Origin: Bacteroidales bacterium
Lineage (GTDB): Bacteria; Bacteroidota; Bacteroidia; Bacteroidales; UBA932
Direction: 5' to 3'
Length of the DNA: 64,000 nucleotides
NCBI GenBank assembly: GCA_017446775.1
Contig: JAFSQE010000035.1
Span: forward strand, 1 to 64,000
Both the position numbers and the translations under genes were made by a program. A model generated the notes under the pieces. The model was not told the DNA's origin, ran no database searches, and saw only the letters and a list, made by a program, of their open reading frames with translations. This document shows positions 1 to 64,000 of the stretch, piece after piece (the first letter of the stretch is position 1; the number at the start of each line of letters is the position of its first letter).

Positions 1-486
1 CTCCCGGAGGTCTGATGCCAGACTTCTATTGTTAACCGACGCAGCGAGCGAGTGCAGAGCAAGTTAACTTGCTTTGCCGAGCCGCAAGGAGGAAAAGCCC
101 GACAGGGCTTAACACCCGGGTCGCCCCTGCTGCCATGCGGGGACGCACCTTTACTTTTTTTTGTCCCCCGAAGGACTTTTCCACGAAAAAAGTTTGGGGC
201 CTCAAAAAATTCGGGGACAGCAGGGGGGCAAACGTGAAAAGGTCAAAAAGCTAAAGTATTTATTTACAATAAGTTATAGACTTTCCCTATTTCCTGCATC
301 GGGAGATGACTCAACGTGTTGATTATTAGCCATTTATAACAACTTAGCGTTATTTCTCCATAACAACACTCCGGGCGCGCATCGAGCGCGAATTGGAACG
401 TTGTGCACGTTGGTGCTGAAGGCGTCCCAGAACGAAATGGGACATCTCCCGCACTTTTCGCCGGGGGGGGATAATGTGAAATGCGC
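1..486. other. Gene-free region with nested inverted repeats
   Basis: I see no convincing gene here; the short open frames have no family-like sequence. The stretch contains a perfect 16-bp palindrome (58-73), an inverted repeat CCCCTGCTG (124-132) with CAGCAGGGG (218-226), and three mutually complementary blocks GGGGAC (139-144), GTCCCC (163-168) and GGGGAC (213-218). A GTCCCA/TGGGAC pair lies around 428-447, downstream of the ZIP gene on the minus strand. It may be a repeat element or hold a structured RNA; neither is proven. Confidence 0.5.
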
Positions 487-1251
487 TTATCCCAGTACCA
501 CGTCCAACACCATCATCAGCGCAAAGCCGATGGCGAATCCTATTGTTCCGATGTTGGAGTGCGTGCCTTGAGAGTAATCCGGGATCAGATCTTCCACTAC
601 TACATAGAGCATGGCGCCGGCGGCAAAAGTCAGCATATAGGGCATAATACCAAGGATGGATGTTGCCAGAAGCAGTACCAGCGCACCTCCGATAGGCTCC
701 ACGATTCCACTCAAAGCGCCGATGCCGAAAGCTTTCCAGCGGGAGTTACCCTCCGCCCTCAGAGGCATTGAGATAATCGCCCCCTCAGGCACATTCTGGA
801 GTGCGATACCCACCGACAAGGCCAGGGCACCGGCCATATTGAAATCTGCCGACAATGCGCCTGCTATAGCCACGCCTACGGCCATTCCTTCCGGGAAGTT
901 GTGGATGGTGACGGCCAGCGCAAGCTTTGCGGTGCGCGACAGGCGGCTCTGCGGCCCTTCTGCTTCTCCGCTGGCGTGAATATGTGGTGTTATAAAATCT
1001 ATGAGCAGCAAGAATGCAAAACCGGCAAGAAGGCCGATGACCGGGGCGATGACTGCAGATGCCCCCTCCCCCATTTCGATGGCCGGAATAATCAGCGACC
1101 AAACCGATGCCGCTACCATGACGCCGGAGGCGAAGCCCAGCAGAACCTTCTGCAACAAAGCGGGCATATCCCGCTTCATGAAAAATACAAAGGCCGATCC
1201 CAGGGCGGTACCCAGGAACGGAATCATCAATGCTGTGAATACCGGGCTCAT
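487..1251 (-). CDS. ZIP family metal transporter
   Basis: A 254-residue inner-membrane protein of the ZIP (ZupT/GufA-like) family, expected to import divalent metal such as zinc. The two signature metal-site helices are visible: HNFPEG at about residues 117-122 and QNVPEGA at about 152-158. A histidine-containing loop (HIHASGE, about 90) precedes them, as is usual for the variable cytoplasmic loop. About eight hydrophobic segments fit the family, and the length is normal. The start overlaps the stop of the upstream DUF4491 gene (TGA within ATGA), so the two are probably co-transcribed and translationally coupled. The metal cannot be told from sequence. Confidence 0.93.
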   Translation of the reverse strand: MSPVFTALMIPFLGTALGSAFVFFMKRDMPALLQKVLLGFASGVMVAASVWSLIIPAIEMGEGASAVIAPVIGLLAGFAFLLLIDFITPHIHASGEAEGPQSRLSRTAKLALAVTIHNFPEGMAVGVAIAGALSADFNMAGALALSVGIALQNVPEGAIISMPLRAEGNSRWKAFGIGALSGIVEPIGGALVLLLATSILGIMPYMLTFAAGAMLYVVVEDLIPDYSQGTHSNIGTIGFAIGFALMMVLDVVLG

Positions 1252-1568
1252 TTTTTCATCCCCCTTCTCAGGGATTCATAATACTCGTGCCGCTTTGGGT
1301 TCTCAGGGAACCAACCCTTGACAACGCGCTGTTCCTGCTGGTGCATTTCAAGGATGCCCCAGAAGCAGGAGAAGGCGAAGCCGCCGAGTATGGTCGATAA
1401 GGTCTGATTTGGAACGAACAAAGACGCGAACGCGACCAGAAGCCCAGCCACGAGCCATATCCACCAGCTCTTCTTGCCCAGATAATACTCCATCTTGATG
1501 ACGGCCGGATGGCAGATGCCGATACAGAAGAACACGGCCGCGCCTACTATGATACCGCTAAAATGCAT
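1248..1568 (-). CDS. DUF4491 family membrane protein
   Basis: A small membrane protein (106 residues from ATG at 1568) of the DUF4491 family, common in Bacteroidales and of unknown function. It has three hydrophobic segments and a charged C-terminus with the family-like stretch KGWFPENPKRHEYY. An upstream GTG at 1574 is in frame, but it falls in a -7 promoter box (1574-1581), and family members begin at the MxFxG sequence, so ATG 1568 is preferred. It overlaps the ZIP transporter gene by four bases, suggesting a two-gene operon. A link to metal transport is inferred from position only. Confidence 0.85.
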   Translation of the reverse strand: MHFSGIIVGAAVFFCIGICHPAVIKMEYYLGKKSWWIWLVAGLLVAFASLFVPNQTLSTILGGFAFSCFWGILEMHQQEQRVVKGWFPENPKRHEYYESLRRGMKK

Positions 1569-1573
1569 AATCA

Positions 1574-1581
1574 CAAAGATA
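1574..1581 (-). promoter_or_regulatory. -7 box upstream of DUF4491-ZIP operon
   Basis: On the minus strand this reads TATCTTTG, an exact match to the Bacteroidetes -7 consensus TAnnTTTG. A TTGG about 19 bases upstream could be the -33 element. Transcription would start within a few bases of the ATG at 1568, giving a very short or absent leader. Confidence 0.55.
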
Positions 1582-1718
1582 CTTATAATTCAACGTTTCA
1601 CCAAGGATGCGTTAGTTGATGATAGTAATCATCAGGTTAAGTGAATACCGATTTGTCATTATTGTGTCGAATATAACCGAAAAATGAGTATCTTAGCCGG
1701 AAGAAAGATTAAACAGCC

Positions 1719-2453
1719 ATGAAAAAGCTATTGATATCCGTATTTATACTCCTGGCGACAATCAGTTTGGGTGCACAGACCACCGGCAAAACCCAGAAAT
1801 CAGAAAAGGCTACCCAAAGCACTACCGTGCAGCAGAAATCCGGCAAGGGCACTACCGTGCAGCAGAATTCCTCCCAACAGAAATCTTCGCAGCAGAAATC
1901 CAGCCAAAGCACTGCATCCACCGCCACTAAGAAGCAAGACAGCTCCAAAAAGCAAAATGAGAAGAAAGATGAAGACTTCTACAGCAAACTGCGCTTCGGG
2001 GCGACCGGAGGCATGGGCTTGTACCTGAGTAGGCAGCCGATGTTCCAGATGAGAGGCGGAGTAGATGCCCGGATGCCTTTCCTTCTGCCTCACGCCTATC
2101 TGATGGCTGGCGGCCGCCTGAGCCTGCGCGGTTGCTACCCGGTGCCGTTCGCTAAACTGAGGACCCTTTATCTTGAGGTTCCCGCCCGCATAGGATATAC
2201 CCTTGCTCTCGACAAAGACCTTGCCTTTTTCGCAGAGGCCGGCCCGTATATGGACGTGAGACTCATCCGCTTCAAGAAGCACGATGGCGGATGTGCCCGC
2301 TTCCTCGACCTCGGGCTCGGGGGCGACGCCGGCATTGAACTTGGCCACAAAATGCGTTTTTCGCTGGGGCTCGACTTCGGAGTCATCCCTCCCTGCAAGA
2401 GTGAGCACGCAATCAACAACGGCCTCTGGCTTTCGGCCACTTATCTGTTATAG
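1719..2453 (+). CDS. Secreted protein, Q/K/S-rich linker plus beta-barrel-like domain
   Basis: A 244-residue exported protein not matched to a named family. Residues 1-19 form a signal peptide ending in LGAQ. Residues 20-85 are low complexity, rich in Gln, Lys, Ser and Thr with repeated TTVQQ and SSQQK units. The rest (about 86-244) has alternating polar/hydrophobic strands and Gly/aromatic turns, and ends in WLSATYLL, typical of a small outer-membrane beta-barrel (OmpA/porin-like fold). The charged linker would sit in the periplasm or at the surface. A 19-bp exact DNA repeat (1819-1837 and 1849-1867) underlies the linker. It is convergent with the SusD gene, 23 bases away. Confidence 0.7.
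   Translation: MKKLLISVFILLATISLGAQTTGKTQKSEKATQSTTVQQKSGKGTTVQQNSSQQKSSQQKSSQSTASTATKKQDSSKKQNEKKDEDFYSKLRFGATGGMGLYLSRQPMFQMRGGVDARMPFLLPHAYLMAGGRLSLRGCYPVPFAKLRTLYLEVPARIGYTLALDKDLAFFAEAGPYMDVRLIRFKKHDGGCARFLDLGLGGDAGIELGHKMRFSLGLDFGVIPPCKSEHAINNGLWLSATYLL
1819..1867 (+). repeat. 19-bp tandem repeat, 30-bp period
   Basis: Bases 1819-1837 recur exactly at 1849-1867, encoding the repeated TTVQQ segments. This short in-frame tandem repeat could vary in copy number without breaking the frame. Confidence 0.75.
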
Positions 2454-2476
2454 CAGCCGGCATCATTCAGCTGGAA

Positions 2477-3991
2477 CTAATATCCGGGATTTTGCTCCAG
2501 TGAGGGGGCCAGTTCACGGATATCGGACGGTATGGGAAAGATATCCGTATAGCGTGACGTCGCTTCGTCGGGGAGTTGGGGACGCAGTGTGGTTGCCGCC
2601 CCAAACTTGCCGAATCGGACAAGATCCTGCCTTCTTAACCCTTCCCAGGCAAATTCCCTGAGTCTCTCTTCCAGAAGGATGTCAAGGGTGAGTGTCTCCA
2701 GCTCCGATGCTCCGGAGCGTAAGCGGACCTCGTTCACCAGAAGCAGCGCATCATCGTCTTTGCTGGTACGAAGCAGGGCTTCTGCCTTCATCAGCAGAGC
2801 ATCGGCATAGCGGAATATAACCCAGTCATTGTCCATCAGTTTTCCGTCCTTGAAGGCGTTGTAGTCAGTCTGGTATTTGCGCATACGGGCGCCCGCGGTT
2901 TTTTCATCCGGGCTTCCGGTAAGGTCGAGGGCAATGGAACGTGGCTTGTATTCAACGGCAATCATCTTCCCGTCGGCGTCCGTGGGCACTCCGCCCCAAT
3001 AATTCATGTCGAATCGTGGATCTTCGTTTTCGGTACCGAAAGCGTTGGCCTCGAGCACTTCCGGCGTTGCCGACGAGCCGTTTTCTGCCGTGAAGCCTAT
3101 GGCCGAAGCGTGGTCGTAGTGAATTGAGCGGAAAATATACTGGTTTTGGGCCGAATATAGGTGTTTGTCCAGTGGTATTACGAATATGTTTTCGTCCGAC
3201 GACTCGTTGTGTACCAGGAAGTTGTCGGAGTACGAAGCGGAAAGGTCATAGCCGAATCCCTCAAGTGACTGGGCCATCTGGATCACTTTGTCGTAGTGCT
3301 CTTCTGAGGCGTAAACAGGTGCATTCAGATACAGTTTCTCAAGAAGGAACAATGCTACCGGAAGGGTGAACCGGCCATAATATTCACCCTGATGCTGGCT
3401 CATCACGGCAGGAAGCATTTCAGACACCTCCTCCAGTTCGTCTACTATGAAGAGGAAAACCTCGGCTCGGGGGCTCTGCTTTACTGCAGAAATTGAAATT
3501 CCGGGCTCCTTTAACACCGGAACGTTGCCGAACAGGTCCATGATATAGTAATAGAAATAGGCCCTGAGTGCGCGTGCTTCTGCCTGCCATTCTGGATAGT
3601 CCTTCAGCTCCCGGATGGCCTCGTTGGAAAGGACGACCATCTTGTATAGATAGTTCCAGGCGTTCTTGATGGGTGCTTCGGAAGTCTCCCAGTTATGCAG
3701 GAACAGCCTCTGCCACACTCCGCCGTCGTACCAGTCGCCGCCACGTGTGGGGATAATTGCTTCGTCGGTTGTGAAGGTGTTCAAGTCGTATATGCCGCGG
3801 TAGGTGCCGGCTATGCCTTCTCCTTCTGTGGATGAACCTATTTGCCTGTAGAGATTACCCAAAGTGTTCTGATACAGGGCTTTTTCTGAAGTAATGGCTT
3901 CTTCGCGAGCAAGGCTGCTTTTGGGATGCTCTTCCAGAAGCGAACATGCGGTAAGAGCTGTAAGGGCCAGTATGATAATAGCTTTTTTCAT
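2477..3991 (-). CDS. SusD/RagB family surface glycan-binding lipoprotein
   Basis: A 504-residue SusD-like lipoprotein that would cap the partner TonB-dependent channel and bind its substrate at the cell surface. The signal peptide carries a lipobox (LTAC, Cys16). The N-terminal half has the TPR-type helices of the family (ALYQNTLGNLYRQIG, ARALRAYFYYYIMDLFGNVP). The C-terminal half has the usual LMKAEALLR and LLEERLREFAWEGLRRQDL motifs and a terminal LEQNPGY. The ATG follows directly after the SusC stop (TAGATG), so translation is coupled. No glycan enzyme accompanies the pair, so the substrate is unknown. Confidence 0.96.
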   Translation of the reverse strand: MKKAIIILALTALTACSLLEEHPKSSLAREEAITSEKALYQNTLGNLYRQIGSSTEGEGIAGTYRGIYDLNTFTTDEAIIPTRGGDWYDGGVWQRLFLHNWETSEAPIKNAWNYLYKMVVLSNEAIRELKDYPEWQAEARALRAYFYYYIMDLFGNVPVLKEPGISISAVKQSPRAEVFLFIVDELEEVSEMLPAVMSQHQGEYYGRFTLPVALFLLEKLYLNAPVYASEEHYDKVIQMAQSLEGFGYDLSASYSDNFLVHNESSDENIFVIPLDKHLYSAQNQYIFRSIHYDHASAIGFTAENGSSATPEVLEANAFGTENEDPRFDMNYWGGVPTDADGKMIAVEYKPRSIALDLTGSPDEKTAGARMRKYQTDYNAFKDGKLMDNDWVIFRYADALLMKAEALLRTSKDDDALLLVNEVRLRSGASELETLTLDILLEERLREFAWEGLRRQDLVRFGKFGAATTLRPQLPDEATSRYTDIFPIPSDIRELAPSLEQNPGY

Positions 3992-6601
3992 CTAGAACTG
4001 AATGCTTGCAGACATGGAAAAGGAACGGTAAACTGGGTAGGAAATCTTGTCATCAAGGCCGAAGGTGGAACCCGTCACGGAGCTGTTTATCATGGGGGTG
4101 AGTCCGCTGTAGCCTGTAATGGTTGCAAGATTGTTGACAGAAAGGGAAAGCCTCAGAGAGCGGACAATCCGCTTTACAGGGATATTCCACCCCGTGGTTA
4201 TGTAGTCGATGTTAACGTAGTCTCCCCTTTCCAGCCAGTAATCTGTAACTGTTTGGTCTACTATATTTTGAGCGGGGGCATCGGCCGCTACATTGTAATA
4301 TGGGAGCGAGCCGGTGTTCATGTAAGTGAGGGCGGTGCCGTTGTAAATCTTGTGGCCGAAAGCCCCGTTCACCTGCATGGAAACGTCAAACGCTTTGTAA
4401 CGGAAGCTGATGTTGGAGCCAAGAAGGGCTTTTGGCGCCGCCTGGCCGCAAATATGGTTAATCCCGTCGGTCTCATAATATCTGGTACCGTCATCGGCCA
4501 CTTTCAATCCTGTGCAATGAGGCATATAAAAGACACCAAGCGGCTGCCCGACAATTTGATATACAACATCGTTGTGGCCTCCGTGGAAGCCGGCGCCCGT
4601 CATGGCGTTCATAGCCTGGATTTCCGGGGCCTCCAGATACTGGCCCTGCCACCATCCAGAGAGGGAGATCAGCCTGTTCTGTTGGAATGCAAGGTTCATG
4701 GAAAGGTTCAGCTGGGAATCAGAAGTCCTCATGATATTGGCGCCTAGTCCCACTTCTACGCCGGAGTTTGACATCTTGCCAAGGTTGGCCATCAGTTTGT
4801 TATAAGCAAACGGCGGCACGCTCACCTCGTACATGTAAAGCATGTCCCGAGTGATGGAATTGTAGTATTCGGCCGTGAACACCAGCCTGCCTTCTACAAA
4901 GGCCGATTCAAGCCCCAGGTTTACCTGCTCCCTCACTTCCCAGCGAAGATCCGGATTTGCGTTGTGCATCTCGCCGAAGGTTACGGCAACGTCACCGCCA
5001 TAAGGGGCAATCCCCGTCGGCGATACAGTCTGGAGGGAATAATAGGGCGTAAGCGCCCCCTGGTTGCCGGAAAGACCGTATCCGACATTCAGCTTAAGCC
5101 GTTGCAGCCACTCCACGCTCTCCATGAAAGGCTCGTTGGATGCAATCCACGAGGCTGATACAGATGGGAACAGCCCCCAGATATGGTTGGCTCCGAAAAG
5201 CGAAGCCGCATCTGACCTTAGGGTGCCGGAAATGGAGTAACGGTTGGCGTAAGAGTAGACTGCCTGCCCCATCACGGACAGCATGTTCTGCATCTCCCAG
5301 ACAGAGCCCGTACCCTCCCACGGCCTTATCGCTCCTGCCTGTATGGCATTGATGCCATAAGCGTTGGTGGAGAAGCCAGTGGTAGTGGCATAGAAACCGC
5401 TGGAACTGCTGCCTTGAATCTCGCCCATGAGGTTTGTGGACAACTGGTGCGGCCCACTTTCAAAGACATAAGCAAGGTCAAGATAGCCCCGGTATTCGCT
5501 TTGTGAAGTTGTGCTACGGTAGGCTTCGCCGCCGGACCAGATGATGGTTGGGAAGAAGTGACTGTCGTTGATGACATTGTAGCTGTAAGAGGCGAATCCG
5601 CTGAGGGTGAGGTTTTTCAACAGCTCGGCCCTTGTCAGGACATGGGCGTTGAAGTGGGCCGTCGCGCCGCCGAAAGTCTTTTCCAGCAGGGAAACAGGAT
5701 GGTTTATCTGGCTGGCGGTAGGGATTTGTACATAGCTGCCGTCTGGTTCGGCCCCTGCGCGTATCGTGGGGTTGAACGTTGCGGCAGAGTAAAAGAGTTT
5801 CTGCATGTCGTGGATGGCATCTTCGTTTTGCAGCGAACCGAAAAGACCAAGGTCTACCTGGAGGAAGCCAAAAGCCTTCTGCCCAACATCCAGTTTCACC
5901 GAATAATTCTGGATATTCTGATTTCTTACCACGGACCGGTGGTCAAGGACGACAACGGAAGCCCTGTAATTGCTGTTATCTGAACCACCGCCAAAAGCGA
6001 TGTGATGGTTCTGTACAAAACCTGTCCGGAGAATGGACGACACCATGTCCGAGTCGAAACCGTCGTCCCTGAATGTATATCCATGATTTATGTTCCAACG
6101 CCTGAAGCCATCGGCAGAAAGCATTTTCAGATTCCTGTACACAGTTTCAGCACCCGCGGTTCCGTCGTAGCTTATGCTGAAATCTCCACCCTGCCCCCTT
6201 GTGGTGAGGACCTGAATTACGCCGGATGCACCCCTGGAACCGTATGGGGCGGTCTCCGATGCATCCTTGAGGACGGTGAAACTCTCTATGTCGCCGGGAT
6301 ACAGGGAACTAAGGGTGGCCAGGTCCGACATCACTCCGTCTATCACCACCAGAGGATCGTTGCCGCCGGTAAGCGATGTGGTTCCCCTGACCCGGACGGC
6401 GCTTAGCATGGCCGACTGGTTGGCTCCCGACACCGTTACGCCCGCCGCCTGGCCCTGCAAGGCGCCCAAGCCGCTTGTAACAAGGCCCTTGTTCATCTGT
6501 TCCTTATCTACGGTATGGAAAGTGCTTAAGGTATCGTTCTGTGCCGCTGCTGCCCAGCTGGACAATAATAAAGCAGCCGCGAGACATATTTTAAGACGCA
6601 T
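3992..6601 (-). CDS. SusC/RagA family TonB-dependent receptor
   Basis: An 869-residue outer-membrane TonB-dependent transporter of the SusC type. A signal peptide (cleaved near residue 20) is followed almost at once by the plug domain, with the family motifs VRVRGTTSLTGGNDPLVVID (about 69-88) and the ASETAPYGSRGASGVI-like segment. The rest is the 22-strand barrel ending in SMSASIQF. Most SusC proteins are about 1000 residues and carry an N-terminal carboxypeptidase-regulatory-like domain; that domain is missing here. The gene is directly followed by SusD. Its promoter probably lies at 6623-6630, separate from the transporter gene upstream. Confidence 0.96.
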   Translation of the reverse strand: MRLKICLAAALLLSSWAAAAQNDTLSTFHTVDKEQMNKGLVTSGLGALQGQAAGVTVSGANQSAMLSAVRVRGTTSLTGGNDPLVVIDGVMSDLATLSSLYPGDIESFTVLKDASETAPYGSRGASGVIQVLTTRGQGGDFSISYDGTAGAETVYRNLKMLSADGFRRWNINHGYTFRDDGFDSDMVSSILRTGFVQNHHIAFGGGSDNSNYRASVVVLDHRSVVRNQNIQNYSVKLDVGQKAFGFLQVDLGLFGSLQNEDAIHDMQKLFYSAATFNPTIRAGAEPDGSYVQIPTASQINHPVSLLEKTFGGATAHFNAHVLTRAELLKNLTLSGFASYSYNVINDSHFFPTIIWSGGEAYRSTTSQSEYRGYLDLAYVFESGPHQLSTNLMGEIQGSSSSGFYATTTGFSTNAYGINAIQAGAIRPWEGTGSVWEMQNMLSVMGQAVYSYANRYSISGTLRSDAASLFGANHIWGLFPSVSASWIASNEPFMESVEWLQRLKLNVGYGLSGNQGALTPYYSLQTVSPTGIAPYGGDVAVTFGEMHNANPDLRWEVREQVNLGLESAFVEGRLVFTAEYYNSITRDMLYMYEVSVPPFAYNKLMANLGKMSNSGVEVGLGANIMRTSDSQLNLSMNLAFQQNRLISLSGWWQGQYLEAPEIQAMNAMTGAGFHGGHNDVVYQIVGQPLGVFYMPHCTGLKVADDGTRYYETDGINHICGQAAPKALLGSNISFRYKAFDVSMQVNGAFGHKIYNGTALTYMNTGSLPYYNVAADAPAQNIVDQTVTDYWLERGDYVNIDYITTGWNIPVKRIVRSLRLSLSVNNLATITGYSGLTPMINSSVTGSTFGLDDKISYPVYRSFSMSASIQF

Positions 6602-6622
6602 AGTTATCAGTGTTAATAACTA

Positions 6623-6630
6623 CAAATATA
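6623..6630 (-). promoter_or_regulatory. -7 box of the SusCD operon
   Basis: On the minus strand this reads TATATTTG, an exact TAnnTTTG match 22 bases before the SusC start. A 7-bp inverted repeat (TAGTTAT 6601-6607, ATAACTA 6616-6622) lies between it and the ATG and could form a hairpin at the start codon. Confidence 0.6.
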
Positions 6631-6650
6631 CAGTTCAAACGAAAAAGTCC

Positions 6651-8612
6651 CTACTCCTGGAAAGAATATCCGAATCCGGCGCGGGAGGTCAGGCTTTCAG
6701 CATAAGGGCCGATCTTCTTGCGGATGCGGGTGATGTTCACATCCACAGTGCGGGGTGTGACAATTACATCGTTGGGCCATACTTCAGATAGCAGCTGCTC
6801 CCGCGAGAACATCTTCCCCCGGTTTTCCAGGAAGAGTTTCAGCAGTTCGTATTCGGTTTTTGTGAAGGGTATCACATCTCCGTCTATGGTCACCTTCTTG
6901 GCGTCGGTGTCTATCTGTATTCCGCGGAAGCGGATACCGTTGCGCACGGCGCCCAGGCGGGCTTCCACCACATTGATGATATAATCGCCCGTTTTTTCGC
7001 ACTCGACGATAAGGTCGGCAAACACGGTTCCAATGTCGTAACCGTACATATGGGCGTCCAGATTGTCGATATTCTGCTGTTTGAGGGCATTGCGGCAGGC
7101 ATTGATACTGTGCTCTATCTCTTCTGATACGGCAAGGCTGAAGTTCTCCCTGCGTCCGGCAAGCAGGGCATTCATCCGCGTCAGGGCGTCATCTACCAAA
7201 GAGAACATCTTCTGCATGCCATCTTCCTGCAGCTCTGTAAAGATGATTTTATTGCTCCGCTTGCGCTTTATGATGCGGGCCAGGTTGAAACAGCTGTCGC
7301 CAACCGACTCCAGCTCCCCTATCTGACGGAGCATCGCCCGTATCTTCTCCTTGGTGTCATCGGAGAGGTGTGCCGATCCCAGATCGCTCAGATAGCGCCC
7401 GATTTCGTTCTCCATACGGTCGCTCCCCTCCTCGCCCTTCTGGATGCGTTCGAACAGTCTGGTGAAGGCCTGTTCGTCCGTCGTGGCATACAGTTCACGG
7501 ACCAGGGCAAACATATGCTGAGTATTCTCGCCAAACACCGTAATCTCTTTCTGCGCCTGCAGCACGGATATTTCTGGCGTCTTCATGATACCGCCACGTA
7601 TGTACTGCATGCGGAAGGCATCCTCTTCTTCGCTCTTAAGCGGCTGTATAATCTTGCAGACAAGCTTCTCCAGTTGCGGAATGAACCAGATGAGGATAGC
7701 TGTGTTTATCACATTGAAACAGGTGTGGAAGGTCGCCAGTGCAAAGGAGAGATGTGTGGAATTCTGCTCCGGGGCAGTCGGATCAAGGCCCACAATCCCG
7801 CACACCATCCGCACAAACGGGAAGAACAGGAGAAGCACCCAGATGACGCCGAATACGTTGAAAAGCAGGTGGGCGAAGGCGGTCCGGCGGGCCTGCGTGT
7901 TTGCGCTCATGGCTGCCAGGTTGGCGGTGACCGTGGTGCCGATGTTTTCTCCCATGACCAGGGCGATTCCCTGATAGATGGAGATTGCCCCCGTGGCGCA
8001 GAGGACCATAGTAATTGCTATCAGCGCGGCGGAACTCTGGACGATGGCGGTAAGAACGGTACCGATAAGCAGGAACAGCAGTATCGTGCCGTAATTTGTC
8101 TGGAAGCTGGAGAAGAATTCCACGACGGCGGGCTTGCTGGCCAGGTCCATCTCCACCCCCGTTGCCTTAAGCATCCCCAACGCAAACAGCAGGAAACTGA
8201 GTCCGAAGAGGAAGTCGCCAAAGTACCGGTGCCGCCCCACCTGGATAAAGATGATGCCGAGAATGAACGCCGGCCACACAACATTGACAATGTTGAAAGA
8301 AAACCCCGCCGACATGATCCAGGCGCTCATCGTGGTGCCGATGTTGGCGCCCATGATTACAGATATGGCCTGCGACAGCGTCAGGAGTGCGGCGTTTACA
8401 AAGGATACCGTCATCACTGTGGTTGCGGCAGAAGACTGGACGGCGACAGTAACCAGGGCTCCGGTGGCGACGCCGGAGAAGCGGTTGGTTGTCATGGCGC
8501 CCAACAAGTGACGGAGCTGCGGACCTGCCATCTTCTGCAGGGCCTCGCTCATCGTCTTCATGCCGAATATCAAAAGGGCGATTGAGCCAAGGAGTTTTAA
8601 TGCAATAAGCAT
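6651..8612 (-). CDS. Na/Pi transporter fused to PhoU-like and OmpR-type winged-helix domains
   Basis: A 653-residue protein with three parts in one frame. Residues 1 to about 330 are a Na+/phosphate cotransporter of the NptA/SLC34 type, with both inverted-repeat signatures (VQSSAATTV with GANIGTT; VQSSAALIA with GENIGTT). About 345-550 is a helical PhoU-like domain, common at the C-terminus of bacterial relatives. About 565-653 is an OmpR/PhoB-type winged-helix DNA-binding domain: FTKTEYELLKLF, REQLLSEVW, RTVDVNITRIRKKIG and a final GFGYSF wing. Relatives I know end after the PhoU domain, near 550-570 residues. The winged helix would be cytoplasmic, suggesting a membrane-bound phosphate-sensing regulator; that role is inference. 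It lies just downstream of the LytTR/LytS pair, with its own upstream region. Confidence 0.9.
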   Translation of the reverse strand: MLIALKLLGSIALLIFGMKTMSEALQKMAGPQLRHLLGAMTTNRFSGVATGALVTVAVQSSAATTVMTVSFVNAALLTLSQAISVIMGANIGTTMSAWIMSAGFSFNIVNVVWPAFILGIIFIQVGRHRYFGDFLFGLSFLLFALGMLKATGVEMDLASKPAVVEFFSSFQTNYGTILLFLLIGTVLTAIVQSSAALIAITMVLCATGAISIYQGIALVMGENIGTTVTANLAAMSANTQARRTAFAHLLFNVFGVIWVLLLFFPFVRMVCGIVGLDPTAPEQNSTHLSFALATFHTCFNVINTAILIWFIPQLEKLVCKIIQPLKSEEEDAFRMQYIRGGIMKTPEISVLQAQKEITVFGENTQHMFALVRELYATTDEQAFTRLFERIQKGEEGSDRMENEIGRYLSDLGSAHLSDDTKEKIRAMLRQIGELESVGDSCFNLARIIKRKRSNKIIFTELQEDGMQKMFSLVDDALTRMNALLAGRRENFSLAVSEEIEHSINACRNALKQQNIDNLDAHMYGYDIGTVFADLIVECEKTGDYIINVVEARLGAVRNGIRFRGIQIDTDAKKVTIDGDVIPFTKTEYELLKLFLENRGKMFSREQLLSEVWPNDVIVTPRTVDVNITRIRKKIGPYAESLTSRAGFGYSFQE

Positions 8613-8623
8613 AATAAAAGTGA

Positions 8624-8647
8624 TTATTGTTCGAATTTAAACAATAA
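8624..8647. promoter_or_regulatory. Inverted repeat upstream of the Na/Pi-winged-helix gene
   Basis: An 8-bp perfect inverted repeat (TTATTGTT 8624-8631, AACAATAA 8640-8647) with an 8-bp spacer sits 12 bases before the start of the transporter-regulator gene. The minus strand also holds TAAATTCG, a one-mismatch -7 box, inside it. It could be an operator, perhaps autoregulatory, or a leader hairpin. Confidence 0.4.
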
Positions 8648-8687
8648 CGACGGTTTTCTCAAGAGATAAATCCATTGTAACAGAATT

Positions 8688-9392
8688 TTAACGCCCGGAT
8701 TCTTTCACATACCGCTCCATGAATCCGGCCCGGTAAGTGTCGCCCACTGGGAGAGAGCGTCCGTTGTCCAGAATCACGGAAGATTTGCCGGCGGCAGTGA
8801 TGCGGGTAATGTCGGCCACGTAGGACTTGTGTATGCGCACGAAACGGTCTGTGGGCAGTTCCTGCAGGATTTGTTTAAACGACGACAGGACGACAAGCGG
8901 CGATTGGGATGAGGCGAGAAAGATTTTCATATATGGCCCGACGCTCTCCAGGTAACATATATCGGACACCTTCACCGGCACAATCTTGTAATCCGACTTG
9001 AAATAGACCAGTTTCTCCTGCTGCTGGCCATTGGAAGCACGCATTTTCAACGCCTCGCGGACCCTGTCGACGGCACGGGAAAAATCGTCGAAGGTAAAGG
9101 GCTTGAGCAGGTAATCCACGGCGCCCACCTTGAAGGCGTCCACGGCATAATCTGCGAAAGCCGTGGTGAAAACCACCAGCGGCGGATTCTCCAGAGAGGC
9201 TACGAAGTCCATTCCGGACTGAAGCGGCATATTGATATCGGCAAAGATGACATCCACTTTGTCCAGGAATGTCCGTGCCTGCTCTGTATCGGTGCAGGCG
9301 GCAGCAATCTCCAAATCCGGAATCTTTGCTGCAAACACCCCCAGCAGCCTGAGTGCCAGAGGCTCGTCGTCCATTGCAAGGGCGCGGATCAT
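8688..9392 (-). CDS. LytTR-family response regulator
   Basis: A 234-residue LytR/AlgR-type response regulator. Residues 1-115 are the receiver, with the acidic pair near residues 8-9, the phospho-acceptor Asp51 in FADINMP, a Thr in the TTAF motif and Lys in LLKPF. From about 128 on is the LytTR DNA-binding domain, with YLESVGPYMKIF, FVRIHKSYV and a final LPVGDTYR. LytTR regulators bind pairs of roughly 9-bp direct repeats one to two helical turns apart. Such a pair (10496-10530) lies just upstream of the partner kinase gene. Its ATG overlaps the kinase stop by four bases. Confidence 0.96.
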   Translation of the reverse strand: MIRALAMDDEPLALRLLGVFAAKIPDLEIAAACTDTEQARTFLDKVDVIFADINMPLQSGMDFVASLENPPLVVFTTAFADYAVDAFKVGAVDYLLKPFTFDDFSRAVDRVREALKMRASNGQQQEKLVYFKSDYKIVPVKVSDICYLESVGPYMKIFLASSQSPLVVLSSFKQILQELPTDRFVRIHKSYVADITRITAAGKSSVILDNGRSLPVGDTYRAGFMERYVKESGR

Positions 9393-10438
9393 AGCACACC
9401 TCCTTCAGCAATGGCCGGGATTGACATCAGCACATTATACACGCCATCTTCGGCTCCGCATTTCAGGGTGAAATCCTTGTTATATATCAGCGCCAGACGG
9501 CTCTGCACATTGCTTATACCTACGCCGCCGTCCACAGTCTCTTCCCGGATGTTCTGCGCTTCCAACGTGTTGGAGCAGCGGAAAACCACCCGGCCATCTT
9601 CTTCCCGGACGGATATCCGGATGAACGACCCCGGCTTGGACTTGCTCCCGTGCTTGAAAGCATTCTCCACGAATGACATCATCGACAGCGCCGGAACCAT
9701 GGCATCCCCTCCTCTTTCTGGGCTCTCAAATGAGATTTCTACCGTTTCGGGCCACTGTAACCTCATAAGAGACACAAAGTGGCTGATAAACTGTAACTCC
9801 CTTTCCAGAGGAATCAATGCCGTATGTCCCTCGCTCAGCACCATCCGCATCAGTTTGGAGAATTCGCTGATACACTCCGTCGCTTTCTCCGGCTCCGTGA
9901 GCACCAGCGCCTGTATGTTGTTCAGGGTGTTCATAAAGAAGTGAGGATTGATCTGATAGCGAAGGAATTCCATCTGCTGCGCCAGGCTCACCGCACGCAG
10001 TTCCTGAACCTTTCGTTCGTTTTCTGCAGAGAGAACCATAGCTTTGATGCCCAGGTTGACCAGTATGAGCAGGATCCCGATAACGACCTTCATCACCTCC
10101 GGGGAAAAGGGCCGCTGAACACCGGGCGGTGCTTCCACCGCGCCGTTGGCTCCGGCCGGAGGGCCGATGATGGTGGCCAGGATATAAAAGGCGAATGCCA
10201 CGAAAACGGTTGTGCTCAAAGTGAAATACAGCCAATATTTCTTTTTGAAAAACAGCGGTGCAAGCAGGAAATTGTGGATGCAGAAAAGGATGAGGTACGG
10301 CAGGATTTCCAGCCAGTTAAGCAGGACGACCGTCAAACTGAAACCGTTCTCGCGGCCGATGACATACTGGAATAGATACATCAACGGGACAGCGGCGAAT
10401 ACCACGATCCAAAAAAGGGCGAACCCTTTGATTTCCAT
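9389..10438 (-). CDS. LytS-type sensor histidine kinase
   Basis: A roughly 349-residue membrane histidine kinase of the His_kinase/LytS family. Four hydrophobic segments (about residues 5-25, 38-62, 70-92 and 115-138) precede the phospho-acceptor region LRYQINPHFFMNTLNN, with His166. The ATPase domain follows, with VENAFKHG (N box) and GGVGISNVQSRL (G box). No extracytoplasmic sensor domain of note is present, so the signal is probably sensed in or at the membrane. I chose ATG 10438 because the longer in-frame start at 10474 lies upstream of a good -7 box (10463-10470). The gene is translationally coupled to the LytTR regulator. Confidence 0.93.
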   Translation of the reverse strand: MEIKGFALFWIVVFAAVPLMYLFQYVIGRENGFSLTVVLLNWLEILPYLILFCIHNFLLAPLFFKKKYWLYFTLSTTVFVAFAFYILATIIGPPAGANGAVEAPPGVQRPFSPEVMKVVIGILLILVNLGIKAMVLSAENERKVQELRAVSLAQQMEFLRYQINPHFFMNTLNNIQALVLTEPEKATECISEFSKLMRMVLSEGHTALIPLERELQFISHFVSLMRLQWPETVEISFESPERGGDAMVPALSMMSFVENAFKHGSKSKPGSFIRISVREEDGRVVFRCSNTLEAQNIREETVDGGVGISNVQSRLALIYNKDFTLKCGAEDGVYNVLMSIPAIAEGGVL

Positions 10439-10462
10439 TCTTGATTCCCGTGTCATCATATG

Positions 10463-10470
10463 CAAAATTA
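10463..10470 (-). promoter_or_regulatory. -7 box of the LytS-LytTR operon
   Basis: The minus strand reads TAATTTTG, an exact TAnnTTTG match 24 bases before the chosen kinase start. The tandem repeats at 10496-10530 lie about 26-60 bases upstream, where an activator would bind. Confidence 0.55.
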
Positions 10471-10495
10471 GCATTTTTTTCCGCTGGGTGCGAGT

Positions 10496-10530
10496 CGTTC
10501 GTTTAAAAAACCGCCCGTTCGTTCAAAAAC
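10496..10530 (+). promoter_or_regulatory. Tandem CGTTCGTT repeats, putative LytTR binding site
   Basis: CGTTCGTTTAAAAAAC (10496-10511) and CGTTCGTTCAAAAAC (10516-10530) form a direct repeat with a 20-bp period in the divergent promoter region between the LytS kinase and the Cthe_2159-like operon. The half-site resembles the AlgR-type LytTR core (CCGTTCGTC, from memory). The spacing is about one turn short of exactly two. It is placed symmetrically between the two -7 boxes, so the regulator made next door could control both operons. Confidence 0.55.
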
Positions 10531-10565
10531 GCACGGCTTAGTGCAAATTCGGCCCCGTTTCTGCT

Positions 10566-10573
10566 TATTTTTG
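10566..10573 (+). promoter_or_regulatory. -7 box of the Cthe_2159-VTC operon
   Basis: TATTTTTG matches TAnnTTTG exactly and lies 27 bases before the ATG at 10600. The putative LytTR repeats lie 36-70 bases upstream. Confidence 0.6.
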
Positions 10574-10599
10574 TATTAGAAAAATCAAAACATATTATT

Positions 10600-13467
10600 A
10601 TGTGCAAGAAATACCTGTCACTTATCCCGGCATTGGCCCTGGTGCTGATGACTGCAGGATGCATGGCCGATGAGATATTCACGACCGACGAGGCTTTTCC
10701 CTCCGGCGACAGTTCTTCCACCCTTGCCGACCCCGGCCTTGCATGGAGCGAATCGGCCTTTGAGGCCACCATCGGCGAGCAAAACTGCTTTCCAACCCTT
10801 AGCAACAGCCACAATTTGAGCATAAGCTACTCTTCATCTCAAAACTTAGTTGCTACGATAGATGAAGAGGGTAATATCACTCTTCTTTCGGCCGGCACCA
10901 CCGCCATCATGGCTACCTCCGGCGCCACGGATACCTATGCCTCCGGGAGCGCTTCATACGCCCTTACAGTGGTAAAGGGCAGCGGCGCCATCGACTGGAA
11001 TGCAAACAGTTGCACAGTGAATATCGGCGAGCTGACCCACACCTTCCCTACGCTCTACAACCCCGGAAACCAAACAGTAAGTTACACTTCCAGCAACGAG
11101 AGCGTGGCCACCATAAGCAGCGACGGAACCGTTACCCTGGTTGCCGAAGGGAGCACTACCATCACGGCCTCAGCCGAGGCGAATGATGCCTACGAGGCTG
11201 CCAGCGTCTCCTACGACCTTATCGTAGAAGGGGATCTTGCCGCGGCGGGCCTTATCTGGAGCGAATCCAGCTACACGGCTTCTCTGGCATACGATGGCAA
11301 CAGTTTCCCTACCCTGTCCAATCCCAACTCACTTGACGTGAGCTTCTTTTCTTCAGACGAGAGCATCGCCACCATAGACGGTAGCGGAAACATCACACTG
11401 GTTTCGGCCGGAACGACATCCATCATCGCCAGCTCCGAAGCCAATGACACTTACGCCTCGGGCAGCGCCTCCTTCACACTGAAAGTGGTGAAAAACACAG
11501 TCACCCTTGGTTGGAGCGAGTCCACCTTCAGCGTCGTGCTGGAAGATGGTTCATCAACCTGGCCCACACTCGGCATCAACCCGTCCGATGCGGGAATCAC
11601 AGTCAGCTACAGCTCCTCCAACACCTCGGTAGCCACCATCGATGCCGCCGGGAACATCACCCTCGCGGGAGCCGGAACCACCACCATATCCGCTATCTTC
11701 GAGGGCAACACCTGTTACAAGGCTGCTTCTGCCTGCTATACGCTTACAGTGACAAGCAGCGCCGATGACGGAGCGGTGACCACCGTCTTTGACCCGGCGG
11801 GCGGCGGAACATCTGACGATGATATCTCCAACACGACCTTTACGCGCCTGGTGACAGTTACCTACTCTTCGGGCGGGGCCAGCGTGAGCGGATACAGCGC
11901 CGTGGCCGGCGTGATGAACGTGGGCGTAAGCGGAAACCAGGTCACCATCACCTACACCGGCAGCGAGAATGTGGCGTACAAGCTCACCGGCACAGCCTCC
12001 AACGGTTTTTTCAAGCTCTATAGTTCCAAGAAACAGGCCTTGTGGCTCAGCGACCTAAGTCTTACCTGCACCAGCGGCGCGGCCATCAACAACCAGAGCG
12101 GCAAGCGCACCTTCGTTTATGTCGATGGCACCAATACCATAGCCGACGGCTCCTCTGCCGGCTATTCCACTACGGGCGACGAAGATATGAAGGGCGTCCT
12201 CTTCTCCGAGGGGCAGCTGATCTTCAGCGGCAGCGGCAGCCTCAAAGTTACGGCGAACAATGCCAAGGGCAAGTCCGGCATTGTATCGGATGACTATGTG
12301 CGTATGCTGGGCACACCCTCCATAACCGTTACGGCTGGAAGCGGTGCAGGACACGGCATCAAGTCCAACGACTACGTGCAGATCGGCGCAGGTACGCTCA
12401 ATATCAGTACCGCGGCGGCCATGAAAAAGGGTATCACCTCCGATGACTACGTCCTTGTAGAAGGCGGCGCCACCACCATCAAGGTCACCGGCGGCGTAGC
12501 CTACGACAGCGAAGATGGGGAATACACCGGCACGGCAGGCATCAAGGCCGATAACTACTTTGCAATGACCGGCGGCTCCGTGACAATTACCAACAGCGGT
12601 ACGGGCGGCAAGGGCATCCGGGCCGGAAGCTACGACTACGATGCCACAAACCACACAGTGGCCGACACCTATATCAGCGGTGGAACGCTCACCATTACCA
12701 CCACCGGCAGCGAATCAAATGATGTCTCCTCCAAGGGGATGAAGATAGGCTGGGTTACCAAAAACGGCAGCGGCGACCGTGCCAAGGTCACCGGATATGC
12801 CGGCAATCTGAAAATCAGCGGCGGTAAAGTTATCGTTAATGCCTCCAAAAGTGAGGGCATCGAGGCCAAGGGAGACATCGTCATTTCCGGTGGCGAGGTA
12901 TATGTAAGCTCCACCGGCGACGATGCCATCAACAGTCAGGCAGAATTCGATGTTACCGGGGGCTATGTGTATGCATATTCCAGCGCCAACGACGCCATGG
13001 ACGCCAACCACGACATGAAACTCTCCGGCGGTTACATATTCGCCGTCACCACCAAGGGTACCCCGGAAGTTGCCCTGGACGCCAACACAGAGGAGAAATA
13101 CAAGCTCTATATCACCGGAGCCACAGTGGTGGCCTACGGCGGCCTGGAAAGCGGCTATTCCTCTTCCAACACCGTCTACACGCTATCCGGTACGGCTAAC
13201 TCCTGGAACGCCCTGTATGACGGCAGCTCCTTTATCGCGGCCTTCAAGGCCCCTTCTGGCCTGAGTTCCTTCGCCGTTACAGCCCCCTCCCTCAAGAGCG
13301 GCTACAAGGGCGTCACGGTAAGCGGAACCACCTACAGCAACGGCATCTGGGCCACGAGCGGCATTTCCGGCGGAACATCCGTTTCGCTGAGCACCTACAG
13401 CGGAGGAGGCAGTGGCCCCGGTGGCGGCTACCCCGGTGGCCCCGGCGGAGGTGGATTTCCCTGGTAA
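10600..13467 (+). CDS. Cthe_2159-type surface lipoprotein with four Ig-like repeats
   Basis: A 955-residue lipoprotein (lipobox ending at Cys21). Residues about 47-125, 130-210, 217-298 and 303-385 are four bacterial Ig-like (BIg2-type) repeats, each with the pattern SSNxSVATIDxxGNITL. From about 390 to 900 is a right-handed beta-helix-like region with turns such as GIKSNDYV, GITSDDYV and GDDAINSQ, typical of the Cthe_2159 carbohydrate-binding family (structurally close to pectate lyases, known to bind polygalacturonate and cellulose). The last 25 residues are very Gly/Pro-rich. Homologues often lie beside VTC-domain and DUF4956 genes, as here. Its role with polyphosphate synthesis is not established. 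First gene of the operon. Confidence 0.9.
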   Translation: MCKKYLSLIPALALVLMTAGCMADEIFTTDEAFPSGDSSSTLADPGLAWSESAFEATIGEQNCFPTLSNSHNLSISYSSSQNLVATIDEEGNITLLSAGTTAIMATSGATDTYASGSASYALTVVKGSGAIDWNANSCTVNIGELTHTFPTLYNPGNQTVSYTSSNESVATISSDGTVTLVAEGSTTITASAEANDAYEAASVSYDLIVEGDLAAAGLIWSESSYTASLAYDGNSFPTLSNPNSLDVSFFSSDESIATIDGSGNITLVSAGTTSIIASSEANDTYASGSASFTLKVVKNTVTLGWSESTFSVVLEDGSSTWPTLGINPSDAGITVSYSSSNTSVATIDAAGNITLAGAGTTTISAIFEGNTCYKAASACYTLTVTSSADDGAVTTVFDPAGGGTSDDDISNTTFTRLVTVTYSSGGASVSGYSAVAGVMNVGVSGNQVTITYTGSENVAYKLTGTASNGFFKLYSSKKQALWLSDLSLTCTSGAAINNQSGKRTFVYVDGTNTIADGSSAGYSTTGDEDMKGVLFSEGQLIFSGSGSLKVTANNAKGKSGIVSDDYVRMLGTPSITVTAGSGAGHGIKSNDYVQIGAGTLNISTAAAMKKGITSDDYVLVEGGATTIKVTGGVAYDSEDGEYTGTAGIKADNYFAMTGGSVTITNSGTGGKGIRAGSYDYDATNHTVADTYISGGTLTITTTGSESNDVSSKGMKIGWVTKNGSGDRAKVTGYAGNLKISGGKVIVNASKSEGIEAKGDIVISGGEVYVSSTGDDAINSQAEFDVTGGYVYAYSSANDAMDANHDMKLSGGYIFAVTTKGTPEVALDANTEEKYKLYITGATVVAYGGLESGYSSSNTVYTLSGTANSWNALYDGSSFIAAFKAPSGLSSFAVTAPSLKSGYKGVTVSGTTYSNGIWATSGISGGTSVSLSTYSGGGSGPGGGYPGGPGGGGFPW

Positions 13468-13488
13468 TCCCATAATAACGACAGAACC

Positions 13489-13902
13489 ATGAAACGAATC
13501 ATTATCCTTATAACTATGGCCCTGGCTCCGGTATTTGCCGCGTCTGCCCAGGACGCTACCCCCAGAATCAACAAGAAGAATCTGGTAGTCAAAGAATGGA
13601 ATACCAACGCCAAAGGGGTCGCAAAGACGCTCGACCACGTGACAACCTACTCTGCCGAGGGTAAGAAGACAGAGGAGATCGAGTACGACAACGCCGGCAA
13701 GCAGAAATGGCGCAAGCGCTACGAATGGGGGGCTAACGGCAAGCAGACCCGCGAACTGGTCTATGACGAGCGGAACCGGCTGGTAAACTACAAGACCTTC
13801 GAATACAACGAATTCGGAAAGAAAAAGGCGCAGTATACCTACGACGCCAAAGGAAAGCTCATCGGCACCAAAATCTTTGAATATATAGCACAAGATGAAT
13901 GA
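13489..13902 (+). CDS. Small secreted protein with YD-like repeats
   Basis: A 137-residue exported protein. A signal peptide (residues 1-20, ending in ASAQ) is followed by about five imperfect 17-20-residue repeats of the form (T)YxxxGKxxxxxxYD, resembling YwqK/RHS-like antiparallel strands (YSAEGKKTEEIEYD, YDAKGKLIGTKIFEY). No named family is certain. It starts 21 bases after the Cthe_2159-like gene and its stop overlaps the start of the VTC gene, so it belongs to the operon. It could be a periplasmic accessory of the surface protein or of the polymerase. Confidence 0.8.
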   Translation: MKRIIILITMALAPVFAASAQDATPRINKKNLVVKEWNTNAKGVAKTLDHVTTYSAEGKKTEEIEYDNAGKQKWRKRYEWGANGKQTRELVYDERNRLVNYKTFEYNEFGKKKAQYTYDAKGKLIGTKIFEYIAQDE

Positions 13903-14688
13903 CATGTCTGTCACCAAAGCCAAAATCCTGGAGAAATTCGCCCCCATCACGCTGGAAGAGATGGAGGGGGTGAAACTTCTCAACCGCATAGACACCAAGT
14001 ACCTTACCGACGAGGCCACTCTTGGCAAGATACTCTCCGATGCCGCTGCGGCAGGTTACCGGGCGTTGGTGGCAGAGGGGGTGAAGATAAGCCCATACAA
14101 CTCGGTGTACTTTGATACTCCGCAGCTTAAGATGTTCCTGGATCACCACAACAGAAGGCTGGTGAGACAGAAAGTGAGGACACGCATATATGTAAATTCC
14201 GGAGAAGCATTTCTGGAGATAAAGCGCAAGAACAACCACGGCCGGACGAAGAAAAAGAGAATCGGCATAAACGAGAATGAGATTATGGCGTTCGCTTCAA
14301 ATACTTCTGCCTGTGAGTATCTGGCAAAACATTCCTGGTTCACTGCAGAGGATATTAAACCTGTGCTCTCCACGGCATTTGAGAGGATTACGCTGGTGAA
14401 TCCTGCACAGACGGAACGGCTTACCATCGACACCCGGTTGCATTTCAAGAACTACCGTACCGGAATGACCACCTCTCTGGAAGACGCCGTCATCATAGAA
14501 CTCAAGCAGGACGGCCACGCCGCCAGCCAGATGAAAACATCCTGCTGGATAACCGGGTAAAGCCCGTTCGCATCAGCAAATACTGCATAGCGGTGACTCT
14601 TACGGACCCTTCAGTCAAAAGCAACCGCTTCAAGGTAAAGGTCCGCACCATAGAAAAGACAATTAACAAAAAGATTCAAGTGATATGA
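13895..14688 (+). pseudogene. VTC-domain polyphosphate polymerase, frameshifted
   Basis: This encodes a VTC-domain protein, the catalytic fold of eukaryotic VTC4 that makes polyphosphate from nucleotide. Family features are visible: NRIDTKYLTD near the N-terminus, YFDTPQLKMFLDHHN, basic residues RQKVRTRIY and FLEIKRKNNHGRTKKKR, and IIELKQDGH. The frame stops early at 14560. From about 14535 the -1 frame continues with a plausible C-terminus (NILLDNRVKPVRISKYCIAV) to a TGA at 14686-14688 that overlaps the next start as ATGA. One extra A in the AAAA run at about 14533-14536 would restore a 264-residue protein. It is either a real deletion, a slippage site, or a sequencing error. Confidence 0.88.
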
Positions 14689-15449
14689 TTACAGCCCAGG
14701 ATTTCGGCGAATATACCCTTGCCGACGACAGCATCATCGATGTACAGACCATCACCGATGCCATGATGACCACCACCCAGTCCCTGACGGAGCTGGCCAT
14801 CCGTTTCTTCGTGAACCTTGCAGTGTGCTGGATTCTGGTCCAGTTCTTCTACTACCGGAAGAGCCGCCGCCGCGACTATTACTTCACCTTCATGGTCTTC
14901 TCCACGGCCATGCTCATGCTGCTGTACATCATGGGCAACGTTGAGGTGGGCGTAGGCCTTACCCTGGGTCTGTTCGCCATCTTCGGGGTCATCCGCTACC
15001 GTACGGAGACGGTCCCCATACGGGAGATGACCTATCTGTTTGTCATCATCGCACTGGCTGCCGTCAATGGTCTGGCTCCCGTGTATAAACTTGTAGAAGC
15101 TACATCGGCCCATCCGCACTATGCACTCTCCGGAGGGACGGTGGGCATCATGGTGCTCTCCAATCTGTTGGTGATTGCGCTTGTGTGGGTTCTGGAAAGC
15201 GGGAAGATGCTCAAACATACATCGGCCAAGCTGGTTCTCTACGACCGCATCGACCTGATTGTACCCGAGCGTCGCAAGGAACTTGTCGCCGACCTGGAAA
15301 AACGCATCGGCCTCAAGGTAGAAGGCGTTGAAGTAGGCCACGTCGATTTTCTCAAGGACGCCGCTTTCATCAAGGTGTACTACACTCTGGAAGATGGCAA
15401 TACTGGCTCCATAGACAGCCTGACCAAGGCAAAGAACTTTGTTGGATAA
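14685..15449 (+). CDS. DUF4956 membrane protein
   Basis: A 254-residue DUF4956 protein: four predicted membrane helices (about residues 38-55, 66-84, 88-105, 118-135, with another near 155-170) and a soluble C-terminal domain from about 180. The conserved cytoplasmic-loop motif GLFAIFGVIRYRTETVPIREMTYLF is present, quoted here only as its ends GLFAIFG and REMTYLF. DUF4956 genes regularly neighbour VTC-domain genes and may form the membrane part of a polyphosphate-handling complex; the biochemical role is unknown. Its ATG overlaps the stop of the repaired VTC frame, which supports translational coupling. Confidence 0.92.
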   Translation: MITAQDFGEYTLADDSIIDVQTITDAMMTTTQSLTELAIRFFVNLAVCWILVQFFYYRKSRRRDYYFTFMVFSTAMLMLLYIMGNVEVGVGLTLGLFAIFGVIRYRTETVPIREMTYLFVIIALAAVNGLAPVYKLVEATSAHPHYALSGGTVGIMVLSNLLVIALVWVLESGKMLKHTSAKLVLYDRIDLIVPERRKELVADLEKRIGLKVEGVEVGHVDFLKDAAFIKVYYTLEDGNTGSIDSLTKAKNFVG

Positions 15450-15462
15450 AGGAGGAAAGGTT

Positions 15463-16263
15463 ATGAAACACAATCGATTACTGCTTATCCTTGCGTTGGT
15501 GGTCTCTACCGCGGGCATTGCCCGGGCTCAAGGGAGTGTAAATGCGATGGAAAACGATTTCGGCGGGCGTTTTAGCGTCACGGCCGACAAGAAGATCGTA
15601 AAAGGTGTCCATCTTTTTGCAGAAGGAGAAGTCCGCATGAGTGACAACTTCTCATCGCTGGGCCGCTACCAGGCCGGGATGGGAGTCACCTGGAAGATAA
15701 CGGATGTTTTCAAAGTCGGTACCGGATACACATTCATCCAGAAGCAGAATTCAGAAGGTACATGGAAACCCCGTCACCGGGTCTATCTGGACGGAGCTGT
15801 CAACCTTAAGGCTGGCTATTGGCGATTCTCCATAAAGGAGCGCTTGCAGCTTACGCATCGGGAGGTGAACAACGCCTACCAGAACAATCCCAACTCGCTC
15901 GCGCTCAAGAGCCGCTTCAAGATTGCCTACAAGGGTCTTCAGGATGTGACGCCCTATGGCTATATCGAACTGCGCAACGTATTCAACGACCCCTCTGTCA
16001 AAGCTACTTGGAGCACCACCAGCCTTACCTACGCCGAATATTCCTTCGGCGGCTACAACGACGCCTACATCAACCGCGTCCGCGGCTCTCTGGGCGCTGA
16101 ATGGAAACTCTCCAAAAAGCACGCCCTGGACTTCTTCCTGCTCACGGATTATAACTACGACAAGAACATCGACACCGACGCCGCCGGCACCACCCTCAAA
16201 TCCCTGACCTGGGACCAGGGCATCAATCTAAGTCTTGGGGTCGGCTATAAGTTCGCCTTATAA
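15463..16263 (+). CDS. DUF2490 outer-membrane beta-barrel protein
   Basis: A 266-residue exported protein with signal peptide (residues 1-23, ending ARAQ) and about ten amphipathic strands typical of DUF2490 barrels (YQAGMGVTWKITDVFKVGTG, PRHRVYLDG, LSLGVGYKFAL at the end). I chose ATG 15463 because a strong AGGAGG lies 5-10 bases before it; the upstream in-frame ATG at 15439 overlaps DUF4956. It is the last gene of the polyphosphate-type operon and may provide an outer-membrane component. Confidence 0.85.
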   Translation: MKHNRLLLILALVVSTAGIARAQGSVNAMENDFGGRFSVTADKKIVKGVHLFAEGEVRMSDNFSSLGRYQAGMGVTWKITDVFKVGTGYTFIQKQNSEGTWKPRHRVYLDGAVNLKAGYWRFSIKERLQLTHREVNNAYQNNPNSLALKSRFKIAYKGLQDVTPYGYIELRNVFNDPSVKATWSTTSLTYAEYSFGGYNDAYINRVRGSLGAEWKLSKKHALDFFLLTDYNYDKNIDTDAAGTTLKSLTWDQGINLSLGVGYKFAL

Positions 16264-16273
16264 GCAAATATAT

Positions 16274-16281
16274 TATTTTTG
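16274..16281 (+). promoter_or_regulatory. -7 box before GntP gene
   Basis: TATTTTTG, an exact TAnnTTTG match, 29 bases before the GTG start of the GntP permease. This suggests the permease is not part of the preceding operon. Confidence 0.5.
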
Positions 16282-16309
16282 CATTCGATTTACTTAAAAA
16301 CCGGCCCTA

Positions 16310-17566
16310 GTGAACAGTGCGATTGCAGCCTTGATAGGCATGACCCTTGCCATAGTGCTTATTGTGCGCAAGGTGCAGCCGGTGTTCGCACTGTTTCTGG
16401 GTGCGCTTGCCGGCGGTCTTCTGGCCGGATGGGGCATGGTGCGCACCGTGGCGGAGATGATTGCAGGGGTCAAGGAGATCGTTCCTGCCATCGTTAGGAT
16501 ATTGGCTGCAGGCGTGCTTTCCGGGATGCTGGTGGTAACAGGCGCCGCAGAGTCGATAGCTGCGGCCATTGTCGGTAAGCTTGGCGCCCGGCGGGTCTAT
16601 CTGGCCCTGGCGCTGTCGGCAATGCTGCTTTGCGCCACCGGCGTCTTTATAGATGTCGCCGTTATAACGATTGCCCCCATCGCACTTATGATAGGCAACC
16701 GGATTGGCGCCCCCCTGCCCCGGCTTATGATTGCGATGATTGGCGGCGGCAAGTGCGGCAACATAATCTCCCCCAACCCGAATACCATTATTGCGGCAGA
16801 GAACTTTGGCGCGCCGCTGCAAAGCGTGATGCTGGCCAACGTGCTGCCCGCCCTCATCGGCCTGGCTGTTACGGTATTTGTTGTGATACCGTTGATGCCG
16901 GGTGGCAGGATTGCCGCGCCTGCAGGAAGCGTCTGCCAGGAAGAGTCTCAGACCAAAGACCTTCCGTCGTTTATGGGCAGTATCGCCGGACCGCTGCTGG
17001 CAGTGGCGTTACTGGCACTGCGGCCGCTCTTTGGCATTGTAATCGACCCGATGGTTGCACTTCCCGCCGGAGGAGTGTTTGGCCTGATAACGACCCGCCG
17101 CCTAAGACTTACCGGCAAAAGTCTTCAATATGGTCTGGAGAAGATGTCTACAGTTGCCGTGCTGCTGGTTGGGACCGGAGCCATTGCGGGCATAATAAAG
17201 GCATCGTCCATCACGACGGTTATTGTCTCCGCCCTTGGCGGATGGAGCGGTGGCGGAGAGTTGCTCGCCCCCATAGCAGGCATTCTGATGTGTGCTGCAA
17301 CCGCATCCACAACCGCCGGAGCTACTATTGCATCGGCATCGTTTGCAGGGGCTATTCTCGCCTCCGGGGTGAATCCTGTCTGGGCGGCGGCAATGGTGAA
17401 TTCCGGGGCGACGGTGTTGGATCACCTCCCCCACGGTTCATTTTTCAATGCCACCGGCGGTTGTGTAGCAATGACCGTATCGGAGCGGATGCGACTGATT
17501 CCGTTTGAAACGATTGTGGGGTTGTCGCTAGCCCTGTCCAGCTTTCTGGCCCAGATTATCTTTTGA
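16310..17566 (+). CDS. GntP family permease
   Basis: A 418-residue inner-membrane permease of the GntP (gluconate:H+ symporter) family, with about 12 hydrophobic segments. Family-like motifs include IGGGKCGNIISPNPNTI in the middle and NSGATVLDHLPHGSFF near the C-terminus. The substrate may be gluconate, glycerate or another sugar acid. A glycerate kinase domain is encoded at 49.9-51 kb in this window but is not adjacent. The start is GTG at 16310; an internal ATG 30 bases later is possible. Its 3' end overlaps the convergent glycerophosphodiesterase gene by 11 bases. Confidence 0.88.
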   Translation: MNSAIAALIGMTLAIVLIVRKVQPVFALFLGALAGGLLAGWGMVRTVAEMIAGVKEIVPAIVRILAAGVLSGMLVVTGAAESIAAAIVGKLGARRVYLALALSAMLLCATGVFIDVAVITIAPIALMIGNRIGAPLPRLMIAMIGGGKCGNIISPNPNTIIAAENFGAPLQSVMLANVLPALIGLAVTVFVVIPLMPGGRIAAPAGSVCQEESQTKDLPSFMGSIAGPLLAVALLALRPLFGIVIDPMVALPAGGVFGLITTRRLRLTGKSLQYGLEKMSTVAVLLVGTGAIAGIIKASSITTVIVSALGGWSGGGELLAPIAGILMCAATASTTAGATIASASFAGAILASGVNPVWAAAMVNSGATVLDHLPHGSFFNATGGCVAMTVSERMRLIPFETIVGLSLALSSFLAQIIF

Positions 17567-18356
17567 GTTCCCGTTCGCCAAGCAGTTCGCGCGCCAGCAG
17601 CGGATAGTTGGTGGTGATGCAATCTACGCCCAGGTCTATCATCGCTTGCATATCCTCTTTCGCATCTACGGTCCAGACATTCACGCTCATTCCCAGCTCG
17701 TGCGCGCGGGCTATCCATTCCGGGTGTGAGTAAAACATGTGGTATTCATAGTCGATACCGTTGATGCCTGCGGCATGAACCTCATCGGGAGTCAGGTAGA
17801 ACTCATCGTCGGCCAGGAACTGATTGGTGAATCCGGGACATTTTTCTGCAATCCTCTTGCAGATATTCAGGCTGAAGGAGATGAACATCACCTTGTCAGG
17901 GTCGTACATGCAATGTTCTTTTAGCGTCTCTATGGTTTTGTCTACCAGCAGGTTCTCTTTTTCTTCAGAGGGGTTGGGCTTGATTTCGTATACCAGCATG
18001 GCGCCGCCCTTTGCCCCCTGCTCCAGGTACTGGCCAACGGTAGAGGGGTGCTCGCCATTCTTATGCACCATCACCAGGAAAGAATCGATGGGTGTGTCGT
18101 GGATATTGAGCCCGCCAAGGTCTGCGTTGTGGTTTACCAGCAGCTGGTCGTCGCCGGTTATGTGGACGTCAAACTCGCTCCCCCAGAAGCCGTTTTCCTG
18201 AGCCTGGGCAAGCGATGCAATTGTGTTCTCCATATAGCCGGCCTGTTCGCAGGTCCAGAATCCGCGGTGGGCGGTGATGGCAATCTTGTGTGTCTTTCCG
18301 GTGCAGCCCGCGAGCAGCAGGGCCGCCATAATTGTGATGTAAGAGAGTCTTTTCAT
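17556..18356 (-). CDS. Glycerophosphodiester phosphodiesterase lipoprotein (copy 1)
   Basis: A roughly 266-residue GDPD-family lipoprotein (lipobox LLAGC) expected to hydrolyse glycerophosphodiesters to glycerol 3-phosphate in the periplasm. Key features: AHRGFW with the catalytic His, MENTIASLAQAQENG, EFDVHIT metal ligands, and a second active-site His in NHNADLGG; the C-terminus has VNVWTVD and CITTNYP. An in-frame ATG at 18377 lies inside the -7 box (18375-18382), so ATG 18356 is chosen. A close paralogue lies at 19446-20243, with a threonine aldolase gene between. The two copies share layout throughout and probably arose by duplication. Confidence 0.93.
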   Translation of the reverse strand: MKRLSYITIMAALLLAGCTGKTHKIAITAHRGFWTCEQAGYMENTIASLAQAQENGFWGSEFDVHITGDDQLLVNHNADLGGLNIHDTPIDSFLVMVHKNGEHPSTVGQYLEQGAKGGAMLVYEIKPNPSEEKENLLVDKTIETLKEHCMYDPDKVMFISFSLNICKRIAEKCPGFTNQFLADDEFYLTPDEVHAAGINGIDYEYHMFYSHPEWIARAHELGMSVNVWTVDAKEDMQAMIDLGVDCITTNYPLLARELLGERELKR

Positions 18357-18374
18357 GGGATGGTTATTTTTTTT

Positions 18375-18382
18375 CAAAGATA
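18375..18382 (-). promoter_or_regulatory. -7 box of glycerophosphodiesterase copy 1
   Basis: The minus strand reads TATCTTTG, an exact TAnnTTTG match, 19 bases before the chosen ATG. Confidence 0.55.
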
Positions 18383-18421
18383 AAAAATATTAAATTAGTA
18401 GTCGGATTCAATCCATTTTTT

Positions 18422-19456
18422 ATGATACGCTTCGACAGTGACTATATGGAAGGCGCCCACCCCAGGATTATGGAACGCCTCGCACAGACCAACCTTGAAC
18501 AGACTCCCGGTTACGGAACCGACCCATATTGCGAAAACGCACGTGCCCTGATAAAGGCAGAACTCGGTAACCACTTTGCCGATATCCATTTTCTGATGGG
18601 CGGCACCCAGACCAACGCCACGTTGATTGGCGCCCTGTTGCGTGGATCAGAGGCGGTGATTGCTGTACAAAGCGCCCACATCGGTGTGCACGAGGCCGGT
18701 GCCATAGAGGCCACCGGGCACAAGGTAATCACCCTGCCGTCTGAAAATGGCAAGTTGTGCGCCTCAGCGCTTGAAGATTATCTTACGGAGTTTTTCAAAG
18801 ACGATACCTGGCGGCATATGGCAATCCCGGCGCTGGTATATCTCTCCTTCCCCACCGAATTGGGGACGATATATACCCTGAAAGAACTTGAGGCGATAGC
18901 CTCTGTATGCAAGCGCTACTCCCTCAAATTATATATAGACGGAGCCCGGCTGGCCTATGGCCTGGCGGCAAAGGGCAACGATGTCACGCTCAAGGACCTC
19001 GCGCGCCTGTGCGACGCATTCTATATCGGCGGCACCAAGGTCGGGACGTTGTTTGGCGAGGCCCTTGTGCTCAAGAGCCGCAGCCTGATACCAAATTTCT
19101 TCAGTTATATAAAACGTAGCGGCGCCATGCTGGCCAAAGGGCGGCTGCTTGGCGTCCAGTTTGAGACGATGTTTACCGACGGGCTCTATCTTGAGTGCGG
19201 CCGCATCGGTGTCCAGATGGCGATGGAACTTAAAGCAGCCTTTGTAGCTGCCGGCTTTGCTCCGGTGATAGATTCCCCCACCAACCAGCAGTTCTTTGAG
19301 CTGCCCAACACACTTATAGACAAGCTTAAAGAGCACGCTTCGTTTGAGTATTGGGGAGCCCGCGGCAAAGAATCATCTACCGTGCGCTTTGTGACCGGCT
19401 GGGCCACTACAAAAGAGAGTATTTCAGAACTGAAATCGCTTTTGGCTACTGCCTGA
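18422..19456 (+). CDS. Low-specificity threonine aldolase family
   Basis: A 344-residue PLP enzyme of the beta-eliminating lyase/threonine aldolase family, predicted to split L-threonine or allo-threonine into glycine and acetaldehyde. It begins IRFDSDYMEGAHP, as in the Bacteroidetes subgroup. Active-site elements are GTQTNA, SAHIGVHEAGA (His stacking on PLP), YIDGARLAY (Asp/Arg) and YIGGTKVG with the Schiff-base Lys. Full length. It is transcribed alone on the plus strand between two minus-strand glycerophosphodiesterase genes; both ends are tight, and its 3' end overlaps the second one by 11 bases. Confidence 0.94.
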   Translation: MIRFDSDYMEGAHPRIMERLAQTNLEQTPGYGTDPYCENARALIKAELGNHFADIHFLMGGTQTNATLIGALLRGSEAVIAVQSAHIGVHEAGAIEATGHKVITLPSENGKLCASALEDYLTEFFKDDTWRHMAIPALVYLSFPTELGTIYTLKELEAIASVCKRYSLKLYIDGARLAYGLAAKGNDVTLKDLARLCDAFYIGGTKVGTLFGEALVLKSRSLIPNFFSYIKRSGAMLAKGRLLGVQFETMFTDGLYLECGRIGVQMAMELKAAFVAAGFAPVIDSPTNQQFFELPNTLIDKLKEHASFEYWGARGKESSTVRFVTGWATTKESISELKSLLATA

Positions 19457-20243
19457 GTTCTTTGCCGGTAAGCATCTCGCGTACTGTCAGCGGGACGTTG
19501 GTGGTTATGGCGTCGGGTGCCATGTCAATCACCTTCTGGATATCCTCCGGATTGTCTACAGTCCAGATGTTGAGGCTCATGCCGTGGCTGCGGGCGTGCC
19601 CGATCCACTCCGGATGCTGGTAAAAGAAGCTGTAGTGGTAATCCACGCCGTTAATCCCCATCTCAAACAGATCGTCAGGGTCGATATCGCCAGCCAGGTA
19701 CTGGTTGTCAAATTCGGGGCATTTCTCTGCGATACGTTTGCACATGTTAAGGCTGAACGATATGAACATCACCCGGTCCGGAGAGAATAACCCGTGCGCC
19801 TTGAGCGCCTCTATCGCCCTGTCTACAAAGATATCCTCACGCTCCTTTTCCGGGTGAGGCTTAAGTTCAAACACCAGTTTGGTGGTGGGGCACTTGCCGG
19901 CCTGTGTGAGGAATTCATCTATCGTGGCGGGATGCCAGCCGTTCGGATAAGTTATCGCAGTGAGGCTGTCAATCGGGCTGGTGTGGATGTCCACTCCAAA
20001 AATATCGTTGTTATGGAAAACCAGCAGGCCGTCGTCGGCAGTTATGTGGACGTCAAATTCGCTGCCCCAGAAACCATTCTCCTGTGCCTGGGCAAGGGCG
20101 GCCACGGTGTTGCCGATATGGTGCGCCTGGTCGCAGTCCCAGTATCCCTGGTGTGCAACAATGGCAATCTTGTGCTCTTTCGCAGTGCAGCCGGCCGCGA
20201 TTGCAGCCGCAATAAGAATCATCAGAAAACAAAACCTCTTCAT
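19446..20243 (-). CDS. Glycerophosphodiester phosphodiesterase lipoprotein (copy 2)
   Basis: A 265-residue paralogue of the protein at 17556-18356 with the same order of motifs: lipobox near AAGC, AHQGYW in place of AHRGFW (the usual Arg after the catalytic His is Gln here), EFDVHIT, HNNDIFG, VFELKPHPE and LNIWTVDNPED. The HR-to-HQ change removes a residue that in known GDPDs contacts the substrate phosphate, so activity may differ. A TACCTTCG box (plus-strand 20261-20268) just upstream could be its promoter. Confidence 0.9.
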   Translation of the reverse strand: MKRFCFLMILIAAAIAAGCTAKEHKIAIVAHQGYWDCDQAHHIGNTVAALAQAQENGFWGSEFDVHITADDGLLVFHNNDIFGVDIHTSPIDSLTAITYPNGWHPATIDEFLTQAGKCPTTKLVFELKPHPEKEREDIFVDRAIEALKAHGLFSPDRVMFISFSLNMCKRIAEKCPEFDNQYLAGDIDPDDLFEMGINGVDYHYSFFYQHPEWIGHARSHGMSLNIWTVDNPEDIQKVIDMAPDAITTNVPLTVREMLTGKELRQ

Positions 20244-20343
20244 ATAAATTATCTTTTTTGCGAAGGTAGCAAACTATTGTCACTTAAAGTAATTTTTAAC
20301 TAAATTAGCGCCTTAAACTTTGATTTTTCTAATCATTTAAGAT

Positions 20344-21792
20344 ATGTCAAACGTCAAATTCTATCGTCCGGAGCACCAGGTGCCCCTTGAGATGCACAAA
20401 GTGCGTATTGTTCAGAAACTTTATCTGCTTCCCGTAGAGGAGCGTCAGAAGAAAATGGAGGAGGCAGGCAACAATACCTTCCTGCTGCACAACAAGGATA
20501 TCTATATGGATATGCTCACCGACTCTGGCGTGAATGCGATGAGTGACAACCAGCAGGCTGCGATGTTCCAGGCCGACGATGCCTACGCCGGCAGCGAGAC
20601 ATTCTACCGCCTCAAGAAAGCCATCAAGGAGACGATGTGACTCAACGACATGCTCCCCGCCCATCAGGGTCGTGCCTGCGAGAATATCATCGCAGAGGCG
20701 TTTTGCCGTCCCGGTGACCTGGTGCCCATGAACTTCCACTTTACAACCGCAAAGGCCCACATCACCCGCGTGGGGGCCGATGTGGTGGAGCTAGTGGCTG
20801 CCAAAGGTCTGGATGCCAACAACCTGGATCCCTTCAAGGGAGACTTTGACATCCCCCGCACCAAACAGTTTATCAAAGACCACCGCGAGCAGATACAGTG
20901 GCTACGTATAGAGACCGGTACCAACCTTATCGGCGGTCAGCCCATCAGCGCCCACAATATCAAGGAGGTGGCAGAAATCTGCCGCCAGGAGGGCATCATC
21001 AGTGTTCTGGATGCATCCCTTCTGCAGGATAACCTGCATTTTATCAAGACCCGCGAAGAGGGTTATAAAGACAAGAGCATAAAAGAGATCATGTTCGAGA
21101 TCTGCGGTTGCGTGGATATAGTATATTTCTCTGCCCGCAAGCTCGGTTTTGCCCGCGGCGGCTGCATCTGCTCCAACAACGAGAAGCTGATGCTTCGCAT
21201 GAAGGAGTACGTCCCCCTGTACGAGGGCTTCCTCACATACGGTGGTATGGAGGTGCGCTCTATGGAGGCTATCGCAGTTGGTCTGTACGAGACATTGGAC
21301 GAGGAATACATCAACCAGGGGCCCATGTTTATCGAGCATCTGGTCAACGAGCTGCACTCGTATGGGGTGCCGGTTGTCCGCCCTGCCGGCGGCCTGGGCG
21401 TCCATCTTAATGCAAGCGAATTCTTCCCAGACATGCCTCACGGAGAGTATCCGGCAGGTGCTCTGGGAGCAGCAATGTATATAGCAGGCGGTATCCGCGG
21501 TATGGAACGCGGTACCATAAGCGAGCAGCGCGAACGCGACGGCAGCGAGCGTTATGCCCCGCTGGAGCTTCTCCGGCTTGCCGTGCCGCGCCGCGTGTTC
21601 ACCCTCTCCCAGCTGGAGTATGTGGCCGACCGCGTGAAGTGGGTTTGGGACAACCGCGAGCTTATTGGCGGTCTCCGCTTTGTAGAGGAGCCCTCTGTGC
21701 TGCGCTTCTTCTTTGGCCGTCTGGAGCCGGTAAGCGACTGGCAGCAGAAGCTTGTGAAGAAGTTCCGTGCAGACTTCGGCGACAGCCTGTAG
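20344..21792 (+). pseudogene. Tryptophanase/tyrosine phenol-lyase family gene with in-frame TGA
   Basis: The two same-frame parts (98 and about 384 residues) make one beta-eliminating lyase of the TnaA/TPL family, which releases indole or phenol, pyruvate and ammonia. Part one holds LTDSGVNAMSD and DAYAGSETFY (PLP Tyr); part two holds PAHQGR, FSARKLGF (the Schiff-base Lys is the second basic residue), GGIRGMERG and RLAVPRRVFT. A TGA at 20638-20640 interrupts it where tyrosine phenol-lyase has Gly (ELFGFKHIVPTHQ alignment, no gap), so GGA to TGA explains it. TGA followed by C is a weak stop context, so some read-through is possible. LDASLLQDN differs from the usual DSAR/DATR, so the subfamily is divergent. 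Confidence 0.88.
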
Positions 21793-21793
21793 T

Positions 21794-22540
21794 ATGATAG
21801 GCACCATTGTAAATACCGGCACCATAATAGTTGGTGCCATCCTGGGGTCGTTGCTGCACCGCGGTGTCAAAGAGAAATACCGCGAGGCGGTTTATACGGC
21901 CCTGGGCCTTGTGTGCCTGGGTATCGGCCTCAACGCAACCATCTCCAACCTCGCCAAGAGCGAATTCCCAGTACTGTTTGTGATAGCGATGGCGCTGGGC
22001 AGCGTGGTTGGTACTGCGCTGGATATAGACGGCCGCTTCCACCGCCTGGTAGACAAGATTAAAAAGCGCGGGGAGAAAGAGACGGCAGCTGCCGCAGAGC
22101 CGGCAACTCAGGCTCTCCAGGCCCGTCCCGGGGCATCGCTTGCCGACGGCCTTGCCACCGCCTGTCTGCTCTATTGCATAGGGCCGCTATCTATGCTTGG
22201 CCCGGTATTCAGCGCGCTGCAGGGCGATAACACCTTCCTGTTTACCAATGCCACACTGGATCTGGTATCGTCGTTTATATTTGCTTCGACCTTTGGTATC
22301 GGGATGGTGCTGGCGGCTCCGGTGCTGTTCTGCTGGCAGGGGCTGTTCTACCTGGTGGCAAAGATATCCAGCACAGCGATAAGCGATGCCCTTATGGGCG
22401 AACTGCTTATTGTGGGCGGACTGCTTATAGTTTCTTCTGGTCTATCGCTGCTTAAGATCACCGACAAAAAAACGCTCAACATGCTCCCCGCCCTGCTTGT
22501 TCCGGTAATCTGGTTCATTATCAAGTGGGCCCTTCACTGA
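21794..22540 (+). CDS. DUF554 family membrane protein
   Basis: A 249-residue DUF554 (YdfK/YqgA-like) inner-membrane protein of unknown function. It begins MIGTIVNTGTIIVGAILGS, the family start, and has six to seven hydrophobic segments, with a charged loop around residues 85-110. The motif LLYCIGPLSMLGP matches the family's CIGxMxILG region. ATG 21794 lies one base after the lyase stop, so the two genes are co-transcribed; a longer in-frame start lies inside the lyase gene and is not preferred. Confidence 0.9.
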   Translation: MIGTIVNTGTIIVGAILGSLLHRGVKEKYREAVYTALGLVCLGIGLNATISNLAKSEFPVLFVIAMALGSVVGTALDIDGRFHRLVDKIKKRGEKETAAAAEPATQALQARPGASLADGLATACLLYCIGPLSMLGPVFSALQGDNTFLFTNATLDLVSSFIFASTFGIGMVLAAPVLFCWQGLFYLVAKISSTAISDALMGELLIVGGLLIVSSGLSLLKITDKKTLNMLPALLVPVIWFIIKWALH

Positions 22541-22566
22541 TTTTTTAAATTATTTTGCCAAGAGTC

Positions 22567-22599
22567 TTGCTTAATAACGAAACTTTTTCATTAAATTTG
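22567..22599 (+). promoter_or_regulatory. Promoter of the DUF4988 lipoprotein gene
   Basis: TTGC (22567-22570) and TAAATTTG (22592-22599) are 21 bases apart, close to the Bacteroidetes -33/-7 arrangement. The predicted leader is about 60 bases, very A/T-rich and without a Shine-Dalgarno, as in highly expressed Bacteroidetes genes. Confidence 0.6.
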
Positions 22600-22665
22600 T
22601 GAACAATCAGTTAATCGATTTACTTGTTTAAAAATATCTACTTTTTCACTACTAACTACTTTTTT

Positions 22666-24822
22666 ATGAAAAAACATTTTCTATTGCTGTTAGGCGTGCT
22701 GTTTATCGCAGCATCCTGCGTCGATCTTACCGAGATCAACGAGAAGATCGCAAACCTTGAGAACAGGTTGAGCGCTGTAGAGCAGACCGCTTCTACAGTA
22801 AGCGGCATCTCTGCTGCTGTACAGGCTCTCCAGGACAAGGTGTACGTGGAGACTGTTACCTTTACAGATGAAGGCTGTGTCATCAAATTCACCGATGGCC
22901 GCCAGGCTACCATCACAAATGGTAAAGATGGTTCAACCCCTACAATCGGTGTTAAAGACGTTGACGGCGTACTCTGCTGGACTGTAAACAATGTTGTTTT
23001 AAAGGACGAGACAGGCGCTCCCGTTCCCGCAACTGTCAAGGCTCCCGAGTTCAAGTTCGACAACAACAAGTGGTGGTATCGCTTTGGTCCCACAGACTCA
23101 TGGAAAGACTGTGGCGAGAAGACCGGTCCCGAACCCACTGTTTATGAGACCGACGAGTATGTCATCATCTCCATCGGCGACGAAGAAGTTGCTATCCAGA
23201 AGGCAGCCCTCTCTCCCGCTATCGAGAAGATCAACGTCAAGCTGGTTCCCAGAAAGAACCTCTTCATCCCTGTAGGCCAAACTGCTGACCTCACCGAATT
23301 CTTTGATGTAGAGCCTGCAGAAGCTCTGAAGACCATGGTGGATTACACTTATACACCGGGCGCATTCACTATCGACAAGATGGGTAAGGTTACCGTTACC
23401 GGCAACACCGTTGCAGTTAACCAGGATAACTACGTAGCTGTCAAGATTTCTGCAAAGAAGAATCCTGCTGTTACTGCTACCATTAACATCCGTGCTTGCG
23501 AAGCTCCTAACAACTCTGAGATTGAAAGCACCTCCGGCGTGCCTATGGCAAAGAGGATTTATCTGTACAAAACGGGTCTTGACGATTTCAATGCCCTGGC
23601 AAGCCTTGGCGGTGCTGGCGCATACAACCCTGTTAACCGCTGCCTCGGTGGTCTGATGGGTGCCGGTGGCCTGTTGAATATGTACTTCACTGTCAGCCCT
23701 GTTGGCGGTATCTCACTCGCAAATGGACACCTGCACTTCAGCTATTATATCAGCAGCCTTGAGAAACTCAATCCCGACTCAGGCCAGGTAGAGCTTTGCT
23801 CCGGTGGTGCAGACAGCCAGGAGCGCAACTGGTCCACCACCTTCCTCAAAGATGCTAAGGTTGGCTGGAACGAGGTTGACCTTGCCCTGAGCGAGGCTGG
23901 TACAACCGGTGGCGATCTGAACCCTGCTGCTATCAAGTGGTTCCGTATGTATGTCCCCACTTCTGCCGTACATGACGAGGCTGTCATGGTTAAGGATGTA
24001 TATGTATATGAGGTTCCTGATATCGAGTCGATAACTGCAAAGCTTACTCCCAGAAAGAACCTCTTTATCCCTGTCGGTGAAACCGTCGATCTCAAGGAGT
24101 TCTTTGATATAACCCCTGCTGATGCACTTAAAACCATGGTGACTTACACCTATACCCCGGGCGCACTCACAGTTGATGCCAATGGCAAGGTTACCGTTAC
24201 CGACAACACTGTAAAAGTTAACCCTGATAACTACATAGCTGTCAAGATTGCTTCCAAGAAGAATCCCGAAATTTCTGCAACAATCAATATCAGGGCTTGT
24301 GCCGCTCCCAACAATGTTGAGATAACAAGCACATCCACTGTACCCGAAGCAAGCAGGAAGTATCTCTACAAAGCGGGTCTTACTGACTTCAATGCTCTTG
24401 CAAGCCTTGGTGGTGCTGGTGCATTCAACCCTGTTAACCAGTGCCTCGGTGGCCTGATGGGTGCCGGTGGAAACTTGAACATGTACTTCACTGTCGCTCC
24501 CTTTGGCGGTATCTCAATCGCTAAGGGTCACCTTCACTTCGAGTATTACGTCAGCAGTCTGGAGAAACTCAATCCTGACGCAGGCCAGGTAGAGCTTTGC
24601 TCCGGCGGCGCAGACAGTCAGGAGCGCAACTGGTCCACTTCCTTCCTCAAGAACGCCAAGATAGGCTGGAACGAGATTGACCTTGCTCTGAGCGAGGCTG
24701 GTACTTCCGGTGGCGATTTGAATCCGGATGCTATCAAGTGGTTCCGTTTCTTCGTTCCCACTTCTGCACAACACGACGAGGCTGTCATGGTTAAGAACGT
24801 ATATGTATACGAAGCTCAATAA
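22666..24822 (+). CDS. DUF4988-type lipoprotein with a 267-residue tandem duplication
   Basis: A 718-residue surface lipoprotein (lipobox AASC, Cys18). Residues 20-58 are a short coiled coil (INEKIANLENRLSAVEQ), followed by the DUF4988 segment with KDGSTPTIGVKDVDGVLCW. Residues about 189-449 and 456-717 are two copies of one unit, offset by 267 residues. Each has a PRKNLFIPVG strand-rich Ig-like part and a second beta-sandwich part with LCSGGADSQERNWST and GWNEVDLALSEAGT, resembling carbohydrate-binding modules. It probably binds glycan or protein at the surface. ATG 22666 is chosen over an upstream start because it gives a proper signal peptide. Codon use is biased toward few codons, suggesting high expression. 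Confidence 0.8.
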   Translation: MKKHFLLLLGVLFIAASCVDLTEINEKIANLENRLSAVEQTASTVSGISAAVQALQDKVYVETVTFTDEGCVIKFTDGRQATITNGKDGSTPTIGVKDVDGVLCWTVNNVVLKDETGAPVPATVKAPEFKFDNNKWWYRFGPTDSWKDCGEKTGPEPTVYETDEYVIISIGDEEVAIQKAALSPAIEKINVKLVPRKNLFIPVGQTADLTEFFDVEPAEALKTMVDYTYTPGAFTIDKMGKVTVTGNTVAVNQDNYVAVKISAKKNPAVTATINIRACEAPNNSEIESTSGVPMAKRIYLYKTGLDDFNALASLGGAGAYNPVNRCLGGLMGAGGLLNMYFTVSPVGGISLANGHLHFSYYISSLEKLNPDSGQVELCSGGADSQERNWSTTFLKDAKVGWNEVDLALSEAGTTGGDLNPAAIKWFRMYVPTSAVHDEAVMVKDVYVYEVPDIESITAKLTPRKNLFIPVGETVDLKEFFDITPADALKTMVTYTYTPGALTVDANGKVTVTDNTVKVNPDNYIAVKIASKKNPEISATINIRACAAPNNVEITSTSTVPEASRKYLYKAGLTDFNALASLGGAGAFNPVNQCLGGLMGAGGNLNMYFTVAPFGGISIAKGHLHFEYYVSSLEKLNPDAGQVELCSGGADSQERNWSTSFLKNAKIGWNEIDLALSEAGTSGGDLNPDAIKWFRFFVPTSAQHDEAVMVKNVYVYEAQ

Positions 24823-24860
24823 ACCATACAGAGAAAACACTCTGATATGATAAAGAATCT

Positions 24861-24890
24861 GAGCCCCGGAAGTTCCGGGGCTCTTTTCTT
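24861..24890 (+). terminator. Intrinsic terminator after the DUF4988 gene
   Basis: A 10-bp perfect stem GAGCCCCGGA / TCCGGGGCTC (24861-24870, 24874-24883) with a 3-base loop is followed by TTTTCTTTT. It ends the lipoprotein transcript and separates it from the GH92 gene. Confidence 0.9.
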
Positions 24891-24926
24891 TTGCGTTTTT
24901 GACGGCGTTGGGTTAACTTAGTGGCT

Positions 24927-26960
24927 ATGATACGACTTACGACCCTGATTGTTGCCTTTTTGGCCGGATTTCTCCCCGTACGGGAGATTGACACCCGCAT
25001 AGGGTGTGCGGTGGCGGACTCCCCCACCGCCAGCATTTTTGGCTCCGGTGGCGAGGTAGTGGGCAATACCCTCCCCTGCGTCTCGGTACCCAACGGGATG
25101 ACCTACTGGACCCCGGCCACCTGCATCTCCGACCAGAAAGGCATTACCCCATATCGATGGGAGGCTCCCGAGTGGATGGGCTTTCGTGCATCTCACTGGC
25201 TGGACGGCAGTGCAACACAGGACTACGGGTCGTTCTTCATTATTCCCGGCTGCAAGCCGGTACCGCTGGACCACTCTGCAGAGGTGGCGCAGCCTGGCTA
25301 TTATCGATATGCCGGCCACGAACTCACTGGTTTTGGCCGCAGTGCCATAATGAAGCTGGATTGCAACCGGCTCACTTTTGGCGCCAATACGCAATACAAC
25401 GATGCCAACCTCTCCTGGAGCAAGGCTGCGTGCGAGGTGCGTGCAGAAAACCCGGTCCACCGCATCTACAATGGCTGGGGAAAGAAAGCCGGCTACTCCA
25501 GCTGGACAGTAGTGCGATTCAACAAGCCGATAAAGGGCGTCAAGCCCATCGGCCGGATAATGTACGAGATTGAGTTTGAAGAGGCACCGGGGCCGCTCAT
25601 TGTCCGTATGGGGACATCTTTCACCAGTCTGGAGGGCGCCGCTGCCAATCTGGAGGGCGAGATACCAGACTGGGACTTTGATGCCGTACGCGCCCGGGTA
25701 GAGTCAATCTGGGAACAACGGCTTGCAATGATAGAGGTTAAGGGCGGCGACCCGGACGTTCGCAAACATTTCTACACATCCCTCTGGCGGGCATCTCTTA
25801 GCCCGCGCATGGTAAGCGACATCGGTGCCGAGCCAGACTTCGACGACTTTAACCTGTGGGACACATTCCGTGCCCTGCATCCGCTGCACACCATAATCCA
25901 GCCCACGCGCAGCGGAGAGATGATGCAGGCGCTGGTGCGCAAATACATCCGGGGCGGATGGATGCCGATATTCCCGATGTGGGGCAGCTACACCAGTGCG
26001 ATGATTGGCGACCATGCCGCCAGCGTGATTGCCGATGCCTACACCAAGGGTATCCGCAATTTCGATTATCAAAAGGCGTGGGAAGGCATCCGCAAGAACT
26101 GCTTTGAGACCCCCTGCGACTCGCTTTACATAGATGGCCGAGGGCGGCGGGCGCTTGCGCCATACCTGGAGAAGGGCTATCTCCCCCTTGAAGAGCATGT
26201 GCACCATGCATTCCACGGCAACGAGCAGACCAGCCGTACCCTGGAATATGCATACGATGACTGGTGCGCATCCCTGCTGGCGCGCGAACTTGGCAGTGCG
26301 GAGGATTACGAAGCGCTCAATGCCCGCGCAGGCAATTGGCGCAACGTGTTTGACCCGCGCACAAAGTACCCCCAGGGGCGCCATGCAGACGGTACCTTTC
26401 TGGACGATGACAACTACTTGAAGAAGACCTCTTTCATTACAGAAGGCACCCCCTGCCATTACAGCTGGTTTGTGCCGCAGGACATCCCCGGCCTGATAGA
26501 ATTTGTAGGCCCCGAACTCTTTGAGCAGAGGCTGGATCTTATGTTCAGCGAGAACCGCTACTGGCACGGCAATGAGCCGGGTAACCAGATCGCCTACCTG
26601 TATGATTATATCGGCAAGCCGCAAAAGTGCCAGGCTGCGGTGCAGGATATCATGCGTACAGAATATCGCAATACCCCTGGCGGCCTCAGCGGTAACGACG
26701 ATGCCGGGCAGCTGTCGGCCTGGTATGTGTTCGCCTGCCTCGGGTTCTATCCCGTGTGCCCCGGCAGCGCAGAGTATGCGCTGGGCATACCCGCCTTTGA
26801 TACTATCACCATACATCTTGAGAACGGCCGCAACTTCAGAATAGTTAGAAAAGAGGCAGATAAAGTATCTTTCCGCATTGGATGCCGCACCCTCCGGAGG
26901 CCATTTATTTCACATAGCGACATTCTCAAAGGGGGCAGGCTCACCTTCTTTGTTAAATAA
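24927..26960 (+). CDS. GH92 family alpha-mannosidase
   Basis: A 678-residue exported glycoside hydrolase of family 92, a group of calcium-dependent exo-alpha-mannosidases acting on N-glycans and yeast mannans. The N-terminal beta-sandwich contains GNTLPCVSVPNGMTYWTP. The catalytic (alpha/alpha)6 barrel shows GGWMPIFPMWGSYTSAMIGDH-like residues (conserved ends GGWMP and IGDH), LEEHVHHAFHGNEQTSRTLE, EGTPCHYSWFVPQD, YWHGNEPGNQIAYLY and GLSGNDDAGQLSAWYVF with the paired catalytic Asp residues. It is somewhat shorter than the usual 740-770 residues. A weak signal peptide precedes. ATG 24927 is preferred; one at 24921 is also in frame. Confidence 0.95.
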   Translation: MIRLTTLIVAFLAGFLPVREIDTRIGCAVADSPTASIFGSGGEVVGNTLPCVSVPNGMTYWTPATCISDQKGITPYRWEAPEWMGFRASHWLDGSATQDYGSFFIIPGCKPVPLDHSAEVAQPGYYRYAGHELTGFGRSAIMKLDCNRLTFGANTQYNDANLSWSKAACEVRAENPVHRIYNGWGKKAGYSSWTVVRFNKPIKGVKPIGRIMYEIEFEEAPGPLIVRMGTSFTSLEGAAANLEGEIPDWDFDAVRARVESIWEQRLAMIEVKGGDPDVRKHFYTSLWRASLSPRMVSDIGAEPDFDDFNLWDTFRALHPLHTIIQPTRSGEMMQALVRKYIRGGWMPIFPMWGSYTSAMIGDHAASVIADAYTKGIRNFDYQKAWEGIRKNCFETPCDSLYIDGRGRRALAPYLEKGYLPLEEHVHHAFHGNEQTSRTLEYAYDDWCASLLARELGSAEDYEALNARAGNWRNVFDPRTKYPQGRHADGTFLDDDNYLKKTSFITEGTPCHYSWFVPQDIPGLIEFVGPELFEQRLDLMFSENRYWHGNEPGNQIAYLYDYIGKPQKCQAAVQDIMRTEYRNTPGGLSGNDDAGQLSAWYVFACLGFYPVCPGSAEYALGIPAFDTITIHLENGRNFRIVRKEADKVSFRIGCRTLRRPFISHSDILKGGRLTFFVK

Positions 26961-26964
26961 TTAG

Positions 26965-26972
26965 TACTTTTG
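26965..26972 (+). promoter_or_regulatory. -7 box before the flippase gene
   Basis: TACTTTTG is an exact TAnnTTTG match directly after the GH92 stop and 18 bases before the ATG at 26991. Confidence 0.5.
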
Positions 26973-26990
26973 CATTCATATCGTTGTGAT

Positions 26991-27974
26991 ATGGCAAGCA
27001 ATAAAAAAATCAAAGGCGTAGTAAAGTATCTCCTGCTGTTGGCCCTGGCTGCCGTGCTGGTATATTTTGCTTTCCGCAAGGTAGAATGGAGCGCCTTTGT
27101 CGGTGGGCTTAAACAGACGCGCTGGGTCTGGGTGGTGTTTTTCTGCATCGCCTCCGTCGTCGCGCTGGTTTTCCGCACAATCCGCTGGAAAGAGCTCATA
27201 TTGCCGTTCGACAGCGATATCAAGTCGATAAAGGTCTGGGATGCGGTTAATGTGGGCAATCTTGTAAGCCTGGTACTTCCAGGCTCCGGCGAATTTTTGC
27301 GCTGCGGGTATGTCGCCTCCAAAAAGTTCGAATACGACAAGTCGCTGGGAACCATGTTCTGCGAACGGCTTTGGGATGCTATCGCCATTGTTGTCCTCAC
27401 CGCTACCTCCCTGATTTACGAGAGCAAGCGGCTGGGCGATTATTTCAGCGAGAGCATATTGGCGCCGGTTTCAGGCCGCTCTACGGTATTCTGGCTGATA
27501 GCTCTGGCAATCGTTCTATTGGCGGCGTTCGTGCTACTGGCCTTTAAACTTCGTGCCCGCAATCTCTTTTTCTCCCGCGTGGCAGATTCCCTGACCCGCC
27601 TGTGGTCTGGCTTTACGGCATACAAAAAGAGCGACAACAAACTGATGATTGCAGTATCGACGTTTGTCATCTGGCTGATGTATGTCCTGATGTGTTACTG
27701 CATAATAAAGGCGCTGCCGGCAACCGCACACCTTAACTTCATGGATGCGATGTTCCTCTCTGCAATCGGCAACTTTGCATCTATCATCCCCGTGCCGGGC
27801 GGCATCGGGGCATATCACTATCTGGTTGCTACAGCCCTTATCCTCTACGATGTCTCCTGGGATATGGGCATACTTTTCGCCACCCTCAACCACGAGATTC
27901 ACGCCGTGCTGATTGCCATCGTCGGCCTGTTTGCATATCTTCACTGGGTGCGGGAGCGCAAACTCACCGATTGA
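26991..27974 (+). CDS. AglD/LPG synthase-like membrane protein
   Basis: A 327-residue inner-membrane protein of the lysylphosphatidylglycerol-synthase transmembrane family (UPF0104, AglD-like), thought to act as a lipid flippase. About eight hydrophobic helices are visible, with family signatures VNVGNLVSLVLPGSGEFLRC near residue 80, FCERLWDAIAIVV, and IIPVPGGIGAYHYL near 265. The start at 26991 is chosen because the upstream ATG at 26970 lies inside the -7 box. No catalytic LPG-synthase domain is attached. The lipid substrate is unknown. It converges on the GH3-like gene. Confidence 0.9.
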   Translation: MASNKKIKGVVKYLLLLALAAVLVYFAFRKVEWSAFVGGLKQTRWVWVVFFCIASVVALVFRTIRWKELILPFDSDIKSIKVWDAVNVGNLVSLVLPGSGEFLRCGYVASKKFEYDKSLGTMFCERLWDAIAIVVLTATSLIYESKRLGDYFSESILAPVSGRSTVFWLIALAIVLLAAFVLLAFKLRARNLFFSRVADSLTRLWSGFTAYKKSDNKLMIAVSTFVIWLMYVLMCYCIIKALPATAHLNFMDAMFLSAIGNFASIIPVPGGIGAYHYLVATALILYDVSWDMGILFATLNHEIHAVLIAIVGLFAYLHWVRERKLTD

Positions 27975-27983
27975 CGCAGGCAG

Positions 27984-30263
27984 TTATTCCCTGAAAATAG
28001 AGCGGCGCAGGTGCATCTCCCCTATCCGCTGTTTGATTTGCAGGATGTCGTTGGTGTGCACAGAGAACGAATTGTCCAGCACGGCTGCCGCTTCGCTGCG
28101 GATATCCATGCAGGAAGGTCCGATTTTGAGGATGTACGACCCTGCATCGACGCTCCAGGCAGATGAGGCGCTGTTGTACGATGCCAGATCGATGAACGGA
28201 ACGACGAACGTGGCGGTGTATTTCTCCCCAGGCTCCAGAACCGGAGTCTTCTGATATCCTATCAGCCCCAGCATCGGCTTGTCCAGCGAACTTTCAGGGG
28301 TAACCACATAGAGCTGGATCACCTCTCGGCCGGCGCGGTTGCCGGTGTTTGTGACATCTACATATACTTTCATGGAGTGGCGGCGCACTATCACGTCGGC
28401 CTCGGAATAATCGAACCTGGAATAACTAAGGCCATATCCGAACGGATAAGATACACTTTGCTTGAAGGATGTGAAGAAGCGGTAGCCAACGAACAACCCC
28501 TCCTGATAGAGGAAATAATCTTTGTTGCGGACCCCCATCGCAGCCCGTGCGGCAGAGTCTTTTGAAGAGAGCATGAAGTAAGAGCGCATGCGGCGCATGT
28601 GGCCGGTGGTATCCTGTTTAAGGTATGACATACCGACCGAACCAGTTGCCGGCGGCATCATGGGAGGCATGGCAAGGCTGCTCCGGACTGATTTGCCACG
28701 CCTGGCCTTCGGCGCTTTCTTGCCATCTGCCAGCTGCGGGAAATTGAGCATGGACGGGTAGTATGCTATCTGGTTGGGGAACGTCACGGTGAGACGTGCA
28801 GAGGGGTTCACGGCGCCGCAAATCACATCTGCAAAGGCGCCAGGGCCCTCGCTGCCGGGGGCAAACGCCAGCAGAATGGCATCGGGCATATCTTTCCACG
28901 ATGCGGTCTCTATCACACCATCTATGTTCAGCAGAACCACTACATATTTGTCTTCTGCATGAAAACTGTGGCAGGTATTCTCTATCAGGCTGCGTTCATC
29001 GCTGCTTAACATGAAATCGTTTGTGCGGCGGTCGCCACCGTCGCTGCGGCGGGTGATAACTACCACCGCCAGGTCGGCCAGCTCGCTTTCCTGACAAATA
29101 TCGCAGCCGGCTGCGGCCAGTTCCTTCTCCAGAGCGGGTTTAATAGCCCATGCAGAGTCATCCGCCGCTTCAAATACGATAACGTGTTCAGATAGAGTGT
29201 CTATTATCGGCAAGGCTTCGTATCGGTTTTCCAGCAGGACAATGCCGTTTGCCGCTGCCTCCCGCGCTGCAGCCTTAAGGTCGGGTTCTTCGTGATCCTC
29301 TTCCCTGTTGCTGCCGTTTACGAAAGTGGGGGTAGATACAATCAGCTTAAGCACCTTCTTGGCGCTGCTGTCCAGGGCGCTCATGCTCAGGCGGCCGTCG
29401 GTCGCAAAGGCGATGATAGAGTCGCGCTGCGCATCGTCGCATGGTGGCAGAAGGTCGCAGCCGGCAGCTATCTTGGCCGGAGCCAGATTGCCGTTGTTGC
29501 TGCTGCCGATAACCGTCCCGTCGAACTTCCACTCGCCGCGCAGCAGTTTTGTAAGAAGCTCGTCGTTGGTGGCGTTCCAGCGGCCGTTTATCTTGTTGTC
29601 CGATACCGTTACCACCGATGGTTTGCTGGATGCGATGGCAATCTCAAACCCTTTGAGATATATCTCGCGCAGGGTTCGCGGGGTTATGCAGGCATCGTAC
29701 CTGTCGCCATAGGTGCAGTGGTTTGCCGCGGCAAAATATTGCAGGGATGAGCCGATGCCCGATTTGCCAAGGCCGCGCACCATGGCAGCGGCGCTCAAGC
29801 CGCCCACCAGCGGGTCTTCCGAGAGATTTTCACAGGCATGTCCGGCAAGCGGATTGCGAAGGATATTGAGTGAGGGGGCCAGCAGCACGTCCCCCCCGTC
29901 ATCAACCTGCTGATGTCCGATTGCCCTTGCGGTTTTCTCTATCAGCACCGGATCCCAGGACGATGCCATAAGAAGCGGCGAGGGAAAGCGGACAGAGTCG
30001 TCTGCAGAGAGTATGTCCCGGGTGGCGATGGTGACCTTCGGTATGCCTAGCCGCTCTATGGCGTTGGTGACGATTATGCACCCGGAAGTGGAATCGGCTC
30101 CGCTTTCTGCGTAGCTTCCCACCACCAGGGTGGCTTTTTCTTCAAGCGTCATCGCCTTAAGCACCTGGTCTATATTGGTAGAGTTGAGTTGCGGGGCACG
30201 GCTGCACGAGCAGGCAGCAAGAAGTGCTATCGAGACAACCGGCAAGAGATATCGTGACTTCAT
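27984..30263 (-). CDS. GH3-like lipoprotein lacking the catalytic nucleophile
   Basis: A roughly 759-residue lipoprotein with the full three-domain layout of family 3 beta-glucosidases: an N-terminal TIM-like domain, a second alpha/beta domain (from about 310), and a C-terminal FnIII-like domain with YPFGYGLSYSRF. Active-site motifs are degenerate. The usual V(V/M)SDW with the nucleophile Asp reads VIGSSNNG at about 251-258, the KHF motif reads QYF at about 175-177, and CGRNFE reads AGHACEN. It is therefore probably a non-catalytic, sugar-binding or otherwise repurposed relative. Start 30263 gives a lipobox (LLAAC); a longer in-frame start lies upstream. It is divergent from the MscS gene. 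Confidence 0.88.
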   Translation of the reverse strand: MKSRYLLPVVSIALLAACSCSRAPQLNSTNIDQVLKAMTLEEKATLVVGSYAESGADSTSGCIIVTNAIERLGIPKVTIATRDILSADDSVRFPSPLLMASSWDPVLIEKTARAIGHQQVDDGGDVLLAPSLNILRNPLAGHACENLSEDPLVGGLSAAAMVRGLGKSGIGSSLQYFAAANHCTYGDRYDACITPRTLREIYLKGFEIAIASSKPSVVTVSDNKINGRWNATNDELLTKLLRGEWKFDGTVIGSSNNGNLAPAKIAAGCDLLPPCDDAQRDSIIAFATDGRLSMSALDSSAKKVLKLIVSTPTFVNGSNREEDHEEPDLKAAAREAAANGIVLLENRYEALPIIDTLSEHVIVFEAADDSAWAIKPALEKELAAAGCDICQESELADLAVVVITRRSDGGDRRTNDFMLSSDERSLIENTCHSFHAEDKYVVVLLNIDGVIETASWKDMPDAILLAFAPGSEGPGAFADVICGAVNPSARLTVTFPNQIAYYPSMLNFPQLADGKKAPKARRGKSVRSSLAMPPMMPPATGSVGMSYLKQDTTGHMRRMRSYFMLSSKDSAARAAMGVRNKDYFLYQEGLFVGYRFFTSFKQSVSYPFGYGLSYSRFDYSEADVIVRRHSMKVYVDVTNTGNRAGREVIQLYVVTPESSLDKPMLGLIGYQKTPVLEPGEKYTATFVVPFIDLASYNSASSAWSVDAGSYILKIGPSCMDIRSEAAAVLDNSFSVHTNDILQIKQRIGEMHLRRSIFRE

Positions 30264-30281
30264 ATATCGTTGTTTGACCGT

Positions 30282-30289
30282 CAAAATTA
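30282..30289 (-). promoter_or_regulatory. -7 box of the GH3-like gene
   Basis: The minus strand reads TAATTTTG, an exact TAnnTTTG match 18 bases before the ATG. On the plus strand TATCTTCG (30301-30308) could be the -7 box of the divergent MscS gene. Confidence 0.5.
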
Positions 30290-30328
30290 GCAATTTTTAT
30301 TATCTTCGCGACGATACATACGGCCCAT

Positions 30329-32659
30329 ATGATTAAAAAGATTTTCACAGCGCTTCTGCTGTTATTTGCATTACAGCTCCCCTCCTTTGCCGTGGTCAAG
30401 GAGAAGAACATGGACCTCACCGTAAAGGAGCTCCACGACGACCTGCAGACATATAAATCCAACCTGGAGTACAACATCTCGCGCTACGAGGCGCAGCGGG
30501 CAGAATACTGGTCGCAGATGAACAAGTGCATGCACGAGTGCCAGGAGTATTCCATAGTACTCTACACGCAGCAGGGCAACCGCCTCTTCGGCCTCAGCCA
30601 GGCCTGCCAGAACCTGGAAGATCTGATGGAGAGCTTCCGTAAGAACCAGCATCCGTTTGAGAAGTGGAAAACCAACTTTGATACCGAGATAGAGCGCTAC
30701 GGACGTCTGGAAGAGCTGCTTGGCCGCATCGATACCCGCTCCCTGACCACCAGGGGCGAACAGGCGCGGCAGCAGTGTGTGGTTATCTGTGGAGAGATTA
30801 AAGAGCGGCTGGACGAGCTTCAGAAGCAGATTTATGCCAACGATGAGCTTTACGAGGCCGCCTCGTCCCGTATGGAGGATATGGCGCAATACAACGCCAA
30901 CCGCTTTGAGAGCATCCGCCACAACGTGTTTATGTCGGGCGGCGAGTCGTATTTCTCTGTTTTAGGTCACATAGGGCAATATTTCACCAAAATAAAAGCC
31001 GATTTTGCAGAGGACAATTCCGGCATGTTTACCAACAAGACCGCTGTGCGCGAAAATCTGATAATGATGGCCACGCTGGGCGGTGTACTTGCCTTCTGCA
31101 TTATTGTTGCCATCCTGCTGACCACCGTGCTGCTGCCCGCGCGCTTCAGCACAGAAGAGATTCTTAAAAAGCGCAGGCTGATTGCATGGGCAATAGCGTT
31201 GACCCTGTTCGTCTTGCTGTCGCTGTTTGTATGCCATACCTTCCTTTCAGGGTTCATTATCCTCCCCTCTGTGGATCTGCTGCTCTACGGACTGGTGATA
31301 GTTGCGGTGTTTGTGATAAGCGCCGCGCTGCGCTTCAAGGCAGATCAGGCGCACTCTATAATGCGCTGCTATCTGCCTATCTTCATCACCGCTTTCGTGT
31401 TTGTTCTGGAGCGGCTGATGCTTGTAAGCAACAACGTCATCAACCTCACCATCCCGCTGTTGCTGTTGGTGTCGTTTATCTGGCAGCTCTGCTCGCTGGT
31501 GCGTCACAAACACTTTGAAGAGCGTTTCTCTGCCATCACACTGTGGCTTACCTGTGTCATTACCGGCATGATGTGGCTCCTCTCCTGGGCGGGTTACACG
31601 TTCATGGCGCTGATGCTAATCATATTCTGGATAGTGCTGCTGAGCTGCCTGCAGGCTGTAACCTGCATCAACTTTCTTATCAAGCACGCCGCAGGCAAGC
31701 AATCGCACAAAGATGCCCGCAAGCTGTGGCTCAACCCCACAATGGAAAAGCTCATTCTGCCGATACTCTCCATCGCGTCGTTTGCCGCCAGCTTTATCTG
31801 GGCAGCCAAGATGTTCAGTATGCGCAGCTGGGCAGAAGGTGTCCTCAAGAACAATCTGGCCGCCTTTTTTGCCGGGCCCGAAACCAAACTCAGCATCACC
31901 CTATCCGGCTTGCTGCTGCTCGTCGGGCTGGCATTCGTCATAGTTTGGGTTATCTACATGGTCAAGACGGCCCTCAAAGAGGTTTATAAAGAGAATTATA
32001 CAACCGGGGCAATTCCCCTCTACGTCACCCTGGGCAGCATATTTGTCTGGTTCCTGTATGCCGTGGTGTGCATCAAGACAATCGGCATCGACAACGAAGG
32101 GCTGATAGCTGCCATGGGCGGTCTGGGGGTTGGCTTTGGCTTTGCCCTCAAGGATACCATCAACGACCTGTTCTGCGGCCTGTCGCTGCTTATGGGGCGC
32201 GTCCATCTGAACGATTACATAGAGTGTGACGGTATACGCGGCCGCATCGTGGAGGTCGGTATGCGTGCCACCACCATCGATACCATGGACGGCAGCCTGA
32301 TGTCTTTCCTTAACAGTCAGCTCTTCTCCAAGAACTTCAGGAATCTCACCAAGAGCCACAACTGGGAACTGGCCAAGATTCCCGTGGGGGTAAGCTACGG
32401 CACAGATGTAGAAAAAGCCCGCGACGTGATTCTCTCTGCCCTGCTTCCTCTTCAGGAAAGGATGTCTTACAAGGCTCCGGCAGTCCAGATAGCAGATTTT
32501 GGCGAGAGCAGCGTAGATCTGGTGGTTAAGGTCTGGGTACGTTCCAGCGAGCGCCTGGCCATCGTCCCGGAAATCAGAGAGATTATATACAAGGCATTCG
32601 CCGGCAACGGAATAGAGATACCGTTCCCGCAGCGCGACATCCATATCAAAAACGATTAG
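30329..32659 (+). CDS. MscS family mechanosensitive channel
   Basis: A 776-residue channel protein with a large N-terminal extension. A signal peptide (residues 1-22) is followed by a helical, probably coiled-coil periplasmic domain (about 25-215), then roughly ten membrane helices (about 245-590). The MscS core has AAMGGLGVGFGFALKDTIND (pore helix TM3), MGRVHLNDYIECDG and IVEVGMRATTIDTMDG, and ends in FPQRDIHIKN. It would open on membrane tension to release solutes. The layout resembles the long MscK/YbdG-type relatives. The next gene, metY, starts three bases after its stop. Confidence 0.93.
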   Translation: MIKKIFTALLLLFALQLPSFAVVKEKNMDLTVKELHDDLQTYKSNLEYNISRYEAQRAEYWSQMNKCMHECQEYSIVLYTQQGNRLFGLSQACQNLEDLMESFRKNQHPFEKWKTNFDTEIERYGRLEELLGRIDTRSLTTRGEQARQQCVVICGEIKERLDELQKQIYANDELYEAASSRMEDMAQYNANRFESIRHNVFMSGGESYFSVLGHIGQYFTKIKADFAEDNSGMFTNKTAVRENLIMMATLGGVLAFCIIVAILLTTVLLPARFSTEEILKKRRLIAWAIALTLFVLLSLFVCHTFLSGFIILPSVDLLLYGLVIVAVFVISAALRFKADQAHSIMRCYLPIFITAFVFVLERLMLVSNNVINLTIPLLLLVSFIWQLCSLVRHKHFEERFSAITLWLTCVITGMMWLLSWAGYTFMALMLIIFWIVLLSCLQAVTCINFLIKHAAGKQSHKDARKLWLNPTMEKLILPILSIASFAASFIWAAKMFSMRSWAEGVLKNNLAAFFAGPETKLSITLSGLLLLVGLAFVIVWVIYMVKTALKEVYKENYTTGAIPLYVTLGSIFVWFLYAVVCIKTIGIDNEGLIAAMGGLGVGFGFALKDTINDLFCGLSLLMGRVHLNDYIECDGIRGRIVEVGMRATTIDTMDGSLMSFLNSQLFSKNFRNLTKSHNWELAKIPVGVSYGTDVEKARDVILSALLPLQERMSYKAPAVQIADFGESSVDLVVKVWVRSSERLAIVPEIREIIYKAFAGNGIEIPFPQRDIHIKND

Positions 32660-32662
32660 TCA

Positions 32663-33955
32663 ATGACAAACAAGAAACTCTCTCCCGCCACCCTGTGCAT
32701 AAAGGCTGGCTGGGAACCCAGCAAGGGCGAACCGCGTCAGGTCCCCATTTACCAGAGCACCACATTCAAATACGAAACCAGCGAGCAGATGGCCGACCTG
32801 TTTGATCTCAAGGCGGCCGGGTATTTCTACACCCGTCTGCAGAACCCCACAAACGATTCTGTGGCGGCAAAGATAGCTGCGTTGGAGGGTGGATCCTCTG
32901 CCATGCTGACCTCTTCGGGCCAGGCTGCATCGTTTTTCGCGGTACTCAACCTGTGCCAGGCTGGCGACCATTTTGTTAGCGCAAGCACCATATACGGCGG
33001 CACATTCAACCTGTTTGCCATCACCCTTAAGAAGATGGGCATCGATTGCACCTTTGTAGATGCTGATGCCTCTGAAGAGGAGATTGGCGCCGCTTTCCGT
33101 CCCAACACCAAACTGCTGTTCGGCGAGACTCTCACCAACCCGGCGGTGAATGTGCTGGATATAGAGAAGTTTGCCCGCATAGCCCACAGTCACGGCGTTC
33201 CGCTGATTGTAGACAACACCTTCCCAACCCCCATCAACTGCCGCCCGTTTGAATGGGGCGCCGATATCGTGACCCACGCCACCACCAAATATATGGACGG
33301 CCACTCTACCTCTGTCGGCGGAGCGATTGTAGACAGCGGTAATTTCGATTGGGAGGCACACTCCGATAAATTCGCCTGCATGACAGAGCCCGACCCCTCT
33401 TACCACGGCTTGGCTTATGCCCCGGCCTTTGGCAGGAATGCCTTCATTACCAAGGCGACCGTGCAGCTTATGCGAGATCTTGGCAGCATCGCTTCTCCGT
33501 TCAACGCATATCTGCTTAACGTGGGCCTGGAATCTCTGCAGGTGCGCGTAGAGCGCCACTGTGCCAACGCACAGGTTATGGCAGAATATCTTTCTGAATG
33601 TCCCGAGGTGGCCTGGATCAAGTATCCCGGCCTGCCTGGCGACAAGTACCATGACCTGGCGCAGAAACAGTTCACCCACGGACGCTCTTCCGGCGTACTG
33701 TGCTTCGGTATCAAGGGAGGCCGCGAGCGGAGCATAAAGTTCATGGATTCGCTTAAGCTGATAAACATCGTGACCCATGTGGCCGATGCCGCCAGCTGCG
33801 TGCTGCACCCCGCCAGCCATACCCACCGTCAGCTCACCGACGAGCAGCTTATCGCCGCCGGCGTACAGCCAGACCTTATCCGTTTCTCTGTCGGTCTGGA
33901 AGATACCGCCGATTTGATTGCGGATATGGAGCAGGCCTTTGCCGCTATCAAATAG
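32663..33955 (+). CDS. metY: O-acetylhomoserine sulfhydrylase (MetY-type)
   Basis: A 430-residue PLP enzyme of the Cys/Met metabolism family that joins O-acetyl-L-homoserine with sulfide or methanethiol to make homocysteine or methionine. Features: QVPIYQSTTFKY, YTRLQNPTND, SSGQAASF, SASTIYGGTFNLF, VDNTFPTP and HATTKYMDGHSTSVGG containing the Schiff-base Lys; the C-terminus has HPASHTHRQLTDEQ and RFSVGLEDTADLI. Length matches MetY (about 430) rather than MetB (about 385). It follows the MscS gene with a three-base gap, so is probably co-transcribed, and converges on pncB nine bases away. Confidence 0.95.
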   Translation: MTNKKLSPATLCIKAGWEPSKGEPRQVPIYQSTTFKYETSEQMADLFDLKAAGYFYTRLQNPTNDSVAAKIAALEGGSSAMLTSSGQAASFFAVLNLCQAGDHFVSASTIYGGTFNLFAITLKKMGIDCTFVDADASEEEIGAAFRPNTKLLFGETLTNPAVNVLDIEKFARIAHSHGVPLIVDNTFPTPINCRPFEWGADIVTHATTKYMDGHSTSVGGAIVDSGNFDWEAHSDKFACMTEPDPSYHGLAYAPAFGRNAFITKATVQLMRDLGSIASPFNAYLLNVGLESLQVRVERHCANAQVMAEYLSECPEVAWIKYPGLPGDKYHDLAQKQFTHGRSSGVLCFGIKGGRERSIKFMDSLKLINIVTHVADAASCVLHPASHTHRQLTDEQLIAAGVQPDLIRFSVGLEDTADLIADMEQAFAAIK

Positions 33956-33964
33956 CGCAGAGGC

Positions 33965-35158
33965 CTAGCCTATCTGGCTAAGGATAAACCTGCATTTTTC
34001 AGGATTGCCAAGCATCTTGCCTTTGTCGCAGGATAGCTTTATGCAGTCGTGCCACTCGCGCAGCTCCGTGATGCGGCCGCGGGTGAGCTTTATGACTATG
34101 TTGGATGGTTTGCAGCCGGTAACATCGCAGGTCAGGAAGGTACCTACGCCGTATGAGTCCTGCACACGGCCGTTCACGTACTTGTGAATTTCGATGGCGC
34201 GGTCTATGTTAAGCCCGTTGCTGTATACCACCTGCTTGCTGGCGGGGTCGATGCCCAGCTGCCTGTATTTGTCAATTATGAGTTCTGTCTGCTCCTCTTC
34301 GATTCCGCTGTCCACACGCAGTCCCTTGTACATCATCGCCATACGCTTGCTCAGGTTTCCGAAGAACACCTTGTCGCCAAAGCAGTCGTATAGGTATATC
34401 CCGTTGTCGCCGTCAAACACGTCAGAGAACTTCTTCATCACGTTAAAGTTGCACTCAAACACTCCGCTCACATTCTCTTCAAAGGATATCAGCTGGTGCG
34501 ACATGGTTCCCAGGCAAGGGAGGTTGTATTGCATCGCCAGCCAGACATTGGATGTGCCGGTGAACTTGCCGGGCCACTGACGGCTGTTGTACACCTCCGC
34601 CATTGTGCGCACCACCATCTGCTGATGGTCAAAGCTCAGGCGGCGGCGGGTCCCCATATCACCCAGCACCAGGCCGGCGGCAAATATCTGCTCTGATTTC
34701 TCACGGGCGCGCTTCTGCTCCAGGGCAGCATCGTAGCGGTCCAGGTCGCCGTTAAGGGTGTGGGCCAGTTCCGATATGCAGCTTAGCAGAGGCATCTCCC
34801 ACATTATGGTAGAGAACCACTTGCCGCATACCGATATGTGCAGGTGGCCATCTTCGTCCTGACTTATGTTTACTTCACGCGGTTTGAAGCGGTATCCCCG
34901 CAGGAATGTAAAGAACCAGAGCGGCAGCCAGTAGCACTTCACCTTCATGTATTCCACCTCCTGGTCGGTAATGGTGACGTTGGCCATATAATTGACCTGT
35001 TCCTGCAGCAACTCTGCAAACCCTTTGGGGTAAACTGTGCCGTTGCGGTCTATAAAGGTGTATTCCACCTCGGCACGGGGGTACTGACGCAGCACATAAT
35101 ACTGACATGTAAATGTATACAAGTCGTTGTCGGTAAAGTGGTTTATCAGCTGTTTCAT
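33965..35158 (-). CDS. pncB: Nicotinate phosphoribosyltransferase
   Basis: A 397-residue enzyme of NAD salvage that joins nicotinate and PRPP, with ATP hydrolysis, to nicotinate mononucleotide. It begins INHFTDNDLYTFTCQY, shows YRFKPREV, and has GTMSHQLISFEEN with the His that is phosphorylated in the family. The C-terminal half has VDSG and YSNGLNIDRAIEIHKYVNG. Length matches the short bacterial PncB. It is the last gene of a three-gene minus-strand unit, 12 bases after the TerB-DnaJ gene. Confidence 0.95.
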   Translation of the reverse strand: MKQLINHFTDNDLYTFTCQYYVLRQYPRAEVEYTFIDRNGTVYPKGFAELLQEQVNYMANVTITDQEVEYMKVKCYWLPLWFFTFLRGYRFKPREVNISQDEDGHLHISVCGKWFSTIMWEMPLLSCISELAHTLNGDLDRYDAALEQKRAREKSEQIFAAGLVLGDMGTRRRLSFDHQQMVVRTMAEVYNSRQWPGKFTGTSNVWLAMQYNLPCLGTMSHQLISFEENVSGVFECNFNVMKKFSDVFDGDNGIYLYDCFGDKVFFGNLSKRMAMMYKGLRVDSGIEEEQTELIIDKYRQLGIDPASKQVVYSNGLNIDRAIEIHKYVNGRVQDSYGVGTFLTCDVTGCKPSNIVIKLTRGRITELREWHDCIKLSCDKGKMLGNPEKCRFILSQIG

Positions 35159-35170
35159 ATCGCTTGGGTT

Positions 35171-35968
35171 TTACATTCCGCGCTCTTTCTTGATCTGTTC
35201 GTATGCCTGCTGCACATTCTTGAACTTCTCCTCCGCCGCTTTCTGCACATCTTCTCCAAGTGTGGCTACTTTGTCGGGGTGATATTTGAGCGCCATGCGC
35301 TTGTAGGCTTTGCGCACTTCGTCGTCAGTTGCACCGGCATCTATTCCGAGCACCTTGTATGCAGAATCTGCACTGCGGCGGTACATGTTAAGCAACGAAT
35401 CGCGGTCGGTATTGCTAAGACCGATTGCGGCGGCGATGCTCTCCAGCACGTCGACCTCAGACTGTACCATACCGTCGCACTGGGCCAGCTGAACCAGGTA
35501 CTGGAACAGCTGCAGCCGCTGCGAATAGTTCATGTACATCTTTATCTGTGAACCGACCTGATATACGTTGATATCCCTGGACATCAGCTGGCGGACTATA
35601 CTGTCGGCCTCGCCGGCAGCCTGGTCGCCAAAATTGGTCCGGATAAAGCTCCGCACATTCGCCATCTCTGCCTCGCTCACCTTTCCGTCGGCCTTGATTA
35701 CCGCGGCGGCAAGCACCAGCAGGCTCATCATAAAGCTGTTGCGCTGTCCCTGGCGATAATCCTCTGCAGTGGTGGCGCCGCCGTAGCTGCGCCGGTAGTG
35801 TGTGTTATAGCCGGATGCGTTGCCACTGCCATCCCGCTTTCCGTCTCCAATCTGTGCAGAACCGGCAAACGAGTCGTACGCAGAGCCTATCAGAAAGCCG
35901 ATAAGTCCACCTATCGGGCCAAAAATCACCCACCCGAGAAATCCGATAAGCCAGCGGGACCTGCTCAT
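35171..35968 (-). CDS. TerB-like and DnaJ domain membrane protein (DjlA-like)
   Basis: A 265-residue protein with the DjlA layout. A hydrophobic Gly-rich anchor (GFLGWVIFGPIGGLIGFLIG, residues 9-28) is followed by a polar linker, a TerB-like helical domain (about 75-190) with VIKADGKVSEAEM and LAQCDGMVQSEVD (paired acidic motifs), and a C-terminal J domain (about 200-262) with the HPDK motif in LKYHPDKVATLG. It would recruit and stimulate Hsp70 at the membrane. Its ATG follows directly after the stop of the acetyltransferase gene (TAAATG). DjlA from E. coli has the same order of parts. Confidence 0.93.
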   Translation of the reverse strand: MSRSRWLIGFLGWVIFGPIGGLIGFLIGSAYDSFAGSAQIGDGKRDGSGNASGYNTHYRRSYGGATTAEDYRQGQRNSFMMSLLVLAAAVIKADGKVSEAEMANVRSFIRTNFGDQAAGEADSIVRQLMSRDINVYQVGSQIKMYMNYSQRLQLFQYLVQLAQCDGMVQSEVDVLESIAAAIGLSNTDRDSLLNMYRRSADSAYKVLGIDAGATDDEVRKAYKRMALKYHPDKVATLGEDVQKAAEEKFKNVQQAYEQIKKERGM

Positions 35969-37099
35969 TTAGATATCCATTATAAAGGCGCGACGCCTCT
36001 TGTGAACCTCGTGGGTCACGCTGTTCCAGAAGTTGAGCATCTTGTGGTTATCCTCAAGTTCGCAGTTTGTCTCTGCGTATTTGTAGCCCTTCCTGTTAAA
36101 CACCTCTACAAGCGACGACACGATAAGCGAATTGACACCTTTGGCCTGATAGTCTGGCCGGATGGCAATCAGCAAAAACTCGATGGTATCGTCGTGTTTC
36201 AGGTATAGCGACTTTACAAGGTGCCACCAGCCAAACGGGAACAGCTTGCCGCGACTCTTTACCAGTGCTTTCGCCAGCGATGGAATCATCAGGGCACAGC
36301 CCACCATCTCGTTCTGCTCGTTATAAATCAGTGGAATCAGGCTCAGGTCAACAAATGATATGTAATCATTTACATATTTGTCTATCTGGCGGTCGCTCAG
36401 CTGAGAGAAGCCGTAAAGGTCTGCATAGCAGGTGTTCAGCAGGTCAAAGATGTTCTTGGCACGATTCTTTTTCAGCTCGGATACGCTGGGCGAAAACTCT
36501 ACCCGCAGGCCGTAACGCTCTTTGATAATGTCGTTCATACGTGCGTATTTCTCCGGCAGTTCTGTCGGCAGAGTCACCAGCATCTCCAGCCAGTCAGCAC
36601 CCTTGCCAAGTCCGTATCGTTCGTAATACTCTATGTAATAAGGGTAATTGTATGTCGTCGCCATCGTGGCGATACGGTCGTAGCCAAAGGTAAGCGCCCC
36701 TTCGCGGTCAAAGTCGGTGAAGCCCATCGGACCCTGGAGGCAGTTCATGCCACGCTCCCTGCCCCATGCGACAACGGCATCCAGCAGCGCCTTGCACACC
36801 TGATAGTCTTCAATAAAGTCTATCCAGCTGAAACGGACTATCTTCTGCTGCCATTTCTCATTCATCCTGTCGTTAATCAGCGCCACAACCCGTCCGACAA
36901 CCTTGCCGTCGCGAACGGCCAGCATCGGCTGCGCCTGACAGAACTCATAGGCCGGATTTTTCTTCGGATCCAGGGTCGCCTTCACGTCAAACGCCAGCTC
37001 CGGCACATAGTACGGGCACCCCTTGTAAAGGTCCAGCGTAAAGTTGACAAACTGCCGCATCTGCCGCTTTGTCTCAACCGGGATAATATTTACACTCAT
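35969..37099 (-). CDS. GNAT-fold acetyltransferase-like protein
   Basis: A 376-residue soluble protein of a Bacteroidetes family commonly annotated as N-acetyltransferase or hypothetical. The N-terminal part has YVPELAFDVKATLDPKKNP and a GRVVALINDR strand-helix; the central GPMGFTDFDREG motif and C-terminal RPDYQAKGVNSLIVSSLVE (acetyl-CoA loop-like) fit a double GNAT fold. The substrate is unknown. I chose ATG 37099 because the in-frame ATG at 37126 overlaps a -7 box. It is the first gene of the unit with djlA-like and pncB. Confidence 0.8.
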   Translation of the reverse strand: MSVNIIPVETKRQMRQFVNFTLDLYKGCPYYVPELAFDVKATLDPKKNPAYEFCQAQPMLAVRDGKVVGRVVALINDRMNEKWQQKIVRFSWIDFIEDYQVCKALLDAVVAWGRERGMNCLQGPMGFTDFDREGALTFGYDRIATMATTYNYPYYIEYYERYGLGKGADWLEMLVTLPTELPEKYARMNDIIKERYGLRVEFSPSVSELKKNRAKNIFDLLNTCYADLYGFSQLSDRQIDKYVNDYISFVDLSLIPLIYNEQNEMVGCALMIPSLAKALVKSRGKLFPFGWWHLVKSLYLKHDDTIEFLLIAIRPDYQAKGVNSLIVSSLVEVFNRKGYKYAETNCELEDNHKMLNFWNSVTHEVHKRRRAFIMDI

Positions 37100-37123
37100 A
37101 GCTGTAATTGCAGTTATTTCATG

Positions 37124-37131
37124 CAAATATA
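37124..37131 (-). promoter_or_regulatory. -7 box of the acetyltransferase-DnaJ-pncB unit
   Basis: The minus strand reads TATATTTG, an exact TAnnTTTG match, 24 bases before the chosen ATG at 37099. Confidence 0.55.
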
Positions 37132-37150
37132 AGAAAGAAACCGAAATAGT

Positions 37151-39040
37151 TTACTTAAGCAGGTCGGCGCTGCGGCGGATGAAGTCGGCAAGGGGTTTGC
37201 CTTTCAACAGTCCGGCCGATAGCAGGGCAAGGTCGCAGAGCTGTCGCAGCAGCTGGTTATCTGCATTAAGGCCGCCTTCTGCCTCCTGAGCCTTCTTTAC
37301 CAGAGGGCTGTCGGCATTTATCGTTACGCTGTAGTATGCCGGCATGTCGCCGTAGATGTTCATACCGCCGCTCACTGCCGCCATGTCGCGGTAGCGTCGC
37401 ATGAATTCGCTCTGGTTGATTGAGATGGCATCGGCCTGGTCGCCCAGGTTCTGCATCGTCACTTCGTATTTGTTCTCTGATGGGAGAATCTTCTCAAACT
37501 CTTCTTTCAACTTCTTTTTCTCGTCGTCGGAGAGCTGTACCTCCTTGATATCCTCTTTCACGATGAGTTTGTCGATTATGTCGGCATCAACTCGGGTGAA
37601 CACGCTGTCGGGGATATGCTGCTCCAACAGACCGACGTAGTGGGCATCCAACTGACAGTCCATCACAAGCACGTCGTAGCCCTTGTTCTTTGCCGCCTCA
37701 ATCTGGGTGTACTGTGCCACCGGGTCGTTGGTATACAGGTAAACGACTTTCTTGTCTTTGTTGGTCTGCGCCGACTCTATCGCCGTGCGGTACTCCTTCA
37801 TCTTGAAGAATTTGCCGTCGGTATTTTTGAAGAGCGCAAACTCCATCGCCTTTTCGCAGAACTTGGCATCTGTGAGCATGCCGTATTCTATGAAGATCTT
37901 CAAATCGTCCCACTTCTTTTCAAAGTCAGCGGCGTTGTTGCGGGATATCTCGTCCAGCTTGTCGGCCACCTTGCGGGTGATGTAGCCGCTTATCTTCTTA
38001 ACATTATCGTCGTTCTGAAGGTAGCTGCGGGAGACATTCAGCGGGATGTCGGGCGAATCTATCACGCCGTGGAGAACGGTCATGAATTCGGGGACGATGT
38101 TCTCTACGGAATCGGTCACGAACATCTGGTTGCAGTAGAGCTGCACCTTGTTGCGGGAAAGGTCCAGACGGTCCTTGATCTTGGGGAAATAGAGGATACC
38201 GGTAAGGTTGAAGGGATAATCCACGTTCAGGTGGATGTGGAACAGCGGGTCGTCCTGCATCGGATACAGTTCGCGGTAGAACTTGTCGTAGTCTTCCTCT
38301 TTGAGTTCAGATGGTTTCTTTGTCCAGATGGGCTCGCAGTTGTTGATTATGTTGTCTTTCTCACCATCGACATATTTGCCCTCTTTCCACTCCTGTTCCT
38401 TGCCAAAGCGGATGGGAACCGGCATGAACCTGCAGTATTTGCGCAGCAGCTGCTCCAGTTTATAGCGGTCGGCAAAGCCTTCGCTGTCGCTGTCCAGATA
38501 AAGGGTCACGGTGGTGCCTCGCTCCTGTTTTTCGCTGCGCTCCATGGTATATTCCGGGTCGCATAGGCAGGACCATTTCACTCCCTTTGCATTGGTCTTG
38601 TACGAGAGGGTCTCTATGGTAACCATCTGCGATACCATAAAAGAAGAGTAGAAGCCCAGACCAAAGTGTCCGATGATGTTCTGGTCTTTATACTTCTCCA
38701 GGAATTCGCCGGCAGAGCTGAATGCAATCTGGTTGATATACTTGTCTACTTCGGACTCTGTCATGCCTATGCCGCGGTCGGTTACGGAAATGGTCTTTAC
38801 CACCTTCTCCTCCCCCTCTTTCTCGCCGGGAAGTTTGGCTTCGCCAATTGCGATGTCTATTGTAAGATCGCCCAACTCGTGCTTGAAGTCGCCTTTTGAG
38901 GCCAGTGCCTTCATCTTCTGGGTCGCATCCACTGCATTCGCTACAATCTCGCGGATGAATATGTCGTTGTCGCTGTAGAGGAATTTCTTTATTACCGGGA
39001 ATATGTTCTCGGTGGTTACACCAATTTTACCTTGTGCCAT
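37151..39040 (-). CDS. htpG: Chaperone protein HtpG (Hsp90)
   Basis: A 629-residue bacterial Hsp90, an ATP-driven cytoplasmic chaperone. The N-terminal GHKL ATPase domain shows FIREIVANAVDATQK (the usual NASDA reads NAVDA), VTDRGIGMT and IGHFGLGFYSSFMV. The middle domain has DLSRNKVQLYCNQMFV and LNVSRSYLQND, with the catalytic Arg, and the C-terminal dimerisation domain follows. Length is typical. It is preceded by a strong hairpin (39056-39092) that probably ends the upstream gene. It is 51 bases from the next gene downstream. Confidence 0.97.
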   Translation of the reverse strand: MAQGKIGVTTENIFPVIKKFLYSDNDIFIREIVANAVDATQKMKALASKGDFKHELGDLTIDIAIGEAKLPGEKEGEEKVVKTISVTDRGIGMTESEVDKYINQIAFSSAGEFLEKYKDQNIIGHFGLGFYSSFMVSQMVTIETLSYKTNAKGVKWSCLCDPEYTMERSEKQERGTTVTLYLDSDSEGFADRYKLEQLLRKYCRFMPVPIRFGKEQEWKEGKYVDGEKDNIINNCEPIWTKKPSELKEEDYDKFYRELYPMQDDPLFHIHLNVDYPFNLTGILYFPKIKDRLDLSRNKVQLYCNQMFVTDSVENIVPEFMTVLHGVIDSPDIPLNVSRSYLQNDDNVKKISGYITRKVADKLDEISRNNAADFEKKWDDLKIFIEYGMLTDAKFCEKAMEFALFKNTDGKFFKMKEYRTAIESAQTNKDKKVVYLYTNDPVAQYTQIEAAKNKGYDVLVMDCQLDAHYVGLLEQHIPDSVFTRVDADIIDKLIVKEDIKEVQLSDDEKKKLKEEFEKILPSENKYEVTMQNLGDQADAISINQSEFMRRYRDMAAVSGGMNIYGDMPAYYSVTINADSPLVKKAQEAEGGLNADNQLLRQLCDLALLSAGLLKGKPLADFIRRSADLLK

Positions 39041-39055
39041 ATCGTTAAAAATTTA

Positions 39056-39092
39056 GTATCCTTTTTGCCGTCTGCTAAGGCAAAAAGGATAC
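39056..39092 (-). terminator. Hairpin between the 39.1-40.8 kb gene and htpG
   Basis: A perfect 14-bp stem, GTATCCTTTTTGCC with GGCAAAAAGGATAC, and a 9-base loop, followed on the minus strand by TAAATTTTT. It fits an intrinsic terminator of the upstream lipoprotein gene. As it lies just before htpG it could also shape the htpG leader. Confidence 0.7.
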
Positions 39093-39129
39093 CATCGGAT
39101 TTTGACTGACAAAATGTCAAGGAGAAAAG

Positions 39130-40770
39130 TTACTCCTTCACAATTTCTATATCGGTTACGTCCTTGCGATTGATTGTGAGGATATTGTCGCAGCCTCTCC
39201 ACTTGCCGAACGTCCAGGATGATTTGGGAAGGGGTTTGCCGCACGACAACACCTTTGGCTTGAACGATAGTTTAAGCATCTCCGTGCCGTTGCCATCAAG
39301 CGCAGTGTATTTTACGCTGCCGGAAGCGTATTCCACATCCTTGAGCATAGATGTTGTGCTGAATATGTGGTCGGTCCCCTCCGGGATGATTTCCGGCCAG
39401 GTAGCCATGCCCTCGAAGAAGTGCGGCAGGTAGTCAAAATAGCAGTCGGAGTTCCATATGCCGGCCCAGCTGAGGCCTACTGAATTGACAGAGATATTCC
39501 CCTTGGACGTATGGTTGCAGGCGGTATACTCGGCGAGTGCGAGGGTCGCCAGGGCCTCTTTCCTGGCCATCTCGCATCCAACCTCTGCAGCCCATTTTGA
39601 CAGCACGGAACCATATCTTGCGGTATGGCTTCCCATCTCATAAAGGCAGACGTCCTGCTCCTGGATGCTGGCCGCACCGTAACGGGTAATGCCGCCAAAG
39701 CGCCCCTTTACAAAGCCGAGCAGATCAAGTACAACCTGCTTGTAATCCTTGCATGCATCGGGATGATCAAGCAGATATCTGGCGGTCTCCATCGGGGAGA
39801 ACTGGTTGATGTTGGTGAGCAGATTGTTGTCGATATCCTCGAAATAACCCGACCAGAGGCCGGTATTCACGGGATACTCCATAATCCAGTTGAACACCAG
39901 GTCCCTCTTGGCCCTCATTTCTGCCTTGTCAATGGCGTTGTCGCAGGCGAGCATCTTGTCAAAGAACTCCACAACGAATATCATGTTGGAAGTATACGGG
40001 TCTTCCGTCTCACCGGTGCGCATATTTACCCTGAAGGGTAGCGGAGAAACGGTTTCGCTGCCATCCTTGATGTTCTTAACAAGCAGGTCTGCTATATGTT
40101 CTGCCATATCCATGTACTTTCTTCCCCCTGTATAACGGGCAAAATCCATATAAGCAACGCCCACCATTGCCGCCTTGTCAGGCTCCAGTCTCTCGTCAAG
40201 GTAGATTCCGTCCTGTACGTCGTTGTCCTGTGTGCGGACCATCCCGGGCCAGGCCCAGTCATCCGGAGTCAGAAACATCAGCATCCTGTCAAGGAGTTCT
40301 TGAACAGGGATAATTGCTCTGAAATCGCCGGTATATGGATAGTAATGCCGGAAAAGTTTCATGGCATAATATGCGTTGCCGCCCTGGTTGTTGGGGATAT
40401 AGCGGCCATGCCAGATGCCGTCGTCCGTGAGTGCTTCAGGGAAGACCATGTTCCACTTCTCGTAAGAGGCGGTTACCAGGTATCCGGGAAGCAGCCCTTC
40501 TGCTGTTTCTACCTTTGGTCCGTCAATCAAAAAGTTCATAGACCAGACCATAAGGCTGTCGTAGTCCAGCCAGGGCTGCAGCCAGCCCTCTTTCACAACC
40601 ACAAGATGGTCAAAGAGGTCCTGATGGCGATCCGGGTTTTCTGGTCCCGCGAGTCCCTGCGAAGAATAAACAGGAATCCTGGGGGTCATTTTTTCTGTTG
40701 TCTTACTCTCTTTGCATCCTGCCAATACCAAGACGCACGCAACTGGAATCAAGAATCTGGATATTTTCAT
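39130..40770 (-). CDS. Lipoprotein, putative (alpha/alpha)-toroid glycan-active protein
   Basis: A 546-residue lipoprotein (lipobox VLAGC) I cannot assign to a named family. Its helix-rich body with repeated aromatic/acidic patches (WLQPWLDYDSLMVWSMNF, ALTDDGIWHGRYIPNNQGGN, DDWAWPGMVRTQDNDVQDG, EMGSHTARYGSVLSKW) resembles (alpha/alpha)6-toroid glycoside hydrolases, lyases or epimerases. The last 80 residues look like a small beta domain. Candidate catalytic acids are the conserved-looking Asp/Glu in these motifs, but none is proven. It is a single gene with its own strong promoter (40801-40832) and terminator. ATG 40770 gives the signal peptide. Confidence 0.75.
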   Translation of the reverse strand: MKISRFLIPVACVLVLAGCKESKTTEKMTPRIPVYSSQGLAGPENPDRHQDLFDHLVVVKEGWLQPWLDYDSLMVWSMNFLIDGPKVETAEGLLPGYLVTASYEKWNMVFPEALTDDGIWHGRYIPNNQGGNAYYAMKLFRHYYPYTGDFRAIIPVQELLDRMLMFLTPDDWAWPGMVRTQDNDVQDGIYLDERLEPDKAAMVGVAYMDFARYTGGRKYMDMAEHIADLLVKNIKDGSETVSPLPFRVNMRTGETEDPYTSNMIFVVEFFDKMLACDNAIDKAEMRAKRDLVFNWIMEYPVNTGLWSGYFEDIDNNLLTNINQFSPMETARYLLDHPDACKDYKQVVLDLLGFVKGRFGGITRYGAASIQEQDVCLYEMGSHTARYGSVLSKWAAEVGCEMARKEALATLALAEYTACNHTSKGNISVNSVGLSWAGIWNSDCYFDYLPHFFEGMATWPEIIPEGTDHIFSTTSMLKDVEYASGSVKYTALDGNGTEMLKLSFKPKVLSCGKPLPKSSWTFGKWRGCDNILTINRKDVTDIEIVKE

Positions 40771-40800
40771 AGTAAATGATTTTTGGCTAAAGTATATCGA

Positions 40801-40832
40801 CAAATATAGAAATAAAAGACAGTTCTCGCAAA
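40801..40832 (-). promoter_or_regulatory. Textbook Bacteroidetes promoter
   Basis: On the minus strand a TTTG -33 element (40829-40832) is exactly 20 bases from TATATTTG (40801-40808), an ideal TTTG-N20-TAnnTTTG arrangement. It drives the lipoprotein gene at 39130-40770, with a leader of about 25 bases. Confidence 0.85.
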
Positions 40833-40910
40833 AACAGCCCGGGTCTTTCAGGCTTAAGCCTTCGTATGAAAGGTTTGTTGCTTCCTCTGCGTTAGGCTAA
40901 TTTGATCCCA

Positions 40911-40976
40911 AAGCCCCCTTCCTGGGAAGGGGGTTGGGGGTTGGGACAAACATACGGGTCGCGGCCCGAAGGGCCG
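40911..40976. repeat. G-rich tract and small hairpins
   Basis: This holds the hairpin CCCCCTTC-CTGG-GAAGGGGG, then a run GGGAAGGGGGTTGGGGGTTGGG (40924-40945) with four G-tracts separated by two-base loops (a good G-quadruplex pattern), and CGGCCC-GAA-GGGCCG (40962-40976). It resembles interspersed intergenic repeats seen in Bacteroidetes, but copy number cannot be judged from one copy. Confidence 0.55.
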
Positions 40977-40979
40977 AAA

Positions 40980-41051
40980 GACTCCCTCCGCTCCCACAAG
41001 AAAATAGCCTGACCGAAGCCAGGCTATTTTCTTGTGGGAGCTGAGGGAGTC
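40980..41051 (-). terminator. 32-bp inverted repeat with UUCG loop at the tRNA-Val 3' end
   Basis: Bases 40980-41011 are the reverse complement of 41020-41051 with one mismatch. The right arm is the 3' end and T-arm of tRNA-Val plus its trailer, so the left arm is an inverted copy of it. On the minus strand the RNA hairpin has a C(UUCG)G tetraloop and a long stem. It could act as the tRNA terminator or processing structure; no long U-run follows the stem. Confidence 0.75.
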
Positions 41052-41109
41052 GAACCCCCGACCCTCTGCTTGTAAGGCAGACGCTCTGAACCAACTGAGC
41101 TAAGCTCCC
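41035..41109 (-). tRNA. tRNA-Val (anticodon TAC)
   Basis: Read on the minus strand, the gene folds into a normal cloverleaf: acceptor stem GGGAGCT/AGCTCCC with discriminator A, D-arm GCTC-AGTTGGTTCA-GAGC, anticodon stem TCTGC/GCAGA with loop CTTACAA (anticodon TAC, plus-strand 41072-41074, decoding GUA valine), and T-loop GGTTCGACTCC region. The 3' CCA is not encoded (the trailer reads CAAG). It lies 45 bases after the GH27 operon on the same strand. Confidence 0.95.
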
Positions 41110-41154
41110 TAAAAGCGGATGCAAATATATATCAATTTTTGAATCCGCCAAAAT

Positions 41155-42789
41155 TTATTTGCTCTCTTTGCGAATCTCCATAAAATCTATGCTGGGCATC
41201 GGACCATCCGGACAACCCAGCCGAACCGTATTGAGCCCCTTCTCAAGATGGATTCTGATATTTGCCGTTTGCCAGTTGTCGCAATCAGAGCCACCTATGA
41301 TGCACTCGCATGCTCCTGCCTCTTCTCCATTAACGCTTACAATGAAGCCTGCCTCGGCGGCAGCGGCATAGTGGAATGTTGCCACATAATCGCCGCCATG
41401 CCTGCTATAAACGTTCCCCCACTCCAACCAGTTGTCGGGAGAGTAACCCAGGCCTGCAGCGTATGTTCCCATATCTGCAGAATTGTTCTGAAGATAGCGC
41501 GGCGACGCTATCCCCTCTATGGTGGTGAACATCTTCATGTACGACTCCTCTGCCTGGTAGCGGCTCTTTTCTATACGCTTGCCGGTAACGAAGTATGCGG
41601 CAGATGCGTGCGGAGCAAGAGACACCTTAAACGATGTCTGCGGCGAGCAATCTTCCACATAAGAGTGTGTAAAGCAATCATACAGTTTTATCTTCCCCTT
41701 GAATCCGAGTGCCTCTACGCTGACATCTATTTCGCTGGGCTCTTCAGAGAGGTTCATCACCACAACAGCCCTTCTGGGGCCCATTATTGCCCCCATATCC
41801 TTGGCAACTACATACACCTCGCCGCTGCGCTGAACTACTGGGGCGCCCAGGCCTAGCTTATCCTGGTTCATTGCAATCAGATCGGTATTCATCATCACCT
41901 CAAGAGACTCCTGACTCACCTTTCGCATATCGCACCCCATAATAAGCGGCGAGCTGGTTATGCACCAGTAGGCCATGTGGGTGAGCTCCTCGTCGTGACT
42001 TAAGCGGGCATCGCTGCCGGGCCACTGAGAGCCGATCTCCAGCATGTCGCAGTCGTTGTAATGGCCGTTCCGTGTGTAGGCCTGCAGCCAGAGATTCTCG
42101 TCTATTATATATTTCACGCGGGAGAACCAGGGGCGGATATCGTAGGTCGTTCGCCAGGAGGTGGCGACATCCTCTGCCCAGGTGCCGGGATAGCGCCAGC
42201 GGCATATATTGAAAATGATATCCTTCTTTTCGCAACTGCGGATGGCGTTGCCAATCTTGGTATACTGCTCGCGTTCGTTAAGGCCGGCGTTCTGCCCGCC
42301 GCAAAAGTCGATTTTTATGAAATCGTAGTCCCACTCGTCAAAAAAGAGCCGGCAGTCATCCTCTTCGTGACCGACAAGCCCGGTTCCGAGGCCGTACGGA
42401 TACTTGTTCTCGCTGCCGCAGGTATTGTCTCCGGCATCGGTATATATGCCCGCCTTAAGCCCAAGCGAATGGATATAATCTGCAACGGCGCGCATCCCGC
42501 CCGGGAACAGGTCGGCATTGTACCGGAAGTTACCGGCGCTGTCGCGCGGCTGTTGGAATCCGTCGTCGATATTGATAAACTTATATCCGACATCGGCCAG
42601 GCCAAGCTCTACCACGGCGTCGGCCTGATCCTTGACCAGGTCTTCGTTGATATTGAGCTGGAAAGCGTTCCAGAAGCTCATACCCATTGTGGGGGTGTGC
42701 GCTACCTCATACCTTATGCTGCCGTCGCCGCAGGCAGGGCAAAGCGCCAGAAGCGCCAGCGAACAGACCAGGAGGACACTCTTTCTCAT
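41155..42789 (-). CDS. GH27 family alpha-galactosidase-like lipoprotein (copy 1)
   Basis: A 544-residue exported protein (probable lipobox CPAC) of glycoside hydrolase family 27, whose members include alpha-galactosidases and beta-L-arabinopyranosidases. The barrel has MGMSFWNAF (usual MGWNSWN), INIDDGFQ, AGIYTDAGDNTC, FIKIDFCGG with the nucleophile Asp, and HYNDCDMLEIG with the acid/base Asp. A C-terminal domain (about 415-544) looks like a CBM35/CBM6-type module, with YQAEESYM and PSIDFMEI. It overlaps the upstream paralogue by one base (TAATG) and is the last gene of a four-gene operon. Confidence 0.92.
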   Translation of the reverse strand: MRKSVLLVCSLALLALCPACGDGSIRYEVAHTPTMGMSFWNAFQLNINEDLVKDQADAVVELGLADVGYKFINIDDGFQQPRDSAGNFRYNADLFPGGMRAVADYIHSLGLKAGIYTDAGDNTCGSENKYPYGLGTGLVGHEEDDCRLFFDEWDYDFIKIDFCGGQNAGLNEREQYTKIGNAIRSCEKKDIIFNICRWRYPGTWAEDVATSWRTTYDIRPWFSRVKYIIDENLWLQAYTRNGHYNDCDMLEIGSQWPGSDARLSHDEELTHMAYWCITSSPLIMGCDMRKVSQESLEVMMNTDLIAMNQDKLGLGAPVVQRSGEVYVVAKDMGAIMGPRRAVVVMNLSEEPSEIDVSVEALGFKGKIKLYDCFTHSYVEDCSPQTSFKVSLAPHASAAYFVTGKRIEKSRYQAEESYMKMFTTIEGIASPRYLQNNSADMGTYAAGLGYSPDNWLEWGNVYSRHGGDYVATFHYAAAAEAGFIVSVNGEEAGACECIIGGSDCDNWQTANIRIHLEKGLNTVRLGCPDGPMPSIDFMEIRKESK

Positions 42790-44429
42790 TACTCGAACTT
42801 TTTGAGGGTCATGTAATCGATTGATGGCATGGGCGCTGCGGGATTAGACAAGCGCACGGCATTCCACCCCTTGTTTAGAGTGACCTTTGCAGTAACCTCC
42901 TGCCAATCCAGATCGCCACCGGAATTAAGGCCGGTAAGGCATTGGACATCCTCTCCGTTTACGCTGATGGTCATATCGCGACTGTCGGCGCAAGCATAGC
43001 GGACAGTCATGGCGTAGTCGCCGCCATCCATGCTGTAAACGCGCTGCCACTCCAGCCAATTCTCTTCCCATCCGCCAAGCAGAGTGGCGTACAGGCCAAG
43101 ATCTGCCGTGGGTGACTCCCAATAGCGGGGCGAAGGTATCTCGTACGGACGGCGGTAGGCCTCGTAGTCCTGGTCGTTGATCTCTGTGTATGCGTTAAGG
43201 AATGCCTCCTCTCCCTGATAAACGCTCTTCTCTATCCGTTTGCCGGTAACAAAGAGAGCTTCTGAGTCGTGCGGCGCGATTTCAAGAGTGAAGTAATCGC
43301 TGCCGCAGAGTTCCTCGCGGTCGCTGTGGCTAAAGCAGTCGTAAACCTTTACGGCACCTTCAAATCCAAGGGCCTGCAGGCTGACATCGATTGTGGCAGG
43401 GGCATCGCCCAGGTTGGAGACAACAACGGCACGTTTGGGACCGTAGAAACGCTCCATATCCTTTGCGAAGACATACACTTCACCATCTTTCTGAACCACA
43501 GGCGCGGCGATGCCCAGACGATCCTGGTCCATGGCGATAAGGTCGGCGTTCTTGAGAAACTCGATGGAATAGTCGGGCATCTTGTACAAATCGCAGCCAA
43601 CCACCAGCGGCGAACTCTGGATGCACCAGCACGCCATGTGGGTCCGCTCCACCTCGGGCGGGAAGCCCATGCCAATCTCCAGCATGTCAAGATCGTTGTA
43701 ATGACCGTCGCCGCAATAGGCCACGGTGTACATATTCTCCTTGATGATGGTTTTCACACTCCCCCAGTCTACCCAGATATCGTGGGTGGTGCGCCAGCTG
43801 TCGGCAATCTCCCTTACCCATGTGCCCGGGAACACCCAGCGGCACACGTTAAAGTTGATGTGTTTGTTGTCGCACTGGGCCAGTGCCTCGGCGATTTTGG
43901 TGAACTGCTCCTGTTCGTTAAGGTCCAGGTGGCGTCCGCCGCAATTGTCGACCTTGAAAAAGTCGTAGCCCCATTCGTCGAACATCATCTTGCAGTCTTG
44001 CACCTCGTGGCCATAGAGACCTACGCCAAGGCCGTAAGGCTTAACGTTGAGCGAAGCGCAGGTGTTGTCCCCGGCATCGGAATACATACCTGCCTTGAGG
44101 CCGATGGAGTGGATATAATCTGCAACAGCCTTCATCCCGTTGGGGAATTTGGTGGTGTCTATGCGTATGCGGCCGTCTTCGCCACGACCGTCGGTGAAGC
44201 CGTCATCGATGTTGACATAGATGTAACCGGCATCGGCCAGTCCGGTGGAGATAAGGGCGTCTGCCTGACCGCATATTACCTCTTCGCTGATGTTGGTCTT
44301 GAAGTAGTTCCAGCTGCTCCACCCCATGATTGGCGGATCGAAGTCACGGGCCTGCTGCTTATCGGCACAGCAAGAGCACGTCAGCAGCAGGGATGCACAT
44401 ATTGCGACTATGGTGAAACGATTATTCAT
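42789..44429 (-). CDS. GH27 family alpha-galactosidase-like lipoprotein (copy 2)
   Basis: A 546-residue paralogue of the preceding protein with the same two domains. It retains the standard family start MGWSSWNYF, VNIDDGFTDG, SDAGDNTC, FFKVDNCGG (nucleophile Asp) and HYNDLDMLEIG (acid/base Asp), and ends with a CBM-like module containing PSIDYMTL. The signal peptide begins at ATG 44429; the longer in-frame start at 44474 would lie within the upstream coding sequence. The two copies are diverged, so they may differ in linkage or substrate. It follows the beta-propeller gene by 13 bases. Confidence 0.93.
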   Translation of the reverse strand: MNNRFTIVAICASLLLTCSCCADKQQARDFDPPIMGWSSWNYFKTNISEEVICGQADALISTGLADAGYIYVNIDDGFTDGRGEDGRIRIDTTKFPNGMKAVADYIHSIGLKAGMYSDAGDNTCASLNVKPYGLGVGLYGHEVQDCKMMFDEWGYDFFKVDNCGGRHLDLNEQEQFTKIAEALAQCDNKHINFNVCRWVFPGTWVREIADSWRTTHDIWVDWGSVKTIIKENMYTVAYCGDGHYNDLDMLEIGMGFPPEVERTHMACWCIQSSPLVVGCDLYKMPDYSIEFLKNADLIAMDQDRLGIAAPVVQKDGEVYVFAKDMERFYGPKRAVVVSNLGDAPATIDVSLQALGFEGAVKVYDCFSHSDREELCGSDYFTLEIAPHDSEALFVTGKRIEKSVYQGEEAFLNAYTEINDQDYEAYRRPYEIPSPRYWESPTADLGLYATLLGGWEENWLEWQRVYSMDGGDYAMTVRYACADSRDMTISVNGEDVQCLTGLNSGGDLDWQEVTAKVTLNKGWNAVRLSNPAAPMPSIDYMTLKKFE

Positions 44430-44442
44430 AGTATGATTTGGC

Positions 44443-46365
44443 TTAGTCGATATACATTGTATAGAGATTTGCATTGCGCATCTTTACGCGCAGTTTGCAG
44501 GGACCCTCCGGAAGGTCGAATGCCGGCAGATGCAAATCGTCGCCGTGCAGGGTCACCTTTTGCCTGGGGCCGTTGCCAAGGAGTTCAATCTCGATGTATC
44601 CGTCGTCTGCTATCTCTGCATTTACGGTGAGCTTGCCGCCGCCCATTATGGGGTTGGTGGTAAAGCAACCGGCCTTTTTGCCAGCCTTCACGCCAAACCA
44701 GCCGTCGGCACGGTAAGATATCACTGCGATGGAGCTGTGCCCCTCGCGGGTGAGTTTTGCAAGGCCTTCCCAGCCGCCGACTTTATCAAAGTAAGGGAGC
44801 TTCTCTTTAAGGCCGCGGTTTTTGAATATCCGCTCGTAATCCTCTGCAGTTACCTCTGCAAGGTGGTTGCGGGCAAACAGCGGTTCGGGGAAGAAGTGGG
44901 GCCAGGTCATCACCTGGGCTACCATCTGGTAGTATTTCTTGCCGTGCTGCACGATGTCGGTATCAAAGTTATAGAGGCCGCCAAAGTAGAATTCGTCCAG
45001 ATCGTCTGTATACAGGAACGGGCCGTCGCCGGGCGCGTCGTAAAAGTTAACGCCGTCGCGGCTGTAGTCCAGATCGAGGCTGCTCTGCTGCATATCGCCC
45101 ACAAAGTGCTCTACGAATACCAGGTAAAGACCGGCGTCTTCCATCTTGCAGATGCGGGCGCCGTACTGCTGGGTGTAGGGTGTGTCGCGTTCGCCGTTGC
45201 TGGTAAAGGAATGGATATAGTTCCAGTTCTTGCCGTCCTGTGTGGAATAGACTGTGAGGATACGGCCGTCTACCATGTCGTAAGCCAGGTCGTAAGGGGC
45301 GTCGCGGCGCACTGTCTGGCCACGGGCGATGTACAGCGTCTTGCCGTCTTCAGAGAGCCAGCTGTTGCCAAAGTTGTCGTTGGTGGTGAATCCGTTGTCC
45401 CACTGGTCGGGATGATATACGGGGATGTCGGTAAACACGGGCTTGTCGCTCAAAAATACGGTGTCGCCCGTAGAGGTGGTTACAAAGCTCCAATAGGTAC
45501 GGTAACCGGCCTGTACGCATCCAAAATCCTTGGGATATATCTGCTGTGCGATACGGATGTCGGTGAGCTTGTACGTGCCGTGCTTTTCAGGGTCGTAAAG
45601 CTCGTATTTGCCGTCAAGGTGGTCGCTGCACATCATGGCGCCGCCGGTGAACAGGTGCATGCGGCCGCCCCCTGCAGCGGGTGCGGGACGCTGGTCGTCT
45701 GCAACGCGTACATACGGACCTTCAGGCTTGTCTGCCACTGCGGTGAAATAATACGGCTTCTTTGCATAAAGGCCGTAGCGCTCTACATAGGGGTTCGCCA
45801 CCACATTGATGGCAAAGCGGCCGTCGGCAGTCTTGTAGAAGCTGTTGCCGCCCACATAGACTACGATGGAATCCCTGTTGGGTACAGCCTCGTAAATCTC
45901 GGGTTTTGAGTATTCTATCTTGAGATTCCCGGATATCTTCTCAAACATAAAGTTGTCCGGGGTAAAGATAAGCTTGCGGTATTTGATGGGCTCCGCGGGG
46001 GCTGCGATATCAGCCACATGCTCTATGCGGAGCAGGCGCTTGAGGGTGGTGTCGCCCAAATTCACCATGGTAGTGTAACGTCCGTCCTCAAACTTGGCAA
46101 TCTTCTTAACGATGCAGTGGTTCTCGCCGGGTTTAAGCTTGAAGGTGTCGGTGCGGACCTTGCTCCCGTCGGGGGCGAAGATATCCACAGTAGCTTTCTT
46201 TGGGCCGTTCTCAGGCACTACGATTGTCAGATCCGCCGTTTTTGCGTTACGGTAGATGGGCATCTTGAATTCTGCCTGCAGTTCTCCCACAGCGCGCTGT
46301 CCGAATGCTGCCACAGGAGAGAGCAGGGCCAGCAAAATCACTAATCTCTTGATACTCTTTTTCAT
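44443..46365 (-). CDS. Secreted beta-propeller-like protein of unknown function
   Basis: A 640-residue exported protein (signal peptide 1-22, ending AFGQ). Residues about 23-110 form an Ig-like domain. The remainder has repeated four-strand blocks with KxYYFTAVADKPEGPYVRV, GKTLYIARG, LDYSRDGVNFYDAPGDGP and YNFDTDIVQHGKKYYQMV, typical of five-bladed propellers such as GH43/GH117 and sialidase-like folds. A final small beta domain precedes the C-terminus. I see no clear catalytic signature, so a family name is not given. It sits between a 5'-nucleotidase and two GH27 enzymes in one operon, which suggests glycan processing. Confidence 0.75.
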   Translation of the reverse strand: MKKSIKRLVILLALLSPVAAFGQRAVGELQAEFKMPIYRNAKTADLTIVVPENGPKKATVDIFAPDGSKVRTDTFKLKPGENHCIVKKIAKFEDGRYTTMVNLGDTTLKRLLRIEHVADIAAPAEPIKYRKLIFTPDNFMFEKISGNLKIEYSKPEIYEAVPNRDSIVVYVGGNSFYKTADGRFAINVVANPYVERYGLYAKKPYYFTAVADKPEGPYVRVADDQRPAPAAGGGRMHLFTGGAMMCSDHLDGKYELYDPEKHGTYKLTDIRIAQQIYPKDFGCVQAGYRTYWSFVTTSTGDTVFLSDKPVFTDIPVYHPDQWDNGFTTNDNFGNSWLSEDGKTLYIARGQTVRRDAPYDLAYDMVDGRILTVYSTQDGKNWNYIHSFTSNGERDTPYTQQYGARICKMEDAGLYLVFVEHFVGDMQQSSLDLDYSRDGVNFYDAPGDGPFLYTDDLDEFYFGGLYNFDTDIVQHGKKYYQMVAQVMTWPHFFPEPLFARNHLAEVTAEDYERIFKNRGLKEKLPYFDKVGGWEGLAKLTREGHSSIAVISYRADGWFGVKAGKKAGCFTTNPIMGGGKLTVNAEIADDGYIEIELLGNGPRQKVTLHGDDLHLPAFDLPEGPCKLRVKMRNANLYTMYID

Positions 46366-46380
46366 TAGGGTTGATATTAA

Positions 46381-48000
46381 TTATTCTATGAATTTCCAGT
46401 TGTCGCAAACCTTTGGCTCGAGTGTCTCCATGTTTGTGAGATATCCGTAGAGCAGTTCGCGTATGTCGCCTTGTTTGTCTATGATGTATGCATCGGGGTT
46501 GCTTGTATCCATTCCGGCACCGCCCTTCAGTAGGCCGTCGCCCCCCATCGCACGGTAAGACGTTATTGCAACCTTGTATGGCTTCTCTGCTTCAAAGCCC
46601 GTGCCGTCGGCCATCGATTCTATCTCTACCCTGCTGCCGGCCGGCCGGTTTCTGTATACCTTGTAACGCAGTCCGCCTGCAGAATCGTAGCAGTAAGAGG
46701 GACCTTCGCGGTTTATCCACCTGTCGAAGGAATACTCCAGATAGTCCTTTATCTGCTTACCGGTCATCACTATCGTGAAGAGCTTGTTTTCAAACGGATA
46801 GATGCGGGTCAGGTCGTTATATACCATTACCCCTTTGTTGATTATGCCTGTCGATGACAGCGGAGCTGCAAAAGTGATGTCGGCCCCGGTGTAGGCCAGC
46901 TGTACATCATAAAGCAGCTGCATGTATTCAGAAGGGCCGCGAAGGGCATCGCTCAAATCAAAGGTGCGGCTCACCTGGCATATCTCCCGCAAGGTGAACT
47001 GTTTCACATTCGTATATTCGGCCTGCAGTGCTGCGTCATATTCCGCATCAGGAGCCACGGCAGCCAGCGGAATGTTTTCCGGAGCGATCTCTGTGCCGAC
47101 ACGCCTGCCATCCTTGAATGTTAGGTCAAAGTGTACGTGCCCCAGGTTGTGGCAACGCGCGCCGGGATTTACAAATGCAGTGGGAAACGCCTTGTCGGCA
47201 AATGTCCCGGTGCGGGCGCGATGGTCGTGGCCGCTTATAACCAGGTCTACCCCCTCCAGCCGTTTTGCAAGATACAGGGCCGGGTTCTCCCTTGAATCAT
47301 CGTCTTCTTCTCCGGCGCCGCAGTGCATCGACACTATTACAAAGTCGGGACGATGTTTGCTTTTTACCATATCGACGGTCGCCTGCGCCATTTCGGTTAC
47401 GGGCTTGAACTCTATGCCGCGATACAGCGGTTCTGTTACCCAGTTTGTTACCGCAGGGTTGGTAAAGCCGATAATTGCCACCTTAAGGCCGTTCTTGTTA
47501 ACAATAGTGTACTCCTGGAAGTAGCACTTGCCTTTGTCGGGGCCGTCGCTGTGCAGGGCGTTGGCAGCCAGCAGCGGTGCGTCGTATTGATAACGGACGC
47601 GGTCGTAAACGCTGTGGCCCGCCTCTATGTCGTGATTGCCCACAACGATTGCATCGTATTTGAGATAGTTGGCAGCCTTTGCAAAAATATGTAGCGAGGC
47701 GGTGTCAACAAAGTTAAAGTAGAAAGCCGCATTGTCTCCCTGCAGGTTGTCGCCGTTGTCTATCAGTATAACGCCGTCGTTGCCGCTGCGCTCCTGGTTC
47801 AGAAGCGTGGATACTTTTGAAAGCGAATTTGGCTTGACGCTGTCGTCCAGGTAATAACGACCCAGATAAGAGCCGTGAATATCGCTTGTTACGTAGATGT
47901 CAAGGGAATAGGTTCCATCTTTTGGCTGGTCACATCCGCCCGCAAGAAACAGGACGCAGATGCTCAGCAGAAGAAAAAAACGCTTTATGTGGTTATTCAT
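46381..48000 (-). CDS. 5'-nucleotidase/UshA-type metallophosphatase lipoprotein
   Basis: A 539-residue lipoprotein (lipobox AGGC) of the UshA/5'-nucleotidase family, which cleaves phosphate from nucleotides or related esters in the periplasm. The metallophosphatase domain has TSDIHGSY, DNGDNLQGD, VVGNHDIEAG and SMHCGAG/SGHDHRA metal ligands. The C-terminal 5'-nucleotidase domain (about 335-530) shows DITFAAPLSSTG, YPFENKLFTIVMTGKQI and YKVAITSYRAMGGDG. First gene of the operon leading into the propeller and GH27 genes (15-base gap). It is divergent from adenosine deaminase, an enzyme acting on its likely product. Confidence 0.93.
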   Translation of the reverse strand: MNNHIKRFFLLLSICVLFLAGGCDQPKDGTYSLDIYVTSDIHGSYLGRYYLDDSVKPNSLSKVSTLLNQERSGNDGVILIDNGDNLQGDNAAFYFNFVDTASLHIFAKAANYLKYDAIVVGNHDIEAGHSVYDRVRYQYDAPLLAANALHSDGPDKGKCYFQEYTIVNKNGLKVAIIGFTNPAVTNWVTEPLYRGIEFKPVTEMAQATVDMVKSKHRPDFVIVSMHCGAGEEDDDSRENPALYLAKRLEGVDLVISGHDHRARTGTFADKAFPTAFVNPGARCHNLGHVHFDLTFKDGRRVGTEIAPENIPLAAVAPDAEYDAALQAEYTNVKQFTLREICQVSRTFDLSDALRGPSEYMQLLYDVQLAYTGADITFAAPLSSTGIINKGVMVYNDLTRIYPFENKLFTIVMTGKQIKDYLEYSFDRWINREGPSYCYDSAGGLRYKVYRNRPAGSRVEIESMADGTGFEAEKPYKVAITSYRAMGGDGLLKGGAGMDTSNPDAYIIDKQGDIRELLYGYLTNMETLEPKVCDNWKFIE

Positions 48001-48025
48001 ACTCGCAAATATCCGAATTTTATTG

Positions 48026-48033
48026 TAAATTTG
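48026..48033 (+). promoter_or_regulatory. -7 box of the adenosine deaminase gene
   Basis: TAAATTTG is an exact TAnnTTTG match, 15 bases before the ATG at 48048. It lies in the 47-base divergent gap with the 5'-nucleotidase gene. Confidence 0.55.
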
Positions 48034-48047
48034 AAAAATTTTGACCG

Positions 48048-49316
48048 ATGGATATTGAGCAAATAACGGGCCGTATGCGGCAGGAGATTCTGCAGGCCGA
48101 CCGCGAAAATCTGATTTCTAACGACTTTGTCAAGGCGCTGCCTGCGTTGCGTACAACCGGGTTGTATCGCATATTCAAGGCTATGCCAAAGGGGCGGCTG
48201 ATGCACTGCCATATAGAGGCCAGTTTTGATGTGCACTATATGCTCTCCCTGGCTATCGCATGCGACGATGTGTATGTCTTCCTGCAAAATGAAACGCCAG
48301 AGTACCGCTACTGCCAGTTAGCGCACCGCGGCTGGTTTGAAGATGGCGTCGTCCCGGCCGGTTGGGAGCACCTGCGCTGCGCCGTTGCTGCCGACCCCGC
48401 CCTGAAAGATGAGATCTACAGGATGTGCACCAGCGGCAAAGAGAATATCGATGAGGATATCTGGCCCAAGTTCGAGGCTATCTTTGACCGCTTCAAGGCC
48501 ATTAACAATTGCCGGCCGATCTTTGAGAAGCTATACTATAAGGTATTCATGGATATGGCAGCGGAGGGCATTCTGGGCGTGGATCTGCGCTATATCAGCC
48601 AGACTATTTTCGAGCCGGACGGCCGTCGGTTAAGCGATGACGATTATGTCAATATCCTCAAGGGTATCGTGAGCAAAGTACAGCAGACATATCCGTACTT
48701 CCACGTAAATATCATATACAGTTACTACAAGGGCGTTCCGGCAGAGACAGTTCTACCGCGGTTGGAATATGCACGCCACCTGCAGCAGAAGTATCCCGAT
48801 ATGTTTATCGGCTTCGATATGGTGGGTGGAGAAGATTGCGGAAAGGACCTTGCCTATTATTCACCAGTGCTGCGCGATGCATCTGTGCCGATTATAATGC
48901 ACGCCGGTGAAACCCTCGATCCCGACAACCGCAATATAGAACATGCGCTGGACCTGGGAATCAGGCGGCTTGGCCACGGCTTCAACCTGTATCGTTTCCC
49001 CGATGTCGAAAAGCGGGTGAAGGCGGCAAATGTGATGCTGGAAGTATGCCCGATAAGCAACCAGTTGCTGGGATACTCCCCCGACCTTGGCAGGCATCCG
49101 GCAGCGGGATACATCAAACGCGGATTGAATGTCACCATTAACAGCGACGACTGTGCCATCTTTGATACGGCGTATATTACAGACGACCTGCTGGCAGCAT
49201 ATCTATGCTGGGATTTATCTATGGCTGATATCAGGCGTTGCCTGGAGAATTCCCTCCAGGGCGATGCATCGCTGCTCGACCTTTTCCACGATCAGTGGAA
49301 GTCGTTCACGGAATAG
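48048..49316 (+). CDS. Adenosine deaminase family protein
   Basis: A 422-residue member of the adenosine/AMP deaminase family, which converts adenosine to inosine in purine salvage. Zinc-site residues are visible: MHCHIEASFD (usual HxHxDG-type pair), IMHAGETLD (His and catalytic Glu), RRLGHGFNL (His) and INSDDCAIF (Asp). It is longer than the 330-350 residues of classical Add, with extra N-terminal residues and an insertion around 100-160, like the group related to ADGF/AMP deaminase-like proteins. It is divergent from a 5'-nucleotidase, and its stop abuts the stop of the convergent glycerate kinase-RNase HII gene with no gap. Confidence 0.9.
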   Translation: MDIEQITGRMRQEILQADRENLISNDFVKALPALRTTGLYRIFKAMPKGRLMHCHIEASFDVHYMLSLAIACDDVYVFLQNETPEYRYCQLAHRGWFEDGVVPAGWEHLRCAVAADPALKDEIYRMCTSGKENIDEDIWPKFEAIFDRFKAINNCRPIFEKLYYKVFMDMAAEGILGVDLRYISQTIFEPDGRRLSDDDYVNILKGIVSKVQQTYPYFHVNIIYSYYKGVPAETVLPRLEYARHLQQKYPDMFIGFDMVGGEDCGKDLAYYSPVLRDASVPIIMHAGETLDPDNRNIEHALDLGIRRLGHGFNLYRFPDVEKRVKAANVMLEVCPISNQLLGYSPDLGRHPAAGYIKRGLNVTINSDDCAIFDTAYITDDLLAAYLCWDLSMADIRRCLENSLQGDASLLDLFHDQWKSFTE

Positions 49317-50963
49317 TTATTTTACGGTAAACGATTTGCGGTGGTGCGGGCAGAGTCCGTATCGGCGGATAGCTGCGCGGTGCTCTTCTGTCGGGTAACC
49401 CATATTGTGGGCCCAGCCATACTGCGGATACTCTTTGTCAAGCCGGAGCATATACCTGTCCCTGAATGTCTTTGCAAGGATAGATGCGGCGCTGATTTCC
49501 GGAACCTTATCATCTCCCTTCACGATGCATTTATGCGGTATGCGATTGCCCTCAGGCCCGTAATACGGATTGAAACGGTTGCCGTCTACCAGAATAATAT
49601 CCGGCGCCACCTGCTGCCCGCTACCGTTGTGCAGCCCCTTTAGCGCCAGATGCATCGCCTTGATAGAGGCCTGCAGGATGTTGATCTCGTCGATTTCTGC
49701 CGCAGAGACACTGGCCACGCTCCATGCAAGAGCTTCCCGCTCTATTACCTCGCACATAGTATCGCGCTGCGCCGCCGTCATCTTCTTGGAATCTTTAAGC
49801 AGCGGATGGTAGAACCCCTCCGGAAGGATTACGGCAGCGGCAAATACCGGCCCTGCGAGCGGCCCGCGACCTGCCTCGTCGCAGCCGGCAATCACGCCGT
49901 AGGCGGCGGTTTCTGCGCCAAACAATGTCCCTTCAGAAGGGAGATAGTCGCTGCGGTAGGCAGCGCGGCACCAGGACGCTATCTTCTGCTCAAAATCTGT
50001 GGCGAGCAGTGCTGTATCGCAAATCGACGGGTCGCTGCCTAAAGTATTCTTCCCGCAGACAACATAGAGTCGCCGGCAAGCTTTCTGGCACATCTGGGCC
50101 AGGCTGCCCACCAGCTTGCCGTTAAGGCTGGAGGCATCCAGGCACCCTTCTCCGGTAATCACCAGCCTGGAAGAAAGAATCTTCTCTTCAAGAGAAACCA
50201 TCTCGGAAAACATAGAGAAACCGTGCACCGGGGTCGCTCTTAAAAAGGCATACAGCGCCGCTCCGCTTCCGCCGGCGGTACCGCCCCCGGCAACAGTATC
50301 AAAATCAAGGCGGTCTTCGTGCCCTATCTGTTTGAGCCAGCTGCGGGCGGTGTCGACCCAATCGAGCATACGCTGCTCCAGAACCGGCAACATCTGGCTG
50401 TCGGCACCCTTTTGCGGGGCGTAGGTGTAGGTCGCCCCGTGCGGGCCGGTGAGCGGATTGCGGGCATCGCAGGCAACCTGCACTTCGATATTATCAAAAC
50501 GGCTCAGGTTCTCCAGCCCAATGGCTTCTATCATGCCCCGTCCGCCGTCGTTTGTGGCGCTTCCCCCTACCCCGACAATTATCCGGCGCGGAGAATACTC
50601 CAATGCAGCCAACAGCATCAGGCCCAGGCCGTATGTGGTGGTCTTTAACGGGTTGCGTTCTGCATGGTCTATCATCATAAGTCCGCTGCAGCGCGCCAGC
50701 TCAATAAAAACGGTATCGCCAGCCACTGCCATTGGGGCCACGATATCGCGCATCAGGGGGTCTTTGGTGTCGACCCAGACCTCACTGGCGCCAGGATAGT
50801 TCTGCAGGAAGACATCCAGCGACCCCTCCCCGCCGTCGGCCAGCGGTATGGAGACAATCTCTTCTGCAGTATTGCCGCTGCGACGGATCTCATCGCGGAA
50901 CTTCTCTGCAATCTGAGGGGCGGTGAAGGTGCCCTTGAACTTATCCGGGACCAGCAGTATCAT
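49317..50963 (-). CDS. Glycerate kinase-ribonuclease HII fusion
   Basis: A single 548-residue frame joins two normally separate enzymes. Residues 1 to about 345 are a GarK-type glycerate kinase ([38 protein letters not shown]), making phosphoglycerate from glycerate. Residues about 355-548 are ribonuclease HII ([12 protein letters not shown] with the first two acidic residues at 362-363, [17 protein letters not shown]), which removes ribonucleotides from DNA. The junction (about base 49905-49930) is a short linker with no internal start that is better than the rest. The kinase C-terminus is perhaps 20-30 residues shorter than usual. Both domains look intact. The gene follows an alpha/beta hydrolase by three bases. 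Confidence 0.93.
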
Positions 50964-50966
50964 TTT

Positions 50967-51986
50967 TTATCTGTTGCTAAGCCAGCGCTCCAGCGCCTCA
51001 AAAAAGTTGTCGCGGGCGTCGTAGAGCCAGTCGTCGTTTGTAAACTTGTAATAGTTGAAGCCAAATCCGTGGATGCCGTGCTGGTAGATATGCAGCTCGC
51101 TGGGTACGCCACAGTAGACAAGCGAATGGTAATAAGCGATACTGTTCATAGGCTCGACCTCCTTATCGTCTGCAGATAGCACCATAAAGGTCGGCGGAGT
51201 GTCTGGCGTGACCATGTTGAACAAATTGTATTTGTACAGCAGTGCTTCGAGCTTCATATCATCTTCCTGGCGCAGCTGGTCGTAGTTGCCTATGAGCTTC
51301 TGGCCGGTGTAAACGTGACCGTACGGTTCCACTACGGATATTACAGGATAGACAAGAATGCTGAAATCGGGGCGGGTCGCCGCATCGTCGTACAGAACAG
51401 AGGCGCTTGCGGCAAGATGTCCGCCGGCAGAAAAGCCTATGATCCCGATCTTGGATATCCCCCACTCCTGTTGATGCTCGCGGGCATAGCGCAGCACATT
51501 GTGTACATCGCTAAGCGGAATGCGGTTGTCTCCGTTGGGCAGGCGGTACTTGACCACCGCCACGGTATAGCCGCGCTCTACAAACCAATCGGCCGCATAT
51601 ATCCCCTCTATGTAATGGCACACACAGTTATATCCGCCGCCTGGAGTTACGACAACCATCTTGCCGTTGGACTCTTTGGGGAAGTAGAGGTCAAAGCGGG
51701 CCCACTCGTTTATGCCGAATGTGGCGCCGTTGGGGTCAAACATATTTTCCTGGCCGCGGTAGCCGTTGTCACCGACCGGAGTCAGCGCCAGCGTCTCGGC
51801 CTTTTTTGCGTGAGTCGGGTCAGGAATCTGCTTCAGGGCTTTTTTTGCCTCTTTCACTGTGGGGACATACAGGAAGACTGTCCGGTCGGGACGCAGCTCT
51901 GTATTGGGATAGTATTTGTACCGGGTCTTAGCCTCTGCGCCAAGCACCATGCAAATCAGTGATATGATCAGGATTGTCTTTTTCAT
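50967..51986 (-). CDS. Exported alpha/beta hydrolase (esterase-like, copy 1)
   Basis: A 339-residue exported hydrolase (signal peptide 1-19) of the BD-FAE/acetylesterase group. The oxyanion region reads TPGGGYN, the nucleophile Ser is in IGFSAGGHLAAS, the catalytic Asp is in LSADDKEV and the His in QHGIHGFGF. An N-terminal region (TELRPDRTVFLYVPT) is shared with the paralogue upstream. Likely activity is removal of acyl groups from glycans; the substrate is unknown. Five bases separate it from the paralogue and three from the kinase-RNase fusion, so it is mid-operon. Confidence 0.9.
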   Translation of the reverse strand: MKKTILIISLICMVLGAEAKTRYKYYPNTELRPDRTVFLYVPTVKEAKKALKQIPDPTHAKKAETLALTPVGDNGYRGQENMFDPNGATFGINEWARFDLYFPKESNGKMVVVTPGGGYNCVCHYIEGIYAADWFVERGYTVAVVKYRLPNGDNRIPLSDVHNVLRYAREHQQEWGISKIGIIGFSAGGHLAASASVLYDDAATRPDFSILVYPVISVVEPYGHVYTGQKLIGNYDQLRQEDDMKLEALLYKYNLFNMVTPDTPPTFMVLSADDKEVEPMNSIAYYHSLVYCGVPSELHIYQHGIHGFGFNYYKFTNDDWLYDARDNFFEALERWLSNR

Positions 51987-51991
51987 GGCGG

Positions 51992-53029
51992 TTACAGGTT
52001 TTTGAGCCAGCGTTCGAGGCTGTTGTTGATTGAAGATCGTATCTGTGGTGCAAGCCAGTCGTGGCTTGCAATCTCATCCGGAAAGAAGCAGAAACCGTGT
52101 TTGGGAGAGTCGTAAATCTGCAACTCACTCTGCACGCCACAGTCTGACAGGCGGGAATAGTAATCGAGGCTGTTCTGTACCGGCACCACGTTGTCTGCCT
52201 GGCCGTGGACTATGAATGCCATCGGGGTGTTCTCATCTACCCTCATCTCCAGGCTGTAATATGCCTTTAGAGCGTCATATTGCTGCTGGCGTGCGATATA
52301 TTCGTCGGCAGAATAGTTACGCCTGTCTGCCCAGTACTCCTCTTTACCCAGCAGGTTGCCGCGGGTGCCCGGCTCGACAAACGGCTCGCATAAAGATATA
52401 ACGGGATAGAAAAGTATGGTGAAATCGGGGCGGGTGGCTGCATCTACATAGAGCGTGGAGACGCTGGCTGCAAGATGCCCGCCGGCAGAATAACCCATCA
52501 CCCCTATCTTGTTGACATTCCACTCTGAGGCGTGGGCGCGGCAATAGCGGAATATCTCCTGCATGTCGTCCAGAGGGACCGTCCAGTGGCCGTTGGGCAT
52601 ACGGTGCTTTGCAACAGCAACGGTGATGCCGCGGTCTGCCAGCCACTTGGCTGCGTAAAGACCTTCTCCATAGGTGCATACTACCTGATAGCCACCGCCG
52701 GGGCATATAACAACCATCTTTCCGTTGGGATCGGCGGGGAAATAAAGGTCAAAGCGGGCGGTATGGTTAATCTCACATATCTGGCCCAGGTCCCCGACCA
52801 TTCGTTCCGGGTTGGTTATGCCGCAATCCTCTTTTACCTCGAGTGCCAGGCACTCCACGTCCTTGGCCACTACGGGGTCGTCGATCGCCTTGAGTGCAGA
52901 TGAGGCATCGGAGGCATAAAGGAACACCGTCTTGTCCGGTTTCAGGTCGATAAGGGGCTGGAACCCACCTTGCGCAAACGCAGCGGTCGCGCAGGCAGCC
53001 AGCAACAGGGATAAATAAACTCTTTTCAT
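51992..53029 (-). CDS. Exported alpha/beta hydrolase (esterase-like, copy 2)
   Basis: A 345-residue paralogue of the preceding hydrolase: signal peptide (ending AFAQ), DLKPDKTVFLYASD, CPGGGYQ oxyanion segment, MGYSAGGHLAAS (Ser), IVHGQADNVVP (Asp) and DSPKHGFCFF (His). I chose ATG 53029 because it gives the best signal peptide and lies just after a -7 box; two in-frame ATGs lie upstream. It probably starts a separate transcript from the asnB gene in front of it. Confidence 0.9.
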   Translation of the reverse strand: MKRVYLSLLLAACATAAFAQGGFQPLIDLKPDKTVFLYASDASSALKAIDDPVVAKDVECLALEVKEDCGITNPERMVGDLGQICEINHTARFDLYFPADPNGKMVVICPGGGYQVVCTYGEGLYAAKWLADRGITVAVAKHRMPNGHWTVPLDDMQEIFRYCRAHASEWNVNKIGVMGYSAGGHLAASVSTLYVDAATRPDFTILFYPVISLCEPFVEPGTRGNLLGKEEYWADRRNYSADEYIARQQQYDALKAYYSLEMRVDENTPMAFIVHGQADNVVPVQNSLDYYSRLSDCGVQSELQIYDSPKHGFCFFPDEIASHDWLAPQIRSSINNSLERWLKNL

Positions 53030-53051
53030 AGGCATCTTTGCATACTGATAG

Positions 53052-53059
53052 CAAAGATA
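53052..53059 (-). promoter_or_regulatory. -7 box of the hydrolase-hydrolase-kinase/RNase unit
   Basis: The minus strand reads TATCTTTG, an exact TAnnTTTG match 22 bases before ATG 53029, in the 54-base gap after asnB. Confidence 0.55.
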
Positions 53060-53083
53060 CACTATTTCCAGAATTGAGCACTA

Positions 53084-54778
53084 TCAATATGCCTGGTTGT
53101 GGACGCCGGTTATTACACGGCCGCTGGGGTCGTTCAGCTTTCTGAAAGAAGCGTCCCATTCACGGGCGATGGCGGTCGAGCAGGCTACGCTGGCCTCCTG
53201 CGGCACGCTGCGGGCAGCCGATTCAGAAGGGAAATGCTCCTCAAAGATGCTTCGATAGTAATATTCCTCTTTGGTCGCGGGTGGATTTATCGGGAAGCGC
53301 TCTGCAGCATGCTCCATCTGTGAATCACTCACAGCTTCTGATGTAATCGCCTTCAACGAATCTATCCAGGAATATCCCACTCCGTCGCTGAACTGTTCTT
53401 TCTGCCGCCAGGCAATCTCCTCCGGCAGCATATCGGCAAAGGCTTCGCGCAGGATTTTCTTCTCAATCGTGTTTCCGCCGCACATCTTAGCGGCTGGGTT
53501 TGTACGCATTGCAACGTCCAGAAACTCTTTGTCCAGGAACGGCACCCGCCCTTCGACTCCCCAGGCAGAGAGGCTTTTGTTTGCCCTGAGGCAGTCGTAC
53601 AGATGGAGTTTGGAGAGTTTGCGGACAGTTTCATCATGGAAATCGCGCACAGATGGTGCCTTGTGGAAATAGAGGTAACCTCCAAATATCTCGTCGGCCC
53701 CCTCTCCAGAGAGCACCATCTTGATACCCATGGATTTGATTACACGGGCAAGCAGGTACATCGGTGTGGATGCCCGCACGGTGGTCACATCGTAGGTCTC
53801 TATATAATATATTACGTCTCGAATGGCGTCCAGACCCTCCTGTACAGTATAATTGATTTCGTGATGAACGGTTCCGATTCTTTCTGCCACCAGACGGGCC
53901 TTGGCCAGATCCGGCGCACCCTTGAGACCAACTGCAAAACTGTGCAACCTGGGCCACCATGCGCGGCTGCGGCCGTCGTCTTCTATACGGTTGGCGCAAT
54001 AACTCTCTGCGATGGCAGAAACAATACTTGAATCAAGTCCTCCGGAGAGCAATACACCATAGGGGACATCGGACATCAACTGCCGCTTCACCGCATCGCG
54101 AAGCGCCTGCCGGATATCTTCGCTGCTGGAAAGATTATCCTTCACGGCGTCGTAATCCATCCAGTCGCGCCTGTAATAGCGATGCATCTTATTCTCGTCG
54201 CTGCTGTAATAATGTCCCGGCAAAAACGGCTCGTAGCGTTCGCATCTGCCCTCCAGCGCCTTTAACTCCGACGCGATATAGACAGTACCGTTGTTATCAA
54301 AGCCGATATAGAGCGGGATTACCCCTATCGGGTCACGGGCAATCAGGAAGCTGTCGCGGTCGCTGTCGTACAGTGCAAAGGCAAAGATGCCGCTTAGCGA
54401 CTCCAGCATTTCGCGGATCCGCTCTTCACGGAAATCGTTTTCACATGCCATCTCGTTATAGAGTGCCAGAATCACCTCGCAGTCGCTGCCTGTCTGGAAG
54501 TGATACTTGCCGGCAAATCGGCGACGGATATCCTTGTGGTTGTAAATCTCGCCGTTTACCGCCAGCACCAGCCCGCCGTCTGGAGAAAGCAACGGCTGCC
54601 GGCCGCTCTCGGGATCGACTATACTAAGCCGTTCGTGTGCCAGAATGGCACTTCCGCCACACCAGATGCCGCTCCAGTCCGGCCCGCGGTGGCGTATTGT
54701 ACGACTCATGTCCAACGCCTTGCGGCGCATATCATCGCTCTGGGCGGCAATGTTAAATATACCTACGATTCCGCACAT
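53084..54778 (-). CDS. asnB: Asparagine synthase B (glutamine-hydrolysing)
   Basis: A 564-residue enzyme that makes asparagine from aspartate, ATP and glutamine. It begins MCGIVGIF, so Cys2 is the class II amidotransferase nucleophile after Met removal. The glutaminase domain has RGPDWSG and VNGEIYNHKDIR; the synthetase domain has the ATP-binding LSGGLDSSIVSAI and LSGEGADEIFGGY. Length is like E. coli AsnB (554). It starts two bases after the pyrG stop and belongs to the gltB-gltD-pyrG-asnB unit. Confidence 0.97.
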   Translation of the reverse strand: MCGIVGIFNIAAQSDDMRRKALDMSRTIRHRGPDWSGIWCGGSAILAHERLSIVDPESGRQPLLSPDGGLVLAVNGEIYNHKDIRRRFAGKYHFQTGSDCEVILALYNEMACENDFREERIREMLESLSGIFAFALYDSDRDSFLIARDPIGVIPLYIGFDNNGTVYIASELKALEGRCERYEPFLPGHYYSSDENKMHRYYRRDWMDYDAVKDNLSSSEDIRQALRDAVKRQLMSDVPYGVLLSGGLDSSIVSAIAESYCANRIEDDGRSRAWWPRLHSFAVGLKGAPDLAKARLVAERIGTVHHEINYTVQEGLDAIRDVIYYIETYDVTTVRASTPMYLLARVIKSMGIKMVLSGEGADEIFGGYLYFHKAPSVRDFHDETVRKLSKLHLYDCLRANKSLSAWGVEGRVPFLDKEFLDVAMRTNPAAKMCGGNTIEKKILREAFADMLPEEIAWRQKEQFSDGVGYSWIDSLKAITSEAVSDSQMEHAAERFPINPPATKEEYYYRSIFEEHFPSESAARSVPQEASVACSTAIAREWDASFRKLNDPSGRVITGVHNQAY

Positions 54779-54780
54779 GA

Positions 54781-56391
54781 TTATTTACGGTTGATTGTCT
54801 CTTTGATAAAACTCATGAACAGCGGGTGCGGATGCAGCACGGTAGATGAATACTCCGGATGGAACTGGGTGCCGATAAACCAGCGCAGCGTCGGGATCTC
54901 TACCATCTCCACCAAATCTGCATCGGGATTGACTCCGACGCACTGCATGCCGGCCGCCTCGTACTCCTTGCGATAGCTGTTATTGAACTCGTAGCGGTGG
55001 CGATGGCGCTCGCGGATATTCTCCTGACTGCCGTACGCTTCAAAGGCGCGGCTGCCGGGTCGTATAGCGCAGGGATACTCTCCAAGACGCATTGTCCCGC
55101 CCATCTGGGTGATGTTCTTCTGCTCCTCCATAAGATCGATGACGTTATGTGCGGCAGTGGCATTCATCTCGGTGCTGTCGGCATCGGCGTAGCCAAGCAC
55201 GTCACGGGCAAATTCTATCACCATCATCTGCATGCCAAGGCAGATTCCGAAGCACGGGATATCGTTTTCCCGTGCATATTTCACAGCCAGTATCTTGCCC
55301 TGGATGCCGCGCTGCCCAAAGCCGGGACATATCACCAGACCGTCCTGTGCCTTGATCTGTTCCCATGCCGGACTCTCGCTATCTTCAAGCTGTTCGGAAT
55401 TGATAAATGTAATCTCTACCTTGCGGTTGTTGTATGTGGCGGCGTGGCTTAAACTTTCGCTGATGCTCTTGTATGCATCCTGCAGGTCGTATTTGCCTAC
55501 CAGGCCGATACTGACGGTTTCTGTGGCGTCCTGCCGCATCTTCAGGAAGCGGTTCCACGCTCCCAGTTGCGGAGTCTCTCCCACCGGGATGCCCATCTTT
55601 CGCATTATGGCTGCATCCAGCCCCTGCTTCTGCATGTTTACCGGAACCTCGTAGATGCTGGGGAGGTCTTCGCTCTGTATTACGCATTCCAGGTCGACAT
55701 TGCAGAAGCCGGCCACCTTGGCGCGCAAATGGTCGTCGAGATGCTTCTCTGTGCGGAGGATCAGTATGTCTGGCTGGATACCGTTTGCCTGCAGCTCTTT
55801 CACGCTGTGCTGTGTAGGCTTGGTCTTCAGCTCTTCTGCGGCCTTGATATAAGGCACGTAGGTCAGATGGATGCAGACAGCGTCGCGCCCCATTTCCCAC
55901 TTCATCTGCCGTATCGCCTCCAGGAAAGGCGCGCTCTCGATATCGCCGATGGTGCCGCCGATCTCTGTAATCACAAAGTCGTAACCCTCTGTATCTCCCA
56001 GATACCTTATGCGCCGCTTGATTTCGTCTGTGATGTGAGGCACCACCTGGATGGTATGCCCCAGATACTCTCCGCTGCGCTCTTTGTCTATCACCGCCTT
56101 GTATATCCGGCCGGTGGTCATGGAGTTGTGACGGGTAGTCCTGATGCCGGTAAAGCGCTCGTAATGTCCCAGATCCAGGTCGGTCTCCATGCCGTCTGAA
56201 GTTACGTAGCACTCGCCGTGTTCATACGGATTCAGTGTGCCTGGATCGATGTTGATATAGGGGTCGAACTTCTGGATAGTAATTCTGTAGCCGCGTGCCT
56301 GTAGCAGCTTGCCTATTGAAGAAGATATTATCCCTTTGCCCAGGCTGCTCACAACGCCTCCGGTAACGAAAATGTATTTTGTAGATGCCAT
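54781..56391 (-). CDS. pyrG: CTP synthase
   Basis: A 536-residue CTP synthase, which aminates UTP to CTP with glutamine and ATP. The N-terminal synthetase domain shows TGGVVSSLGKGI, YINIDPGTLNPYEHGE and ITEIGGTIGDIES. The C-terminal class I glutaminase has CFGICLGMQ with the nucleophile Cys and QFHPEYSS with the catalytic His/Glu. Normal length. It lies eight bases after gltD and two before asnB. Confidence 0.98.
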   Translation of the reverse strand: MASTKYIFVTGGVVSSLGKGIISSSIGKLLQARGYRITIQKFDPYINIDPGTLNPYEHGECYVTSDGMETDLDLGHYERFTGIRTTRHNSMTTGRIYKAVIDKERSGEYLGHTIQVVPHITDEIKRRIRYLGDTEGYDFVITEIGGTIGDIESAPFLEAIRQMKWEMGRDAVCIHLTYVPYIKAAEELKTKPTQHSVKELQANGIQPDILILRTEKHLDDHLRAKVAGFCNVDLECVIQSEDLPSIYEVPVNMQKQGLDAAIMRKMGIPVGETPQLGAWNRFLKMRQDATETVSIGLVGKYDLQDAYKSISESLSHAATYNNRKVEITFINSEQLEDSESPAWEQIKAQDGLVICPGFGQRGIQGKILAVKYARENDIPCFGICLGMQMMVIEFARDVLGYADADSTEMNATAAHNVIDLMEEQKNITQMGGTMRLGEYPCAIRPGSRAFEAYGSQENIRERHRHRYEFNNSYRKEYEAAGMQCVGVNPDADLVEMVEIPTLRWFIGTQFHPEYSSTVLHPHPLFMSFIKETINRK

Positions 56392-56399
56392 ACGGTTAA

Positions 56400-57746
56400 T
56401 TATTTGCTTAAGAATTGTTCTGCCTTTTCTGCCGCCTCTCTTCCGCTGGCCAGTGCACGCACCACCAGCGACGGGCCGTTTGCGGCATCGCCGCAGATAA
56501 AGACGTTTGCAGGATACTGCTGATGCTCCGGCTTGAAGAAGCCCATTGCCAGCAGCACCAGCTCTGCCTTGATGATCTCTGCCTCACCCTTTTCTACCAT
56601 CAAAGGCCGCCCGCCATCCGGATTCGGCTTCCACTCTATCTCCTGCACCTTTACGCCTGTAAGGGCGCCGTTTTCTCCGAGGAATTCCAGCGTATTAATG
56701 TTCCAGCGGCGGGTGCATCCCTCTTCGTGGGAAGAAGTGGTCTTGAAGGTGCGGGGAAAATTTGGCCAGGGGTTCTTCGGGTCATCGGGGCCGTCTGCCG
56801 GACGGGGCATTATCTCTATCTGCGTCACGCTCTTCGCCCCCTGGCGGTGCGCAGTGCCAATACAGTCGCTGCCGGTGTCACCGCCACCGATAACCAGCAC
56901 ATCCTTGCCCCTGGAGGTGATGCGCTCCTCTTTCGGAAACTCCATTCCGGCCAGCACCCGGTTCTGCTGGGAAAGGATATCAAGGGCAAAATGCACCCCT
57001 TTAAGATCACGCCCCGGCACCTTCAGATCGCGCGGCACGGGGGTGCCGGTAGCTATAACGACAGCATCGAACCGCGATGCAAATGCTTCATCACACTCCA
57101 CGGCAATACCGCACTCAAATGCAATTCCCTCCTGCTTCAGGATTTCAATCCTGCGGTTGATAATCGCTTTGTTGAGCTTGAAATTGGGGATGCCGTAGCG
57201 CAACAGGCCGCCGGGCGACTCGTTCTTGTCGAAAACCGTTACGGAATAACCCTTCATGTTTAGCGAATCTGCAGCTGCCAGGCCAGAGGGGCCGGAACCA
57301 ATCACTGCGACCTTTTTGCCATTGCGTTCTGGATGTCTCACTGGTACGAAACCCTCGCGGAACGCCATCTCGGTTATTGCCGCCTCATTCTCCCGGTTGG
57401 TGGTGGGCTCGTGATTGAAAAGATTAAGCACGCAGGCCTTTTCGCATAGTGCCGGGCAAACCCTGCCGGTAAATTCCGGAAAAGGATTGGTCGACGACAG
57501 GAGCTTGTATGCCAGTTCCCAGTCCCCTTTGTAAAGTGCGTCGTTCCACTCCGGAGCCTTGTTGCCCAGCGGACATGCCCAGTGGCAGAACGGCACGCCG
57601 CAGTCCATGCAGCGGGAAGCCTGGGTACGCCTGTCCTTTGAGTTGAGAGTCTGCTCTACCTCGCCAAAATCCAGAATCCTGTCGTGTAACGGACGGTACC
57701 CGGCCTGTTGCCGCGCAACCTCCATAAAAGCCCTTGGATTACCCAT
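56400..57746 (-). CDS. gltD: Glutamate synthase small subunit
   Basis: A 448-residue NAD(P)H-oxidising subunit of glutamate synthase. The N-terminal part has the Fe-S cysteines CMDCGVPFCHWACPLGN and CPALCEKACVLN; then an FAD-binding GSGPSGLAAAD and a pyridine nucleotide site GGGDTGSDCIGTA. The C-terminus has FICGDAANGPSLVVRALASG. It passes electrons to the large subunit. It starts 15 bases after gltB. Confidence 0.97.
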   Translation of the reverse strand: MGNPRAFMEVARQQAGYRPLHDRILDFGEVEQTLNSKDRRTQASRCMDCGVPFCHWACPLGNKAPEWNDALYKGDWELAYKLLSSTNPFPEFTGRVCPALCEKACVLNLFNHEPTTNRENEAAITEMAFREGFVPVRHPERNGKKVAVIGSGPSGLAAADSLNMKGYSVTVFDKNESPGGLLRYGIPNFKLNKAIINRRIEILKQEGIAFECGIAVECDEAFASRFDAVVIATGTPVPRDLKVPGRDLKGVHFALDILSQQNRVLAGMEFPKEERITSRGKDVLVIGGGDTGSDCIGTAHRQGAKSVTQIEIMPRPADGPDDPKNPWPNFPRTFKTTSSHEEGCTRRWNINTLEFLGENGALTGVKVQEIEWKPNPDGGRPLMVEKGEAEIIKAELVLLAMGFFKPEHQQYPANVFICGDAANGPSLVVRALASGREAAEKAEQFLSK

Positions 57747-57761
57747 AATCGTCTCTGTTTA

Positions 57762-60700
57762 TCAATAATCTCTTTGTACCTCAGCAATCTTTTGCTGCAA
57801 CTTGCGAATCTGCTCTTCCTGCAGCACACGCTTGTATTCTATCGGCACAATCTGTATAAATTCATCTGCATAACGCTGCCAGTCGTCCAGCATTGTACGG
57901 GCGAGCCTGGAACCGGTATAGAGGTAGTGCTGGCGGATTAGTTCGTGCAACTCTTTGCGGTACTGCGCCTCTTCTACCAGGTTGATCTCTACCATATCCA
58001 TATTGCAGAAATAGTCAAAGTCGCCCTTCTTGTTCCAGACGTATGCCACGCCGCCGCTCATGCCGGCAGCGAAGTTGCGCCCGGTTTCGCCAAGCACAAC
58101 CACACGGCCACCTGTCATATATTCGCAGCAATGGTCACCGGCCCCCTCGATCACCGCAATCGCGCCGGAGTTGCGCACCGCAAACCTCTCTCCTACCTTG
58201 CCGTTGACATACAGCTCACCGGAGGTGGCGCCGTAGAGTCCGGTATTCCCCGCGATGATATTATCCTCCGCCGCAAAACTGCTGCTGCGGGGCGGCAATA
58301 TTGCGATGCGGCCGCCGCTGAGTCCCTTTGCAAAATAGTCGTTGGTCTCCCCCTCCAGCTTGAAGCATACCCCTTTGACCAGAAACGCCCCGAACGATTG
58401 TCCGGCAGAACCTTTGAACTTGACGTTGATGGTCTCTTCCGGCAGCCCTTCGTTGCCGTATTTGCCAGCAATCGTACCGGAGAGCATCGCCCCCACGGCG
58501 CGGTCGGTATTCTGGATGGCAAAGTCCAGCGTTATCTCGTCGCCACGCTCTACTGAAGCGGCAGCAGCCTTTATCAGGCGGCGGTCAAGCACATCGTCCA
58601 GCAGGAACGGATTGCCTGTAGTATGATGGAGGATGCCCTTCTCCTGATACAAAAGGCGTCCGAAATCGAGATCAGAAGCGGAGGTTTCTATAAGGTCGGT
58701 GCGGCCTACAGCCTCGTCTATGCTGTGCAGACCCATCAGGGCCAGATATTCGCGTACCTCGCGGGCCAGGAAGGTGAAGTAATTAACCAAATGCTCGACC
58801 TTGCCCATAAAGTGCTCACGGAGTTTGGGGTCCTGGGTCGCAACTCCCATCGGACAAGTGTTAAGGCTGCATTTTCGCATCATAACGCACCCAAGTACAA
58901 TCAGGGCAGCGGTGCCAAAGCCAAATTCGTCGGCACCGAGCAGGGCCATCAGTATAACGTCTCGGCCCGTCTTGATCTGGCCGTCTACCTGCAGCCGCAC
59001 CTGTGAACGGAGACCGTTGCGTACAAGCGTCTGCTGTGCCTCGGACAGGCCAATCTCAGGCGGGATGCCGGCATAGCGCATACTGGATGACGGGCTTGCC
59101 CCGGTACCGCCCTCGGCGCCGCTGAGCACTATCAAATCGGCCTTGGCTTTGGCCACCCCGGCGGCGATGGTGCCAACCCCGCTCTCGCAAACCAGCTTGA
59201 CACTGACCTTTGCGGTTGGATTCACGTTCTTCAAGTCGAATATCAGCTGCGCCAGGTCTTCTATTGAATAGATATCATGGTGCGGTGGAGGCGATATGAG
59301 AGATATGCCCGGTATTGAGTGTCTTGTCCTTGCGATTATATCGTTTACCTTAAATCCGGGCAGCTGGCCGCCTTCGCCGGGCTTGGCGCCCTGGGCGACC
59401 TTGATCTGCAGCTCTTCTGCATTCACCAGATATTCCGTGGTGACGCCAAAGCGGCCGGAGGCGACCTGTTTTGTCTTGCTGCTCAGGCTGACTCCGTCGA
59501 CCTCTGAGTGATAGCGCTGCGAATCTTCGCCACCCTCGCCGGTGTTGCTGCGTGCGCCCAGCAGATTCATTGCCAGCGCGATGGTCTGGTGCGCCTCTAT
59601 GCTCAGTGCACCAAACGACATCGCCCCGGTGACAAAGTGCTTTACAATACTCTCTACCGGTTCGACCTCTTCCAGCGGAATCGGATTGCTTTTTACCCTC
59701 ATGAAGTCGCGTATGAATATCGGCTCCGTGCTGTTGCCGGCAAGGGCAGAGAACTCTTTATATTTCTCGTAGCTGCCGGTACGGCAGGCAAGTTGCAGCC
59801 TGGCGATTGTATCCGGATTCCAGGCGTGGCGGATACCGTCCCTGCGCCAGTGGAAGCGCCCCATATCGGCAAGTAGGGGCTCCTGCTGCGGTTTGTATGC
59901 AAGGCTGTGGAATGCCTTGGCATCTGCGGCAATCTTCTCCAGCCCAGCGCCCCCGATCGTGCTCACCTCCGTGCCAAAGTACGTCCTGAGCAGGTTCTCG
60001 TTAAGACCGACACTCTCGAATATCTTGGCGCCACGATAGCTGCGGATGGTGGAGATACCCATCTTGGCCATTATCTTGAGCAGCCCCTTGCAAACCGCCT
60101 TGATGTAATTGTGCTCTGCGGTGGCGTAGTCTTCCTGGATCTTCCCCCTCTTTACCAAATCGTCCAGTATCGCAAATACCATGTACGGACACAGGGCAGA
60201 GGCTCCGTAGCCCAGAAGCAGCGCAGCATGCATTGTCTCGCGTATCTCGCCGCTCTCTACAATCAGCGCAGTCTGGACCCGCTTGCCTAAAGAAATCAGG
60301 TAGTGATGTACTGCAGATACCGCCAGCAGGCTTGGAATTGCTATATGTGCCTGGTCGACATCCCGGTCAGAGAGGATGATATAGTTGTATCCTTCCTCGA
60401 CGCTGCGCTCGGCATCCTTGCAGAGTTTATCCAGGGCATAACGCAGGTCGCCGGTAAAGGTCATCGGCAGCTTTATGGTATTGAACCCTTTGTAACGGAT
60501 ATTGCAGAGGATGTCCAGCTGGGTGTTGTTCAGTATCGGATGGGGCAGCCGCACCATCTTGCAGTTGCTTTCGTCTGGATTAAGGATACCTGCTCCGACC
60601 CTTCCGATATACTCTTCAAGACTCATTACCAGGCTCTCGCGGATAGAGTCAATGGCGGGGTTTGTAACCTGTGCAAACTGCTGGCGGAAGTAGTCGAAGA

Positions 60701-62186
60701 ACACCTGCGGCTTTTTGGAAATCACTGCCAGCGGGGTGTCGTTGCCCATTGAGGCAGTTGGCTCCTGGGCTGTGGTGGCCATGGGTATAATTGATGCGGA
60801 GATATCCTCCTGGCCATATCCGAACATCAACTCTTTTGAGAGCAGATTGTCTACGGTATTGTTTGCATGCCTGCCGCTGTGGAGTTTCTCCAGTTGGATG
60901 CGGTTGGTAGAGAGCCACTGGCGGTAGGGATGCTCCGCCGCAAGGGTTCGCTTTATCTCGCCGTCGTAATAAATCTTCCCCTCCTGTGTGTCAATCAGCA
61001 GTATCTTCCCCGGCTGAAGCCGCCCCTTCTCAACTACCTGGGTCGGATCGAAGTCCATTACACCAACCTCAGAAGCCACAACCATTGTGTCGCTACGGGT
61101 GATGGTGTAACGCGCCGGACGCAGGCCGTTGCGGTCCAACATTCCTCCGGCAAAGCGTCCGTCAGAGAAAAGCAGCGCCGCCGGACCGTCCCAGGGCTCC
61201 ATCAGAATGGAATAATACTCGTAGAATGCCTTCAAATCTTCCGGTATCGGATTCTTGTCGTTGAATGATTCCGGTATCAGCAGCGCCATCGCGTGAGGCA
61301 GGCTCATACCACTCATCACAAAAAACTCCAGCACATTGTCCAGGCTGGCAGAATCGGACATGCCAGGCTCGATTATGGGAGAAATGTGCCGCACGTCGCC
61401 CAGCGTCTCGCAACTGAGCACGCTTTCGCGGGCCTGCATCCAGCCCCGGTTGCCCCGTATGGTGTTTATCTCGCCGTTATGGGCCAGCAGGCGGAACGGC
61501 TGAGCCAGCGACCATGTCGGGAAGGTGTTGGTACTGAACCTGGAGTGGACCACAGCCAGTCCGCTCGTAAAGTATTGGTTTGTTAGGTCGGGGTAGAACT
61601 GGCGCAGCTGTATGCTGGAGAGCATCCCCTTGTAAACGATGCTGGAATTGCTCAGCGAGCAGATATAGAAATCTTTGTCGTGGATGCGCTTCTCTATCCG
61701 CTTGCGCAGTACATACAGTATCCGGGGGAATACATCCACCTTATCGTCAGAAACGCCGGTAATGAATATCTGCTTTATGTCGGGCTCGGTTGCCATCGCC
61801 CGCTCTCCAAGACATTCGGGATTGGTTGGAACCTGGCGCAGGTGCATCAGCTGCAATCCGTCGCGCTCTATCTCTTCTATGATTATGGCAAGGATATCCT
61901 GCTGCCGCCTTGCATCTTTTGGAAGGAAGACCAGTCCGGTGGCATATTTGCCCTTCTCCGGAACCGGGATGCCGGAAAGGAGGATAAATTCGTGCGGAAT
62001 CTGCACCATTATACCGGCGCCATCGCCGTCCTTGCCGATTTCTGCCCCGCGGTGACGCATGTTTTCAAGCACCTTAAGTGCATCATCTACAAGTTGATGG
62101 GTTTTGCCGCCGTGGATATTGACCACCATCCCGACGCCGCAGCTGTCGTGTTCCCAGCTGCTGTTGTAAAGACCTTGACTACTCAT
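57762..62186 (-). CDS. gltB: Glutamate synthase large subunit
   Basis: A 1474-residue large subunit of glutamate synthase, which makes two glutamates from glutamine and 2-oxoglutarate. The N-terminal glutaminase nucleophile is Cys16 in HDSCGVGM, after a short leader as is usual. The FMN/synthase domain has SGAEGGTGASPSSSMRYAG and the 3Fe-4S cysteines in CVMMRKCSLNTCPMGVATQ. The C-terminal GXGXG beta-helix domain has repeats such as GRIAILPP and GGRVVVLGE. ATG 62186 is chosen because the longer frame begins upstream of a -7 box (62217-62224). First gene of the amidotransferase operon. Confidence 0.97.
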   Translation of the reverse strand: MSSQGLYNSSWEHDSCGVGMVVNIHGGKTHQLVDDALKVLENMRHRGAEIGKDGDGAGIMVQIPHEFILLSGIPVPEKGKYATGLVFLPKDARRQQDILAIIIEEIERDGLQLMHLRQVPTNPECLGERAMATEPDIKQIFITGVSDDKVDVFPRILYVLRKRIEKRIHDKDFYICSLSNSSIVYKGMLSSIQLRQFYPDLTNQYFTSGLAVVHSRFSTNTFPTWSLAQPFRLLAHNGEINTIRGNRGWMQARESVLSCETLGDVRHISPIIEPGMSDSASLDNVLEFFVMSGMSLPHAMALLIPESFNDKNPIPEDLKAFYEYYSILMEPWDGPAALLFSDGRFAGGMLDRNGLRPARYTITRSDTMVVASEVGVMDFDPTQVVEKGRLQPGKILLIDTQEGKIYYDGEIKRTLAAEHPYRQWLSTNRIQLEKLHSGRHANNTVDNLLSKELMFGYGQEDISASIIPMATTAQEPTASMGNDTPLAVISKKPQVFFDYFRQQFAQVTNPAIDSIRESLVMSLEEYIGRVGAGILNPDESNCKMVRLPHPILNNTQLDILCNIRYKGFNTIKLPMTFTGDLRYALDKLCKDAERSVEEGYNYIILSDRDVDQAHIAIPSLLAVSAVHHYLISLGKRVQTALIVESGEIRETMHAALLLGYGASALCPYMVFAILDDLVKRGKIQEDYATAEHNYIKAVCKGLLKIMAKMGISTIRSYRGAKIFESVGLNENLLRTYFGTEVSTIGGAGLEKIAADAKAFHSLAYKPQQEPLLADMGRFHWRRDGIRHAWNPDTIARLQLACRTGSYEKYKEFSALAGNSTEPIFIRDFMRVKSNPIPLEEVEPVESIVKHFVTGAMSFGALSIEAHQTIALAMNLLGARSNTGEGGEDSQRYHSEVDGVSLSSKTKQVASGRFGVTTEYLVNAEELQIKVAQGAKPGEGGQLPGFKVNDIIARTRHSIPGISLISPPPHHDIYSIEDLAQLIFDLKNVNPTAKVSVKLVCESGVGTIAAGVAKAKADLIVLSGAEGGTGASPSSSMRYAGIPPEIGLSEAQQTLVRNGLRSQVRLQVDGQIKTGRDVILMALLGADEFGFGTAALIVLGCVMMRKCSLNTCPMGVATQDPKLREHFMGKVEHLVNYFTFLAREVREYLALMGLHSIDEAVGRTDLIETSASDLDFGRLLYQEKGILHHTTGNPFLLDDVLDRRLIKAAAASVERGDEITLDFAIQNTDRAVGAMLSGTIAGKYGNEGLPEETINVKFKGSAGQSFGAFLVKGVCFKLEGETNDYFAKGLSGGRIAILPPRSSSFAAEDNIIAGNTGLYGATSGELYVNGKVGERFAVRNSGAIAVIEGAGDHCCEYMTGGRVVVLGETGRNFAAGMSGGVAYVWNKKGDFDYFCNMDMVEINLVEEAQYRKELHELIRQHYLYTGSRLARTMLDDWQRYADEFIQIVPIEYKRVLQEEQIRKLQQKIAEVQRDY

Positions 62187-62449
62187 TTTGCTTACACTTG
62201 GGTAACATATCCGCCACAAAAATATGCAATAGGGTGTGCCGCAGAGTCCGTCGTGACTGTTATTTATCAACAAAAATGTCACTTCTGCCAATATCGTCAG
62301 CATATCGTACTAGTTTCGTTGAAATTGTAGTTCTATTTGCACAATTGCTTACAAATTGAAACCAATTGCAAAAAAACAAGAGAAGAAAATGGTGCAAGCA
62401 GTTTGATTATACACCCCGGGACGCTAAACTTGCAACAGAAACCGCAACG
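62187..62449. promoter_or_regulatory. Divergent promoter region gltB/dapF
   Basis: This gene-free 263-base gap separates gltB (minus) from dapF (plus). On the minus strand TATTTTTG (62217-62224) is an exact -7 match 31 bases before gltB. For dapF I see only a weaker TAGTTTCG near 62308-62316. An A/T-rich stretch with ACAAATTG/CAATTGC repeats lies at 62338-62370. No riboswitch was recognised. Confidence 0.45.
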
Positions 62450-63310
62450 ATGAAACAGACCGTCCATTTTACAAAAATGCAGGGTGCAGGCAACGACTAC
62501 ATCTACGTGGATACATCACTGTACGATATTGCCAATCCGTCCCGGGCGGCGGTTCTCTGGAGCGACCGCAACAAGGGAATCGGAAGCGACGGTCTGGTTT
62601 TAATCGGGAAGGCAGAGAACCGCTATGCCGATTTTACGATGCGTATTTTCAACGCAGACGGCAGCGAGGCCGATATGTGCGGCAACGCCGCCCGGTGTAT
62701 CGGCAAGTATATCTATGAGAAGAAGCTGAGCCGCAAGAAACTTATCCGGTTGCAAACAGCATCCGGCATAAAGAACCTCTGGCTCAAGATCCGGGACGAT
62801 AATCCCGATGAAGTGGAGAGCGTAACCGTGGATATGCTGGAGCCCTCGCTGGACTGCAGGGGTCAATTTGCTGGGACTGCCGGCAAAGAGGTGGAGTTGG
62901 ATGCTTTGGACCGCACATTTAAAGGATTGTTCGTATCGATGGGTAATCCACATTTTGTTACCTTTGTAGCGGATTCCGATTCGCTGGATGTTGCCAGATA
63001 CGGTTCCGTGCTTGAGAACGATCCTGTTTTTCCGCATCGCTGCAACATAGAATTTGCCACGGTGCTGTCGCCGGAGAGAGTCAGGATGCGTGTCTGGGAA
63101 CGCGGCAGCGGTATAACAAAAGCCTGCGGCACTGGGGCTTGTGCAACGGCTGTGGCTGCTTCGCTCACGGGGCGCTCTTCAAAGAAAGTGACGGTGATAA
63201 TGGATGGCGGCAACCTTGAGGTAGACTGGAATCCACCTGTGGGACACGTATACCTTTCGGGTCCTGCAGAAGCAGTATATGAAGGAGATATAGAATATGG
63301 CGCTTGTTAA
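62450..63310 (+). CDS. dapF: Diaminopimelate epimerase
   Basis: A 286-residue cofactor-free epimerase that converts LL- to meso-diaminopimelate for lysine and peptidoglycan. It begins with [15 protein letters not shown], has [10 protein letters not shown] with the first catalytic Cys and [10 protein letters not shown] with the second, and GNPHFVTF between. ATG 62450 is chosen because the family starts there; an in-frame ATG at 62366 adds an unrelated extension. Its end overlaps the start of dapL by 14 bases, so the two act in one pathway and one operon. Confidence 0.97.
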
Positions 63311-64000
63311 CGAACACTTCTTAAAGATGCCGGGCAACTACCTGTTTGCCGATGTGGCCCGCAAGGTGGCTGCATTCAAGTCGGCACACAAGAATGTCAA
63401 CGTTATCAGCCTTGGCACCGGAGATGTTACGAGGCCGCTGGCGTCCGCTGTGGTAGAGGCGCTGCACAGGGCAGCCGACGAGATGGGCCGGGAAGAGAGC
63501 TTCCGCGGCTACGGCCCGGAACAAGGTTATCAGTTCCTGCGCGAGGCCATCATAAAGAACGATTACCTGCCCCGCGGCATACATCTGGATGTCAGCGAAG
63601 TATTTATCAACGACGGCGCCAAGAGCGATACCGGCAATATCCAGGAACTTATCCGCTGGGATAACTCTATCGGCGTAACCGACCCGATTTATCCCGTATA
63701 TCTCGATTCCAATTCCATGATTGGCCGCTCCGGCGTCAAGGACAGCCGCGATAGGTGGTCCAACGTGGTCTATTTCCCCTGCACGGCAGAGAACGGATTC
63801 ATCCCTGCAATTCCGGACCGTCGCGTAGATGTGGTATATCTGTGCTATCCAAACAACCCCACCGGTACCGTTATTTCAAAAGACGAGTTGCGCAAATGGG
63901 TCAATTATGCCCTGCGTAACGATGCCCTGATCTTCTACGACGCAGCTTACGAAGCGTATATACAGGATCCTGACATCCCCCACTCCATCTATGAGATCCG
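63297..64000 (+). CDS. dapL: LL-diaminopimelate aminotransferase (partial)
   Basis: The first roughly 234 residues of DapL, a class I/II PLP aminotransferase that makes LL-diaminopimelate directly from tetrahydrodipicolinate. The start reads [17 protein letters not shown], followed by [48 protein letters not shown] and [10 protein letters not shown]. The Schiff-base Lys lies beyond the window edge. A good ribosome site, AAGGAGAT, lies 7-14 bases before the ATG, inside dapF. With dapF it defines the aminotransferase variant of the diaminopimelate pathway. Confidence 0.96.

Follow-up and report, generated by a model that had tools for sequence, protein, structure and literature searches.

A Na/Pi transporter joined to a PhoU domain and a PhoB-type winged helix: a recurrent gene fusion of gut Bacteroidales with a Pho-box-like repeat at its own promoter

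The way in which a signal is transmitted from PhoU and a phosphate transporter to the PhoR/PhoB pair is a long-standing open question, and several described systems lie close to it. Among membrane-bound regulators, CadC and ToxR have their winged helix at the N-terminus, followed by a single membrane helix and a periplasmic sensor. PhoPR activity in S. aureus is reported to be influenced by the PhoU domain of NptA, a phosphate transporter (PMC13170248). PMC4415409 describes the ‘PHO box’ as a pair of direct repeats, each 11 nt long and with seven bases that are well conserved, and cites work in which the output domain of PhoB can bind DNA constitutively once the receiver is missing. A search of the literature (mainly outside subscription journals) returned no paper that describes a transporter fused with a winged helix of the OmpR type.

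The gene described here has exactly that arrangement. It was found in a 64,000-nucleotide stretch of DNA from a Bacteroidales bacterium (the whole of which is termed ‘the window’ below). The fusion is real, recurrent and under selection in the window’s clade, with an unusually clear evolutionary origin, and the Pho-box-like repeat that precedes the gene is a new point beyond the original observation.

The fused gene, its distribution and its neighbours

The gene occupies positions 6651..8612 (minus strand) as a single open frame of 653 aa, which runs from ATG to stop with no internal stop codon or other interruption in its translation; the first-pass annotation’s description of an uninterrupted frame containing a transporter, a PhoU domain and a winged helix is borne out by searches of Pfam and NCBIfam. 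The transporter part (residues about 1-325; 7638..8612, minus strand) contains two Na_Pi_cotrans stretches (PF02690, E 5.7e-53), with the QSSA motifs of its repeats at residues 59-62 and 192-195, and the NCBIfam model TIGR00704 matches residues 1-324; several hydrophobic segments lie between residues 1 and 278. The PhoU-like part (residues about 345-553, with limits drawn by eye; 6954..7580, minus strand) matches PF01895 at residues 360-448 (E 4.8e-8). Residues 557-653 (6654..6944, minus strand) form a PhoB-type winged helix: a match of the last residues to Trans_reg_C, which had been named as a test of the fusion, was found at residues 580-651 and covers nearly the full profile (PF00486, positions 3-77 of 77, E 5.2e-19).

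Of the NCBIfam response-regulator models, that of Bacteroidetes PhoB ranks first for this C-terminus (NF053854, E 1.8e-34), with a score of 119 bits against a cut-off of 270 bits that applies to the whole protein; residues 558-652 align to positions 131-225 of its 225, which correspond to the output half of PhoB only. In the PDB, this stretch is also matched by PhoB chains (best E 1.5e-13), which rank behind ArlR and two other regulators. No match to the receiver domain (PF00072) was found in the fused protein at E 0.001 in Pfam; the protein is without a receiver, and hence is not a two-component response regulator of the OmpR/PhoB type. Alignment with free PhoB places the recognition-helix stretch, RTVDVNITRIRKKI, at residues 621-634 (6711..6752, minus strand), where it is identical to the free PhoB of two unfused loci (L092, in which it reads RTVDVNITRIRKKL, and L077) save for I/L at the final position. 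All 16 of the fused proteins picked for one alignment (A2) carry the three Pfam domains, and in the fused proteins that were aligned hardly any linker separates the last PhoU helix from the strand with which the winged helix begins. Judged by architecture, the protein would count as a ‘membrane-integrated one-component regulator’, in which input and DNA-binding output are combined in one membrane protein.

The same domain order, for which a search of other genomes had been proposed, is found repeatedly. When a gene is counted as fused if its match reaches query residue 651-653, at least 33 such genes are present in at least 30 of 299 family genomes, distributed over four genera (at least ten genomes in g1, at least 12 in g46, at least seven in g39 and at least one in g4); 32 of the 33 were aligned, with the fusion of G169 counted but outside the alignments. 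In a set of 60 relatives, the full-length form is present in ten genomes, all from the window’s genus, and in a named genome collection 27 of the best 80 loci are fused. Many titles in that collection name the rumen or other stomach compartments (four loci are labelled Bacteroidaceae), and the hosts of the fusion are gut bacteria, largely of ruminants. At the level of the order, at least two of 393 genomes have a fusion (G000 and G680, at E 1e-60), and at the level of the phylum the window’s own is the sole one among 345 genomes at E 1e-90, a threshold that distant fusions could escape. The earlier statement that known relatives stop after the PhoU domain holds for most of the homologues seen, but the fused form recurs. 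An assembly chimera or frameshift, raised as a possible objection near positions 6910-6960, is ruled out, because the same fused frame recurs in many independent assemblies, among them a short MAG contig from a separate assembly (L098) whose protein is 99% identical to that of the window. An extra N-terminal domain in one fused locus (L061, with a 963-codon open frame) was also considered and rejected, as the added stretch resembles, by eye, a non-coding reading.

In the window, a LytTR response regulator and a LytS-type kinase lie directly upstream of the fused gene (8688-10474, minus strand), a SusC/SusD-type pair starts about 50 bp after it (2477-6601, minus strand), and genes for a Cthe_2159/Big_2 protein, a VTC domain protein and a DUF4956 protein follow one another in the same direction (10600-15449, plus strand). 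A conserved operon with LytTR/LytS, SusC/SusD or VTC was rejected as a general trait, since the neighbours differ between loci: a LytS-like gene is present at three fused loci (the window included), and the SusC/SusD pair is not conserved beside other fusions. An operon containing VTC had been placed within 2.5 kb; a neighbouring gene does start at 10600, but it is the one encoding the Cthe_2159/Big_2 protein, and the VTC gene begins at 13895, 5.3 kb away. No VTC gene was labelled at 29 other fused loci, in a scan whose flanks were limited by contig ends and whose scope did not extend to the DUF4956 gene, and the suggested link to VTC is not supported.

L058 also has a LytTR/LytS-like pair near its fusion, along with a Cthe_2159-like gene, and L061 has one whose sequence is more distant. 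A lipoprotein-like gene of 145 aa is divergent to the fusion in six loci (L037, L004, L038, L045, L047 and L057), where the two genes have a common upstream region; the copy in L037 (6416-6853 of that locus) has no Pfam family match. Elsewhere in the window, a 548-codon frame (49317-50963, minus strand) resembles, by eye, a glycerate kinase joined to ribonuclease HII.

Origin of the fusion and the phosphate genes that accompany it

At four unfused loci (L073, L077, L092 and L136), a full phoB gene and a short histidine kinase gene lie directly downstream of the transporter, and at another (L076) phoB is next downstream. In Prevotella sp. tc2-28 (L217) the gene order is transporter-transporter-phoB-phoR, and the receiver, winged helix, HisKA and HATPase domains of the latter two genes were all confirmed by domain search. 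An operon of the form transporter-PhoU/phoB/phoR is the likely source of the fusion. The ancestral operon would have comprised genes for a PhoU-containing Na/Pi transporter, for PhoB and for a short kinase resembling PhoR. Loss of the receiver part of phoB, which is supported by comparison of the loci, would then have placed the output domain of PhoB immediately behind the PhoU domain.

In a tree of 70 transporter sequences, 12 fused sequences (including that of the window) and 16 unfused ones make up clade A (support 100/100); clade B (100/100) comprises seven fused sequences and one unfused, with L077 as its sister (100/99); and the four fused sequences of clade C (100/99) have Prevotella tc2-28 as sister (100/97). 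The fused or unfused label changes at least nine times on this tree, with six changes forced by well-supported branches. Given that a lost receiver is hard to regain, these placements point to at least three separate fusions and several losses as the probable history, although one early fusion followed by losses would be compatible with the tree taken by itself. No decayed winged helix was found behind 64 of 69 unfused relatives, as searched over up to 1.5 kb or to the contig end (the downstream stretch being at least 300 bp in 68 of the 69), and the remaining five have an adjacent phoB.

Two fusions assigned to different genera, L047 (G316, g46) and L004 (G001, g1), are nearly identical, with tree branches of 0.006 and 0.012, which suggests horizontal transfer or misplaced contigs.

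Within the window’s genus, no standalone Trans_reg_C protein was found in 26 genomes (several of them incomplete), the ten matches being the ten fusions. A PhoB over the curated cut-off is present, among the matches listed, in one of the 30 fused family genomes (G245, assigned by E-value) and in at least 182 of the 269 other family genomes. Tallied by hand at E < 1e-75 among the matches listed, PhoB was counted in none of 12 fused genomes of g46 versus 35 of 50 others (p 8e-6) and in none of seven fused genomes of g39 versus eight of 33 others (p 0.31), by Fisher tests that ignore kinship. The PhoB matches of two genomes (G268 and G270) lie near E 1e-71, short of that line, and both a fusion and PhoB are kept in G245 and in L129 (a clade C fusion). 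PstB over the cut-off is found in none of the 26 genus genomes, where the PstB-like matches of two members without a fusion (G002 and G013) fall slightly short of the 343-bit cut-off, at 316 and 332 bits.

A Pho-box-like repeat ahead of the fused gene

Reading of the upstream sequence and a motif scan identified a Pho-box-like direct repeat, GTTAAAATTCTGTTACAAT, at positions 8674..8692 (minus strand), 62-80 bp ahead of the start codon. It consists of two near-identical units with an 11-bp period, and shares bases with the stop codon of the LytTR gene that lies upstream. A possible -33 element, TTGA (8659..8662, minus strand), and a possible -7 element, TAAATTCG (8632..8639, minus strand; TATCTTTG in several relatives), presumably form the promoter, on the assumption that the former fits the promoter consensus and the latter the consensus TAnnTTTG.

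The window’s box scores 16/16 and is the sole match of 13 or more in the 64 kb. Over the columns of the box, the majority base has a mean share of 0.97 in ten loci of clade A (close kin among them), versus 0.66 on the upstream side and 0.77 on the downstream side. Since the motif itself was derived from the promoters of clade A, scores within that clade are partly circular, and independent support for the box must lie outside it. In a count of 127 loci (from which L076, with its gene start cut off, was omitted), a score of at least 14 is reached at 25 of 32 fused loci with a PhoB-like recognition helix, four of 27 fused loci with a changed helix, two of four unfused loci with an adjacent phoB, and one of 64 other unfused loci; the helix classes rest on a pattern picked after seeing the data, and place L137 and L138 among the diverged despite a box and a nearly canonical helix. 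Once near-copies are thinned, the same four classes give 10/15, 4/20, 2/4 and 1/53, and fused loci with a PhoB-like helix differ from the other unfused loci (p 1e-7) and from those with a changed helix (p 0.013) in Fisher tests that again disregard kinship; a threshold of 13 gives 12/15, 4/20, 2/4 and 5/53. The class of other unfused loci includes many Prevotella, some with PhoB elsewhere, and is not simply PhoB-less: its sole member with a box of at least 14 is Segatella copri, which has its own PhoB. One locus with an unchanged recognition helix (L062) has no box.

Outside clade A, a reversed box about 100 bp ahead of the gene scores 14-15 in four of the six fusions of clade C, and those of G245 (L055) and L129 score 13 and 12. 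The unfused operons L073 and L136 have a box at -82, and no box was found at L077 and L092, which also have an adjacent phoB. In a further set of 13 phoB loci (L078-L090), a box precedes phoB or a phosphate permease gene in three: in L079 it lies 75 bp before phoB, in L086 in the interval that separates phoB from a divergent permease gene of the PHO4 family, and in L084 ahead of a PHO4-type permease (identified by resemblance); the other ten gave no box match. Several of the box matches in relatives are weak or intragenic, as in L091 (inside a gene) and in L178 and L180 (at a gene end before pstB). Its presence in clade C, in phoB operons and at phoB and permease loci makes it most likely that the repeat is, as predicted from sequence, a Pho box of this family.

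Some close relatives (L063-L072 and L111-L122) are without a winged helix, an adjacent phoB or a box of at least 14, and their transporter seems to have dropped out of Pho-type control.

The number of targets was addressed by a genome-wide box search of 14 genus genomes, seven fused and seven unfused, against a reversed control. The own promoters of the seven fused genomes match with no mismatch (G000, G008, G018 and G019), one (G017) or two (G001 and G021). In the window’s genome, there is a single exact match, that of the own promoter, and no other match has fewer than two mismatches; across the 14 genomes, the only other match of that quality is in G025, which has no fusion. These results bear upon a reading in which the fused winged helix has replaced PhoB with a wider regulon of many phosphate genes, which we consider unlikely. 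Such a reading would fit the retention of PhoB’s helix and the scarcity, among the matches listed, of PhoB over the cut-off in fused genomes; moreover, real Pho boxes vary widely (PMC4415409), a strict pattern catches only the strongest of them, and the window’s genome contains four further two-mismatch sites, versus none in its control, one of them common to the fused genome G021. However, the 46 matches in the 14 genomes comprise the seven own promoters and 39 other sites, versus 33 in the reversed control, and the two recurring sites that were inspected do so also in genomes without the fusion. The first is a weaker box-like site 61-64 bp ahead of orthologous large genes (64 bp before a gene of 966 codons in the window’s genome) in two fused genomes and one unfused (L228:1520-1538 in G000, L229:3155-3173 in G021 and L224:1564-1582 in G025); the second also turns up in G021, G010 and G025 and for the most part sits inside the final stretch of the upstream gene, as it does in the unfused G010 and G025. 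The remaining two sites (C5 and C35), 40 and 33 bp ahead of a gene, showed no recurrence in the other genomes. No fusion-specific second target emerged among the sites inspected with the strict pattern (at most 40 of the 46), and a wider regulon defined by that pattern was rejected. Control of its own gene is the best-supported function of the fused protein, which may have further targets.

Proposed regulation, and comparison with known systems

We think it likely that a phosphate-control system has been condensed here into one membrane-anchored, self-regulating chain, with sensing, DNA binding and the direction of control as we infer them from the arrangement of its parts. The winged helix would stay tethered to the membrane, retain the PhoB recognition helix and bind the Pho box ahead of its own gene. 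Since the output domain of PhoB can bind constitutively once it is rid of the receiver, the PhoU/transporter part must gate it (otherwise the gene would always be on), and this part would have taken over that role; a gated output would be more useful than one that is always on, and would explain why box and helix are retained together. Under low cytosolic phosphate or transport, the PhoU part would let go of the winged helix and the gene would be activated from just upstream of the -33 element, a position of the box that itself suggests activation; when phosphate is plentiful, PhoU would hold the winged helix off. The main, perhaps sole, target would be the own promoter, and the gene of a membrane protein may, more speculatively, be drawn to the membrane during expression, which would suit a tethered factor. 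The fullest version of this proposal, that a carrier has become its own transcription factor with essentially one target, its own promoter, and has done so at least three times in parallel by excision of kinase and receiver from a transporter-PhoU/phoB/phoR operon, with a relay of three proteins reduced to one chain, seems to us about evenly balanced between right and wrong.

The core of the original suggestion of a membrane-anchored one-component regulator that bypasses PhoR/PhoB is favoured by the operon origin, the loss of the receiver, the lack of a PhoB over the cut-off in 29 of 30 fused genomes among the matches listed, the selection described below and the box at the own promoter. Its claim regarding PhoR goes further than the genomes do: HisKA kinases remain, many in frames of more than 1000 codons, so that PhoR as such may still be present. 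Phosphate transport or occupancy would be the putative signal read by the protein.

The direction of control would be different if the transporter part were a YjbB-like phosphate exporter, with the winged helix controlling relief from excess phosphate rather than starvation. This is a doubtful reading, though one with several points behind it: YjbB, a Na/Pi protein, promotes export (PMC11389368) and is reported to be insufficient for import in E. coli (PMC13170248), and a second Na/Pi gene in the window’s genome could be the importer. Against it, a search for PstC (the importer gene that was checked) gave matches in four of 26 chosen unfused genomes but in no fused one out of 30, so that some importer is needed, and NptA of S. 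aureus, which has a PhoU domain, imports phosphate (PMC13170248).

It is improbable that the winged helix no longer acts on DNA and survives as a remnant, whether simply tolerated or useful in stabilising the PhoU domain. In clade A its dN/dS is 0.03-0.06 in five pairs and 0.08 and 0.11 in two more, and is lower than that of the PhoU part in all seven (three of the 16 pairs analysed overall being saturated); for the window and L036 it is 0.057. In six other pairs, drawn from clade B and from members with a changed helix, the values are 0.07-0.17. By this measure the winged helix is under purifying selection, firm around the window and looser elsewhere. The weaker constraint, the recognition helices that have diverged and the boxes that are missing in most of clade B, L044/L046, L059 and L060, and the many near relatives without a winged helix (hence the repeated label changes on the tree) are what would be expected of a remnant; but the window’s closest relatives keep the helix unchanged, the box present and the lowest range of dN/dS. 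The near relatives without the domain also speak against the self-regulating chain that we prefer, as do the scarcity of the box at loci with a diverged helix, its absence at L062, at ten of the 13 phoB loci and at two of the four unfused loci with an adjacent phoB, the coexistence of fusion and PhoB in G245 and L129, and the four additional two-mismatch sites in the window’s genome. L044 and L046 are second fusions of their genomes (G286 and G289); their recognition helix is strongly altered, no box of at least 14 precedes them, and they may have a different target.

Membrane-tethered factors can be set free by proteolysis or made from internal starts, and the sequence here would be compatible with either, but action of this winged helix as a soluble factor is very improbable, given the almost linker-free junction with the last PhoU helix.

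If the self-regulating chain is correctly described, evolution has seemingly removed the kinase and receiver while the transporter, PhoU domain, DNA-binding domain and operator were kept. Should the fusion still respond to phosphate, PhoU or the transporter alone would suffice to gate an output domain, a proposition testable with one gene and one promoter. The fused genes and their unfused sister operons offer a natural series of intermediates. The fusion would also illustrate how two components may collapse into a one-component system.

Among known systems, NptA of S. aureus is alike in being a Na/Pi symporter with a C-terminal PhoU domain, but it signals to a separate PhoR/PhoP pair, whereas the fusion holds the PhoB output domain in the same chain. 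PhoB itself (Bacteroidetes NF053854; E. coli chains 1gxp and 3t72) has the same winged helix and the same 11-bp direct-repeat type of box; in contrast to it, the fusion has no receiver, hence no usual route of phosphorylation, and is membrane-bound. CadC and ToxR likewise place a sensor and a winged helix in one membrane protein (PMC5430869, for CadC), but the fusion has its winged helix at the C-terminus, includes a whole transporter and contains several hydrophobic segments; because the winged helix is at the other end and there are several membrane segments, the fused protein is not a member of the ToxR/CadC family. CbrA, in which an SLC5 transporter is combined with a sensor kinase, provides a precedent for a transporter domain within a signalling protein (PMC7096432), but it carries a kinase and acts with a separate CbrB, whereas the fusion joins the transporter straight to a DNA-binding domain.
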